Below are positions 1 to 64,000 of a stretch of 64,000 nucleotides of DNA, piece after piece (position 1 is the first letter of the stretch; the number at the start of each line of letters is the position of its first letter). The translations under genes and the position numbers were made by a program. The stretch comes from Pontederia crassipes. Its lineage: Eukaryota > Streptophyta > Magnoliopsida > Commelinales > Pontederiaceae. The notes beneath the pieces are model-generated. The model worked only from the letters and a program-made list of their open reading frames with translations, was not told the DNA's origin and ran no database searches. The stretch lies in the NCBI GenBank assembly GCA_030549335.1, contig CM060198.1, forward strand, positions 62,289,378 to 62,353,377, written 5' to 3'.

Positions 1-1255
1 ATGTTCATATTAAAGGATATCATTAAAGTTTACCACATATTAACATAAGAAATATAATAACTAAACATACTACATGGTAAGATCTAAAATGAAATGGACA
101 TTGGTACTATACGACTTTGCAACTATTATATTTAAACATGCACCGATAAAAAGGAAATAAATAAAATGTTACTTTATAGTGTTAATAATAAAAAATGATA
201 AATGTTAAAAATATAAATTAATCACGATACTTAGTTAGATTTCTAAATTAATCAGGATAAAAAGAAGTTAATAATAAGAAAGAAATAATGATTTTTAAAT
301 TTATAATCATATGAAAGGGCAAATGATAAAATGTTATAGCAATAAAAGTAAAAACATTTGAAAAAAATTGCCCAACAAGAAGTAAACTTGCGTCGGAGAT
401 TACACAAGTGTTACACGCACTACGTCAAGTAGGAAATTTGTGAAAGTTAAATATAGATTTTACTTATTAAACATTTCAATGGGTGCACATGCACCATGGG
501 CACTCATATAACTCCGCCTTTGTTTTGGTTCAAGAACCAAAATTTTTATGTACGGAAACTCACACATCAGATCAGAGGTCTCGGGGCAATCAACTCAGCA
601 CAGTGAGAGGTGGCATTTTCGGGGCTTTACACCGGGCCAATCTGACGTCACGGGTAGCAACATGTGAACATGGTACATTTAGCCTTTTCAATCTTCTAGC
701 ACATTTTTTATGGCAACAAAACATAACTATTTTTCTTAACCACGGAATGGAATGAAAAGAAATCATAAGTCATTAACAACGATCACGTGGCTACGTCGAC
801 ACGAACAAAAACTTAAAGGAAAAAAAAATACGTGAAACTCAAACTTTGTATTACTACGAGAGTGATCAAAACAATTAGGTTGGCCAATTCTTTATCCTCA
901 CTCCGGTAGCAACAAATTTACAGCATTGATTTTTTTTATACAATTTTATATTTTTCTTAAGACTGAAAATAGTTATTATTTTTATTGTATTAAATCCTAT
1001 TTCACTTTCGTTGACATATATTAAGATAAATTCATGTTTATAAAAGGTCTGGAGTGCACGGTCGATTTCATTTTGTATTTTTTTAAAAAATATATAAAAT
1101 AATTAAAAGCATTTCTAGTAGTGATTGCTTTTTAAAATTTGAATTTTGGGCATATTGTTTTAAATTCGGAATTCAACTTATATGTGACTCAACTCGAATG
1201 GTAAAATATTTTAACTTACCCTTATTTTCCCCAAACCAACGCGCCGTTCGTCGTC
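1..1255. other. AT-rich spacer upstream of the C2orf69-like gene
   Basis: I see no coding region or recognisable transposon here. Open frames are short, lack homology I recognise, and sit in AT-rich sequence. The last part, roughly 1030-1255, would hold the promoter and leader of the gene starting at 1256, but I could not single out a convincing TATA box. Confidence 0.5.
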
Positions 1256-4200
1256 ATGCTCATGAACGCGCGGACCATTTGCCGAAGCCGAGGACTTCTC
1301 CGCCATGAGCGACCTCGAAGCGTAAGTCTGCGATCCCAATCGCTTCGTAACTAGTCGCACGATCTGTTCTCTTCCCCTCGAACTCATTCGAAAGGAGGCG
1401 AATACTCGTTGAGAGGTTTCGAGTTGCTTCTGGCTGCGCTTCTGAGGCATTACACTGCAGCGATTTCGTTTCGAGGGCAAAGAATTTGTGGATAATGCTT
1501 ACTACTGTGCGTGGCGCAAAGATGGGTCGCGGCCACCTGATTGAGATCACTGTCCTGCTTGTGACACTCTTCCCATGTTAGGCCTTGACTGGAAGTCTGG
1601 AATTCCTAATGGAGCGATGGACTGGGATTCTTGATTGCTGCGTAGATCCAAGAAAAGGTGGTTCCTTTTTTAAGGTCGCAGCATCACTTGTTCTGTCTTC
1701 ACACTCTAGAACACTGATGGTGCCATTTCTTATCCCTTATGACCCTAAATGTGCAAACTGCTGATTCTTAGGAAATAATAACAATACTAGGTGGGGTCGG
1801 CTACATGTACGCTGGCTGTCAGGGTCTAACACAACCCTCCTCCTTTATCCGGCCTTGGGACCGGCTATAAAACATAGGCGGAGTTTAGAAACATCACACA
1901 TCAAGGTTCCAAATTTTGCTCGGAGTGGTATGCTCCTGCTGTTAAACTACTACTAATGCAGTACAATATTGGACCTCTGATCATCCAAGTGCCAGACTGA
2001 TGGTAGGATTGCTGCAACCACCGGGAAATGCAGCAAAATCACCGAGGGCTGTAAGATCGAAATAAAATTTTCATTTTTCTTTCTTTGTCAATGAAAGCAG
2101 GTGCCTTCCGCAAATGTCATCTTCTTTCATGGTGATCGCGTTGTTGGTACTGGCAATCCTATAATTGAGAGGCTGTCGGATCCAAGGAACATAGCCCAGA
2201 TGCTTGTATCGAAGCTTGGACCTTCCGTTAATATTTGGGCGATAGAAGCGTCCACTTTCAATGGACCTTTTGCCGTTTATAAAGAATTTGTACCATCGGT
2301 GAATTCTAGAGGCGAGCCAAAGCATTATGATCCCAGCAGATTCCCAGCTTCTTGTTCCATTGCAGTTTTGTTGTCTAAGTGTGTTGAAGAGGTAACAACT
2401 AGAAACTCTATGCCACTAAGTGAATTTTGGTTGACATTTTTCTGGTGTGAACATAATCACTAATACACAGTCTGTGCAAATAATATATTGACACATTACA
2501 AATTTTGTCTTCATTGACATAAACTGAGTTTGATATTGTGGGAAGACAAACGGCCTGGTCTTTGCGTAGATGCAACATTTCTGTTGTCAATGTGTTGCTT
2601 GGGGGATCCCCACAAAACAATAGCAGAGGATTGATGACTCACTAAGCATTGAAATATCTTTTTTTCATTAAACTATATAGTTTGATATTTCAAATATGCT
2701 CTGAAGTTGTTATCTCGTATTAAGTCTCTTTGAGAATCATAACATGTTGCAACTAGCAAATGACACTTCACCAATGTTTTTTTGTTTTTTATTTTTTGAG
2801 AAGACCAATGTTTTTTTGTTAGGTCCCGAGTAATGTTTACAAATGTAAGAGCTATAACTGAATTAGGAACTGAAAACCTTATTCATCAACATGAACTGCT
2901 GATAACAAAATGTTTAGGCAGTATTTTTAAGATCCATGGTGCTAACAGAAACAGCTGGGTAATAGTAAAACCATTTTTTATAGAAAGAATAAGAATACTT
3001 ATCCAGCATATGTAAATATTGGCAACTTCAATGGAGTTTCAGGAATCATATTGATTGTATTTGTATGTGCCATTTTGGAGAATTAGTTGAAAATCACAAT
3101 CCAAATGTATCGAGTATATCTTTACTTCTTTTTGAGAAAAAATACAAGGATAGAGCCATCAACTTGTTAATTATGCAGGAACATCATGTCATTAACAAGA
3201 TTCATTGCTGATGAATGGATTGGGCTTTGAACTCTAATTTATAATCTTAGCATGCGACACCTTTTGGTCGTCAATAAAGTTGGATGATTGCAGCCCTGGA
3301 AGTCATCCTTTTACCCCCTCAAAAAAAAGTATGCAAGAACAATACACATACTTGTATTTAGTTGTTAATGTTCTGGTGCTCTGCCATAGCTATTTGGCAT
3401 GTTTAATGTCGAGTAGTATCCTCATGTGGTGAGGACAATTATCAGTTAAAGTGATAGTTCTGTCCTCTCTGAAGTGATCAACATTGCCTGAGTGTGAATT
3501 TCCCAAATAAGTATCTTAAATAGATGCACAAGGGATGACGTTTTGGGTATTTCGAGAAGGATGATCATGGGATGGGACAAATTTGGAATCTTCATTCTCC
3601 TTAAAAAAAAGGAATCTTCATGTTGAGAATTGTCCTTAAGCGCAGGATAAACATTACTAAGATCAGGGCAAAAAGAATATTCACTGTATAAGAGCTCAAA
3701 GTCCAAACTTGGACTTGCAAGTATGGTTTAGGTCACTAGCGTCGAGCTACATCTTATTTTGCTTATGTGGTTGTTTGAAAATTGAAATAATATAGTAATG
3801 TTTGAGAGTTATTCTTTGAAGAATAGACAGACATTTCTTATTTTAGAAAGAAGAGAAGTCTTATGTTTGAGAATAAATATGTACTTTGAAGAAAATTTCT
3901 CAGTCGGACATGTTGTGAGAAATCTGTGTAAGTATGAGAAGTAGTATTAGCACGCTAAATGCGGGTATGTAAAGATCAAGTTCCCTTATACAGAAATGTA
4001 ATCAAGTTTTAAATTTATAGTTCCAACTACACTTCTCATGTTGCAAGAATACAACAGTCGTCGATGTATAGATCGGGGTCGAGTCACAGAGAGAGAAGTT
4101 GTATTTGTTTTTAGACTTATGTAACAATGAAAGAAGATAATCTAATTTTGATAGTAAGAGAAGTAAGCTAAGATTGCTGAAATCAATATTGTAGGAATGT

Positions 4201-7200
4201 ACCAATTTTGCGATTTTCGTTTTATGTCTTTTTTTAGCTTTTTGGTTAAATGATAAAAACAGAACTATGAATCCAAAACTAAGTCACAGATGATGTTAAC
4301 TATCAAGACTAGGGAATTTTCTTTAGGGATGAACATCAATTAGCTATACCTAAGAAATTCAGTTCAATTGAATGCAAAACAAATAAGCAAAACATAAAAT
4401 AAGTTCCCATCACTCTCGTGTTAGGGACGTTCAAGTTTCTCCGCTCTCGCTTCGAAACTATGGATTTAAACATTCAGATTATGATCAAGTTATCCCCCAT
4501 GAGCTCCACCTTTCGATTTATCTCAAGTTGGACTGACTGCGTGACCAGCTAGCCTTTCAGCTCCTCGCTAGAACACTAAGACAACATATGCTCCCTCTCA
4601 ATATTCTATTGCATGGAAGAATTAAGCGATATCATGAATGAAGGCATTTCGAATGAACTTGGCGAATAAATGCTGGTTCCTTATAATATGCATTCGAACG
4701 TTAATATTAAAACATGTATCGCTTTCACTCTCGTGTAAGAGATTTTAGGTTCTCCCACTCTCGTGTTTGAACTAAGTCAAGTTGTTACTTAGATGAAATC
4801 ACAGTAATACATCTACGAGGTTCCTCTCTCGATTCACCCCTAGAAGATCGACAATCGTACTAAAAAAGTCTCCCCCAATGCAATCAGCTAGGCTTTCGAC
4901 TCGTCATTGTATTGTTTGAAATACATGCCCCTTCTCAGTGGACTGTTATATAGGAAGGTAGACTCATAACACAGCATTTGAGAAGTGAGCAAATAAAATA
5001 AGCCGTGCTAAATAAAACATCTGAAGTTCATGAAAAACGGTAAAAGGCAAGTTCGAATCCAGAAATAACCAAAGAGTGCATCTAATCCATAAGTGGCATG
5101 GACAAAGAGTTCAATCCCATTAAGAAATCCCCCGATCTTGATGGCTGATTAGGTATACATAACTATGGGGATCACAGCACAAAATGTCATCATCCAACAC
5201 TAAACATTGTTCAATAGAGAAAACAAAAGAAATAGCAATCGAAAAGTAGAAAAAATAGGAAATGACACGAGCAACACTAGGATTAGAGCTCCAGCTTCTC
5301 CTTTCGGCCCAGTTGATCTTCTTCTTCACCAAAGTGGTTTCTGCCCTTCCTGCAGGTTGGCCTCCTCCATGCCTCTAGTGTCTCACATTGCCTCACGATT
5401 ATTGCTAGCCAACATCCTTTCTCCTTGAGACATTATTTCCTTTTTATATCTTGGCATCACTTCTGTCCACCATTGGATACACTTGTTTCTTGTTTAGCAT
5501 CTGCTTTTTGCTCAGCCATCTGATGTGTGACTCCTGTATAGCCTGATATCACATTCTCTTTGATTCTTCTCTCTTTCCTTCATCAGGTAGGTGGATGTGT
5601 GACACCTGTCCTAGTGCTTTTATCTTTTTCTGTAGACTTTGTTTTTGTTCCTTGCGGCGTCAGGTGATAGCTGTCTTTTCTGCCAACTCAACTTCTGGTC
5701 TTAGCAGCGCCAGATACTCCCATGTAGGGACTCTTTTAACTTGGCTGCCGAATACCCCCATGCAACGTGCGCGTATAAGTTTATAGATTTAGAAGATTTT
5801 ATCTATGTTTTTAGCAAAAGAGCTAAGATGACATAGTGATTTCATATAATAGGCAAAATGTTAAAAATGTAGATTTTATGTTATTTAATTGCAGCATAAA
5901 TTAAGAAAATCATGTTTCTACCCTAACAATACAACAACAACAACAACAACAACAACAAAGCCTTTTCCCACTAGGTGGGGTCGGCTACATGGATCATACG
6001 ACGCCTCGTTGATCCATGTTCATGAGATTCGACCCTAACAATAATGAGTGAAAAATCCGTGTCATCAGGACACATGCTGATTTGAGCTTTTGTGATAGTT
6101 CCAATATCATAAAGCTTTATAATAAGAAAAAAATAACAAACTTGTTGTGGAAAAGTAATGTTGGAAATCTTAAGAAATGCTATTAGATTATTAATCTTAT
6201 GTCCTGTATTGTTATTTAGTTTCATTGAGTTAACCCTGTGGGTGAAGGATACAATTTCTGCCAATGCCGAAAACATCACAAACAACTTCGAAGGGTTATA
6301 GAAAGTCTATAAGGCAAATTTTAGACACCGTCACTCACTTGTATCCCATTGGAGGTAGGTTTGGTAAAGATGTTCAAAGTAACTTTTTCCTCTTCAAGAA
6401 ATTAGTGAGGTGTGTTTTGAGGATGCCAAAACCTTTCTGTAAATTGACATAAAAATGTGGTTGAGGTACCCTCTCAAGAGAAAGTGGTTGAAGCTAGCAA
6501 ATTATAAACATTCAGTATGTGCAAATCTCTCATGCTTTCTTTGCATTAACCTACATTATGGTTCTCCTCAAAAAAAAAAAAAAAAAAAAACCCTACGTTT
6601 TGGTTGGAACTCACAGTTGCAATGAAAACTTCCTATGGTTGCATGAGAAGAAGTGAAGAACATTGCATAAGGTGCACAGATAAGTTTTTCTTGATAAAGT
6701 ATGTCAAATATAATAATTAGCTGAGATGTCATATCCTTTTTCTGGGTCTAAAACAAGGATGTTATCCAATTGAATGGCTAAGAACTTTTCAGGATGGAAA
6801 CTTGGTACTGACCTGCATGAAAAGTCTTGAGAAATTGAATGCTACTATAAGAATGATTGTTTATTTGATGTGGTTTTCCATTCATTAATAAGATATATAC
6901 AAATATGATGATAGACATCAGGAAGATAAATTTGGAAAACCATGTTAAAATCCAAGAGATTAATCCTTTTATCTAGGCTCAAAATTGGTAAGGACACCTG
7001 ATTCTGATTTTTTATGGGTAGAATTGTGAATCAGGCATTAGATTAAATGTGTGTTGAATGTTTCTCCTGGATGGGAGTTCATCAAAGAGTTCCCTTGAAC
7101 TGGTATAATTGAATTCATCATGAAGAATTGGTTATGCAAGAAGAATTTTTTGTCATAGAGAGCGAGGTTAGAATGCCCTCAATAGTAGTTCACACATAGC

Positions 7201-9042
7201 ATTGGTTTGGAGGCTAGCTTCCACAAGCCTTTTCCTGCTGAACAAAAGGCCAAGTTTGGATAAAGTGGGGTCAATGCATTCTTTAATTATTCTATTGTGT
7301 GCAGAGACATTGTTTGCTCATTCTGTATGTCTGATGAACATCTCAAATCTTATGACGTCTTAATAATTAGGACTAAGCAATGCTCTGAATATTATAAGAT
7401 TGTGCAGGTGAGTCTTTTCCTTTCTTATGATGAGCAGTGACAATAATTAATATTATGTTGAGGTTTATCCCTTGTTTGGAACATGTATGAAATGGTGCCA
7501 TTTTTTTCCAATCCTCAAGTGCATTTCTTGGATGGATAAAAAATCTTTCAATATACATCATTATGGTCATCCTAGTGATCAATTGAAGCATTCCAATCAT
7601 GATAGCTTGTATTTGGAAGAATAGGTCTGTTAACTTATAAAGAATCCATGACGAGGTACATCAAGATATTGGTGTTGCTAATGTAGGGGTTTGGTAGGGG
7701 TTACTATTGTAGGTTTTCTCGTATTAGGATTCATGATCATGATTTTTTTTTTTAAATCGAGATCTTCAGATCTCATTTTCTCATCAGGTGATGTAAGTCT
7801 GACATTGTGAAAGGATGACTCACAATAGGTATATATACATAACTTATCTCTGAAAAAAAAAAAACCACAATCCAATATGGTTCACCAAAATTACTGCATG
7901 CTATGAAATCCTAAAAAATGCAAGTATTTTTGCCAGACAGAGATTCTTGATGAACTTTCATCATTGCATGGATGTTTGTTTGCAATGGTGAAGCAAGATC
8001 TAAAATGCTATGAGAAAATTCTTTTTCCCAGTTTACCAAATCACTGATCTGGTGCAAACATGAGTGTTCTCAGACTTGTTGGATGTCTTGCTAATGGCAT
8101 CTGACTGAACTTGTTAGTTTTACCTTAGTGAATTGGTCCACTCAAAGTCAACCATATGGCACCAGACACAGTGAACTTCAAGTTTAGTAACCCAAGTAAA
8201 ACAGTGGTTTTTACCATAAAGGTCAGTTCAAATATGGATGCAACTTAGTGTTAAAAGAAGTAAATACATACCAACACCATAAATGCAAAGAGTAACAAAG
8301 AAAACACTTTTTGTTAATTTACCATTGAAGGTGCTGGTTGTTTTCGTGAGAGGTCATAAAAAAGGTAATTAATGATGTATTACAAATTTACAGTTATTGC
8401 TGTTCAAATGTCCCTTCATGACAACAAAGCTCAAGGTGCATTTTAGGCCTTTACTGTTATCAATTTTGACTTGTTTGTTGGCAGGCGCAGAAGATGACAA
8501 CGAATAATCTATCCGAACATATAAGAGTTAACAATGACATTTCTATGTTGTTTCCAACTAATTCATTGCCCAAGACAATCATCCTGGGATTTAGTAAGGG
8601 TGGGACTGTGGTGAACCAACTGGTGTCTGAACTTGCTCACTTGAATGCTTCACCTGAGCCATGTCATGGAAGGCAAAATCATTTGTATCCTTTATCTAAA
8701 GATCACGTTCTGCTCAGTATTTCAGAATTCCATTACGTTGATGTTGGCCTGAATTGCAGAGGAGCATATTTGACTGACCCAAGAGTGATAAAGAAGATTG
8801 CGGACCATGTTCTGTTTCAAAATGCTAGGCTGCTCTTTGCTTTTCATGGTACTCCTCGGCAGTGGCTTGATCATAATCGCTCATGGATCTGTAGGGAAAA
8901 AGCTTTACTGATTCAGTTGCTTAAAGGTGAGGTTCATAGATGTGATGGTAAACTGCAGGTGACTGAGAGATTCTACTTTGCTGATAAATCTCCAAATATG
9001 CAAATGCATTTTGAAATACTTGAATCCATGGATATAAGGTGA
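1256..9042 (+). CDS. C2orf69/UPF0565-like serine hydrolase, 4 coding exons, about 350 aa
   Basis: Exons read as 1256-1321, 1582-1719, 2101-2391 and 8485-9042, all joined in phase 0 with GT-AG borders. The family is an alpha/beta-hydrolase-like protein that is mitochondrial in humans; its exact reaction is not known to me. Visible marks are VIFFHGDRV near the start of exon 3, EASTFNGPFAVYK, and the nucleophile elbow GFSKGG with Ser about residue 202. An invariant-looking FHGTPRQW (His about 286) is a candidate catalytic base. The first ATG at 1256 adds 31 residues before MERWTG, rich in Arg and almost without acid, as expected of a mitochondrial presequence; a start at 1609 would lose it. Exon 4 has two in-frame acceptors six bases apart (8484 and 8490). 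Intron 3 is about 6.1 kb and full of retroposed scraps. The stop is at 9040-9042. The family call is strong; the upstream exon is an inference. Confidence 0.87.
1322..1581 (+). other. Intron 1 of the C2orf69-like gene
   Basis: The donor GTAAGT follows AGC at 1321, and the acceptor TGTTAG ends at 1581 after a pyrimidine-rich stretch. Removing it joins a 22-codon exon in frame to the 46-codon exon that contains MERWTG. If the intron were retained, the reading frame would not continue from 1256. Confidence 0.6.
1783..1895 (-). repeat. Au-SINE-like fragment in intron 2
   Basis: The piece GGTGGGGTCGGCTACATG, followed by CTTGGGACCGGCTA and a CATAGGCGGAGTTT tail, resembles plant Au-type tRNA-derived SINEs read on the minus strand. 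It shares the GGTGGGGTCGGCT block with the pieces at 5932-6031 and 35470-35516. I found no clear target-site duplication. Family assignment is from memory of the consensus. Confidence 0.5.
2770..2820 (-). repeat. Tail-only retroposition scar with perfect 17-bp direct repeats
   Basis: Positions 2770-2786 and 2804-2820 are the same 17 bases (ACCAATG, seven T, GTT). Between them lie 17 bases that on the minus strand read CTTCTC followed by an A-rich tail. This is the form expected of a target-site duplication around an extremely 5'-truncated poly(A) retroposon. Confidence 0.6.
3585..3621 (+). repeat. Tail-only retroposition scar with perfect 11-bp direct repeats
   Basis: GGAATCTTCAT occurs at 3585-3595 and again at 3611-3621. 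The 15 bases between are TCTCCTT plus eight A. The layout matches the scars at 2770, 6548 and 39198. Confidence 0.6.
5920..6043 (-). mobile_element. 5'-truncated SINE/LINE tail with 12-bp TSD
   Basis: ACCCTAACAATA flanks the insert at 5920-5931 and 6032-6043. The 100-bp insert carries a long (CAA)n run, then AAGCCTTTTCCCACTAGG and GGTGGGGTCGGCTACATGG, then a short inverted motif around GATCCATG. On the minus strand this is the 3' end of an Au-SINE or RTE-type element ending in (TTG)n. Confidence 0.72.
6548..6605 (+). repeat. Tail-only retroposition scar, CTCCTC plus about 20 A
   Basis: Two similar 16-mers, 6548-6563 and 6590-6605 (13 of 16 identical), bracket CTCCTC and a run of about 20 A. 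It resembles a poly(A)-only retroposition with an aged target-site duplication. Confidence 0.5.
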
Positions 9043-11813
<2,771 letters not shown>

Positions 11814-12126
11814 ATGCGACCTAGCCGCGATGCATGTTTTGTGTAGTCTTTAGACACTAATTTTGGTGCAAATGTGACTAATTTAGTTTGGGAACTCAGA
11901 TAGATTAAATCATACAACTTTTTTCTTATGTGAATCGTTTTGTTCTTTTTATAAATATTAGTTAATTAATATGATGGTTTGATATGGTAGCCAAAAGGAA
12001 ATAGTAATTAATATTAGACACGACTCCTCCAAAAGTGGTGAATCATAATGTGATCCTTTGGATTTGCAGTGGACGACACCGACATCATAAATATTTCAGC
12101 CAAGTAAAACGCGAGTGGACAACATC

Positions 12127-12129
<3 letters not shown>

Positions 12130-12197
<68 letters not shown>

Positions 12198-12425
12198 TTA
12201 CTTCTTGTTGAAAATAAAATGAGGACACACAAACTTTTGTAATTGGATCTATTATAGAGTGATATGAAGCTTTACTATTTGTCATCCCACTTAATCATAT
12301 ATATATATATATATATATATATTAATTTACTTCTTGTTGAAAATAAAATGAGGACACAAACTTTTGTAATTGGATTTATTATAGAGTGATATGAAGCTTT
12401 ACTATTTGTCATCCCACTTAATCAT
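12130..12425. repeat. (TA)n tracts with a tandem duplication of about 129 bp
   Basis: A TA run at 12130-12193 is followed by a 106-bp unique block (12193-12298). A second TA run follows at 12298-12322 with a near-identical copy of the block at 12322-12425. The copies differ by a 2-base AC indel and one C/T change, so the duplication is recent. Confidence 0.93.
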
Positions 12426-15160
12426 AATTTTGCATTATTGATTAATTTATTGAATGACAATTTAAAGCTTATTAAGCTGTACGATGAAAGCTAAAGACTT
12501 AAATCTGCAATTTAATTATTTTAGAACATGAAATAGGGAAAAGTTGAGATTTTTTTTTTGAGTTGCTAGCTCTGATATTTGGAAAGCACGGCCGACGATT
12601 CAATTCTTGGGATATTAATGATTATACGCATTGTCCAAAAACTAAAGTCAGTCCAGCATCGAACCCAACTAATTCGATAAAATTGCTTCGCGTCATCGTC
12701 GTAAAGAGGCTTTAATCCCTCTATTTTGAATAGCATATATCTAATGATGAATTCTATTTATATTTCTTACATCATTTAAACCATAAAGAAGATTATCCAA
12801 ACGATCTTTCGGATAAGATCATTTAGGGAGGAAGATTGGAATGATTCAAAGTTAAGACCTTATAAATAATCAACTTTCCTTAAATATATACAAAATTGAG
12901 AACATATATATATATATACATATATATATGAATTATTTGGTGTTTGCCGACATGAAATTAGTTTTAAATTAAGCTGTGCATGCATCGGTACGTAGCTGCC
13001 TTCACTCACACGCCACTTGATGCCCCCTCTTACCATTTTTTTCTTCTCACAAGATTCTTTTTTATTCGTCCCAAACAACGTCGCCACTGCACAGCTAATT
13101 AAATCGACGTTTTGCAATTGTTCTTGGAGAAAATAATAATAATAATAAAAGTATTGCGAGCGCGTGTATTGAACCCTACCTTTTGACTATCTAATTCACG
13201 GAATCACGGAGGCAAAATGTTTGTGATGTTTGTTTTTTTTTTCGATGCATTGATTCGGTGTCCGGACGGAAGTAATATCAATAAATTCTAATCAACATAA
13301 GGACTATGGATTAATTGTAGGATACAATTCCACTATTGTGTTGTGGCAATCATGATTTTAAATTGTAGTATCTAATAAAGGATTGCTAATTAGAGATTTT
13401 AATTAGTATCTCACTAGTAATCAAGACAGAGATTGAATGCATTTTTTTTATCTAAATAAGTATCATCAATTGTTTTTTAAAAATATATATTAATGAATAA
13501 TATCATTTAACTATATTTTCTTTATTTTTTTAAAACAACGTACTAATACCTCCTAATTTTGACTCATATTGTTTTATCCATATTCACTTTTCTACATTTT
13601 TCTTTAAGTAAATTAATTTTTTTCTTCAACTTTTTCAATTAGTATTCGTATCATCGTTACTAATGATATATGGATAATTCAAATAATGATAATTTATTTT
13701 AGTAATGAACTAAATTCCCGTGCATCAAATGGCCCAAATATACATATATATGTATGCACATACCTAAATACAAATATATATACATGCATACATATATTAT
13801 ATATAATGGAGAATCTAGAAGAGTTAACATAAAACAAGTTTAAAATTTTAAATAAGTAGAAGTTTCTTTTGTGAAATTTGAAGCCTCGCCATGCATATGT
13901 TGATGGTCAAACTCAAATTCATCCATATTAATTAAACTTGCACTCGTATTCATACTTAGAGTTTGTTTAAATGTTTGCGTGAATGTAACAAAATTATAGT
14001 TATGTTACTTTTGGTATGGAAGGGAGGTGGCATCTATTAATAGAATTCCATCGTTATATGTTTCATATGAACTGTGCGGTTCATTCCCTGGGTGCTGGCA
14101 GCACACCCACCACTGGCATGCTTACTGTGTTATCTCCACACATCTAACTAAGATTCTATTTGGAATACTACTAATGAAGAATATCCCTATTTGGTGCCCT
14201 ATCATGGATCCAATTTCTAAAAGGCACCCAATTAAGTCACCATCATATACAAATATATAAATATATATACATATATGCATGTGCATGATATCATAAATGC
14301 CATATATATATATATATATATGATTAGTTGATTAGCATCGCCCTCCCTTGATGATGTTAAGTAAAGCCTAACAGCTCATGAAACACACACACAAGTGGAA
14401 TTATTAATGGATATAGTGGACAAAAAGGCAACCCTCAGTCATTACTTTGAGGGCATTTTATGTGGGGGCACATATCAAACAGTTGTGGACTTCCTGATTC
14501 AACTATCAAGATATTTAAAGAAAACATAGGATTGATATATATTGGGTTGATTATCGTCACCAAAAGAAAAATCATAATACTGAATCCCATAAATTAATGT
14601 TCACATATGTCAACAACTAGTCAGGACTTTTAAATATCCATGTAAATTCCTTTTTTTTTTGTTTGGTTTTTGAAGACTGAATTAGGAGGAGTACTAGAAC
14701 AAAAGTGTAGTACACTGTACATATATTGTGGCTAGTGCAATTCCCCGTTTTTTTTAATTTCTGTACTGGCTGATGTGGGAATCCAAATAAATTATAAATG
14801 ATTTAGGCCCCATCCTACTCTATTATTTGTCTAATTTAGGATTTCAACTTTGTGGGCTATCAAGTTTAATTCATATGACATCACCTTAATTAATTATTGT
14901 TCCAATTAGTACATGATGATTAATTAAGCTTATTAAACACCCGGACATCTGAATGTATTCATCATGAACTGCATATACTACATTTTCAGAGTTGTTAGTT
15001 TTTTGTTCCTTGTTAATTTGCTCTTCCTACCTAGGAAAATAGATGACCAATTCAACTCTATCTACATGAATTGCTCCATGATTGCTATATGTGAAACAAG
15101 CATACACAAATATCCTAACCATCCATTTGTACAATTCAAGCTAAACTTCAATATTATCAT

Positions 15161-15202
<42 letters not shown>

Positions 15203-16040
15203 CTATTTGATTCGTCCTGAATTGCATATCTAAAGGAAATGAGAGATATTTCTTAACGAGATATCTTTTTAATGTATATACAAGTTGAAATTTTTATGTA
15301 AATCAACCATATATGTTGCTACTTGATGAGGGTAATCTTTAAATTATTTTAATCAAAGTGAAGACTAGTAAGTAGCAACCAAGTAGATCATTATCGGAAA
15401 GAGTAACGTGAAGAAGAAAAAAAATAAGGTGGACTCACAAGAAACGTGGAGGAAGAACAAATGCAAGTAGACATGACGTGACATGACATGCATGCACACA
15501 TATGCTATGTGTTGATGATGGGACATGGTGCATGGCGTTTAATGCCGTCGTCCCCACCGCCGATTAAGAAGCTTTTGGAGAATAACTCCTTGATTTGTGG
15601 CATTATATATTTGGATTGACGAGGAGCCACGGCCAAACAATTAAAAACCATTGAAAGTTGAAGGAAAAGTGTTGAGCTGGTCATGTGGCTAAGTAAATGA
15701 ACATGGAATGCATGCATGCATGCAAAGCATATTGCATGGACAGGATCTATTGAGAGGATCTATGTGGCATTCTCTCCAAAGTGCATGTCGAGAAAGGAAT
15801 CGAAACCTTTTTAGCACAAATTACATTTTAGCAGCCTCGATCCATTTGACCACTGACCGCCGAAAGTTCTTGTAAATTAAAGTAGAGCCCCTTTCTCTTC
15901 TTCTTTTTCCTTCTTTTGTAGAAGTAAAAATTTTGAGTTGCTTGTGTTTTCTTCCTTTTCGTGATAATACTAATATACAACATTTTTTTTAAAAAAAAAG
16001 CAAGGTGTGATTACAAAATGGCAAGTATTTTAATAGTTAG

Positions 16041-16085
<45 letters not shown>

Positions 16086-16860
16086 TTTGATTAATTCAGT
16101 ATAATATCGCCCTCATATTTGGTCAAAAAATGCGATTGCTGATCTTGTCCGATTTTTCCGTCTCTCTCTCTCCGTCCTTGAATCATATATATACATATAG
16201 AAAAGAACTTTCTTTCTTTTCTTCAAAAGAAAAAAAGTGCAACAATAATATTATGCACATTATCATGTAGCCGTCAGTATTATGAGCCGAAAGACGATTC
16301 AAAATTAGCTCTGTGGTTCAATGAGAGACACAAATTAAATTGCTTGAAAGATACGGATGATAATAGGGATTGATTGAAAGATACCCTCCCCCAATTTATC
16401 TGTTGACACACACATATATATATATATATAGAGAGAGAGAGATGAACAAATTCTGTCAAATGTTATTATAAGATTTTGGATTTATATCCAAGGCCGCAAA
16501 TGAAAAATAGAGAATATATATTAATATTTAATATGTGAGATAGAATAGAAAAAGTTTTTTTTAAGAATGAAAATATATCGTCCTTGATGAAAAAAACTAA
16601 CACGCATAATATTTTAAAAGGGTTTGATAATAGGCTTAATTCGAAATAATTTCATCTTTCGAAACGGAAACAAGATATCACAAGAATACATTTTTTTTGT
16701 TGAAGATACACACATACCTATATACATTTTCTGAAAAAAAAATATGTTCAAATAGGAATATAATTAGCGTTCTTTCAAAAAAATAATACAAAATATCAAA
16801 ACTATGATAAAGAGTGATGGGAAGATTCAAGATAGAATCACAAACTAAATTATGCAATGA

Positions 16861-16909
<49 letters not shown>
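12426..16909. other. AT-rich spacer with microsatellites
   Basis: No gene is recognisable. Short TA runs occur at 14305-14322, 15164-15199, 16041-16066 (running into GA to 16085) and 16411-16442. The final TA run, about 16864-16910, abuts the left end of MULE-1. Confidence 0.5.
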
Positions 16910-16912
<3 letters not shown>

Positions 16913-17245
16913 CACCCATCCGGGTGGCGCCGTGAAACGACACGTTCTTCATCGTCAACTTTTGAACGACGGTTGAGACACAACTGCGGGCGTAAGTCAA
17001 GATCGCGGCCGTCCATGTAAACTTGATAATTGAGATGAAAATGCCAAAAAATTAAAACACAACACTCAAAAAATGAAATCGCGAGCTCTTCGTTCGAATG
17101 TCGCCCGATGTCTAGGACATGATCTGAGACGAGAGACGACGATGCCCTGTCCGCCGGAGCATAATCGACGCCTAGAGATAGATCAGGAGTTTGTTGGCGG
17201 TGAGCCCTTCGATCTCTTTGTCCTTTGCTTTTTTTATCGCTTTCG
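16910..17245 (+). repeat. Left terminal inverted repeat of MULE-1
   Basis: It starts TAACACCCATCCGGGTGG and pairs with 22215-22568 in reverse orientation. The outer 330 or so bases are clearly homologous, with scattered substitutions and small gaps, showing that the element is old. Confidence 0.8.
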
Positions 17246-17441
17246 CTTTGAGATTTTAGGTATGGTTGTGTGGCATGGATGTTTGCATGCAGCGCCATGA
17301 AACGCCCTAGATATCGACAACGGTGAGCCCTTCGATCTCTTTGTCCTTTGTTTTTTTATCGCTTTCGCTTTGAGATTTTAGGTATGGCTGTGTGGCATGG
17401 ATGTTCGCATGCAGCGTCGTGAAACACCCTAGACATCGACA
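17198..17441 (+). repeat. Subterminal tandem duplication, about 122-bp unit
   Basis: The block beginning GGTGAGCCCTTCGATCTC and ending in CCCTAGA-TATCGACAA occurs twice in a row with few differences. Related degenerate units form the array at the opposite end of the same element (21770-22330). Confidence 0.85.
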
Positions 17442-17855
17442 ATGCATATGCCTAGACAACGACATTCTGGACACTAGTGATTTGGGGTTTCGTGGTGCGC
17501 AATCGTCTCTTTTTTTGTGATTAATGGTGTTTTCATTCATGATTTGGGAGTTCATTTTCTCGTTTCATAGTCGACTTATTTTTTGTGATTTCACATTTTG
17601 TTTTCATGGACGCCTTAGATGATGACTGCACTGATGCTTAGACGATGACATTTGTGGACACCTTTCAGTACACATTTGTGTCCTCTTTATTGTGAGTCAC
17701 CTAACTAAACTTTGTATTATGATTACCGGTAGTTATTATCAACTTTATTTACAAATTCATGTGATAATTGATGCTTGTTTTGTGATTCACAATTTTCTCC
17801 TTTCACACTTTAAAGTTGATAATAACTATGATTTCACACTTTGTGATCCTTCATA

Positions 17856-19252
17856 CACTACTAGAATCAGCCCAAAAATTATCGGTAACGTAATTACCGA
17901 CGATTTTTCAGTCGAAATTGATCCGTCGGAAAAACGCTCGTCGCAAATCGATTTGCGACGGTCAAAAAACAATTCAACGAAAATATCGACAGTTCTAACC
18001 GTCGGAAAAGTTCCGACGGTTCCAACCGTCGAAAGTTTCCGACGGTTGCAACCATCGAAAAAGGCCAGCGGTTCCAACCGCTGAAAGTTTTCGACGGTCG
18101 CAACTGTCGAAACTTTTGATGGTCATCGCAACCGTCGATCTTTCGGCGGTCGCAACCATCACAAAGAATTTTTTAAAAATAAAAAAATTAGCGGCCGGAT
18201 CAGGCCGCGGCCAAATCCGGCCGCTGGGGGCCGGATCCAAACGCCTGCGACTGGATCCGGCCGCCCGCGGGCTGACGGCCGGATCCAAACGCCCGCGATC
18301 GGATCCGTCCGCTTGGCGTCCGGAGAGAAAGAGAGAGAGAGAGACGCCGGCGAAGAGAGAGAGACGCCGGCGGGAGAGGGTCGCCAGCGGCCGACGCTTC
18401 ACGTCCGGCCAGAGGCTCGCCGGCCGAGAGAGGGAGAGGGAGAGAGAGAGGAGGGAGAGAGAGGAGATGAGAGTATTATATATATATGTGGAAAAATGGG
18501 AAAAAGCGGAAAAACGAAAAAAAAGTGAGATAACGAAATTTTAATTACCGATGGCTCTGGCCGTCGGAAAAGTAAATATTAATTATTTTTAAAGTTACTG
18601 ATGGTTATGACCGTCGAAAAAATATTTAGTTATATTTAGTTATATATAATATTTTTTTTATTTTACTGATGGTTTGAACAGTCGGTAATTTTTACCGACG
18701 GACGAAATCGTTGGTAATTGTGATGGTTTAGATCATCGCTAATTATATTAATAAAATATCCATCATATGATATTATTATATATTTACCGACGATTACGAC
18801 CGTCGAAAATTGCGGCGGATTTTGCGACGGATGGATATCCGTCGAAAATATTGACGTTCCTAATCGTCGAAAAATTAAATAATAATATAAAAAATTACAT
18901 AATTTAGTTTTTTATTTCCGATGGTCGTAACCATCGAAAAATCCATTGGAAAATTTTAATAATAATATAACAAATTACATAATTTATTTTTTCATTTTCA
19001 ACGGTCGCGATCGTCGGAAAATCCGTCGAAAATTGCGACGGATCGATATCCGTCGAAAATATCGACATTCCTAATCGTCGAAAAATAAAATAATAATATA
19101 GTAAAGTACATAATTTATTATTTTCATTTCCGACGGTCGTAACCATCGAAAAATCCGTAAAAAATAAAACCATCGAAAAATCCATCGCAAATTGCGACGA
19201 ATTTCTATCCGTCAGAAATTGCCCGTCGGAAAATGGCAATTTTCTTGTAGTG
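17856..19252. mobile_element. Non-autonomous CACTA (EnSpm-type) element nested in MULE-1
   Basis: The left end is CACTACTAGAA and the right end TTCTTGTAGTG, flanked by the 3-bp target duplication ATA at 17853-17855 and 19253-19255. The interior is packed with copies of short inverted motifs such as CCGACGGT and ACCGTCGAAA, the usual CACTA subterminal repeats. A GC-rich core lies at 18190-18440. At 1397 bp with no transposase frame, it must depend on another element. The frames inside are repeat artefacts. Confidence 0.93.
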
Positions 19253-19469
19253 ATATTCCATTGTGTGTCTCAACGTTAGTAAGACATTTAAGTTAGATAT
19301 TATGGAAAATTATTGTGTGTCCGAAGAGGATAGGTATATGGAATTTCCTTCTTTAAATCGATAATGTTTGTGTCATATGCATTTCATTAATAGATTATTC
19401 TTATAACAATTGTGAAAATATTAATCTCATGCTACTGTCATGTCTATTCATGCGGATTCTAACTCAATA

Positions 19470-19651
19470 CAACCATCTCAATTTAGTATACGTGACCCGA
19501 CTCGCGTCAAATCAAAAGGTAGACCAAAAAACATGGGGAGAATTAAATCTGGTGTTGTGATTATTATGTCACAAAAAACAGGTTAAAAAAAGAAGTTGTC
19601 GCATTATGTGGGAAGAATGGTCATGACAAAAGAAATTGTCCTATATCAAAG
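19470..19651 (+). pseudogene. 3' remnant of a FAR1-type MULE transposase (MULE-1)
   Basis: Translation gives IRDPTRVKSKGRPKN and then, after frame changes, LCGKNGHDKRNCPISK. This matches the C-terminal tail of the transposase in MULE-2, which has IRDPLRVKSKGRPKN and the CX2CX4HX4C zinc knuckle. Here the first knuckle Cys is out of frame and stops intervene. The upstream transposase body is missing; only unreadable sequence, with the CACTA insertion, lies between it and the left TIR. It would have been transcribed from the left end. Confidence 0.75.
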
Positions 19652-20202
19652 GTAAAAAATTATCTACATTAATTGTCATATTTTTTTGTGCTTTGTTCAT
19701 TTGGCTTTTTACAAACTATAGGGCCACCAGAAAGCATGAAAGATGGCTGGAGTGTGAGGATTAACTTTTTGGCATCTACATGTTAGGTATGCGGTCTCAT
19801 TTCTCATTGTTATTTGACTAAATGTTGGCTCATATTTTCTCATTCTGTCTCGTATTACTCATTTAGCTCTTTCTAGTACTACCATCTTGTACTCATAACA
19901 TGTGTATTTAATGATGTTTGTGTTCTCTTTGTGCATATGCATGGTATTATATTCTCAAGCACAATGATCATTAACTAGTTGCTTGGCCTTTTTATGCAGG
20001 CATGCTGTAGGAAAATAAGGTCTTACAAGCCTTGAGTTGAAAGCATCAACTTTCTAGAAAGGCTTCTGTTGCAAATCTTTTTCATTGTGAATCATTTATG
20101 AAACAACATATCAGATGGATTGTATCCGCAGCCGATGATTGTTATAATCATTTCCATGGATTTTTCAATTTATGGACTGTATCCTGCCCTACATTTTGAG
20201 TT

Positions 20203-20340
20203 TATTGTGATATTGAACAATGTTCCATGATGGTGTACACTGTGGATGTTATAAATTTGTGAAATGAGTTTATTGTGATATTGAACAATGTTCCATTATG
20301 GTGTACTCTATGGACAATTTGTGTATGTTATATAAGTTTT
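20203..20340. repeat. Short imperfect tandem duplication, about 69-bp unit
   Basis: The phrase TTTATTGTGATATTGAACAA followed by TGTTCCAT(G/T)ATGGTGTAC occurs twice in succession between the transposase remnant and the LRR fragment. Confidence 0.75.
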
Positions 20341-20500
20341 CGATAGCGATTTAAAATGTTTTCTTCCTCCATTGATAATTTGATACACTTTTTAACTCAT
20401 TTGGTATAACTCAACGTAATACCCAAATACTCCACCATGCAGTTGGACATGCATTGTTTGTAATACTGGTGGTCATCATGCAGTTCTGAAGATCAGCTTG

Positions 20501-20912
20501 TCCAGCATTCCATTGCATACCACTATCCCCAGTTGTATTGGCCAGTTCAAATCTTTGCAAAATTTAACACTATAACGACAACTTGTTTGGACAAGTTCTA
20601 GAGACACTATGGGTTTTACCAGGACTTCTGCATTTGGAACTACCCAAGAATTCACTTTCGGGCTCTGTATTTCCTGAGATTAGTGTTTTGAAAAGTCTCC
20701 TCAGTCTGGACCTTTCTTACAATAGCTTCATTGGAGATCTTAATGGCATTGGTAGGTTGACAAATTTAAGAACTCTTACTCTAGGACAAAATGGTTTCAC
20801 ATGAAGTCTCCCCAAAGAAATCGGCAATATGAAACAACTGCAATTTTTTTCAGTCCGCCATTGCAAGTTGTCTGGGATAGTACCAAATGAGATCTCAAAT
20901 CTCATTGAATAA
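20501..20912 (+). pseudogene. Captured leucine-rich-repeat receptor gene fragment inside MULE-1
   Basis: Reading on the plus strand gives consecutive plant extracellular-type LRR units: TIPSCIGQFKSLQNLTL, LPGLLHLELPKNSLSGSV, LKSLLSLDLSYNSFIG and LTNLRTLTLGQNGFT. After a stop come SLPKEIGNMKQLQ and KLSGIVPNEISNL. The frame is broken by TAA near 20573, TGA after NGFT and a shift near 20850. There is no signal peptide, transmembrane segment or kinase. Its place between the two MULE genes suggests acquisition by the element, as in Pack-MULEs. The donor is presumably an LRR receptor kinase or receptor-like protein gene elsewhere in the genome. Confidence 0.8.
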
Positions 20913-21277
20913 AAGTTACTTTGGTACACTTTTTATGTTGAGAAAATTGGGTAGATCTTCTGATAGATTGATGACTATTTACTTTGATTAGAATATGCTC
21001 TCAAGTCAAGTCATCAGATATCTACGCCATCACAAAACATTGGAGAACAAGTTTAGCATATTGCACAATGAGAGTGTAGTGATAAATATGAAGCATCATC
21101 AACAAATTTATAATTGATAATTTATATGTCTGAGATATCAATTTAACACAACTACAACTAGCACAATCACAATAACAAGAAGTACAATCACAACTATCAC
21201 AAGTAACAGAATCCTAAGATATATCAACTTGACACAATTAGCACAATCACAATAACAACAAGTACAATAATCAATTT

Positions 21278-21641
21278 TCACATAAGATTGAGTCCTCCAT
21301 TCCTCGCACTCCTTGCAGCTTTAACTCTGGCCACATTATGAGATCTGACTTCAGATTCATCAAGCCTATGTAATAAATCATTTATCACTTCCTTAGGTCG
21401 ATCTCCGAGTTCTGAATCCAACTATTTGAAGTAATCGCATGCCCCAAGTTGCTAAAAGAAAGAATGCAATAGAATTAGACTATTGATGCAAATAAAAGTT
21501 GAATGGAGCTAAACGTTTTAAACATGTATCAAAGCTCACCCCATAATGTCGACATCCATAAAATCTCTTACCGAGATTTCTTTCGGTCCAAGAAGTTTTG
21601 ATCACAGCTTCTTGTTGATAATAACATTTAGGAAAAGTCAT
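21278..21641 (-). pseudogene. GRF-type zinc-finger accessory gene of MULE-1, broken
   Basis: Two exons on the minus strand, 21641-21540 and 21451-21278, are separated by an 88-bp intron with GTGAGC donor and TTTTAG acceptor in phase 0. Exon 1 gives KTSWTERNLGKRFYGC, the hallmark of a GRF zinc finger; exon 2 gives ACDYFK, then a stop where Trp is expected, then PKEVINDLLHRLD. Exon 1 is exactly 34 codons, as in the MULE-2 copy, with 22 of 34 residues identical by eye, and the intron sits at the same place. The second Cys of the finger has become Tyr and the Trp codon has become TAG, so this copy is dead. The reading is convergent with the transposase remnant. Confidence 0.78.
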
Positions 21642-21769
21642 GTCCTAAGACAATTCGGCAACATCAGCAAAGTTAAGAAAAAGTCATGAGATCAATGAAA
21701 GCAAAAAAATGAATGAGAATGAAACTACCAAAACATAATAATTGGCAATGAAATCACATAGACGCCGAA

Positions 21770-22330
21770 GAGTGAGTTGGAGTAGTAGCGCGCTCACACT
21801 GTTGAAGCGATCGAATGACTCACCGCTATAGCAGATTCCGATGTCGATGACGCTCCAGCTAGGGCGACGAACTATGATAGAAATATGCAGAATCACAAAA
21901 GTAAAAGGAATCCTAAAACTAGACATATAGGATCGTCAGCTAGGGCAATCGACGTTGAGAACACGATAAAAAATGAAGAAAGCGATAAAAATAACGAAGA
22001 AAAAAGCATTCGAAGGACTCATCGCTCTAGCAGAATCCGGATCTGTCACCTAGGGCACTCGACGATGATGATGCTCCGGCGGACAGGTCATTTCTCTCAT
22101 CTTAGATGCGGCAAACACGAAAGCGATAAAAAAACAAAGAACAAAGAGATCGAATGACTAGGCGCTCTGGCATACTCCGGAACACTCACCTAGGGCACTC
22201 CACGTCTCAGACGTGTCAAACGCGAAAGCGATAAAAAATGAAGGACAAAGAGATCGAAGGACTCACCGCTCCGGCAAACTCCGGATCTGACTCCTAGGGC
22301 ACTGGACGTCGATTACGCTCCGACGGACAG
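21770..22330 (-). repeat. Degenerate subterminal tandem array of MULE-1
   Basis: Several units of roughly 110-130 bp share GGTGAGT-CTTCGATCTCTT, TTTTTATCGCTTTCG and GCCCTAGGTGACAGATCCGG when read on the minus strand. They lie upstream of the GRF gene and inside or next to the right TIR. Confidence 0.7.
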
Positions 22331-22567
22331 GGCATCGTCGTCTCTCATCTCATATCGTGCCCTAGACATCGAGCAACATTCGAACGAAGGGTTCGCGATT
22401 TCATTTTTTGGACGCTGTGTTTTCATTTTTTGGCGTTTTCATCTCAACCGTCAAGTTTACATGGATGGGCGCGATCTTGACTTACGCCCACAGTTGTGTC
22501 TCAACCGTCGATAAAAAATCGACGGTGAAGAACGCAGGCGTTTCACGGCGCCGCACGGATGGGTGTT

Positions 22568-22568
<1 letters not shown>
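22215..22568 (-). repeat. Right terminal inverted repeat of MULE-1
   Basis: Read on the minus strand it begins TAACACCCATCCGTGCGG and follows the left arm closely for over 300 bases. It is followed outside by (CA)n and (TA)n. Confidence 0.8.
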
Positions 22569-22609
<41 letters not shown>

Positions 22610-22610
22610 G

Positions 22611-23626
22611 TTAAGTATATGTATTCTAGTAGATAATAAAAAAACAAAATATTAGAGAAATATTTATTTGGATACAACCCCGGATGCTTTTGTAAAAGGC
22701 ATTATAAATTCATGAATCACAAAAAGCACGTGTTCTTACTGTTTCCTCACGTCACGGGGGATGAGGTGTCATGATAGCACTATAGATGCAACTGAAGTAA
22801 TTAAACATGTTGAGCTAATTAATGTGCATTTTTCATATTAATCAATCAATTAAAGTCCATATTTTACTTGGAATTAATCCATATGTATTAAGCTAATTTA
22901 CATATTTCTATTCGAAGACATAATTGATTATTGATAAATTGGTACTTTTGTGTCCTCAATAACACCATAATCGATCACAATGAGTGCCATTTTTATTTTG
23001 CAAGTGCCACTAAATTTTGCTTATACAATTTAGGTAAAAAAAATTATTCGGTCCGTAAAAATTAAATCTGAAAAATAAAAAATATGAGTTCAGATAGATT
23101 TTAAGTTATTTAAAAAATTAAAATCGATGTGTTTAAATTATATTCATTCGAAAAAGATTGTAGGAGACCGAGGGTTTTTTTCTTATTTATATTATTAATT
23201 CATGAGTCTTTATTTACTTATTATTGGTTTAAATGTTTTGTACGATTTAATGTTCTTCGATTACATTTGAAGTTAATAAAATAATATTATAACTTTATCG
23301 AAAAAAATGTTTTTTAAAACCCCCCGGTCCGGACTAATTTTTATCATCTTTTATAAAAGCAATAAAATAATCCCTCCAAGAAATAAATAAGATAAAAATT
23401 ATACATTAAATCATTCAAATATAATAAATTAAAAATAACATAACATAAAAGATAAAATTATTAAACTATTGCTAAAATTAAAGTAATTTAATATTAAATT
23501 CAAAAATTAAACCTCCGTGGCATATAGTATCCGTCGTGATTCCTGAAGTAATCACCATGATCACTTGCATTGAATTTATAAAATAAAGTTATTTTCTTAA
23601 ATTTCTCTTAAACTATCATAATTTTA
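22611..23626. other. AT-rich spacer
   Basis: I find no gene or clear repeat boundary. The sequence is unusually A/T rich with short frames only. Confidence 0.45.
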
Positions 23627-24612
23627 TGCATCTAACCATAATATATGAATTATATCATAATTTTCACTTTAGTCCATCCATATCGTTAACTTTTTTTTCA
23701 AATTATCTATTTATTAAAAGATCAAACTACCATATCCTCTCATTTAACCTTTAAAAGTTTAAAATAATATGATAAAAATTATTAAAAAAATAAAACAAAA
23801 AAGGGGACGTTGTCTTTCTCCCTCGTCGGCGCCAAAGGGCCACCCCGAGCAGGGTGGGGGGCATCCCGTTAGGGTTCTACCAACATCGCAGGGCACGGGG
23901 AGGAGGGAGAGGGATTGTTAAGGCAATTGTTAACCATTGGATGGGCCCTGCAGGGACGTGGTCGGAGGGGGCTGAGGCGAGTCGGGGAAGGCAACGTAAG
24001 GGACGTGGTCCATCGCCGGTAGCAAGGAGGAGGTTTGTTAGGATCGAGCTCGCTAGGGGGCGCCTCATACCTTACGGTGGAGCTCACTAAGGGGAGTCGA
24101 CGTCGTAGGGGGTGGGGCGGGGAGAGGTGGGGTGGTTCATCATCAGCCATAGGGAGGGGCCTGTTGGTCGTCGATTCGTTGGAGGGGGGAGGGGGGAGGG
24201 GTGAGTCGATCGCCATAGAGGAGGTTTGGAGGGCGACATAGGGGTGTCACCCCTGCCGACAAGTTCATGATCAAGCTCACTGGGGCGGCCCTCTCTCCCA
24301 TCCTCCCGAACCAACAACCCCTTACAACATCGCCACGCCCCTCAGCGGGCTTGACCGTTAGCTCGCCAACAGGGGCGACACCCACCTTGGCAACATCGCC
24401 TCCTCCCTCCGACGTCAATGAGGGAGAAGGGAAACATTCCCTTTTTTGTTTCATTTTTAATGATTTTTATTATATTATTTTAAACTTTTAAAGATTAAAT
24501 AAGACGAGAGAATAATTTAGTCTTTTATTAAATATAAAAAATAAAAATTTAATAAAATTAGAAGAAATGGACTAAAGTAAAATTTGTGATATAATTAAGG
24601 ATGTGCTACAAT
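23627..24612. mobile_element. Non-autonomous long-TIR element with GC-rich core
   Basis: About 210 bases at the left, around 23640-23850, match the reverse complement of about 24395-24605. Shared wording includes CACTTTAGTCCAT against TACTTTAGTCCAT, then TTTAAAAGTTTAAAATAATA, then AAACAAAAAAGGGGA against AAACAAAAAAGGGAA. The core is GC-rich and gives overlapping frames on both strands with no recognisable protein. The exact ends and target-site duplication are not resolved. A MULE-like or large MITE origin is likely. Confidence 0.68.
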
Positions 24613-25113
24613 GAGTTTATATTAGGACTAGATACGAAAAATCGCAAGAAAGAACCCTACAAAATAAGAACAAAACAATAGGTCCATGTTTAATCATGCA
24701 TATCTCAGATTTGTAAATGATTATGAAGTAGAAATTTAGTAATATCAAAATCTAAGTGATACCCATACCACATTAAGTCCAAATCCCAACAACACACGAA
24801 CAAATGTTTAATGTACTGAGCATGTTTTTTTTTCCTTTTATTTATTTATTACATATGTCAATGTGATATCAAATAGGTTGTTCCATTTATCTCGTAACAA
24901 AATAAGCTTTTAAGAGAATAATAATTGGTTCATCTGATGAAACCCTTTACATGATAGACCGATTTAATGTATTATGTGATAAGAAATGAAATATTTGGTC
25001 TCTTCTTCGCTCCCATCTTTTTCTCCTCATGATTCAATGGTGGGATTTTATTTTTTGTAAATGCAACCATATTAAAATTATTAACAAATCCATGATTAAT
25101 ATTACATTACACA

Positions 25114-25400
25114 AGTTAAGAATATAAAATTATTAATATTGTTCTTTTTAATGGCTTAATCTTTTAAGAAGATTGATTAACACATCAAATTAACATGGTA
25201 TCAAAGTTAGAGATTAGGAGTTCAAATCTAGTTAAGTTATTATTGAAAAAAAAAATATTTTTCTCTAATCGTCAACACAGTGAACTGGACTAGATCAAAG
25301 TTGTCGATAGTCCACACGTGAAGAAAATTGTTAAGAATGTAAAATTATTAATGTTACTCTTAATGACTTAAGTTTTTAAAAAGATTAGTTATCTAATACA
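25114..25400 (+). mobile_element. Possible miniature LTR element (TRIM-like)
   Basis: Two similar 72-74-bp blocks, 25114-25187 and 25329-25400, start GTTAAGAATRTAAAATTAT and end in CA. Just inside the first, at 25196, is TGGTATCAAAGTT, close to the TGGTATCAGAGC primer-binding site for initiator Met-tRNA. A purine run, GAAGAAAA, precedes the second block. The terminal repeats are shorter than usual and I see no matching target duplication, so the call is tentative. Confidence 0.42.
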
Positions 25401-26002
25401 ATCCGATTAATTTTGGCGAGGGCGACCCAATTCAAGTGGAGTGGTTGGATTATCCGATCATTATTTTTTTATTCTTCTAAAATATTTTCATTATTTAATA
25501 TAAAATATTATTTCATATTTATTTTAAAATGCTAAATAATCTGTCAAGTATTTATATATTATTTTTCACATATAAATAATTTATTTTTTATATAACGTAT
25601 AAGCTTAAATTTAAATAAAAAAATAAAAAAATCAAATCAAATCAACTCGAATTAAAAAAAATTCCAACTCATACCTATGATTTGATCCAAATTAAGTAGA
25701 AACATTCTTTTTATTTTTTTAAGTTTCACCCAATTACTTAGCACATCAACTTTCGACATTGTTGCAAAATAAGTGAAATAATAAATTTGGATTAAATTGA
25801 CGGGTCTAAAAGATGGAAATCAAGAAGGGGCCCAGCAAAAGTCATGGCACGAGTGCGAAGCACCACCTCCACCACGTCGAATGACGTGGGCGGTGTTAGA
25901 ATCCAATTGGGTGGCGTCTCCATCATCATTAAGCTCAATTTCATCTCACCAACAACATTAAAGATCCCGATCCCTCCTCCTCCTCTGCTCCTCACCCCTC
26001 CA

Positions 26003-26159
26003 CCCTGTTCCTGTTCCTGTTCCAGTTCCTGTTCCCGTTCCCTGTTAAATTTTAATCCCCTCGCCCCTCCCCTGTTTTAAAAGGAGGCCTACTCCCTCTT
26101 TCTTCCTTCCCACTCTGCACTCCCCCCTTTCCTTCCTTCCTTCCTTCCTTCCTTCCTTG
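26003..26159 (+). promoter_or_regulatory. Promoter-proximal pyrimidine repeats of the LOG gene
   Basis: A (TGTTCC)n-like run at about 26003-26045 and a (TTCC)n run at about 26127-26159 precede the transcribed leader. CTGTTTTAAAAGG near 26075 is the closest thing to a TATA element. Pyrimidine-rich patches of this kind are common in plant core promoters and leaders; their effect here is unknown. Confidence 0.4.
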
Positions 26160-26257
26160 TCATTCTCTCTCCCTGTCCTTCGCTTGGTTGGGCTTCAAGT
26201 GCAAAGAAATCTCAGCCCCAAGAGCATTTACTAATCTTGAGCTTTCTCTCTCTGCCT

Positions 26258-26346
26258 GTAAGTGTGTGTCTGTGTGTGTGATTTGGAGAGGGGGAGTTGC
26301 AGTCTTTGACTTGATTGGATTCTTTTTATTTTCTTTTTTTTTTCAG
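26258..26346 (+). other. Probable leader intron of the LOG gene
   Basis: GCCT|GTAAGT at 26258 is a near-consensus donor. A long T tract ending TTTTTTTTTCAG finishes one base before the start codon at 26347. An 89-base intron in the 5' leader is therefore likely; transcripts retaining it would still encode the same protein. Confidence 0.55.
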
Positions 26347-26824
26347 ATGGAAGCACAAGCGGAAGTTCTGACGGCCGGCAGGATGTCGCCCTCGAGGTTC
26401 AGAAGGATTTGCGTCTTCTGCGGCAGCAGCCCCGGGAAGAAGCCCAGCTACCAGCTCGCGGCCATTCAGCTCGGCCAAGAACTGGTCAGGCTCATCGATT
26501 TATGTCCCCGTCCCCTCTTCCGCGCAAATTTTGTTCTGCGTCTCTTCTAATGATCTCTCCCTTCTCCTGTTCTGGTTGATGTAACTTGAACAGAATTCTT
26601 AATGATTTTTAGCTAAAAGTCCCTGGGCCTCGTACTTTTTGTTTAGCCGTGGGACGCAGAGTTTACTGTGCATGTAATCAGCTAAATTATAATGCGGTGA
26701 TGCTGCTCTGCTTTTCCACAGGTGGAGAGGAGCATTGATTTGGTGTATGGCGGTGGCAGCGTTGGCCTCATGGGACTAGTCTCCCAAGCCGTTCACGACG
26801 GCGGCCGCCATGTCCTGGGGTACC

Positions 26825-26879
<55 letters not shown>

Positions 26880-28384
26880 CTAATTGTGTCTTGCATTTTG
26901 GTTGCACCTTGCAGGGTCATCCCCAAGACTCTGATGCCAAAAGAGGTTGGTCACACAGAGCTCTTCCTTCATCTTTCTATTGTGACCAATTTGGTTGCCA
27001 CAAAAAAGAGAAAAAGAGAAAACTTTCTGTACTTTCTTTTCTGGGTGCTCTAAAGAGGGATTAAACAGCCCAAAACCGGAGCTCAGAAACTGCTGTAATG
27101 GAGTTTGTTGATGCAGATCACAGGTGAGACAGTGGGGGAGGTGAGGGCGGTGTCAGGCATGCACCAGAGGAAGGCCGAGATGGCTCGCCAAGCGGACGCC
27201 TTCATCGCCCTGCCAGGTGCACCTCTGCGACTCTTCCCCCTGTTCCAAAACCTCCCAACTCAGCACCACCACATCCCAATTGAGCTGTACAAGCGTCTGC
27301 ATTAAACTAAACCCCATTTGGCTAATCACTCCATTAGTGCATAAGCCTCCCCACAACATGCTTCAGATCTATTTCCATGCTGTTGGGGGCGTACTGTTAA
27401 TGCTTGTTTAAGCATAAAGATTCAGTGCTAACTTTGTTTATAATTACCTGAAAATTCTCAACTTGTGAATACTTTTATGTGCCAGCCTCCTTAAAGATTC
27501 ATCTGTCTTTCATTCATCTATATACATATATTATACATGAAGTCTTCTAATTCTTGGCCAGCCTTTGATGCTAACTGTTAAGTACCTTGCTAATTAATTT
27601 TGAATTAGCATCTGATCCATGTGTGCTATTAAATTATAGGTGGCTATGGAACCTTGGAAGAACTGCTTGAAGTGATCACTTGGGCTCAGCTGGGCATCCA
27701 TGAGAAGCCAGTAAGGCTTCCATTAACTTGCTTGCATGATTACTTGTTACATCTTTTCTTCTTTTTTTTCAAAATTCTTAACAAACAACACAACAAAATG
27801 CACACAAAATTGAGACTACAAAAAGTTACTTTGTGTTGCATTGGGTCTCAATGAGGTGAAGTGCACAATTGTGTAAAGAGTAAAACATGTGTTGTTGGGG
27901 GGTGTAATGTGCAGGTAGGATTGTTGAATGTGGACGGGTACTACAACTCTCTGTTGTCGTTCATCGACACGGCCGTGGACGAAGGATTTATCACGCCGGC
28001 CGCGCGCCGTATCATCGTCTCCGCACAGTCCGCCCATGAGTTGCTATCAAAGCTTGAGGTAGAAGCAATGAATATGCTTGTACTGTTCATTAACTAACCA
28101 TGTCTGTACTCTCATCTATATGTCATTAATTTGATCCATTGAACATTGAATAGATGAGTACACTGATGAATAGTTAGTTCAATTGTCTCGAACTAGATTT
28201 AAACCACAATAACTATTAACAACAATATTAATGTTCCATGAAGAGCATCTATATATTCTCCTGGATTAATTAACACTTGATTTCCACTCAGGAGTACGCA
28301 CCAATGCATGATGATGTTGCCCCAAGGCTAAGTTGGGAGATGGAGCAATTAGGACACCCCACAATCTTAGAAATTGCTCGCTGA
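26347..28384 (+). CDS. LOG: Cytokinin riboside 5'-monophosphate phosphoribohydrolase, 7 exons, 224 aa
   Basis: Exons are 26347-26484, 26722-26819, 26915-26945, 27117-27216, 27640-27710, 27915-28058 and 28292-28384; every border is GT-AG and the frame stays open. LOG enzymes act in the cytosol and nucleus and release active cytokinin bases directly from their riboside monophosphates. Visible marks are [11 protein letters not shown] (residues 21-31), [10 protein letters not shown] (55-64), MHQRKAEM (104-111) with the conserved Arg107, and PGGYGTLEE (122-130) carrying the catalytic Glu. The C-terminus SWEMEQLG is typical of plant LOGs, and the length fits the family (about 210-240). Nothing is missing, so it should be active. 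I cannot say which LOG paralogue it is. Intron 2 carries a (CT)n run. Confidence 0.96.
26826..26875. repeat. (CT)n microsatellite in LOG intron 2
   Basis: About 50 bases of CT repeat lie directly after the exon-2 donor and within a 95-bp intron, so the repeat fills half the intron and forms most of its pyrimidine tract. Confidence 0.95.
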
Positions 28385-30740
28385 ATGCAATGTAGAACTC
28401 TCTTTCACTCTCTGTCTCTCTCTATCCATATATTCTTGAATGATAGATTGAGAGATTGATCACCAGCAGGTTCCGCATATATCTGATTGTATAAATATAT
28501 CAAGTATATGTTGTATAGACCATCTTGGGTAATTTCTTCTTGTTTTTTTTTCTTTTTGCCTTTCTAATTTAATAGCTTGGATGCTGATCAGTATAAAATT
28601 AACTCATCTGTATATAAATCACTTTTGTTTTTTTTTTTTTCTGTTCAAATCAATTACTCAGTTAAGCCTGTAAATTGTGTATGTCAGAGAGAGAGAGAAA
28701 GAAGAAGAAGATGATGTGATGAGGTTGTGTTGGTATTTTGTTGCTGGGCTCACCGCTCACGTACGTAAATTGGTGCTGACTTGTCCTCTTCAGCTCCTTG
28801 TTTTGTGGTTTGCCGATTTTGTCCTCGAGCGTTGGAGCCGTGCAAGCTTACAGAACACTACTCGCCCTTTGCTTCTCACGCGGACCTCTCTAATAATTTA
28901 TAGGCGTCCCCCCCCCCCACACACACACACTCTTTTAAAATCCTATTAATTAGAAAATTATTGAAGAATACAAAAAAATGGTGTTCCCCCGTTCAAAAAA
29001 TAAAAAAAAAAGATTGTGATTCAAATTTGTCAATGAAAATTTTTGCGGATCATATTGACATCTTCCTTATCGATATTGAGATTCTTCTCGTTACGTTACT
29101 TTCCTCATTTCTTTCTTCAAAGTTGTGTTTGACTTTCAGAACTTCTTCAAAGTTGTGTTTGATTTTCAGAACTTAGGACGACTCATTTTTTTTACTTTCA
29201 ATTATTTTTTATTGTATATGTAATTATTTATTTATTGATACATTATCATTTAGCTTAAATACTAAAATATTATTAATTAATATTTAATGTTAATATTATT
29301 CATTAAGCTATTTTTTATTATCTTAAATAATAATCAATTGTAATGTTTTAATATAATATTTTTTATATTATAAAAGAAAATTTATCTCTCTAATTTTTAC
29401 CTTTTATTCCGACACTCATTACTACTTATCTATCTAAACAATTTTTTTATTTTTTATCATTATAATTTTTTATTCAAATATTAAATTATTTTTTTGAATC
29501 TAATTAATTAGTTCTCAGAAACTCATTAAAATTCAAGTTCTTGAAACCAAGCATCACCTCGCACGTCAATTGTCCACTTCATTTCGTAGGAACGCTCCTC
29601 CCGACTTGTTGATGATCACATTGATGATCAAGATTAGCAGTCAAGAGTTCAATATTGATTATGTGAATGAACTCTTTAATTATAAAAATAAAAAAATAGA
29701 GGTGTCCCCTTTTTAAAGAAGGACACTGTGTGTTATATACTTTTATCCATTGGATTAAAAATTTATAAATTTTATTTTATTCATTTTTATTAAATATTTT
29801 AAATTCGATTCATATATTTTTAATTTGATGAATAAGAAGAAGGGAGACATCGTATTCATCATTTAAAGAAGGGATACGTCCAATAAGTTCAAATAATAAT
29901 CATTATGATTAAATTGTTTATATATAGATGCTTTGATACAATAACATATAATTTCTTTTTATGGATAGTTTTAATTATGAATTATTATATCATAATTATA
30001 AAATTAAGATCTTATAGGTAGGGTAGGACTAAACTCGTCATGGAGTAATAAAAAGCTAAGTCCCCCTCAAAATCCAATCCACATATATTATATATTCTTC
30101 TCCTAATTCTTATTATTAATCACATGTAAAGTAAATGCCCAAAAAAATAAGGGGAAAAAAAAGAGAAAGTTCTCGGAGCATTGGGCGTTCAAAAATTGTC
30201 AACATCCGAATCTCATGTTGAACTGAGCTATTTACACATTTATAAAGATTATTCCACAAATCTAACGATGGATGGTCAATTTATTTATTTATTTGGTTTG
30301 TGGTTTTATTAATTTGTATGACAGAAGAAAATTATTATGACTATAATTCTGCAGATAAAAATAAATCATAATTTACATACTGCTAATAATGAAACTATAT
30401 ATAAGTTTTAATCATTGGGCATGGGTCAAGTAGGCTTACTACTACTGATTGCAACAAAGAGATCTGTTTTCCTTTGCATAGATGTGTCTCTAATTATTGT
30501 ACTCTTTGTCGAAATTATAAAAGAAAAATGTTGGGAAATTGTGATGATATGAAGATGGCTATATATGGCTTGAACTGTTATGGCTAGGGTTTATTATAGC
30601 AACAAACAACAGCAGCAGTGTAAATAGTCAAATCACATATATAATTCAATAGAAGGGAGGCCAAACATATACTCGTATCCATGGAAGTGATAAAAGTTTA
30701 TATATATAGGTTTTGATTGGATGAATAAATGAATAGTATA
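28385..30740. other. Spacer downstream of LOG
   Basis: The first few hundred bases are probably the LOG 3' untranslated region. A 30-bp direct repeat containing AAAGTTGTGTTTGA sits at about 29115-29175. No gene or clear transposon is seen in the rest. Confidence 0.5.
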
Positions 30741-30887
30741 TATATATACACTATAATGTATATATTGAAGTGGATAATTCTCAGCATGACGTGAAGCACT
30801 CTAAGGACAGCTCGATCGCGATCCAATGGTGGATATGTGGGCGCCCATCCAAATTGCATCGGATGGAGGAAAAATAACTCATGAGAT

Positions 30888-31491
30888 TTTTTATTCCCCT
30901 GCAAACTTCCCCATTTCGCTTCGCCCGCTCTCTCCGGAGAAGATTCACACTTTGCCTACTCTTCGATGACAGCGGCGTTGTTCATGTCTGAGAGGGAGAC
31001 GTGTTGCCCTTTGCCTCTTCTCCAACGACAACGTCAATAACGTTCACGCAAGAAGGTAATGGAGGCGACGTTCATGCGAGAGAGAGAAAGGAACAAGAGA
31101 TCGGGGGAGAGAGGGGGGGGGGGGGAAGGAGAGATCGAGGGAGAGAGTAGAGAGAGGGGAGAGAATCGAAGAGATGGACGGTTTCTCACGAGTAGAATTT
31201 TTTCTGGCATTCTCTCCGGCGCCAGATCCCTCCATATCAGCCGTTGATGAGATCGAGAGGGAGAGATGGGGGAGAGAGAGAGAGAGAGAGCTGATCCTCT
31301 CCAACGTCATTGCCCTCTTCGCAGCTCTTGCTTGCTCCGCGTCCAATCGTAATGTCCTTGTCGCACATCTCCGACGACAAATAGAGAAGATCGGGGGGAA
31401 GAGAGGGGGAGATCAAGATCGAACCCTCTCCAATTGTCGTCGCCCTCTTTGCACATCGTTGGCACGAATGCAAGGAGGCAAATCGATCCAC
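30888..31491 (-). mobile_element. Retroposon-like insert with perfect 13-bp TSD
   Basis: TAACTCATGAGAT occurs at 30875-30887 and 31492-31504. The 604-bp insert between is GC- and GA-rich, unlike the surroundings. Read on the minus strand it finishes GCAGGGGAATAAAAA, a short A-rich 3' end, which with the long direct repeat suggests target-primed retroposition. Two related GC-rich units containing GACGACAA and CCCTCTT occur in its plus-strand right half. No protein is recognisable, and the family is unknown to me. Confidence 0.62.
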
Positions 31492-31585
31492 TAACTCATG
31501 AGATCACTTTCAACCATGCTATCGCGATCGGACGAACATTCCAGCTCCACTGCTGGATCACGATTGGATGATCCTCCATCCACTT

Positions 31586-31686
31586 CGTACCGTGCTAAGC
31601 ATTACCCACTTCGTACCGTGCTAAGCATTACCCACTTCACATATACATTATACCCGCTTCACATATACATTATACTCGCTTCACAT
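31586..31686. repeat. Short tandem repeats of two related units
   Basis: CACTTCGTACCGTGCTAAGC occurs twice in a 26-bp period, followed by repeats of GCTTCACATATACATTATAC. They sit in the right arm of the inverted-repeat element. Confidence 0.75.
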
Positions 31687-31691
31687 ATTAA

Positions 31692-32028
31692 AGCGCATGT
31701 TAAACGACTTTATGCATACTTTTTTTATATCTTTCTTCACCAATAAGTTAGAGGATCATTAATGATAATAAAAAAAATAGATTTATAAGATAAAAAGTTA
31801 TATAAATAATTATATCTATTATGAAGGATATTAATTTGTCAAAGTTCGTAGAAAATGTAAAAATGTTTAATATAATTACCTTTAATGATATGAATCATAT
31901 ATTTAATATCATTAAATAATCTTCTAAATTATTAATGATGAAACATATCGAAAAGGATAAAGGAAAATGTATCTAAAATCACTTAACATGCATTTTACAT
32001 GGAAAAGTGCTTCACATGCTTATTAAAT

Positions 32029-32069
<41 letters not shown>

Positions 32070-35000
32070 TGTTATCTTCTTGAGTAAGGGTCTAAATTTA
32101 GGACAAACTTGCAGAGGGCAACAGATTCCAAAGGACACCCTAAACCCTACAAACAACAACTAGCTAGTGGTCAAGTAGAAACCCTAAAGACACTTGACCC
32201 TTGTTTGTGACCTACATTCCAACAACGGGTTCAATCATGGCCTGATTTTTAGATGCTTGCGAATTTACCACGGGCACATCATAAAAAAAATAAATAAATT
32301 AAGCATGTTGGAGGGAACATGGACAAAGGTATCACTCATCAATGTGTCTGAAGAAAACACGCGTCCGAATTGATTGAATAAGAACGTAATATGTTATGTA
32401 AAATGTATTTTTCCTTCCATTCTCAATGAGTGCGATCATTAAAATGTCAAAAGTAAGTGACGGTCAATATAGTTTAGATAAGTTTCAAGAAAATAAATTG
32501 AATTAATATATTTATTTTAAATTCGAAAAGTAATTTTGTTTCAAGAAATGAGAAGATGAATTCTTCTTTTGCAATATGGGAAAACTAATTATTTTAACTC
32601 TCCTTCTAAGTCGATTAAAAATGTATCATATAGAAAACTTCCTATTCTATAACATAATAGAAAAATGATTATATTCCTACGAAAGATAATAATATCTGAA
32701 AGTCGATAAAATTTTAAGAATACTAGATATAATTATTATTAATGATTCTGAATTGTAATATTTTTTATTCTCATCTAATAAAATTCTACGTACATTGTCT
32801 TAAATTTTCTCAATTTTATTTTTCGGTGCATAATTTTTCTCGCACTAACATTATTAATAATCTTCTAAATTATAAAATATATATATAAGATTGCTTGACA
32901 TATGAGTGATATAGAAAATACGTAAGACCTTACTAGTTGTCCCATTCATGCTGCAGTCCATGCCTTCATTTTTTTCGTACGGACACTTTTTTTAGTTCCC
33001 CTTGGAATCTTTTCCGGAATAATGGAAAAGGAATTAAAAGTGACTTCCAACTTCAATTAATTAATGGAGGAAATAAACAAATCTGCTTTTCAACCTCTTC
33101 CTTTTTCTTTTCAATCCAAATATATATCAACTTACTTCCGAAAAATCCATCAAAAAATTACAATGAAACTTGTAAGGATCATGCATCACAACAACCAAGT
33201 TCTTGTGTGTATATATATATTTTTTCTTTCTATTGACAATGAAAAGAAAATTTGAAGCTACATCTTCCTAGATCCCATTCAACTGAAGTTAGAAAATGTA
33301 CATAACCACAACATTTTTAATTAGTAGATGCTAGTGGTTCTGAAAGGATTAGGATCTCAACTTCATGCAACAGATTCACAAAAAAGTGCTGAATCTTTAT
33401 ACATACAAAATAACAACATGATCGCTCCATCTCAATCTTTACCAGAAATGATAAGAAAGCAATGCTGACATAAAAGATGAGCACTCCCATGCTTTTGTTG
33501 GACAAATGCATGTAGTGGGATTACTTGCTGTATGGGGACAAAAGAGGCAGGCAGGAATCTTTGAATCCAGAAAATTTTTGGATATTGGCTCATCAGATAA
33601 ACAATGAGGTGCTGGCTGAGACAAGAGGAGGAAGACAGATAAATAAAAGAGACTTGTCCTTAGTCAACCTCTATCTCTCTCTCACTGTCTCTGAGAGGAG
33701 AGTGGCTCTCAACTCTAGTAGTGGTCTGTGGCTTTCCAATTTCTCTCCGAGTGCTTTAGGTGATCATGCATATGAGAGCCCCAAAACAGAGCCAACAAAA
33801 ATCTGATTGCTGCATGCATTAACTCGAATCGTCCCAGATGGTGGTACATAGGTGGGCGGGGCTGCTTTGTCATCACTTTTTTTCTTTCTTTCTGGTACGT
33901 AACTGGCAGCGCCACCAAAGTGACTGCTGCAAGTGTTCTTGCAGTCCATGTGATGGTAATTTGGAGTGTTAGGGGGAGTGCAGAATAGTCTAAAAAGAAG
34001 AAGAAGAGAAAGAAAAGTGTGAATGCTAGTACGTGTTGGATTGCAGAAATGGTCAGACAGTGAAATGAAGAGTCATGTGGTTCATCCATTATTCATCTCT
34101 CTCTCTCCCCCCGCTCTGTCATTTATGTGTGTGTGTGTGTTGTGCATATATACATGCATAATCCAACAATGTGGACTTGTCTTCTTTTCCATGACATGGA
34201 ATTCCACATGCAGATTGATGCAGCACGACAGGAGCACTATGTGCAAAGAGTCCTTATCCTCTTGCTCCTTTGCTTTTGCATTCAAGAACAGAATTGAAAA
34301 AGAAAAAAGGATAGGTAGGTGTCATGTTCTAATCCTTTTATTTCTTGTTGAAAGCATGTTCTAATCCATTTGCGGCACTTCAAAGGTGAGTTATCCTTAA
34401 AGCCAAAGGTAAATGTGTCAGACAACTCCCCCCACCCCCTTCCCTCCCACCATCTTTAGAACTGTTTTCTTTACCACTTTTCTTTCCAGAAGTAGCAGAG
34501 TTCGATCCACTGTTAGCTTCAGGTTTTATTAGATTTGGTTGAGAAGGTGTTAACCATAAAATGTATCATCATCTGTTTAGACAAGTCACAACACTGACAA
34601 CACTATGACAGTTTGATTTTCGACCAAAACAAAACACCTTAACTTTTCTTTTTTTGTTAAGAAGTTCATAGTTTTCTTCTTTCCTTTTTCTTTGGGCATA
34701 TTTTCGACAGGGGTGCCGCATGGGCACGGCTGATTGCTTTCTAGTGCAAAGAGTCCAAGAAGAATGGGATGAGTAGAACACCTGGTCCACACGACAAGAT
34801 AGTTGATGCAGGCGTAAAAGTAAGCTTTTTTTCTAATAATATTGGCAGGGGAAAAAACATAAAAACTTTTAACTAATAAATTTATTCATACCATGTTGTA
34901 TTTTATTAGATTCTAATATTTGCCCTTCAAAGTTGAAATTTCATTGATATGGAAGAAGAGTTCTTTACACTCGAAAAGAGCTTTAGGAAGCAATTAATGT

Positions 35001-35456
35001 CCAAAAAATAGTTCGAGCTTGTAAGTAAAAATCAGTGGACGTGGATCATTTTTTTTTCTATTTTGCACTTCATTGAGTTTCTTGTTTATTGTAGTTTAGG
35101 GGAAGGGAAATTTGCCTTTCTTTTAACGGTTATTTTAATGAAGAAAATCTTTTGAAATGGTTATAAATTTTTCATTCCAAAATTTGAACTTGGATGGAGA
35201 GAAGAGAGTTTTCCATCCATTTCACTCTCTCTTACTTTTTTTTAAAAAAAAATTCTATCAGCTTCCCTTTGTTCAGTCAGGCCTTGAAAGTTTTCTTAAA
35301 ATTTAATTACTGAAAAAATATTTGAATTTTCCCAAAAAAATATTTAAATTTAACATTGTACGTATATCTGTATATGTATAATTTTTGGCTCAGATAAAGT
35401 TAAAACTATTAACAAATTTCGAATCTAAAATATTAATATAAAGTTCTTCGTCGGCC
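31692..35456. other. Spacer between the LOG and E2F genes
   Basis: It contains a TA run at 32035-32067 and a (TG)n patch near 34125-34140. Short frames on both strands show no recognisable protein. Known plant miRNA sequences that I can recall were looked for and not found. Confidence 0.45.
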
Positions 35457-35529
35457 GAAGTTTGGATTATTAACAATAACAACAACAAAGCCTTATCCCA
35501 CTAGGTGGGGTCGGCTGAAGTTTGGATTA
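35457..35529 (-). mobile_element. Very short SINE/LINE tail with perfect 13-bp TSD
   Basis: GAAGTTTGGATTA occurs at 35457-35469 and 35517-35529. The 47-bp insert contains AACAACAACAAAGCCTTATC and GGTGGGGTCGGCT, the same 3' tail as at 5932-6031. On the minus strand it ends in (TTG)n. This is a nearly complete 5' truncation with its target duplication intact. Confidence 0.85.
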
Positions 35530-36399
35530 ACAAACGGAAGAAAAAAACATCTTTTACGAGGACAAAGAGTTTAAAGCCAAAAAAAAAAATAATAGTACAC
35601 ATGAACAAAACACACACTTTTTTGTCCATAATTAATGTATATGTATAATATATTTGCTATATAGTGACAACTCAATCACTATTATCACCGCTGTAACACT
35701 TGCTAAAAATATATATATTATCACCACCGAAACTGAGAAGGTTATGGAGCAAGAGACGGGTAAAACCTGCATGAACTTTTGGTCAATTCTTATTATTGTT
35801 TTTTGTATAAATTGACAATCTAAACAGAGGGAAAGGGTTTCTTTTATTACACTTTTTTTCCCCTTATAAACAATGAAGGAACAGAGAATTAATCTGTAAC
35901 GCCCTTTCCCTTTTTCTTCTTGCTGTATTCTCCATGTCATATACAATGCATCGACAGAAGCCCCAATTTCTTTTATTACTCTGCATTCGGGACCTCAAGG
36001 ACTAGCACTCATTCCAGAGCTATTTTGATGAGAACTCGGTGAAGATCCCTCCAGATGACGGCTCTATTTTTCATTAAAGGAAACAAGCACCAGATTTCAT
36101 TAACTTCAAACTAAAAGAGAATCTGGCGACTCATTATAAAAATGACAACTTGATGTCTATTGTCGACATTTTGGACGATTGGTTATTTGTTTGAAAGGTC
36201 TATAACTATATGTGTGCATATCAGGAATGAAATTTCTAGTCAGAAGATTGATTGAATAATTACAGGAGGTTAACATCAGCTGGGCATGCAACCTACGAAA
36301 CCAATTCTTTTTTAGCAGTGAGTTGGTCATTATGTGCAATGCCTGCGCTTCAAGATTTACAACATGACATGTCTGGACTCATAAAGGATTCATGGTGCA

Positions 36400-39300
36400 C
36401 TAAATTATACTGTTGTGAGATTCAAAGAAGTGAACAGAAAAGTAGCTAAGTGAAACATTGCCAAGGATACATTCTGTCCTCCAAGCATCCGTGATGCTGA
36501 CGTCAAGATCTGACATAAGCCAGTAATCAGCATCTACCTGTAGTTGTGCAATATCAGGTATCATTTCGCCATAAGCATAATCCATCATTGAGTTCTAAAG
36601 GCTTAAAACTTACATCAGGATCTGAAGGTACGATCTTCACGATGCCACTTGCAGAGTCTTTGGAATTAGAAATCATTGAAGGTGAAGAGATCTTGCATGG
36701 AGATTGGTCACCAAGCTCAGGTACCCTACATGAATCTTGATCACTCGACCGCAGAGACACATCGCTCTCACAGCAACAACTCTGCATGGATAAGTCTGTG
36801 GGCGCTAGCTGTTGCTCCCGACTTGAAGCTTGAAGTTTCTCTTCATCATTACTGCTATCATTGGCAGTCTTATTTCAGCTATTGGAAGCATAATTGTAGT
36901 TTGTACATATATCTTTCCTCCCAGAAACTCACCTTATCAGATAACAATCAATAGGACCAAGTGAGCTCCTCAAGAGCATTTGATACTGTCGTTGTTGGAA
37001 ATCAATGCCCTGCTTAAAATTGTAGTGTTACTAAATGGATCAGAGTTGCAATATTCACAACCTTGTTTCAAGATTACAAGACCTGATCAGGATATGGGAC
37101 TTCAATACTAGTTCCATGAGGAGCTCTTATTGCAATAAGCATATCACCCTGAGATAATGTCATAAACAGAATCTAATCACAAAGGGTGAATTCAAAAAAG
37201 ATAATCATAATTGAAGCATGAGATGTTTAGACAAGGAAACCTGAAAGCAAGGAAGACGGGTGATATCATCCTTGGTGAGGTAAAGACGTCTACATGATGC
37301 CATAAAAATACGCATTCAGGAATCATCAATTAATTTACATATATATTAGAATACCCTTTATAAATTGAAGCTTACTTTTGGTTGCTGGCATCATTAGTCA
37401 AGATTCTCAGATTTTCTTGCATGTCTCTGCAGAAACAAGGGATGTGATTACGCCAAATATACAACAGAATTTCTTTTCATTTTTTTGCTGAAAATCACCT
37501 TATCATGCTATCCAGTTTAGAATCTTCTGCATAGAACTTTTCAACGTCAGCCTGTTTCAAAATAAAGATTAATTAAACACAAGAAAATTAAAGAATACAA
37601 AGAAGATAACTTAACATTGGTTCTGGTTTTATAATCTTTCCATCAAAGTTTTATAGCAACTCATAACACAATATATAATGTACCTATTTCAAGTTCAATT
37701 ACCTGATATATAGTTGCAAAAGAACAAGTAGATAACAAGAGTTTTTATAACTGACATTAATCCATCCAAACAAGAAGAAATGCAGCATTTACCCTAACAT
37801 GCACACTATTTTTTTTCAGGAAAGGCTTACTAAGTGTAATATATGCAACAAATGTGCAATGCAGCTAGGACTAACCATAAATTAAAGTAATCAACACTAT
37901 GCCCATTGTATTATGCATAATGTGAGAAAAGAAAAGGAAAATACTAGATGCCTAATAATCAAGGGAGCGCTGGACATACCTTCAATAGAGCAATGTGATC
38001 ATCTAACTCCTTTGGCATTGATGCATCAATTCCTCTATTAACAAAACACATTAATATGGAAAAATGAAAAGCCTAAATAAAGATCAATCCAGTGGTTATA
38101 GATATCTTACTTCCATCTTATTCTATTCTTCAAATTCTTTTCAATCATTCCAACTCCTTCAAGAACATTTGTTATATCATATATCCTCCGCTTTTGAACC
38201 TGCCGATACATCACAACGGCAAAATAGATACTTGAGAGTTCAGCCTAGATGTCAGGAGAGAAAATGCAGAGTCCAAAATTTATTGTTAGAGAAGTCATAC
38301 ATCCAATATTTCTGCTGCTTTGTTCAAGTCAAGAGAACCATCCTCAGCTTGATGAAGCAGATTGATGAATTTCTTTGTCAATAAACCTGTGAAGTCAAAC
38401 TATCTATCACTAATAAGCAAAATGAAAGGAAAAAAAGGTAATTTCAAGACCACTTCGTTTTGTCTGTGATCACAAATTTTGGATGTGTTACCTAGAGAAT
38501 TATCATAGCGGCAACTGTTAAAAGTATTCAGAGGATTAGAACCTGTTCCTGAAACATCACACTGTATTTATTAGAAAAATGGAAACATCTGACTCTTCAT
38601 ATAAATGACTAAACGCATTACATATATATATCAACATGACTTATGGACTGCAGAAGTAATTTAACGAGTGGAAAGAATGTCTACCATTTATTCCATCAAG
38701 TTCTCCATCAGCTGATCCGGTAGTCTTTGGAACATCTATTTTTGGTTTCAGGTCTTTTGTCTTAGTTTTCCTTTGTCGTTTAACACCGCTGACTGACCTA
38801 GTTGGAGGTACACTAGAAACAACTTCTCGCTTAACTTCTTGGTTAGTCACTCCTCCTTCAGCACTCTGAACCCCCCTATCTCTTTCATTGACTAGGTTGT
38901 TTATTATCTGGTGATGTAAACATTGCAATATAAGAGGATCAACAGATAAAGATACTATTTGAAAATGCATCATGAGTTTATTTAATAGATTATCTGATGA
39001 TGTAGACATTGCAAGATATGAAGATCAACACACAAAGATACTGTTAAAGGAAAGCATTATGAGTTTATTTAATAGTAGGATTAAGGAAGCAGATCTTAAC
39101 CTGTGTTTTCAGTTCGTTTAGACTTATCAGGCACTGGTAATGAAGTATAAACAAGTATACAAAAAATAGAATTTATCTTGTTTTCTTTCTAAAAAAAGAG
39201 TTTATGTTTTTTTAGGAGAGTTTATATGGCTTTTTCCTCACCAGCTGTACCAAATATGATAAGTGTTCTAAGTATATCAATATATTTAGGGAATGAACCA

Positions 39301-42300
39301 GTACAGGTAAAATTGAAAACTGTAGACAAAGAAAAAGCAAGAAGGAGCTCACATGTTGATCCAGTTCCATAGTCAATGCAAAAATGTGGCGGACAATGCC
39401 ATCCATATAACAATTGTTTCCCTAAAATGACACCATAACACTGTAGCTGCCCATAGGACAACAAACAGCATAGCACTCTAAAGTCTAGGCATACACACGA
39501 TATGCAAACCTTATTTTTCGGTGAATTCTAATTCACAATAGGGCAATAAGCAGCATAGCACTGATGTAAAATATGCACAGTGAACACTCCCCGATCTGAA
39601 ACTCTTTTAGATCACAATGTCTGTGCTCTTTACTAATTCATACCTGTTACAAATTCCCTAATTTCCTACTACTGTTGTCCAACGCACTAAAAAGGCAAAA
39701 GATGCCTTGTGGGAAAGATAAGGTTGTAACGTTGTCCTTTATTTCTAGAGTATGTAAACTATATCACAAAAAGGAACTCACTTGATGTAGTTGAATTAAG
39801 GAATTGAATGTTTTCAAAATTGAATAATTTTTTAAAGGATGTATAATCAAAATAATTAGACATTCTTTTTACCCTCTAAGAAAAAATTGTCCTGGAGAGT
39901 CTATCAGATTACCTTTCTCCAAGTATTTTGCAAATGTTATTACAAAATTATTTTCAGAAACCTTCAAACTGCAAGTTGGATTCTCAAATTTGTGGATGAT
40001 ATTGAACCTTTGGTTGAACTATTACATTCCATCTTAATATCCAGTCAATTTTGGTTGTCTTTATAATGCATCAAGGTTCCATATGATATGTATCAATAAC
40101 CAGACTATATTCAGAACAACAAAAAAGGATTATACATTCAGTAAAAAGAACTGAACAAGAACAAATTCATTTTCTTAGCTCCATGTTTGCTCACACAAGT
40201 ACAAGTAAATCTTCTCAGCACACTTGGATAGCTGCTAGCATTTTCTAGCCATCCTTTTATTCTTCAAGAAAAGATATAAATTCCGTGATTTTAAGTACCA
40301 AAGCACTTAGATACTCTGTGGAATTACAGAAACATCACAGCACCAGTCGTAAGATCCTTGTACAAGTCAATGCTAGCTTTTTGGATGACTTCATCTTGCT
40401 AGTCATCCTTTCTCTTTTCAAAAAAAAAAAAAACAAGTCAACACTAGCTGTAATGATGGTAACACGGAAAATGCATGCCTGAACCTTTGATATCAAGAAT
40501 AGATCAGCTTAAACCAAAGAGTAAGTTGCTGCAAAATGCAACTAGGATCCCTAGGTTCTACTGGCAGCAGGCAGCAATAACACAACATAGTGTCATACTG
40601 TGTGGGATTCCACCAGCTACTAAAAAAGAAGAGGGAAAAAATGATAGATAAAGCACCAAATGATGTTGATTGCATGCTACTCAAGGATGTATCTACTGTG
40701 CATGATGACTATGCCTAGCAGCATGATCTGCATACTTATAAACTTGAATAACAGGCTAATTTCACACCAGGAACTTCCCAGATGGTACGGTACTGAAAAA
40801 GTTTCAACTGTCATACTTTAGTGTTTGAACTGAGAAACTAAAACTTGTGGCTCTGGTTAGATAACCATTATGCACCAAAGGGAAACATCAGAAAGATGAG
40901 ATGCAATATCAACATTGAGTAATTACCAGCTAACCCATCATTAGGGCATTTGATAACCCACACATATAATAAATTATAAATAAGATCGCGAGAAAAGGCC
41001 AGATTTCAGGTAAAGTTCTCAATTATTGGCTATACATTTTGAGAACCATTGATATTAAAAATCTGTGGTGCTCCATATGTGTGGCGTGAAGAATGTTCCA
41101 CAAAATCATTATCCCCTATAAATAACCAGTTCCTAAAACTAACATCTCAGCCTTTCCATGCATGGCAAAAAAAATAATAATAATGAGTTATATACACTGA
41201 TCGCATCATTACCAACATGTCATTTTATGCATTCAAAAATATTTATTTCAAAGTGAAATTACCTGATTTTATTGGCAAATCATATTATAAAGGTTCATTC
41301 TATATAACTAAGGTTCTCACATCAACCAATATGGATAAAAAGATATTCCACCATAAACTTTCCATGACCAGTTGAATTCAACTAAATTTATGAGCAATTT
41401 GTTATCGCTCAGGTTTTTTTGGATGCATGATTTTCGTGTATAAGCTGGTAATGCAACTGCAATTCTCATACTGCAGTAAAGAAACAACTCCAATTTATGT
41501 GCAAACACAATCAGCATTTTGCTAAATAAAGTTGTTGCCTTTGCATATTAATTGTTCATTTCTAGAAGGGTCTTCTACGATATTTTAGCAGATTTCATCT
41601 TCTAATTCATTGAAACTATACATACTGGATCCAAACTTATTTTCGACCATTGTTATGTTGCTATCTTATTTACATGAAGAAAACTTTGAGGTTTTCCCTA
41701 TGGTGTTCACTAATAATTGACTCCTTGGATACCGTCTTTCTCATCTCCAACGTACTAGAGTGTTTGAATGGTACCCTTATTGTGGTGAGGCCATATTAAA
41801 GAATGACTACTGAAGATTCAATGGAAATAACGCAAACTTTACTATTAATGTAAACTAGAGTATTAACAACATTGAACAATATCAATGCATTTAGTAAGTG
41901 ATATAAAATTCATTATTGAAGTAGTACAACAAAGCATTAACGTGTAAGAACGCCGGTGATTAAATTAAGAATTTTCATTGAGATAAATCGTTAAAAGTAA
42001 TAGACCCATAACTAATCAACATAAACCAAGGAACATTCGCATATTTTTTTCTGTAGGATCAATGGTCCAGACATCATGCTGTTTCTTAAGGATGAATGAG
42101 GAAGTTCTTAATCTGTTCTTAAGGAAAAGTTGTCCTCCCATACTGTAATGACGATTAATTAGCTTACCAATAACTAGTTTTCACAATTAAACAGCTTAAG
42201 ACTTTGTAGTGAATCTACCAATCAATGCAATTTAATAAGTTTCACTTGTATAAGATTAAATTCATTATTTCCTAAAAATGTTTGACGAATGGGATAAAGC

Positions 42301-43118
42301 CTTCAGGACCCATGTCAGTACCCGACAAAAGCCGGTAACTCCTTAAATGAACTATTTCACAAGTGTATTGTTTAAAATCCTGGACATTTAATACCCTAAA
42401 TGGCTGTGAATCACAATCACTGCATGAAATCAACTGTCCATTACTACAGAAATTCAGCTGCATTAGGTAAAAGGCCTTCGTCAGATGAGACAATTGATCT
42501 TGCTTCTCTCTCCCTGCTACATGGCATCTAGCACACAATTTCTACACTATCTTATGTGCAACAAAGTACAAGATGAGGAGGCAACTACACCAGAATCCGA
42601 AGCACAATGCCTCAAAGGAAGTAAGGAACTGCGAAACAATTCAAAAGACCAGCCCCGATTGATCCGAGGCATCAGAAACGATCGTAACAAACAACAATCA
42701 AATACAATCCCATCCAATCCAATCAAACAGTAATATATTGGCCAGAAACCACGAAAAAACTAATTAAAATATACCTTAAGAAAAAAAACATTGAGAATCA
42801 AAAGGGGAACCATAGAGAACGGATTCAACAACTCACAGAGGGTCCAGGCACCGGAGGAGCAGGAGGAGGGGCGGCGACCTTGCCTTTCTCTGGAGCAGCT
42901 GCACCGGAAACCGGCGATCGTCCGGGTATGGATCCATCGGCTGCGAGGCCCGGTGGAAAGGCCGGGGGGAAGGGGAAGTGGATGCGGGGGCGGTGGCGGT
43001 TGTGGCTGCTGGCAGTGGCGGAGGGAGGGTAAGGGATCGGGGGCACGCGGAAGAGCGGCGGCTGCGTCCCGAGGCGCTGCGAGGGCGGCGGCGGCGGCTG
43101 CTGCTGGACGCCGGACAT
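36400..43118 (-). CDS. E2F: Plant E2F transcription factor, at least 13 coding exons, about 487 aa
   Basis: Minus-strand exons: 43118-42837, 38907-38685, 38548-38492, 38386-38301, 38199-38111, 38034-37980, 37551-37499, 37426-37376, 37289-37241, 37148-37083, 37009-36933, 36851-36614, 36537-36400; all keep frame with GT-AG borders. E2Fs pair with DP proteins on TTTCCCGC-type sites and control S-phase genes in the nucleus. The N-terminus is Pro-rich. The winged-helix DNA-binding domain spans about 181-247, with [10 protein letters not shown] and [19 protein letters not shown] leucine-rich dimerisation segment covers about 250-300 and the marked box about 300-363. [16 protein letters not shown] (446-461) is the RB-binding activation motif. 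This makes it a canonical E2F, not DP or the DEL/E2L class. EVPYPDQ replaces the usual EVPDPDE. A 69-base exon at 39421-39353 could add 23 residues in frame, but I do not recognise them. Introns of 3.4-4 kb follow exon 1. Confidence 0.93.
38912..39077. repeat. 86-bp tandem duplication beside an E2F splice acceptor
   Basis: Copy A starts TGATGTAAACATTGCAA (38912) and copy B TGATGTAGACATTGCAA (38998); both end near ATGAGTTTATTTAATAG. On the gene's strand both units carry CATCA(C/T)CAG followed by ATAAT, so the acceptor used at 38907 has a duplicate about 86 bases upstream. Confidence 0.85.
39198..39225 (-). repeat. Possible tail-only retroposition scar in E2F intron
   Basis: GAGTTTAT at 39198-39205 and 39218-39225 flanks 12 bases that read TCCTAAAAAAAC on the minus strand. 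It fits the other scars, but the repeat is only 8 bases. Confidence 0.35.
40362..40449 (+). mobile_element. Truncated poly(A) retroposon with 17-bp TSD in E2F intron 1
   Basis: ACAAGTCAATGCTAGCT (40362-40378) and ACAAGTCAACACTAGCT (40433-40449) flank a 54-bp insert ending CCTTTCTCTTTTC plus 13 A. The duplication is 15 of 17 identical. The insert is too short to name. Confidence 0.7.
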
Positions 43119-43747
43119 GGCGATCGCCGGAGGAGGGAGGTGGAGGGAGAGACGAGGCGAGGCTAGGCGAGGCGGAGGAGGGAAAAGGTAGGGTTTTGAA
43201 GAGGGGAAAATAGAGAGGGAAAAAAATAAATAAACGGCGGAGAATAAAAAAGACCCTTCTTTTTGCCCTTTTCTTACATAGTCACGATAACTAATGCCAC
43301 TGCTGGGGGGGTACGTTTTCGTAACTTACGCAGCGTCCGCCCTGCGCCGATGGATCGATTTAGGACTCGTTTTTGTGGCGGAGGATGCGCCGAAGCGCCG
43401 CAAGGGAAGAATCCAAGTGAGATTTAACGTACATGCACATAAAGCGAACGCCAAACGCGCGACCGATGTGGCGTTCGCATCCGCGTGACGAGACTCTGCT
43501 CCGCTTGCTCGGGCTTTGGCGGGCTAGCGGCCGACTTCTAGTGGTCAAGCCCATTTGGGACTTGGTGGTAGGTCGAATGGTCTTCCCACAAGTGGGCCTC
43601 CATTGGGCTATCGACGAGCCATAAAGATAGAGAGATAAATTTTTAACAAGAAAATAACATTTTTAAAAGATAACTGTACGGAAATCTTTAAGAAATAAAT
43701 TTATGATAATCCTTTCAAGAAAAAAATTGCATTCTTGAATTTTGGAA
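43119..43747. other. E2F upstream region
   Basis: The first 150 or so bases are GC-rich and GGA-rich on the plus strand and probably hold the E2F leader and core promoter. I did not find a clear TTTCCCGC-type E2F self-regulation site. Nothing else is recognisable up to the MULE-2 target duplication at 43739-43747. Confidence 0.4.
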
Positions 43748-44576
43748 GGAATTAATGGGTGTCCACCTCTTTTAAAGGACCTGGACATCCCTGCCTATTC
43801 CGGATATCGTCCGATATGAATTTGACGGTTCAGATCGAGACGGATCAGTCTAGGCATATTTCTTATGATATCTGAATGGTTCGATCGGCTCATAAAGATA
43901 AGCGCCGGTTCGCACACAGATATGCACCCATTTCACCTTTCTCTCTCCACCCATTTCGACCGGAGGACCTAGGGCACATGCATTTCGCCCATTTCACCTT
44001 CTCTCTCCTCCGCGACGGCCGCACCTCCGAGCGATGCCCGATGACGCCCTCGGCCGACCTCCTCCGCGATGCCTCGGCCGACCTTCGAGCGAGACCCGGT
44101 GACCTCCTCCGCGACGCCTCGGCCGACCTCCTCCGCTCCGCCTCTGCCGACCTTCGAGCGACGCCCGATGATGCCCCTCTCGATCGACCTCCGCCGCCTC
44201 GGCCAACCTCCTCTGCTCCGCCTCGGCCGACCTTCAAACGATGGCTGACCTCCTCCGCGACGGCCGACCTTCGAGCGACGGCCGTTGACGCCCCTCTCGA
44301 CCGACTTTCGCCGTGGCCAACCTCCTCCGCAACGGCCGCACCCTCTCGACCGACCTCCTCCGTGACGGTCGACCTTCGAGCGATGCCCGTTGACGCCCCT
44401 CTCGACCGACCTCCTCTGCCTCGGCCGACCTCCTCCGCCTCGGTCGACCTTCGAGCAACGGCTGACCTCCTCCGCGGAGGCCGACCTTCAAGCGACGACC
44501 GACCTCCTCCGCCTCGGCCGACCTTCGAGCGACGGCGGACCTCCTCCGCCTCGGTCGATCTCCTCCGCAAGAAGCC
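43748..44576 (+). repeat. Left TIR of MULE-2 with inner tandem array
   Basis: The outer 300 bases match 49770-50070 in reverse complement, for example GACATCCCTGCCTATT and TATCGTCCGAT. From about 44010 the arm becomes an irregular array of GACCTCCTCCGC, CTCGGCCGACC and TTCGAGCGACG blocks. These give long low-complexity frames on both strands that should not be annotated as genes. Confidence 0.88.
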
Positions 44577-44684
44577 ATAGGTTTGAGAGTAAATTGTATT
44601 GGACTTGTAGAGTAAACTGTATTGGACCTCATCTGGAATGTAGATGTTATGTCTAATTTGATACCCTAAATTCTAATTGTAGCC

Positions 44685-45048
44685 ATGACACATCCTAGAT
44701 GTTATTGTCAAGAAAAAGCAATGATGAAGACCTCTTGGACCACACGTAATCCGGGTAGAAGATTCTATGGTTGTCCATTTTACGGAGTGAGCATCGAAGA
44801 CTTCTGATGGATGAATTAATTATTGTGTAATGTTTACTAATTTCAAGATACTCCTTTTTATATTGTAGCAAAGAAGAGCATGCCAGTACTTTATGTGGAT
44901 GGATCCTCCGTTTGATGAAAGGTCTACCCAAGTGATAAATGGATTATTGTGCAAACTTGATCGGAATGTAGTTCGTAATCTGGCCGAAGATGAAGACATT
45001 GCACAAGCCGATGGAATGTCATTATTTTGGAAAGTCATTTTTTATTAG
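44685..45048 (+). CDS. GRF-type zinc-finger accessory protein of MULE-2, 2 exons, 93 aa
   Basis: Exon 1 is 44685-44786 (34 codons) and exon 2 is 44869-45048 (60 codons with TAG). The 82-base intron has a GTGAGC donor and a TTGTAG acceptor in phase 0. The protein reads CYC near the start, SWTTRNPGRRFYGCPFYG, then ACQYFMWMDPPF, the C-x-C, NPGRRFYGC, C-x-YF-x-W pattern of GRF zinc fingers. The rest, STQVINGLLCKLDRNVVRNL, is helical-looking with no known domain. GRF fingers bind nucleic acid in other proteins; the role in a transposon is not known to me. The frame is fully open, unlike the neighbouring transposase, and the gene lies just inside the left TIR, which probably supplies its promoter. 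A homologous broken copy sits in MULE-1. Confidence 0.78.
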
Positions 45049-46567
45049 TATTCTTGTAGCTATAATGTTTGTGTTTATGTGACACGATGGCCATATTAGT
45101 ATTCTTGTTTTGCAATTTGCTTTGTGTTTATGGACTTTCTAGCATATATCGAACCTAAACCCCTTGCATTTGGGGCGTCTGTTAGCATGTTATTTGCCTT
45201 GTGAATGTATCATTTGTGTAAGAACACTAATCGTTATGTGTGTACTATATTTTAAGTTGTTCTCATTATGACTGCATTAGTCTTTACGACTGCCTTAGTT
45301 CTCATTACTTGCGTCGAGAGTCAATATATTTTTTTCCAAGTCTTTGTGACTACATTAGTTCTCATTACCTGGTCACGTATAACGATCATCATGTCAATTC
45401 ACATACTCGCAGCAGTAACAACACCGCGGTATGTGCCTCCTACTCTGCCTCACAGACCGTATAAAGATCATCATGCCAAGTCTTTATGATTGGTTTGCAT
45501 GCTTGCTAAGTTACTGGATGTATGCTTACTGTTTAGACTTCGCGGGATTGCCTAGATGATGTTTAGAAGTCTTGCGAGGATAGAAATAGACATTTGAACT
45601 GTAGACACGACCGATTAAGAAGAACCATGAACAAATGAATCAGAGGTTTGAAGCATGACGTGCACGGTCATGGTACTAAAATGTGAGAGAAATCCTTCTT
45701 CAACATCAAGGGACATCAATTCTTTCACATACTTTAGTTTCATAGAGAATATCGGATTCAGATATGGTAAAAGTTCAGTTATTGAGAACGTGTAACAAGA
45801 TGTTCAACTTCCACTGAACAATTATTAAGAACGTGTATCAATATCAGGGGACATCAATTCTTTCACATACAAGCAATTATCAGACATTCGAGCAAGGCTA
45901 ATAACATGAATACTATTGAGAACGTGTAACAAGATGTTCAACTTCCAAACTAAACATATCTTTCAAAACAAGAACCAACACTGCATATCTTTCAAACTAA
46001 ACATAAAATCATCGATACATAGTTGGGGTCTTAAACAAGAACTCTATGATATATAGATGTCTACACGGTAAAATAACAAATCAGCCCCGGGAGTAGAGAT
46101 CTAGTATCCAACTAACAAGAGGTTCCTGCACGGTAAATGTTGAAAGTATTAGACACAAACTAAATTCACCAAACTAAAATATGCAATCAATAAAGAAATT
46201 TATAAACTTTAAGGACTCTTTAAAACAAAATCATATAGCAAATCTTTCCCTTTTACCTTCTTAAGAATGTCAAATTTAGAATCATTTGTTGTGCATTGTA
46301 ACGTTCCACAATTCCTGAAAAGCCAAAGCAAAAGTGCAAAACATCAATGAGAAATTATTAAAGAGAACATGCAAACCTATCCACGGTAAGTTGCTCAAGT
46401 TCGACACAAGAAGCATTGTAAAGTAAATTTTAATGATTGAACCTGACTTTTCATATTTCAATGTAGTTCTCCTTCATTTCCAGCATCCTATAAATAAAGT
46501 AAGACAAAGTATACATTAACATATCGACGAAAAGATAATATAACAATGATAAAAGAGATAAAATAAT
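45049..46567. other. Spacer between the two convergent MULE-2 genes
   Basis: No captured host gene is recognisable here, in contrast to MULE-1. A direct repeat of about 135-bp period lies at 45709-45949 (GGGACATCAATTCTTTCACA and GAGAACGTGTAACAAGATG each twice). A weaker repeat around TTAGTTCTCATTAC occurs at 45295-45370. Confidence 0.6.
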
Positions 46568-48829
46568 TTATACCTTCAACATTAGACACGTTCTCTTATC
46601 ATGTCCCTGCCTCCCACATTTTCCACAACTTCTTTTTTTACACTCATTATGCGACATAGAAATTTCAATTTCGGATTTAATCCTTCCAACATTTTTGGGC
46701 CTACCCTTAGACTTCACACGAAGTGGGTCGCGAATAATGAATTGTGAATCATTTAAGGCGATTGAAGTTGGTTGTCTCATATGATTTTCGGTTGTGCTTC
46801 CTCACTCACTACCATGAATTTGACTTGTGCTCGCATTATTGGCATCTGTAACTACATTTGCCATATGAAAAGTCCTCATCTTTGTTATCAAATCATCAAC
46901 AAGCGGTGCCCCGAATTGTAAATGTCTAGCTGAAACCAAACCCATCTCTTGTACTTTCCACAAATTACTCTGCCAAGTTAATTTCTGGACGAGTGTTATG
47001 CAGTCACTATAAGAGGATGTGTTCTTATAAATGGCATGTGCATTCGCATATCTTGCATTTATTGTCCATCGATTAAGCACATATTCTTCAGGTAAGGATC
47101 TGACTTTTTTCTTATGCAGAATATTTAAAATATGGCAACAAAATATCCCTTCTTTCTCAAACTTTTTGCAAGAACATTTGACACTAATTGTTTCAAATTG
47201 ACTAAACTCAACAATATTTTTCCCATCATCATTAGTGCTCATATGAAAAATTGAGTATACAGATTTATTTGTGTCTTTATAAATCTTATTAGCATCTAAG
47301 CTGAAAGACTCTACATATTCTGATTGAAACTTAGAAAATGTGGCATGTGTGTAAATGTTACCTGCTTGGACCTCCAAAGGATTTTTAGAATGTACGCAAG
47401 TGAAGAGTTCATTGTTTGAAAGTCTTCTCGTTCTTTATGCCCACAATGAGTTTGGACAGTCCTATCATATTGTTCTACAAAATCTGAAAGCGAAGTGTTG
47501 GCATTGACATACCCATCAAAAAAAGCATTAATACTTTCTACCCTTTGTGTGGTTTGCATACCTGCAATGAACACATCTTCAAAGTATAATGAAACCCATT
47601 TGTTGTACATTACCTCTAACCAATACCCACATTTAATTTGAAACTTTTGCTTCAAATAGAGTCAACCCTCTTTAAATTCATCTACATTCGATGATCCATA
47701 AAGCTAACTATTGTACTCTTCTTTAAATGTCGGAATTAAATATAAATCCTGCATATGTGTCATTGATTCTTAGCAATATGCCATGTACAAAAATACATGC
47801 TTTGTATGCGGGTAAACCTTGCGTATAGCATTGCCCATAGCGATATCTTGATCTGTAATAATACATTTCGGATGTTTCTCATTCATGCATTCAGACCACT
47901 TCTCAAATAGCCACATGAATGTCTCCTTTGTCTCGTCTGCAAGCAAAGCACAACCAAATAAATATGACCTCCAATGATGATTTATTTTAGTGAAAGAAGC
48001 AAATGGTATTCTCAGATTATTTGTTCGATATGTTATATCGAATACTACCACATCGTCGAATGTCAAATAACTGTCCCTCGACCTCCCATCAGTCCAACAA
48101 AAATTTAGAACGGTGCCATCTCCATCGAACTCCCATCTATGAAAGAAACCCGGGTCAACACTTGCCTTACTTTGAAAAATAGAAATAATATTTAAGCATT
48201 CGATCGAAAAGTTTCCTTTTCTTCTACTTCTCAAATGGTCAATAGAATTTTGAGCTGTGATAAGTGGTTCGCCAGACATATTAAGCGCTCTAGCAATCTT
48301 GGATGGACCCATGCCGAAGTCATGCAAGCTAGCAATAGCTTCTTTGGATGTTGCACTTATTTCTTTATGCGACCTTAAATACTTTACTTTCGAAGGACTT
48401 GTAAGAGGATGACTGTGCTCTTCTTGAAATTTTCTTATCTCCCACTTTTCATCTTTTCTTAAATCAACATATAGATAGATGGGGCAATCATCCCCTGACT
48501 TCCTTACTTTGTGTAAATATTTTTTCAATTCCTTGCTTCAATCCCTTATGACCTTCTTTAGAACAAACAAAAGTTCTATTGATAAGATTTCCCGTAATCT
48601 TTGACTTGTGTGAATTTTGCCTTCTAATAAAAAAGTCAGCCAATTTAGTGTACATATTATAATACTTATACGCTTCCTCTTCTGTTTCAAATGTCATCCC
48701 AATGTTTGGTTTTGGTAGCTCATAGGATTTGACATATGCTGCATCATCTTTCTCATTATCTTCTTTGTTTAATCCCTCATTATACATCTCTTCCATATTA
48801 TCAAATCCAATGATACTCTCTGCATCCAT
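46568..48829 (-). pseudogene. FAR1/FRS-type MULE transposase, decayed
   Basis: Conceptual reading on the minus strand shows four parts in order. The FAR1 DNA-binding region has GMTFETEEEAYKYYNMY and NRTFVCSKEGHKG (about 48700-48540). The MULE transposase core has VVVFDITYRTN with its Asp near 48039, and IITDQDIAMGNAI. A SWIM zinc finger follows (CSC...FCCH, about 47176-47132), and last a CX2CX4HX4C zinc knuckle (46627-46586) behind RVKSKGRPKN. Breaks are a frameshift near 48520, another near 47785 with stops between 47770 and 47655, one near 47380, and a TGA at 46802-46804. It cannot make a full transposase. It starts just inside the right TIR and converges with the GRF gene. The family also gave rise to host FHY3/FAR1 factors, but the TIRs show that this copy is a transposon. 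Confidence 0.92.
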
Positions 48830-49308
48830 CTTACACGATAGAAAAAGTAACCTTTATCAGACAAACATGTATACATTCAATTATACAAAGAGCATAAAAA
48901 TAGCAGTGCGCAGAGTAATCAACATAATTCTTAGTTAGATTATAGAATATAAGAAATCATTGAATTAATTATTAGGTCGTCAATTAACTCATTATTGAAC
49001 GCTGACCACAGTAACAACAATAACAACAATGTATGTATGATGCCAGAAATTGTCATATCTAAAAGAAGAGATTGTATAAATGTTTATTTCGATACATAAC
49101 ATGAGTGATTATTCTACCTAATGTTAACAGCAATGTGTGTGTTTACTTTGACAAATAAGACGACTGCTTATTCTACATAATGTATGTGTTTCAACAAATA
49201 ACATGAGTGGTTATTCTACACAATGTTATTCGGCTCTCATGGTATAACTTATGTACCGGCGGCAAGCAGGGCTTCTCAGGCAGGGGAGGCAGCAGCGTCA
49301 CCTACGAC

Positions 49309-50070
49309 AACAGAGCGAGGATCTGCGATCGTCGCGGAGGAGGTCGGCCGAGGCGGAGGTTGGTCGAGAGGGGCGTCATCGAGTATTGCTCGATGGTTGG
49401 CCGAGGCAGAGGAGGTCGATCTAGGCGGAGGTCGATCGAGAGGGCCGTCACCGGACGTCGCTCGATGGTCGGCCGTCGTGAAGGAGGTCGATCGAGAGGG
49501 GCGTCGCTTGATGGTCGGCCGTCGCGGAGGAGGTCGATCGAGAGGGGCGTCGCTTGATGGTCGGCCGTCGCGGAGGAGGTCGGCCGAGGAGGAGGAGGTC
49601 GGTCCAGAGGGGCGTCACCGGGTCTCGCTTGAAGGTCGGCCGAGGCGTCACGGAGGAGGTCGACCGTCGCTCGAAGGTCGGCCGAGGCGTCACGGAGGAG
49701 GTCACCGGGTCTCGCTCAAATGTCGGTCGAGGCATCGCGGAGGAGGTCGGCCGAGGGCGTCACCGGGCGTCGCTCAGAGGTGCGGCCGTCACGAAGGAGA
49801 GAGAAGGCGAAATGGGCAAAATGCGTGTGCCCTAGGTCCTCCGATCGAAATGGGTGGAGAGAGAAGAGCGAAATGGGTGCATATCTGTGTGCGAACCGAC
49901 GCCCCTCTATGCGTGAACTGGCGCTTGAACCGATCGAACTGTTCAGATATCATAAGAAATATTCTTAGACCGGTCCGCCTCGATCTGGACCGTCGAATCT
50001 AGATCGGACGATATCCGAAATAGGCAGGGATGTCCAGCTCCTTTAAAGGAGGTGGACACCCATTAATTCC
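49309..50070 (-). repeat. Right TIR of MULE-2 with inner tandem array
   Basis: It is the inverted partner of 43748-44576. The outer part pairs closely; the inner part is an array of GCGGAGGAGGTCGGCCGAGG and GGCGTC(A/G)C blocks in a different order and number from the left arm, so the arrays have rearranged since insertion. Confidence 0.88.
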
Positions 50071-50079
50071 ATTTTGAAA

Positions 50080-51550
50080 ACGTGAAACATGATTTCAATA
50101 ACTTCAGCCCCTGAGTTAGTAGACATTTACTGCATTATTTTTTCACATTACTTAATAATCTACATTGCTTAATAAAAAGATTGTCACCTATTAAATTATA
50201 GCAATGTGCATTATCTTATTTATTATATAGAAGTAATCTTTTTAGTAATTTAAATGACACTATACAATTTTTGCTAAAACACTCTTTATCACTAATATTA
50301 AGTTAAATATTATATAATCCAACTAAAAACTCAAATAAAATTAATAAATTAAATAAATATAATTATAAATATTTCATATCTTTTTTAAATTAAAACAATG
50401 ATAATGTATATAATATATAAAATAATAACTAAATAATAATATTGCAATTCATGTGAGTAATAATAATAAAATAATTTATAAATGTACTAACATTATTAAT
50501 TATGATGGTAATAATATTATTTTTTTTTGTTGTTATATGAATTTTTATATTTTTTTTATTTTATTCGTCAAATATTGGAAAGGGCATAAATGAAAAGAAA
50601 AATAAAAATAGATTATCATTTGAGTGGCAATCTAGATGGACACTCTTCTAATTAAATAATTAATGTGAATTATTATTTTATTAGGTAATAATAATATAGA
50701 TTATCTATAAATTTAAATAAAGTAAACAAGACAGTATGATGAGCCAGATGATTTAACTTAATATTACTAATAATTTAAAAAGATTACACGTAAGAAAACA
50801 CCCCTTAAATCATTGTACAATAAATATCTCTAATTCTTTTTTTAAATTTAAAAGAGAAACTATCTCTAATTGTGGAATGTATAGAACAAAAGTCATGCTA
50901 GCTGTTGATAAGTCTTGCCATGAAGTCATGAACAAAACTTTGTTGGGAATGCCTCTAGAGATCCAGTCCCATTAATTTAGGACGGTCATGTATATAATAT
51001 TGATATAGTTTTAATTTTTTTTCAAAATTTTCTATATAAATCCATGCATAAAATAAATTTTTTTAGGAGACCAAGGCACCCCTCAAAACCTATTGCGTCC
51101 GCCCCTACTTCTAGTCAAATCGACAATTCCACTGTCTTCTAATCAAATCAATAACTTCGCTAAACAGGATCTTAATACAAAGAAATTTTTATTTCACAAA
51201 CTTCTATGTGGCCAAATTATGAAGAATATATTAATATTTTGCGCATACACAAGAAAGAGGGCTAATAGCAAAGTCAAGAATAATCAGGAATAGAAAGAGA
51301 AAATGAGAGATAGAGGAAGGAGCAATAGTATCTCTATATTGTGTTCCAAAAGGAAGTAAAGCATAATTAGGAAATATAATCGTTTTGAAAAAAAAAAGAA
51401 GAAATTAATCAGCATAGCACACCTGATTGAGGAGACCCTGAATAGGAAAATTTGACCGGACGTATATGATAAGTATCATTCAATCACAACATAAGGACAT
51501 GTGCATGCCTAAACCTAGCTGCCAATAAGTAAGTATTGCACGTGTGCAAA
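50080..51550. other. AT-rich spacer
   Basis: No gene, transposon end or strong repeat is seen; the sequence is very AT-rich from 50150 to 50760. Confidence 0.5.
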
Positions 51551-51999
51551 CAAGATTGTCAAGATCGGTATTTTATATAAGATCGAAGGGAGGTCAGATC
51601 GAATATCGTAAGATCGGATTACCTATTAATAAAATAGTATATTTTTTAAATAATAAATATATTTTTGACAAAATTTTCATATTGAAATATTAGATTATAC
51701 CTCGCTAAGACATTTTTATGGATTCATGAGTCAAATTATATCAAAACATATTAAAAATGAATATATTTAACTTCATATAAATTAATTCTTATTATCATAA
51801 ATATATTTTTAATTAATATTTAAATTATTATATTAATCATATGAGATCGGATAAGATCGTAAGATCGTGTGACCAAAATTAAAATCGTATTAAGATCTTA
51901 TACATAAGATCCTCAAGATAAGATCGAGATCGAAAGAAGTCTGTAAGATCATAAAATCGTAAAATCTTAAGATCTAGATCGAGATCTTGACAACCATAT
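51551..51999. mobile_element. MITE with GATC-rich arms, probably hAT-type
   Basis: The left end reads GATTGTCAAGATCGG and the right end, inverted, GGTTGTCAAGATCTCG. The arms are full of AAGATCG and CGATCTTA motifs and can fold on each other. TGTGCAAA and TGTGTAAG outside the ends might be a worn 8-bp duplication. No frame of note lies inside. Confidence 0.58.
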
Positions 52000-52164
52000 G
52001 TGTAAGTATCAGATACATCAACTTTTCAAAAACTAGGGCGTACTAATGTCTCTTACATATGTTAAATTTGTAATAACATGTTTTTTTATGGTATAAACAT
52101 GCCATAATTTAATAATATGTAATATATGAAAAAAAAAAGATAAAAGAAATATGCAAGTCAAAAT

Positions 52165-52836
52165 CAATGTTATCAAAATTGGGTCGATTCAATTGAGAAT
52201 TGGCCGAAAATTCGATTCGATTAGATAACAGAATCATTTTTTATGTTGAACCGGGGAAAACTGTTGAACCGGGTCAATAAGGTTCAAGTCAGATTTTGGA
52301 AAAAAAATATTTAAAAAATAGTTAAAATAGGAAAGTTAAAAAAAAAGAAAAAGGAAAGGAATATAAAAAAGGTAAAAAAGGAGTGAATATGATATGTATA
52401 AAGTTAAATAGGAATTGAAATAAAACAGGTAAGTATTTAAAATTGAATAATATTAAAATGAAAAATTATCAAAGGTCATAAATAAGAGGAAATAAAAAGG
52501 AAAGTGTTAAAAAAATAATTTAAGAAAAATTTTATTAATATAACATCTATCATCAATAAATAATAGATAGTAAATTAATAAAAATATATTTATATTTATA
52601 TGCTAATAACTATTAAATTTTAATAAATAAAAAATGTTACATTAATTTTTAATATTATTAATAAGTTATTAGTACAATATTCATATACTATATCATATAA
52701 CTTATGTTATATCTTTATAATTATTATAAATAATATTATTTTAATAAAATTTGGTTCAATCCGATCAAACTCGATCGGATCGGTCCAATCGTGATTCGAT
52801 AAAGAGTCGAACGCCGATCCGATTATGAAAACATCG
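52165..52836. mobile_element. hAT-type MITE with perfect 8-bp TSD
   Basis: GTCAAAAT occurs exactly at 52157-52164 and 52837-52844. The ends are CAATGTTATCA and, inverted, CGATGTTTTCA, followed on each side by GGTCGA or GGATCGG-type GC-richer patches. The interior is AT-rich and non-coding. The 8-bp duplication and 11-bp ends fit the hAT superfamily. Confidence 0.85.
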
Positions 52837-52869
52837 GTCAAAATACAAAAAAAGTAATGGCTTCAAAAC

Positions 52870-53112
52870 ACAAAAAGTGATGGCAAAAGATTGGGTAGTC
52901 GAACTACAACAAATTCCTCGACAGTTTAAGGCTAGCCTCTAAGGCCCTCGAATATCCTCGAGGGCTCACAATTTTGTCTACATGCCGTGTTGAACTAGCC
53001 TCACAAGGGTTTTTAGATGTATTTGAGGACGTTAGTGCCTCTCTTGTTCTAATGTAATATTTTAACTTATATAAAGGCTTCTGCCCTCCCTTTTACCAAA
53101 AAAAAAAATAAT
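52870..53112 (+). mobile_element. 3' end of a LINE-like retroposon
   Basis: A patch of mixed composition ends TATATAAAGGCTTCTGCCC, TCCCTTTTACC and a run of A. This resembles the 3' untranslated end of plant L1-type LINEs. The 5' boundary and target duplication are not clear. Confidence 0.4.
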
Positions 53113-53221
53113 TAATAACTCAATGCCATAGTACCTAAACGGGCTAAACAAGCCCAACAACATCCATAAATTACAGATAGATCTTATGAGTTGACTTAAT
53201 GTTATTGGGCTATTACCTAAA

Positions 53222-53357
53222 TAAAGCGGGCTCCCACCAAAACAAAGCCCAATACGTTAGGAATGAGGAGGAGGACCCACCTAAACAAAGCCCAATACGT
53301 TAGGAATGAGGAGGAGGAGGAGGAGGAGGAGGAGGAGGAGGAGGGGGGGGGGGGGGA
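53222..53357. repeat. Tandem duplication running into (GGA)n and poly-G
   Basis: ACAAAGCCCAATACGTTAGG followed by AATGAGGAGGAGG occurs twice, about 47 bases apart, and the second copy has expanded into about 40 bases of GGA repeat and 14 G. Confidence 0.9.
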
Positions 53358-56300
53358 ACGAAAATCTTATAACAGAGGTCACGTATGTACAAAATAATTT
53401 ACTGAAAAATGAAAAATTCATGTTTTTATTATTGGGTATTTCAAAATAAATTCATAAGATGAAAATTATTATTATTTCTCTTGAATTAAGATAACATAAG
53501 GAAAACCGAGTTTACTTTAGACATTATGAAGATTATTTTGCTCATCACTCTCTTTTTTAAAGTCTCTAGTCAATATGGAAACATCCATATTTACATCCCA
53601 ATTTTAAAAATCTTATACGTGGTTTTAGTTCATTGATAAAAATAGAATTTGATCGGTCGATTTTATTGGTCCCAACGGTGAATTGTACGACGAATGATCG
53701 AATCACGCAAGGACTCGGATCACATCGGATCTATAAAAAATCGTGACCCGAATCATAACGGCCGCAATTTGAGTCAAATTGGGCAGGGTCAACTTACAAT
53801 TGCCTGCATGTTGTGTCGTGTGTCAGATTTGTTGTCTTGAAACGCATTTTAAGACGCGATAAGTTATAATATTTATAATTTTAAACGCACAAACTATTAA
53901 CTTGTATTGCTTTTCGTGACGAACGCAAAATGACTAATTGTCAAACACTAGAAGTAACCTATTAAGATTATTTAAATTTTAAACAAGCAATAAGTCTCTC
54001 CTTCGCATTATTAGCAATTCAATGATCGAATAACTGTTTAATAGTGGATAGTAATTTAATTAATAAATAACAGATGATTATTAACGATTAGAAGTTTATT
54101 TAGAATGATAATACATAAGAGTTTGATAAATTTAACAGTAGAATTAGCTAATGGATATAGAATGACATAATTAAATATATAATAATTTATTCAATTCAAA
54201 CACTATATAAAATTTATTATAATGCAATAAATAATTTATTTATATCTCAATTAAATAAAATAAAATGTAATAACTATTTTTATTAAAATATATGCAAACT
54301 TATATTGTCAATAAATTTTATATAATGCATAGATGAATGAAAAAAGTAATTATAAAATTAATTTTTTATTCATTATTGACAAATAAATGTTTTGTAACTA
54401 ATTAAGCATAAATATAAAAAATAGTTAAATCCTGATAAAATAAAATTGATAAAATAAAAAATAAGCTGAAAAAGAAATAATGCATTAAAGTAGAAAAAAT
54501 TATGAACTATTAACCTCTAATCGCTAAACGTTAATAGAAGTAATTTTTTAATAATTTTATATGAAACACTAACACTATTTAGTTTTCTTATTTATAAAAA
54601 AAGTAGCGATTGAATCGTTAAACATTACTTCAAACACTATTTTTGTGTTATCAAATAGAGCAATAAATCACAATGTCATTTTATTATTTTATCTAAATTC
54701 ATTGAAATGCATAGAAATGTAAAGAGAAACTAAAGGGAAGAACAATATGATAATCAATAATGGAGTTCCAAAATAAGGATTCCAAGTGCCATGGACAATT
54801 TCTCTGTTATAGCACGGAAAAATCAAGATGTAAATTGGGTAGCTTTCGCTATCCAGAAACAAAATCCAAAATAAATATGATATAAACCTCGGCGGAGGGG
54901 GCATCTTTAGCAGATGCCTAACAGCTATCCGGGAACTAATAAGGCTATTTATTTGCCTATTTATCGGCCAAGTCAAAATTAATGATTCCCAATAATTCGA
55001 TAAATCAATAAATAAAGAAAAAAATATTTTATTCCCTCTCTAGGGCCGAGGATTCAAATGCTGAGCTTTTGAGAAATATTTTTTAAGGTATAATTTTCAA
55101 TTTAATTGTAGATTCAGTCGGCTTCCTTATGTATATATTGCCCTAAGAGAGAGTAGATATCATCATACTGAAGAAAGCTATAATTTTAATTGGACAATTT
55201 AATTTTTATGTCTGTTATATCTTTATTCGTTTCTCCATGCATGGCCTCAAGCTGTTTACTTATTTATTCAAATTTTCCTTTTCACATTTTAGATCTTCTT
55301 TTTTTAAAAAATAGTGAAACATATATCAAATTGATAAATAAATTCAAACAGGCTTTTCTGTTCCATTTTTATGTTGGATATGGATCTAGATAGATAGATA
55401 AATATAAATAAACGTACAAATAATTAGAGAGGGCCAAGTTGATTTATTAATAATTATTTTTCAAATGCTGCCATTTTGTAGAAGGCATTCTTTGATGTCA
55501 AAAGGACAATATTGGGTTACATAAGGACACTATCCGGTTAGTACAAAAAAAAAACTACATTTTAAATACACAAACCGAACGTTTGCTTAATCACCTTCTT
55601 CTTGTTATCATCTATGAACTTGCTTTAAAAATGTTATAGGAATACCCACTTTGTCAAATGTTGAGCACACTTGTTATTTTCTTTTGCAAGATTCATATTT
55701 CATCTGCAGTAGATACATGGTTCTGACTATATATTTGTCAACATTATATAGGACGGATCACCAAGAAGCATCGCATCTGATTGCTGGCATGAAGCATGTT
55801 CTTCCCCTCATATACACACACTGCTGATTGATAGAAATTTCATTTCAGAGCTAGCTGTAGTCTGCAAATAGCATACATGCCAAGCCACTAAATGAACAAG
55901 TATGATTTAAAATTATGGATCCTATGAGTCCCTCGGCACCAGCTTCATTTCATGGAGCATAGTGCTAGTGAAAACTGCTCGACACCAACAGCACTATAAG
56001 ATATATTAACATGCATATGACCACATGCATTTCCCTGCATGATGTGGTGGTGCTGGTGGTCCTCTTGAAGCTAAACTATTTCTTTTGCACTGCAACAATG
56101 CTGCATGATCATGAGATATATGTGTACAAAGAAGCATCTGCATGCCCACCCAGAGAGAGGAAAAAAGGAGGAGTTTGCAGTGACACATTTGTATGTAGCC
56201 AAGAAGAGGGGCATGTGTGGGTGGGTCTGAGTCTGATGGATGTCCACTAACAGGACATCAGAACAAAAGGAAGAAACTATATGGCATCGTACTGTGTTCA

Positions 56301-56751
56301 GGAAGACTAGCTAGCAAAAGTCATCCTCATGCATGTCCCTTGAGGCTAGTAGATTGATAGCCAACATGTTCTGCCTTTGATTGATCTTAGAAATAAATAT
56401 ACATGTGCAGCTTTACATCTGTATAGGTCCAGCATGCACCATCAGCACCAAAAAGTTAAGCAGAATGTCATTTTATGCCTTGTTTTCCTCCCTTATCCTT
56501 CTTTTTGTCATACATGCAGGAACATAGAGTGTAAAATAAAGGAAAGGAAGAATGCAATCTCAGCTTTCCATACATGTAGTAGTAACAAAATTATTTTGAT
56601 CATTGCTTTCTTCCATTCACGTTAGAACACCCAATTGACAAAAGGCTGATTGAGTCCACATTAAGAATTAATAAAAGGTTGAGCGGGTCCACATTAAGAT
56701 GCACAAGGTAAGAACTTTGAATATACAAAATGATCTAAATGTATGGATAAT
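53358..56751. other. AT-rich spacer
   Basis: No gene is recognisable on either strand. The region 53640-53830 has a run of GATCGAATCACG-like wording that may be a decayed MITE, but I cannot place its ends. Confidence 0.45.
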
Positions 56752-58715
56752 ATGAGTGTCCCCCCAACTTAAATGGGGGATTATCCCCTCCAACTTAAAC
56801 AGGGAGATTATTCCAGATCTGAGAAGTTTGTGTGAGATCTCGCGTGGTCCGAGGCCGGTTCGACAAGCAGTTCACCGCAGTTTGCACGCGACCGACAGAT
56901 CGGCCAGCTATAAAATGTTGGAAACCCTCCGCCAATCTCATTTTTTTTCCTTTCCTCTCTCTCTCTCCTCTTCGTTTCTCCTCTCCGCGCTGCCCGAGCT
57001 TATGTGCCCCACCACCACCGTCCATTGCCGCCGAGCTCGTGTGCCCCGCCACCACTGAGCTTGTCCACCGCCGCCGTTGAGCTCGTATGCACTGCCGCCG
57101 TCGCCGCTGAGCTCACGCACTTAATCCATGTTAATCCACATCAATTCTTCATTTTTGTGTTAATCCATGTTGTAAACTAGTTAAACATTTGTTAATCCAT
57201 GCTTGGATTTGTTACACTTTTGTTTATCCATTTATCCATACTCTAAAATTCTTTTTCTTGCTTGTATGCGATTGACTTGCTTGTATGCAATTGGCAACAT
57301 CGCCATTGGTGTTTTCTCGTCGTCATTCGTACAATGTCTCAAAACGTTGAATAGCTCTCTACATTCTCATCATTTCTCGAAACGTCGAATGGCACATATC
57401 GCTTTACGAGCTCCGCCAAATCCTCTCCAAGTTAACAAATGAGAGGCTCTTCCACAATTTGAGTTGAACTTATTTAATTCTAACATATTGATAATAAGCT
57501 ATCCGACTACCTGAAAGGTCGATCTCATTCTCGAAAAATAACCTCAACCTCAACGGCACGTGCTTTATACGATAAGAACATTTTGATAAATCACACTATT
57601 CTACGAACATGAATTATCAACAAAAAAAATTTACAAAAGTGTTACTAATCACACTATCACATAATGGATTAATTAACTTTAAACTAATTTACAACAAAAT
57701 TTACAGCACGGGATTAACAACGAGCTTGGCAGCGGCGGTGGCGATGCGCGAGCTCGGCGGCAGCGGGGCGGGAGCTCGGCGTGAAGGGGCGGCATGCGGC
57801 GGGGACACGGCGTGTGGGGTTGGCGGCGAGGCGGTCGAACTCGGCGGCGATGGGGCGGCGCTCAGTGTGAGTCGTGTGGCGGCGCTCGGTGTGCTTGCGG
57901 CGGCGCTTGGTGTGCTTGCGGCGGCACTCGGTGTGCGGGGTCGGCGGTGGTGCGAGATCACGGGAGGTCGACAGCATCGCAGCGGAGGTGATAGGAGGTC
58001 AGTGGCGCTTGGCGGGATCGAGGCGGGTGCTTGATGTCACGACCGCGCGGATCGACGGTTGGATCAGGCCCTCCTCACACGCAGATCTAGTCGGCGGTCG
58101 GCGAAGGATGAGATCCGGTGCTCGAGATCGTCGCGGAGGTCGCCGCTGCGCATGGGGCAACCGTCCGCCGCTCTGCGTGAGGAGAGGCCGTCCGTCGCGC
58201 CATGCGAGGAGAGAACCAACGATGAAGTGTTGTAAAGCTCGGTCGCCATCGCGCGAGGTCGGCGGTGGGCAGATATGCAGTGACGGGCGTTGGAGGAGGT
58301 CGTCGCACGGAGAAGAAGCGTGGAAGAGCTCGGATGCCGTCGCGCTGGGGTCGGCGGCGGGCAGATCTACGGCGACGGGCGTCGGAGGCACGGAGGTGAA
58401 GCGTTGAAGAGGAAGAGAAAGGAGTTGGAGGCTCGTCGGCGTCGGGCAGCCGCGCAAAGAGAAAAGAGAGAGGAGGCGGCGCGGAGAGGAGAAACGCAGA
58501 TGAGAGAGATAGGAGAAGAAAATGAGGGAATATGAGAGTTTTAACTTTATATACCCCTTGAAATCGGTCCATGCGAACCGCGTCAAATTGAATTTTGAAC
58601 CGCTCATTCCTCCGATCGGACCACACCAGATCTATTTAAAATTCTTAAATTTGCGCCAACCGTCGAATTCGCTGCATAGGGGGACACTCCCCATTTAAGT
58701 TGAGGGGACACCCAT
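56752..58715. mobile_element. Non-autonomous long-TIR element, GC-rich interior
   Basis: The outer 27 bases match in inverted form at 25 positions, starting ATGAGTGTCCCC at the left and ATGGGTGTCCCC at the right. The left end holds a second copy of the CCAACTTAAA motif. Inside the ends are GATCTGAG, GTGGTCCGA-type patches, an AT-rich middle (57120-57720), and a GC-rich right half with tandem CGGCGCTCGGTGTGCTTG units and a duplicated GGCAGAT-TACGGCGACGGGCGT unit. Long frames on both strands are repeat-derived. The TGGGTGTCC end recalls MULE-2. No target duplication could be settled. Confidence 0.72.
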
Positions 58716-60109
58716 ATTACCCTAAACGTATATACATGAAGCAGGTAGTTTTTAGATGTAAAAGAAGTAAAAGAATGTCTTTCATCTTATAAACTAACCC
58801 GAGCATTAAATGCTCTGAATTCCACCTTGCAGATCATTTTAGGATTAGTTACCTTAATCAAGTTCTAATTTTTGTTCTGTTATGTCATAAACCCTGAAAT
58901 GGTTTTTTGAAATTGAAAAAAGAAAAGAGATTCTCAAGTTATCCTATCAGAAAAAAACTAAGTTCAATGTCATTTAATTTTTTTTTCCTTAAATTGACTT
59001 AATTTGTGGCATTAATCATAGAACTTAAACAACAGCTTAGTTCTTTAAATCATTATCACTTTGATGCATAGCCATCTTCACAGACTTCACCTCCACTTGA
59101 TCTGTCTTCAGCCATCATTAGCATCCATCATCCAAAAACAAAGGAAAAAAAAAACATCGCTCCGCCTCCTCACAGCCTATTAGATATGGTACGTGGGGCA
59201 CTGCAGGTCAGACATCAACTGCACAGCTGCCAAAATATCCAATTGCAGTAATTAAATTTACCATATTGGTGGATTAACAGCTCCCAAATGCATTGTTCAT
59301 CTGATCAAGACCTGGACAAACAGCAAATTAAGACGACTTGACACCCTGCTTGAAATTATACTGATCATTCGTAAAGACGAGATTGGAAGTCTCTCATGCT
59401 TCCAAGCTGCTCCTTCCTGCACAGTAAGAATGCTTGGCTCGTTGCAGTTGAATTCTTCTCTGACCTGCAGGATTTGGATGCACATAGAGCAAGGGAGGGC
59501 CATGCTCATGCATGCAACGTCGCAACCACTACCATTTAGAACACTGAGTTGGCATGCACGACTTGGTGTTCTTTCTTCAGACAGTGTTGATCCCTCGATG
59601 GATCTGCAGAACCACTCCACTCCATGATATATGATGATTGAAGTCAACCATGGGGAAGGACATGACACATGGTGTGACGGGGGAGGCGAGGGTTTCATCT
59701 TTTGGTCCTCGTGCATCTTTTGGCACTTTGGTGTGTGCATTGTCGAACATTTCTTGGCGCAGTTCCGAACAAACAGAAGAAGTCATGGGTTTGAGATGGT
59801 GGATGACATGAGGGAACAGGTGTTGACAGTGGTCCAAATTAAAAGGCATATGTATTACAATTAATGCGGGGCAAAATTGTGATGAGGTTGACTGCATGTT
59901 AATCATGAAATTGCTCAAAATGGCTTTTTCCTTTCCTGCTTTTGGAATATTAAGAAGCATAATAATGCGTCAGTCTTATAATTGTTGAAATTGATGTGTT
60001 ATTAATTATTTTTCTAAAATTTTAATTCATTACAAGTGGCACAATATTAATAATTTTATATTTTAACACTCTCTTTCAAGTGTGTCTTACTCATAATTTG
60101 GATCTAGTT
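58716..60109. other. Spacer
   Basis: Short frames around 59300-59960 on both strands show no recognisable protein. No repeat end was identified. Confidence 0.45.
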
Positions 60110-60599
60110 CGGTAATCAATAGCGTCGCCATGGCGCTCACGCGATAATGACGCTAGACTGATGTTATGGTGACACTATTTGCACTCTCTAGGAATATCTT
60201 TTAGCGTTGCAACTTTCGATACCAACGCGTCGCTACCTTGTGCGACGCCACTCAAACACAAAAGTATAATCATCACATGGACCATTTGTGTCACCTTACA
60301 CAGTACTAAGACGACGCTAAAGAAACATCGGTTTTCTACAGACGTTATTGTCATGCTATGAAGACGCCAAATTGATGGTATGAAATTGGAAACATTATCG
60401 AGCTGCCTTGTACAACATGATTGCGTCTACAACATTTCGGATTTCGACGATTAATATAACTTCGCAAAAGACAAATAAAAATTGATTGAAATTGGCTCGA
60501 TCGATTGCATCAAGATTTTAACAAATTTTACATCATAACAAATTTAGCAAATTTCATTGAAGTTAACCCGCGTTGTTATTAAGCAGATTTCTTGTAGTG
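60110..60599. mobile_element. CACTA element end, truncated
   Basis: The right terminus TTTCTTGTAGTG ends at 60599. The preceding 480 bases are dotted with GCGTCG, GACGCTA and GCGACGCC, typical subterminal repeats but of a different family from 17856-19252. The opposite CACTA end is not found to the left, so the copy appears truncated. Confidence 0.62.
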
Positions 60600-60937
60600 A
60601 TCGTTGGATGCTAATAGTCTTAAGTTCGATTTTCAAAATCACGATCACAATTTATCTATACCACTCTCGCTGAACACCAAATTAACACGACGAAAAAAGT
60701 GCAATATTATACAGTACAATCAACATTTTTTTTATTAGGCATTACATATAGTTGTATTATTTAGCTAAGAGCTTAGTGATAAACTCCTTGTTCCAAGAAT
60801 ATTTCTACATTTGATTTTGTGGTCTGTTTCAATCATTATGATTTCAGGTGTTAGAGAAAGCAAACAACGAATTAAACCACAGAAGTCAGCTTTTCTTATA
60901 GTCAGCATTTTGTTTATTCTTTATCTGATAACATTAT

Positions 60938-61386
60938 TGTTAATAATGCCTTGAATCTGAACTCAATTGGTCCCCCTACATAGTCAGGCGCTTCAGCAGA
61001 ATTCCCCTACGGGGGTCTCGCTGTCCGGTCAGCGAGCCTGTGGGGGGTCAAGGGGGGATCCAGGGGGATCCCCCCCCCTGCGGGGGTTGCAAGGGGACGG
61101 AGCCCCCTGAGCGAAATTTTTTAGGGGTATTCTGTTTGTGATTCGGATTTAATTTATTTCCTTATCACGAGATAGGTGTCCTATTTTCAGGGGATTTATT
61201 TAGAGTCTCAGTCCGTATGTAATTCCTATCATCTGTCAAAGGGAGTGCCTATATAAACTCCTTAGGGGTCTAGATCGAGACCTATCCTTGTAATCATCAT
61301 TATTCCATAACAAAGAGCCGCCGCCGTTTTTCCTCTTCGTGTTCTTCTGTATTTCGTGCGATCCCTCTCTCCCTCTTTTCGTAACA
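60938..61386 (+). mobile_element. Solo LTR with perfect 5-bp TSD
   Basis: The unit starts TGTTA and ends TAACA, the expected inverted TG...CA termini, and is flanked by ATTAT at 60933-60937 and 61387-61391. Inside are G/C-run hairpins (GGGGGATCCCCC, about 61040-61110) and a TATA element CTATATAAACTCC near 61249. No internal retrotransposon sequence is adjacent, so the 449-bp unit is a solo LTR left by recombination. The superfamily is probably Copia but is not proven. Confidence 0.85.
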
Positions 61387-61391
61387 ATTAT

Positions 61392-62270
61392 AATATGTTT
61401 TTATATTGGGGAAAAAAGAAATGTGAATAGTGCACAATTAGCCTCACTTCTATACTTTACGCTCAGTTTGGACACTTCAACCTTGTTCAAGGGTTCAATG
61501 TTGTCATCTTATTTATATTCATATTTCTTTACATTTTTTTGTTTGGACGAGATGAGAGCATTTGGATGGAAAATAATGGCCTTTTTTTAATTGTTACTTC
61601 ATCTTGGCAGCGTGTTGTTCCACTTCATCCATGGAATACTTGTGTTCACTTTTAACCCAATGACAAAAATCTATGGGCCCACGTCATCAAATTTAAAGTT
61701 GTTTGATTATTAACATGAGTTATTCACCTTATGTTCCCGTACTAAACACTCCCGTATTATAACTTTATGTTTTTTACTTTTATTTTAATAAATAAATAAT
61801 TTTAAATTTTAGCGATTGTGATTAAACTTGACTCTTTTTTCTAAATCAATTCCACAACTTTAATTTGTAAGAAGATTAGCTTCCACCTATTAACTTATTC
61901 GATTTATTGTTCATTTTATTGAATATCACCGATTTAAGATATTATTAGTGACATGGCACTATATTAAAATAAAACAAAATAATATAAAAATGCAAAAAAA
62001 TCAACAATTGTAAATTTATCCTATTTTGATAGAATACATTGCCTCCGAATTTGGTTCTATATGCTAAGTTTAGTTCTATATGTCAGAAAAATATCTATGA
62101 AATATTTAGTTCTATCTGTTAAGTTTATATCTGTGAAATATTTAGTTCTATATGTTAAGTTTTCTTTTTTTTTTTTTTACTTCAAGTGTCAATATGCCAT
62201 AAAATATGTCATAAGTATTATCGAAAAAAGTTCAGGGCATATGAGATTTCCCCATTAAATTAATTATATT

Positions 62271-62324
<54 letters not shown>

Positions 62325-64000
62325 TGTCATATGCAAAGACATTCATGGGCTTTTAGGCCCATATCTGTTTCTACGATAATGCGAGAAAATTTTACTTTAT
62401 TTATTTATTACTCATTTTTGTTCTGTACAATGATGAAAAATCAACGAGAACATGAGTTCGCTGCTTGGACAATTTGTTTGTACAATTTAATTTCTAATTA
62501 AAAAAGGTATAAAGTTCATATAAACATAAAAAGATTAAGGAGAGGAAATGGATTGTACTTGTGGGAATAAACACCATTACTCATTGATGTTGATCATTGG
62601 TACTTACATTGTATGGTATTAATAATTCCCTCTTGTATGAGAAATCCATGTTATATGCATATAGTTATCAATATTTTTTGTTGCTCATCCTTGCAAGGAA
62701 GGAACACTTGGTTTGTCTCCCATGATCCCTTTAATTAATCATTACAAATCATTGTGAATTAAGGGCCATGTGGCCCTTAATGATGCCTTTACAAATTTGA
62801 AATAATAGTCAAGTTATATGATTCGGAATTTTTTTTTGGGTAGTTGTAGTACCCCATTTATGTACATCTTTCCCTGTCAAACTAATTGATAGCATTGCAT
62901 TTATAAGGCAGTAGAGTTACAAAAAAGAAATTAACCAATTCAAGTGACTTCATCAATATTTCTACTGCAATCTCATGCACGCTCACTGTCAGGTCAACCT
63001 CTCATAATTTCTTCTCATAAATGTTCCACACCAAAGTGAGAGTTCAATTTACAATGATGCAGATGGACGGCGTTATTGCATTCTTTAAACATGTAGCAAC
63101 TACCATTGGATCACTGACTAGTTATTAGCAACATAAAATAAATAAATAAGTATTATTTTTACCTAAAGGAATTATAAAAGCTTTAGATGCAAAGAAAAAA
63201 AAATAGTATAGATATTACTAGATATAGCGAGTATAAAATAATAAATGTCATAGCAATTAGGAGCAATATAGCATTCATCATGAATTAACTACATGCATGC
63301 ATATCATTTTGTTATGCACTTTCTATATCACTTCATAATGTATTATTAAACGTCACAAATATTTTCATTTCAATATTTTATATATGTGCAATAAAAGTTC
63401 ATAATCATCAAAATAATTTATATAAAAGAAATCTAGTTTCATATTCACGATAAAAAACATGCCATTTTTTTTTGGTCTATACATACTTTTCGCCAACAAA
63501 TAGTATCATTGAGTAGCATGAGTTCTCTCATAAGAGAAGGTGACAACCAAATCTTGAAAAGAACAAGGAGTAAAAACTATATGAGCATGGTTACAAAAAG
63601 CAATTTGCCACAAGACAATGATCTACTAATAATTGATAAGTTAAACCAAGTTTGGAATTTCAAACTTTTTTTTTTCGCCGAGAGAGATATTTACTTTTAA
63701 TGCTCTCCCTTCAAATTGGATTATTAGGTGTAATAAATATTTAAGACGTTAATTTTGACATAAGTTTTACATATTCATAAGTCTAATAATTGGGTAAAAG
63801 AAAATACAAGCCAATGGTTGTAGAGGACATGGAAAACACAACAACGAAAAGAATACAAATGAGTAGGCACCCCTCTCCCAACCATCAATTGACCCCCATC
63901 TCCTTCTAAGAACCTCTCTCTCTCTCCCCCCACCTCTCCTTTTATTATATACTCTCATGACTCGTCCAAACTATGGAGAGAGGATGAGAGAAACAAAAAG
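61392..64000. other. AT-rich spacer to the window end
   Basis: It contains a TA microsatellite at about 62274-62321, and short repeats of TTAGTTCTATATGT-TAAGTT at 62060-62165. No gene is recognisable. The last 150 bases are pyrimidine-rich and could belong to the promoter or leader of a gene beyond the window. Confidence 0.45.

Follow-up and report, generated by a model that had tools for sequence, protein, structure and literature searches.

A Mutator-like element of Pontederia crassipes with a FAR1-type transposase and a convergent GRF zinc-finger gene

The window analyzed here is a 64,000-nucleotide stretch of Pontederia crassipes contig CM060198.1. At 43748-50070 it contains a complete Mutator-like element (MULE-2) with long TIRs, a 9-bp TSD, a transposase gene, and a convergent two-exon gene for a GRF zinc-finger protein. 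MULE-2 is best explained as a decayed member of a FAR1-type Mutator-like DNA transposon lineage with two genes, in which the GRF gene product would be a tail-anchored nucleic-acid-binding accessory protein of transposition; the explanation as a whole is given a probability of roughly 0.55. Dozens of copies in the host genome have the two genes arranged in this way. The second gene thus has the look of a genuine transposon component, and it is under purifying selection. A two-gene MULE had been proposed in a preliminary description of this DNA; the TIRs, the TSD, and both genes were confirmed in the sequence, and the recurrence of the pair across the genome sets it apart from an isolated capture.

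Anatomy of the two elements in the window

MULE-2 comprises the following features.

43739-43747, no strand: left TSD copy, ATTTTGGAA, identical to the right copy at 8/9 positions
43748-44446, plus: left TIR with GC-rich subterminal repeats, aligned to the right TIR
44685-44786, plus: GRF exon 1 (34 codons), covering the first half of the zinc finger
44787-44868, plus: predicted GRF intron (82 nt, GTGAGC...TTGTAG), conserved in position and phase among relatives
44869-45048, plus: GRF exon 2, rest of the finger, helix, and linker; frame shift after FWKV
45028-45082, plus: DNA matching the hydrophobic tail of relatives, out of frame in MULE-2 (coordinates counted by hand)
46568-46801, minus: transposase C-terminal piece, CCHC-type knuckle (C-x2-C-x4-H-x4-C, by eye)
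46802-47434, minus: transposase piece, SWIM zinc finger (PF04434, E 8e-5)
47311-47661, minus: transposase middle piece, with homologous pieces in relatives and no Pfam match
47770-48537, minus: transposase piece, MULE DDE/RNaseH-like domain (PF10551, E 4.9e-25)
48488-48853, minus: transposase N-terminal piece, FAR1 DNA-binding domain (PF03101, E 9.3e-9)
49326-50070, minus: right TIR with GC-rich subterminal repeats, aligned to the left TIR
50071-50079, no strand: right TSD copy, ATTTTGAAA, identical to the left copy at 8/9 positions

The TIRs are approximately 700 bp long, left and right being identical at 599 of 688 aligned positions. Together with a TSD within the 8-11 bp range and a transposase matching PF10551 (88.3 bits, cut-off 27.6), they identify the element as a MULE. 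The same 8/9 TSD match was found in the flanks of two transposase-less relatives (L031 and L032). The transposase lies on the minus strand from 48853 to 46568, and its FAR1, MULE, and SWIM domains were assigned by Pfam; the search for the CCHC knuckle by Pfam gave 9.7 bits against a cut-off of 27, and nothing at E 0.1. The frame is interrupted by four stops (three between 47770 and 47661, one at 46802) and two frame changes.

The predicted GRF product of MULE-2 has 93 aa and matches PF06839 (E 3e-9, 37.3 bits, cut-off 25.9); its relatives scored 35.9, 37.0, and 26.5 bits, the last with a query containing one wrong letter. Relative to them, the MULE-2 frame shifts downstream of FWKV; its product stops after 93 aa and is without the C-terminal tail of the relatives. 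Related frames end at 105 aa, open in L011, L031, L032, and L033 and with earlier stops in L029 and L034, and the eight open relatives have 101-111 aa and a hydrophobic, tail-anchor-like end. The frame had been called fully open, which holds for the 93 codons and fails for the gene, given its shift against the 105-aa relatives. The contrast drawn with the broken transposase did not survive either: with some 6 breaks over roughly 760 codons, about 0.7 would be expected in 93 codons, and the GRF gene has one. At that density 93 codons would stay intact about half the time, and the open frame was rejected as evidence.

A second element, MULE-1 (16910-22568), matches MULE-2 in its two genes and their layout, and also in the position and donor site of the intron.

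16910-17367, plus: left TIR
19464-19654, plus: relic of the transposase C-terminus
21224-21451, minus: GRF relic exon 2, interrupted by in-frame stops and encoding a hydrophobic tail (end counted by hand)
21540-21641, minus: GRF relic exon 1 (PF06839, E 3.8e-4, under the family cut-off)
22118-22568, minus: right TIR

The TIRs of the two elements are dissimilar: when the outermost 250 bp of the TIR at 43748 were compared with the MULE-1 left arm in one orientation, the score was 17, and shuffled sequences averaged 17.1. MULE-1 also contains an LRR fragment (PF12799, E 4.5e-7). At another locus (L044), a retrocopy without the intron was found for a GRF gene of the MULE-1 type; it equals the MULE-1 GRF at 241/294 positions and is gap-free at the exon junction, which indicates that the predicted intron was spliced out in a MULE-1-type gene.

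Recurrence of the gene pair and selection

The host genome (1.13 Gb) was searched, and approximately 150 places per list were scored from 3,442 and 2,698 first-look candidates; the pair counts are therefore lower bounds. Among the genes listed, all 65 GRF genes situated 1-5 kb downstream of a transposase were convergent with it (chance expectation well under 1). The median distance was 3.2 kb in the first 53 listed pairs, and 70 of the 72 listed pairs within 15 kb were on opposite strands. For a subset of 161 x 186, 0.05 convergent pairs were expected by chance, with a maximum of 1 in 500 shuffles. Chance co-location of the two genes was ruled out by the genome-wide pair counts and the shuffles.

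Twenty transposase-centred loci were taken at odd ranks 1-39 of 149, and the closest relatives are thus over-represented among them. A GRF gene was present in 12, in all 12 between or within the TIRs; these include two (L019 and L023) with a second GRF class, the NNNPERRFWGC type, which was excluded from the alignment, pN/pS, and tail statistics. In the remaining 8, the profile search found no convincing GRF, and in five GRF-less loci (L010, L017, L020; L024, L027) related GC-rich repeats occupy its place. The GRF gene is hence optional in cis. A weak match in L016 (E 0.001; 6.7 and 3.5 bits), on the same strand and outside the TIRs, was not counted. The GRF of L035, which lacks exon 1, was counted from exon 2 only, and the splice model of the L034 GRF is doubtful.

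The expectation that other copies of the TIR family carry the GRF gene, and that this gene resides largely within such elements, was borne out. From 36 TIR matches, 22 were paired by eye into 11 pairs, 10 of which carry GRF; four of the 14 unpaired matches have a listed GRF less than 2 kb away. In addition to the 65 convergent downstream pairs, transposase pieces were faced by 6/8 GRF genes drawn at random from 112 otherwise unpaired ones (only a 24-codon piece in L039, one of the six). No listed transposase was present within 15 kb of 40/43 further GRF places that only the Pfam family detected, and 12/138 further MULE transposase places had a convergent GRF among the matches listed. Four deletion derivatives (L031-L034) have kept the GRF gene and lost the transposase, L032 retaining about 35 aa of it; the GRF open to 105 aa in L033 is minus a finger cysteine.

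A comparison of dN/dS for the two genes had been suggested, and purifying selection was found on each: over the same 12 loci, pN/pS was 0.35 for GRF and 0.28 for the transposase, pooled over all pairs, which are non-independent and include decayed copies. Within GRF, pN/pS was 0.35-0.38 for the finger and helix and 0.78 for the C-terminal part. Between MULE-1 and MULE-2, the GRF dN/dS was 0.30 and pN/pS 0.47 (bootstrap 0.32-0.69). The GRF and transposase distances correlate modestly (Mantel r 0.38, p 0.004, 12 loci).

In 15 of 18 aligned GRF frames (8 open, 7 with earlier stops read as X), a 19-residue window with a hydropathy of 2.58-3.44 ends 0-1 residue from the C-terminus. The tail is absent from L009, which lies in the window, and from L030, and the L012 window reaches only 2.01; these three were excluded from the codon-position counts. 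Among eight subfamily representatives, amino-acid identity in the tail is 32%, and codon positions 1, 2, and 3 differ at 0.53, 0.15, and 0.50. The low identity combined with the low difference at position 2 suggests that hydrophobicity rather than sequence is kept. The T-rich tail DNA also gives fairly hydrophobic translations in its other reading frames (hydropathy up to 2.37), and the codon-position test answers the objection of hydrophobicity by composition only in part. As in tail-anchored proteins, there is one hydrophobic segment at the extreme C-terminus, and the predicted tail of about 19 residues fits a tail anchor.

Comparison with known systems

In maize MuDR, mudrA and mudrB both read inward from the TIRs, and MULE-2 likewise has long TIRs, a transposase, and an oppositely transcribed second gene. 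A MuDR-like layout with a different second protein family had been proposed, and this agrees with the convergent genes inside the TIRs and with Pfam, which gives only GRF above the cut-off. In the relevant passages, mudrB is of undefined function, apparently needed for integration (PMC6446971, PMC9168764), and known only from Zea (PMC3276141). It is not called GRF in those passages (PMC6446971, PMC9168764, PMC3276141).

The transposase of MULE-2 has an N-terminal FAR1 domain, which Table 1 of PMC6446971 gives for the Jittery group and not for plant MUDR. This group (group 36, Dupeyron et al. 2019; including Jittery and AutoMuTAnT) is described there with FAR1 N-terminal, SWIM or CCHC C-terminal, and TIRs of 39-292 bp (PMC6446971). 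MULE-2 shares the order of FAR1 N-terminal and SWIM C-terminal, the likeness being one of domains only. The passages on the Jittery group give it one ORF and mention neither a second gene nor GRF (PMC6446971, PMC9168764, PMC4486113), whereas a second gene was present in 12/20 loci here and 8/20 fit one ORF. Jittery is described as excising, with no new insertions observed in the accounts covered. AutoMuTAnT, which is Jittery-like, is described as sitting in TA repeats (PMC4486113), as MULE-1 is flanked by TA/CA repeats.

The grass Abermu MULEs (type II) resemble MULE-2 in that ORFR runs opposite to the transposase ORF1, between ORF1 and the 3' TIR (PMC9168764). ORFR is described as missing in some species, with Ka/Ks of 0.39-0.56 and dissimilar ORFRs in distant plants; the Abermu transposase groups beside MuDR and far from Jittery, and neither GRF nor FAR1 is named in the text (PMC9168764). 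Unlike ORFR, the second gene in the MULE-2 lineage can be assigned to a single protein family and its intron is conserved. VANDAL/Hiun of Arabidopsis (vanA, vanB, vanC) also has accessory genes beside a MULE transposase, and no GRF is named in the account of them (PMC6446971).

The GRF fingers of NEIL3 and APE2 belong to the same zinc ribbon family (PF06839) as that of MULE-2. The APE2 ribbon binds single-stranded or forked DNA. Binding to single-stranded and forked DNA is also described for the NEIL3 GRF, and the fingers of NEIL3 are described as inhibiting the enzyme (PMC9266487). The two solved structures above noise were NEIL3 GRF chains (7jl5, E 4.8e-7; 7omk, E 1.8e-5; human or mouse-type), and single-finger matches to NEIL3 were weak (i-E 0.025-0.92). 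In NEIL3 and APE2, GRF is situated within large repair enzymes (two fingers in NEIL3), whereas the MULE lineage has one finger in about 105 aa with a hydrophobic tail. In the open-access literature, no paper was found that names a GRF zinc finger together with Mutator-like elements, Mutator transposons, or a transposase, or PF06839 together with transposable elements. Co-mentions of zf-GRF and MULE occur there in work on human DNA repair. Plant texts mentioning a GRF zinc finger and a transposon exist and are, by title, mostly transcriptome or QTL studies.

Role of the GRF protein

In this lineage the DDE transposase gene reads inward from one TIR and the GRF gene from the other. The GRF product, 101-111 aa long in open relatives, is predicted to combine a single zinc ribbon with a short helix/linker and, at the C-terminus, a hydrophobic stretch about 19 residues long. 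In the mechanism proposed, the ribbon would bind single-stranded or forked DNA, by analogy with NEIL3 and APE2, and the tail may anchor the protein in a membrane, possibly one joined to the nuclear envelope. The protein would act in trans as an accessory factor, most likely after cleavage, in handling of excised ends or in integration, and could do the work of maize MURB without being homologous to it. Sharing of such a factor in trans would be consistent with both the GRF-only deletion derivatives and the copies that lack GRF. Co-occurrence, the fixed convergent layout, correlated divergence, purifying selection, the conserved intron, splicing of one gene, and tail hydrophobicity make this accessory role somewhat more probable than its negation. 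Against it count the 8/20 GRF-less loci, the 40/43 Pfam-only GRF places with no listed transposase, the mere 12/138 further transposase places with a listed convergent GRF, the weak single-finger matches to NEIL3, the hydrophobicity of the other frames of the tail DNA, the C-terminal pN/pS of 0.78, and the modest Mantel correlation; attachment to a membrane would also be unexpected in a protein serving a nuclear reaction.

The accessory role was weighed against three other readings. The GRF protein could counter host silencing of its own family, for instance by binding the repeat-rich TIRs or their transcripts, instead of aiding the chemistry of transposition. For this there is the precedent of vanC, described as an extra MULE gene with anti-silencing function (PMC6446971). 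The GRF gene also adjoins long subterminal repeats, and L031-L034 dropped the transposase but retained GRF, with an unbroken 105-aa frame in three of them (L031, L032, and L033). However, there are only four such derivatives, deletions can end anywhere, and VANC is not known to have a membrane tail; an anti-silencing role was judged unlikely. An element-level brake seems improbable, as selection on an element for self-restraint is usually weak. In that case the tail would keep the protein off chromatin, sequestering transposase or element nucleic acid and damping transposition, and GRF-less copies would escape. Such a brake would suit a gene that is optional in cis, persists in the four transposase-less derivatives, and encodes a membrane-type tail, and NEIL3 offers a precedent in GRF fingers described as inhibiting the enzyme (PMC9266487).

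Finally, a host GRF gene may have been captured once by an ancestor, in the manner of a Pack-MULE, and kept since then as a passenger that does nothing for the element. MULEs do capture genes, as the LRR fragment in MULE-1 illustrates, and GRF is missing from 8/20 transposase loci. Yet in place of a host-gene fragment free of selection, a whole ORF was found with a conserved intron, a dN/dS of 0.30 in the window pair, and a pN/pS of 0.35-0.38 in the finger and helix. These features, the convergence of all 65 listed downstream pairs, and apparent selection on tail hydrophobicity are unexpected of a passenger, and capture of this kind is strained and has little probability.

Accounts of FAR1/Jittery-type MULEs give them a single gene. 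Finding a second, conserved one in a lineage that shares their domain order offers a test of what MULEs need beyond a transposase, a question dating from mudrB. Annotation also calls for caution, since what look like small GRF zinc-finger genes may belong to transposons; the first-look GRF candidates in the host genome numbered 2,698 and 2,609 (exons counted apart; candidates, not genes). It is tentatively conceivable that in a large plant lineage of FAR1-type MULEs a membrane-anchored zinc-ribbon helper, a tail-anchored nucleic-acid-binding protein encoded by the transposon, organises transposition or silencing escape at the nuclear envelope/ER, and that many short plant genes annotated as host genes of the "GRF-type zinc finger" kind are in fact the second genes of MULEs like these. 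Such a strategy is not known for any DNA transposon. A selected hydrophobic tail on a transposon helper would tie DNA transposition to membranes in an unexpected way.

The two elements of the window

The stretch 43748-50070 is a single DNA transposon of the Mutator superfamily, with the following features:

43748-44446 and 49326-50070: terminal inverted repeats (TIRs), 599 of 688 aligned positions identical
ATTTTGGAA and ATTTTGAAA, bordering the TIRs: 9-bp target duplication, one change between the copies
minus strand, five pieces: transposase with FAR1, MULE and SWIM domains
44685-44786 and 44869-45048, plus strand: GRF zinc-finger gene in two exons, reading inward from the TIR opposite that of the transposase

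Domains, TIRs and duplication bore out the preliminary description of a Mutator-like element (MULE) with transposase and GRF genes on opposite strands inside its TIRs. The transposase contains two frame changes and four in-frame stops. The GRF finger was recognized with E 3e-9, and an 82-nt GT..AG intron separates the two exons. This gene had been read as fully open, with 93 aa; the length was correct, but a frame shift near the end truncates the frame, and the open relatives (n = 8) have 101-111 aa.

Relics of a second element, MULE-1 (16910-22568), were detected by searching with the proteins of the first:

16910-17367 and 22118-22568: TIR pair enclosing both relics
21641-21224, minus strand: GRF relic
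19464-19654, plus strand: transposase C-terminus relic

The two elements agree in layout, the 102-nt exon 1, the intron position and the GTGAGC donor site, and TIR comparison revealed no similarity in the outer part. The dN/dS comparison proposed earlier for both genes gave 0.30 for GRF (dS 1.15, pN/pS 0.47, bootstrap 0.32-0.69) and 0.13 for the transposase C-terminus (dS 1.55, codons at two frame shifts excluded). Given the common layout and this divergence, the two genes have probably long travelled together. MULE-1 is composite: the two-gene relic also holds a captured LRR gene fragment (20568-20804, PF12799, E 4.5e-7) and a nested CACTA-like element (17856-19252, ends CACTACTAGAA and TTCTTGTAGTG) packed with short repeated CCGACGGT-type motifs.

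Occurrence of the GRF gene in the genome

The 1.13-Gb assembly containing the window was searched. As to whether other copies of the TIR family lack the GRF gene, 22 of 36 TIR hits combined into 11 pairs, ten of which carry it (the window, L011, L012 and L029-L035); the eleventh, ~0.95 kb long, is without GRF. The transposase is retained in six of the ten and lost in L031-L034 (~35 aa remain in L032), and three of these four transposase-less elements have a GRF frame open to 105 aa, with a finger cysteine lost in L033. Four TIR-like hits on one strand of G000:C14:12631422-12721792, at ~30-kb spacing, suggest a tandem segmental array.

With one transposase piece as query, the best 149 of 3,442 candidates were scored, and 20 transposase-centred loci were read (L009-L028, close relatives over-represented). 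A convergent GRF gene was present in 12 (L009, L011, L012, L014, L015, L018, L019, L021, L022, L023, L025 and L026), always between or within inverted repeats, and absent from eight (L010, L013, L016, L017, L020, L024, L027 and L028). The transposase is enclosed by inverted repeats in every locus but L013 (19 of 20). At the position expected for GRF, L010, L017 and L020, and likewise L024 and L027, have related GC-rich repeats; several of these long repeats give open arginine- or proline-rich frames, which probably arise by composition alone. GRF-bearing and GRF-less loci interleave in the transposase tree, several inner branches of which are poorly supported.

Three further arrangements were observed. 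In L018 (1145-5559), the TIRs are enlarged to take in GRF, so that two inverted copies flank the transposase (arms ~95% alike). L019 (5396-5846) and L023 (5423-5749) carry, in the same convergent position, a second, divergent GRF class (NNNPERRFWGC..., end KIMYLLLGMIISFVLVKMNFL), its C-terminus also hydrophobic by eye. L013 (G000:C25:2165927-2175877) is a close transposase relative with a 702-aa frame without stops, and neither TIRs nor GRF were found within the 10 kb read; it could be an intact copy with its ends lost or a domesticated FAR1-like gene.

The GRF protein search gave 254 matches, 150 of them listed. Among the matches listed for these first queries, at least 36 GRF-transposase pairs lay within 15 kb, all on opposite strands. 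Addition of a second query for each protein raised the lists to at least 161 transposases and 186 GRF genes; among these, at least 53 GRF genes lay 1-5 kb downstream of a transposase (median 3.2 kb), all convergent, where 0.05 were expected by chance (maximum 1 in 500 shuffles). Pfam families were then added as queries (at least 299 transposase and 229 GRF places listed). At least 67 of the 186 GRF genes had a listed transposase within 15 kb. Of at least 72 pairs separated by up to 15 kb in either direction among these matches, 70 were on opposite strands; the other two are the doubled GRF of L018 and one with 11 kb between its members.

The possibility that GRF occurs mainly outside such elements was largely contradicted: all 65 listed GRF places 1-5 kb downstream of a transposase were convergent, and six of eight genes, drawn at random from 112 outside the fetched elements and without a listed transposase, faced convergent transposase pieces within 4.6 kb (only 24 codons in L039). 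No such piece was found within that distance in L040 and L042. Against the association, among the matches listed, 40 of 43 Pfam-only GRF places were unpaired (at least three paired), and at least 12 of 138 further MULE transposase places had a convergent GRF; as both lists stop at a maximum length, an unpaired place is no proof that the partner is missing.

Splicing, tail and selection

A MULE-1-type GRF gene is spliced. In L044 (C15, 697 onward), an intronless GRF copy identical to that of MULE-1 at 241 of 294 positions joins exon 1 to exon 2 gap-free; the copy thus goes back to reverse transcription of spliced RNA from such a gene. Upstream of this retrocopy and in frame with it (L044:1-1000) is a long open reading frame resembling a Ty3/Gypsy polyprotein by eye, in which a Pfam search found nothing; a MULE transcript was possibly captured by a retrotransposon.

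After finger and helix, ~19 hydrophobic residues form the C-terminus in 15 of 18 aligned GRF frames (the eight open ones plus seven interrupted by earlier stops). The tails of eight subfamily representatives have just 32% of residues in common, and they differ at 0.15 of sites in codon position 2, compared with 0.53 in position 1 and 0.50 in position 3. Codon position 2 largely determines hydrophobicity, and its low change despite such low identity points to selection toward a membrane-type tail. Finger and helix gave a pooled pN/pS of 0.38; the value in the C-terminal part was 0.78.

Possible role of the GRF protein

GRF is a second gene belonging to the transposon, under protein-level selection and common to elements with dissimilar TIRs. 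Known MULEs were compared as described in PMC6446971, PMC9168764, PMC3276141 and PMC4486113. MuDR also has an opposite-strand second gene, mudrB (PMC6446971, PMC9168764), and Abermu type II an opposite-strand ORFR, the nature of which is not established there (PMC9168764); the Jittery group has the best-fitting domain order, yet a single ORF on record (PMC6446971). The position of MULE-1 between TA and CA/TA repeats recalls the TA-targeting MuTAnT family (PMC4486113). In searches restricted to open-access papers, seven name a GRF zinc finger as well as transposons, and no report linking GRF fingers to MULEs was found.

Single fingers of solved GRF relatives were matched weakly. By analogy with NEIL3, the GRF of which is described as binding single-stranded or forked DNA (PMC9266487), the zinc ribbon may bind such DNA, and the hydrophobic tail would give the protein a membrane position. 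Among the roles considered, anti-silencing ranks second and is a tentative alternative; that the gene is a passenger is improbable, and a self-regulator is just as doubtful. Help in the transposition cycle ranks first, with a probability of about 0.55, and the GRF protein would be a trans-acting accessory factor.
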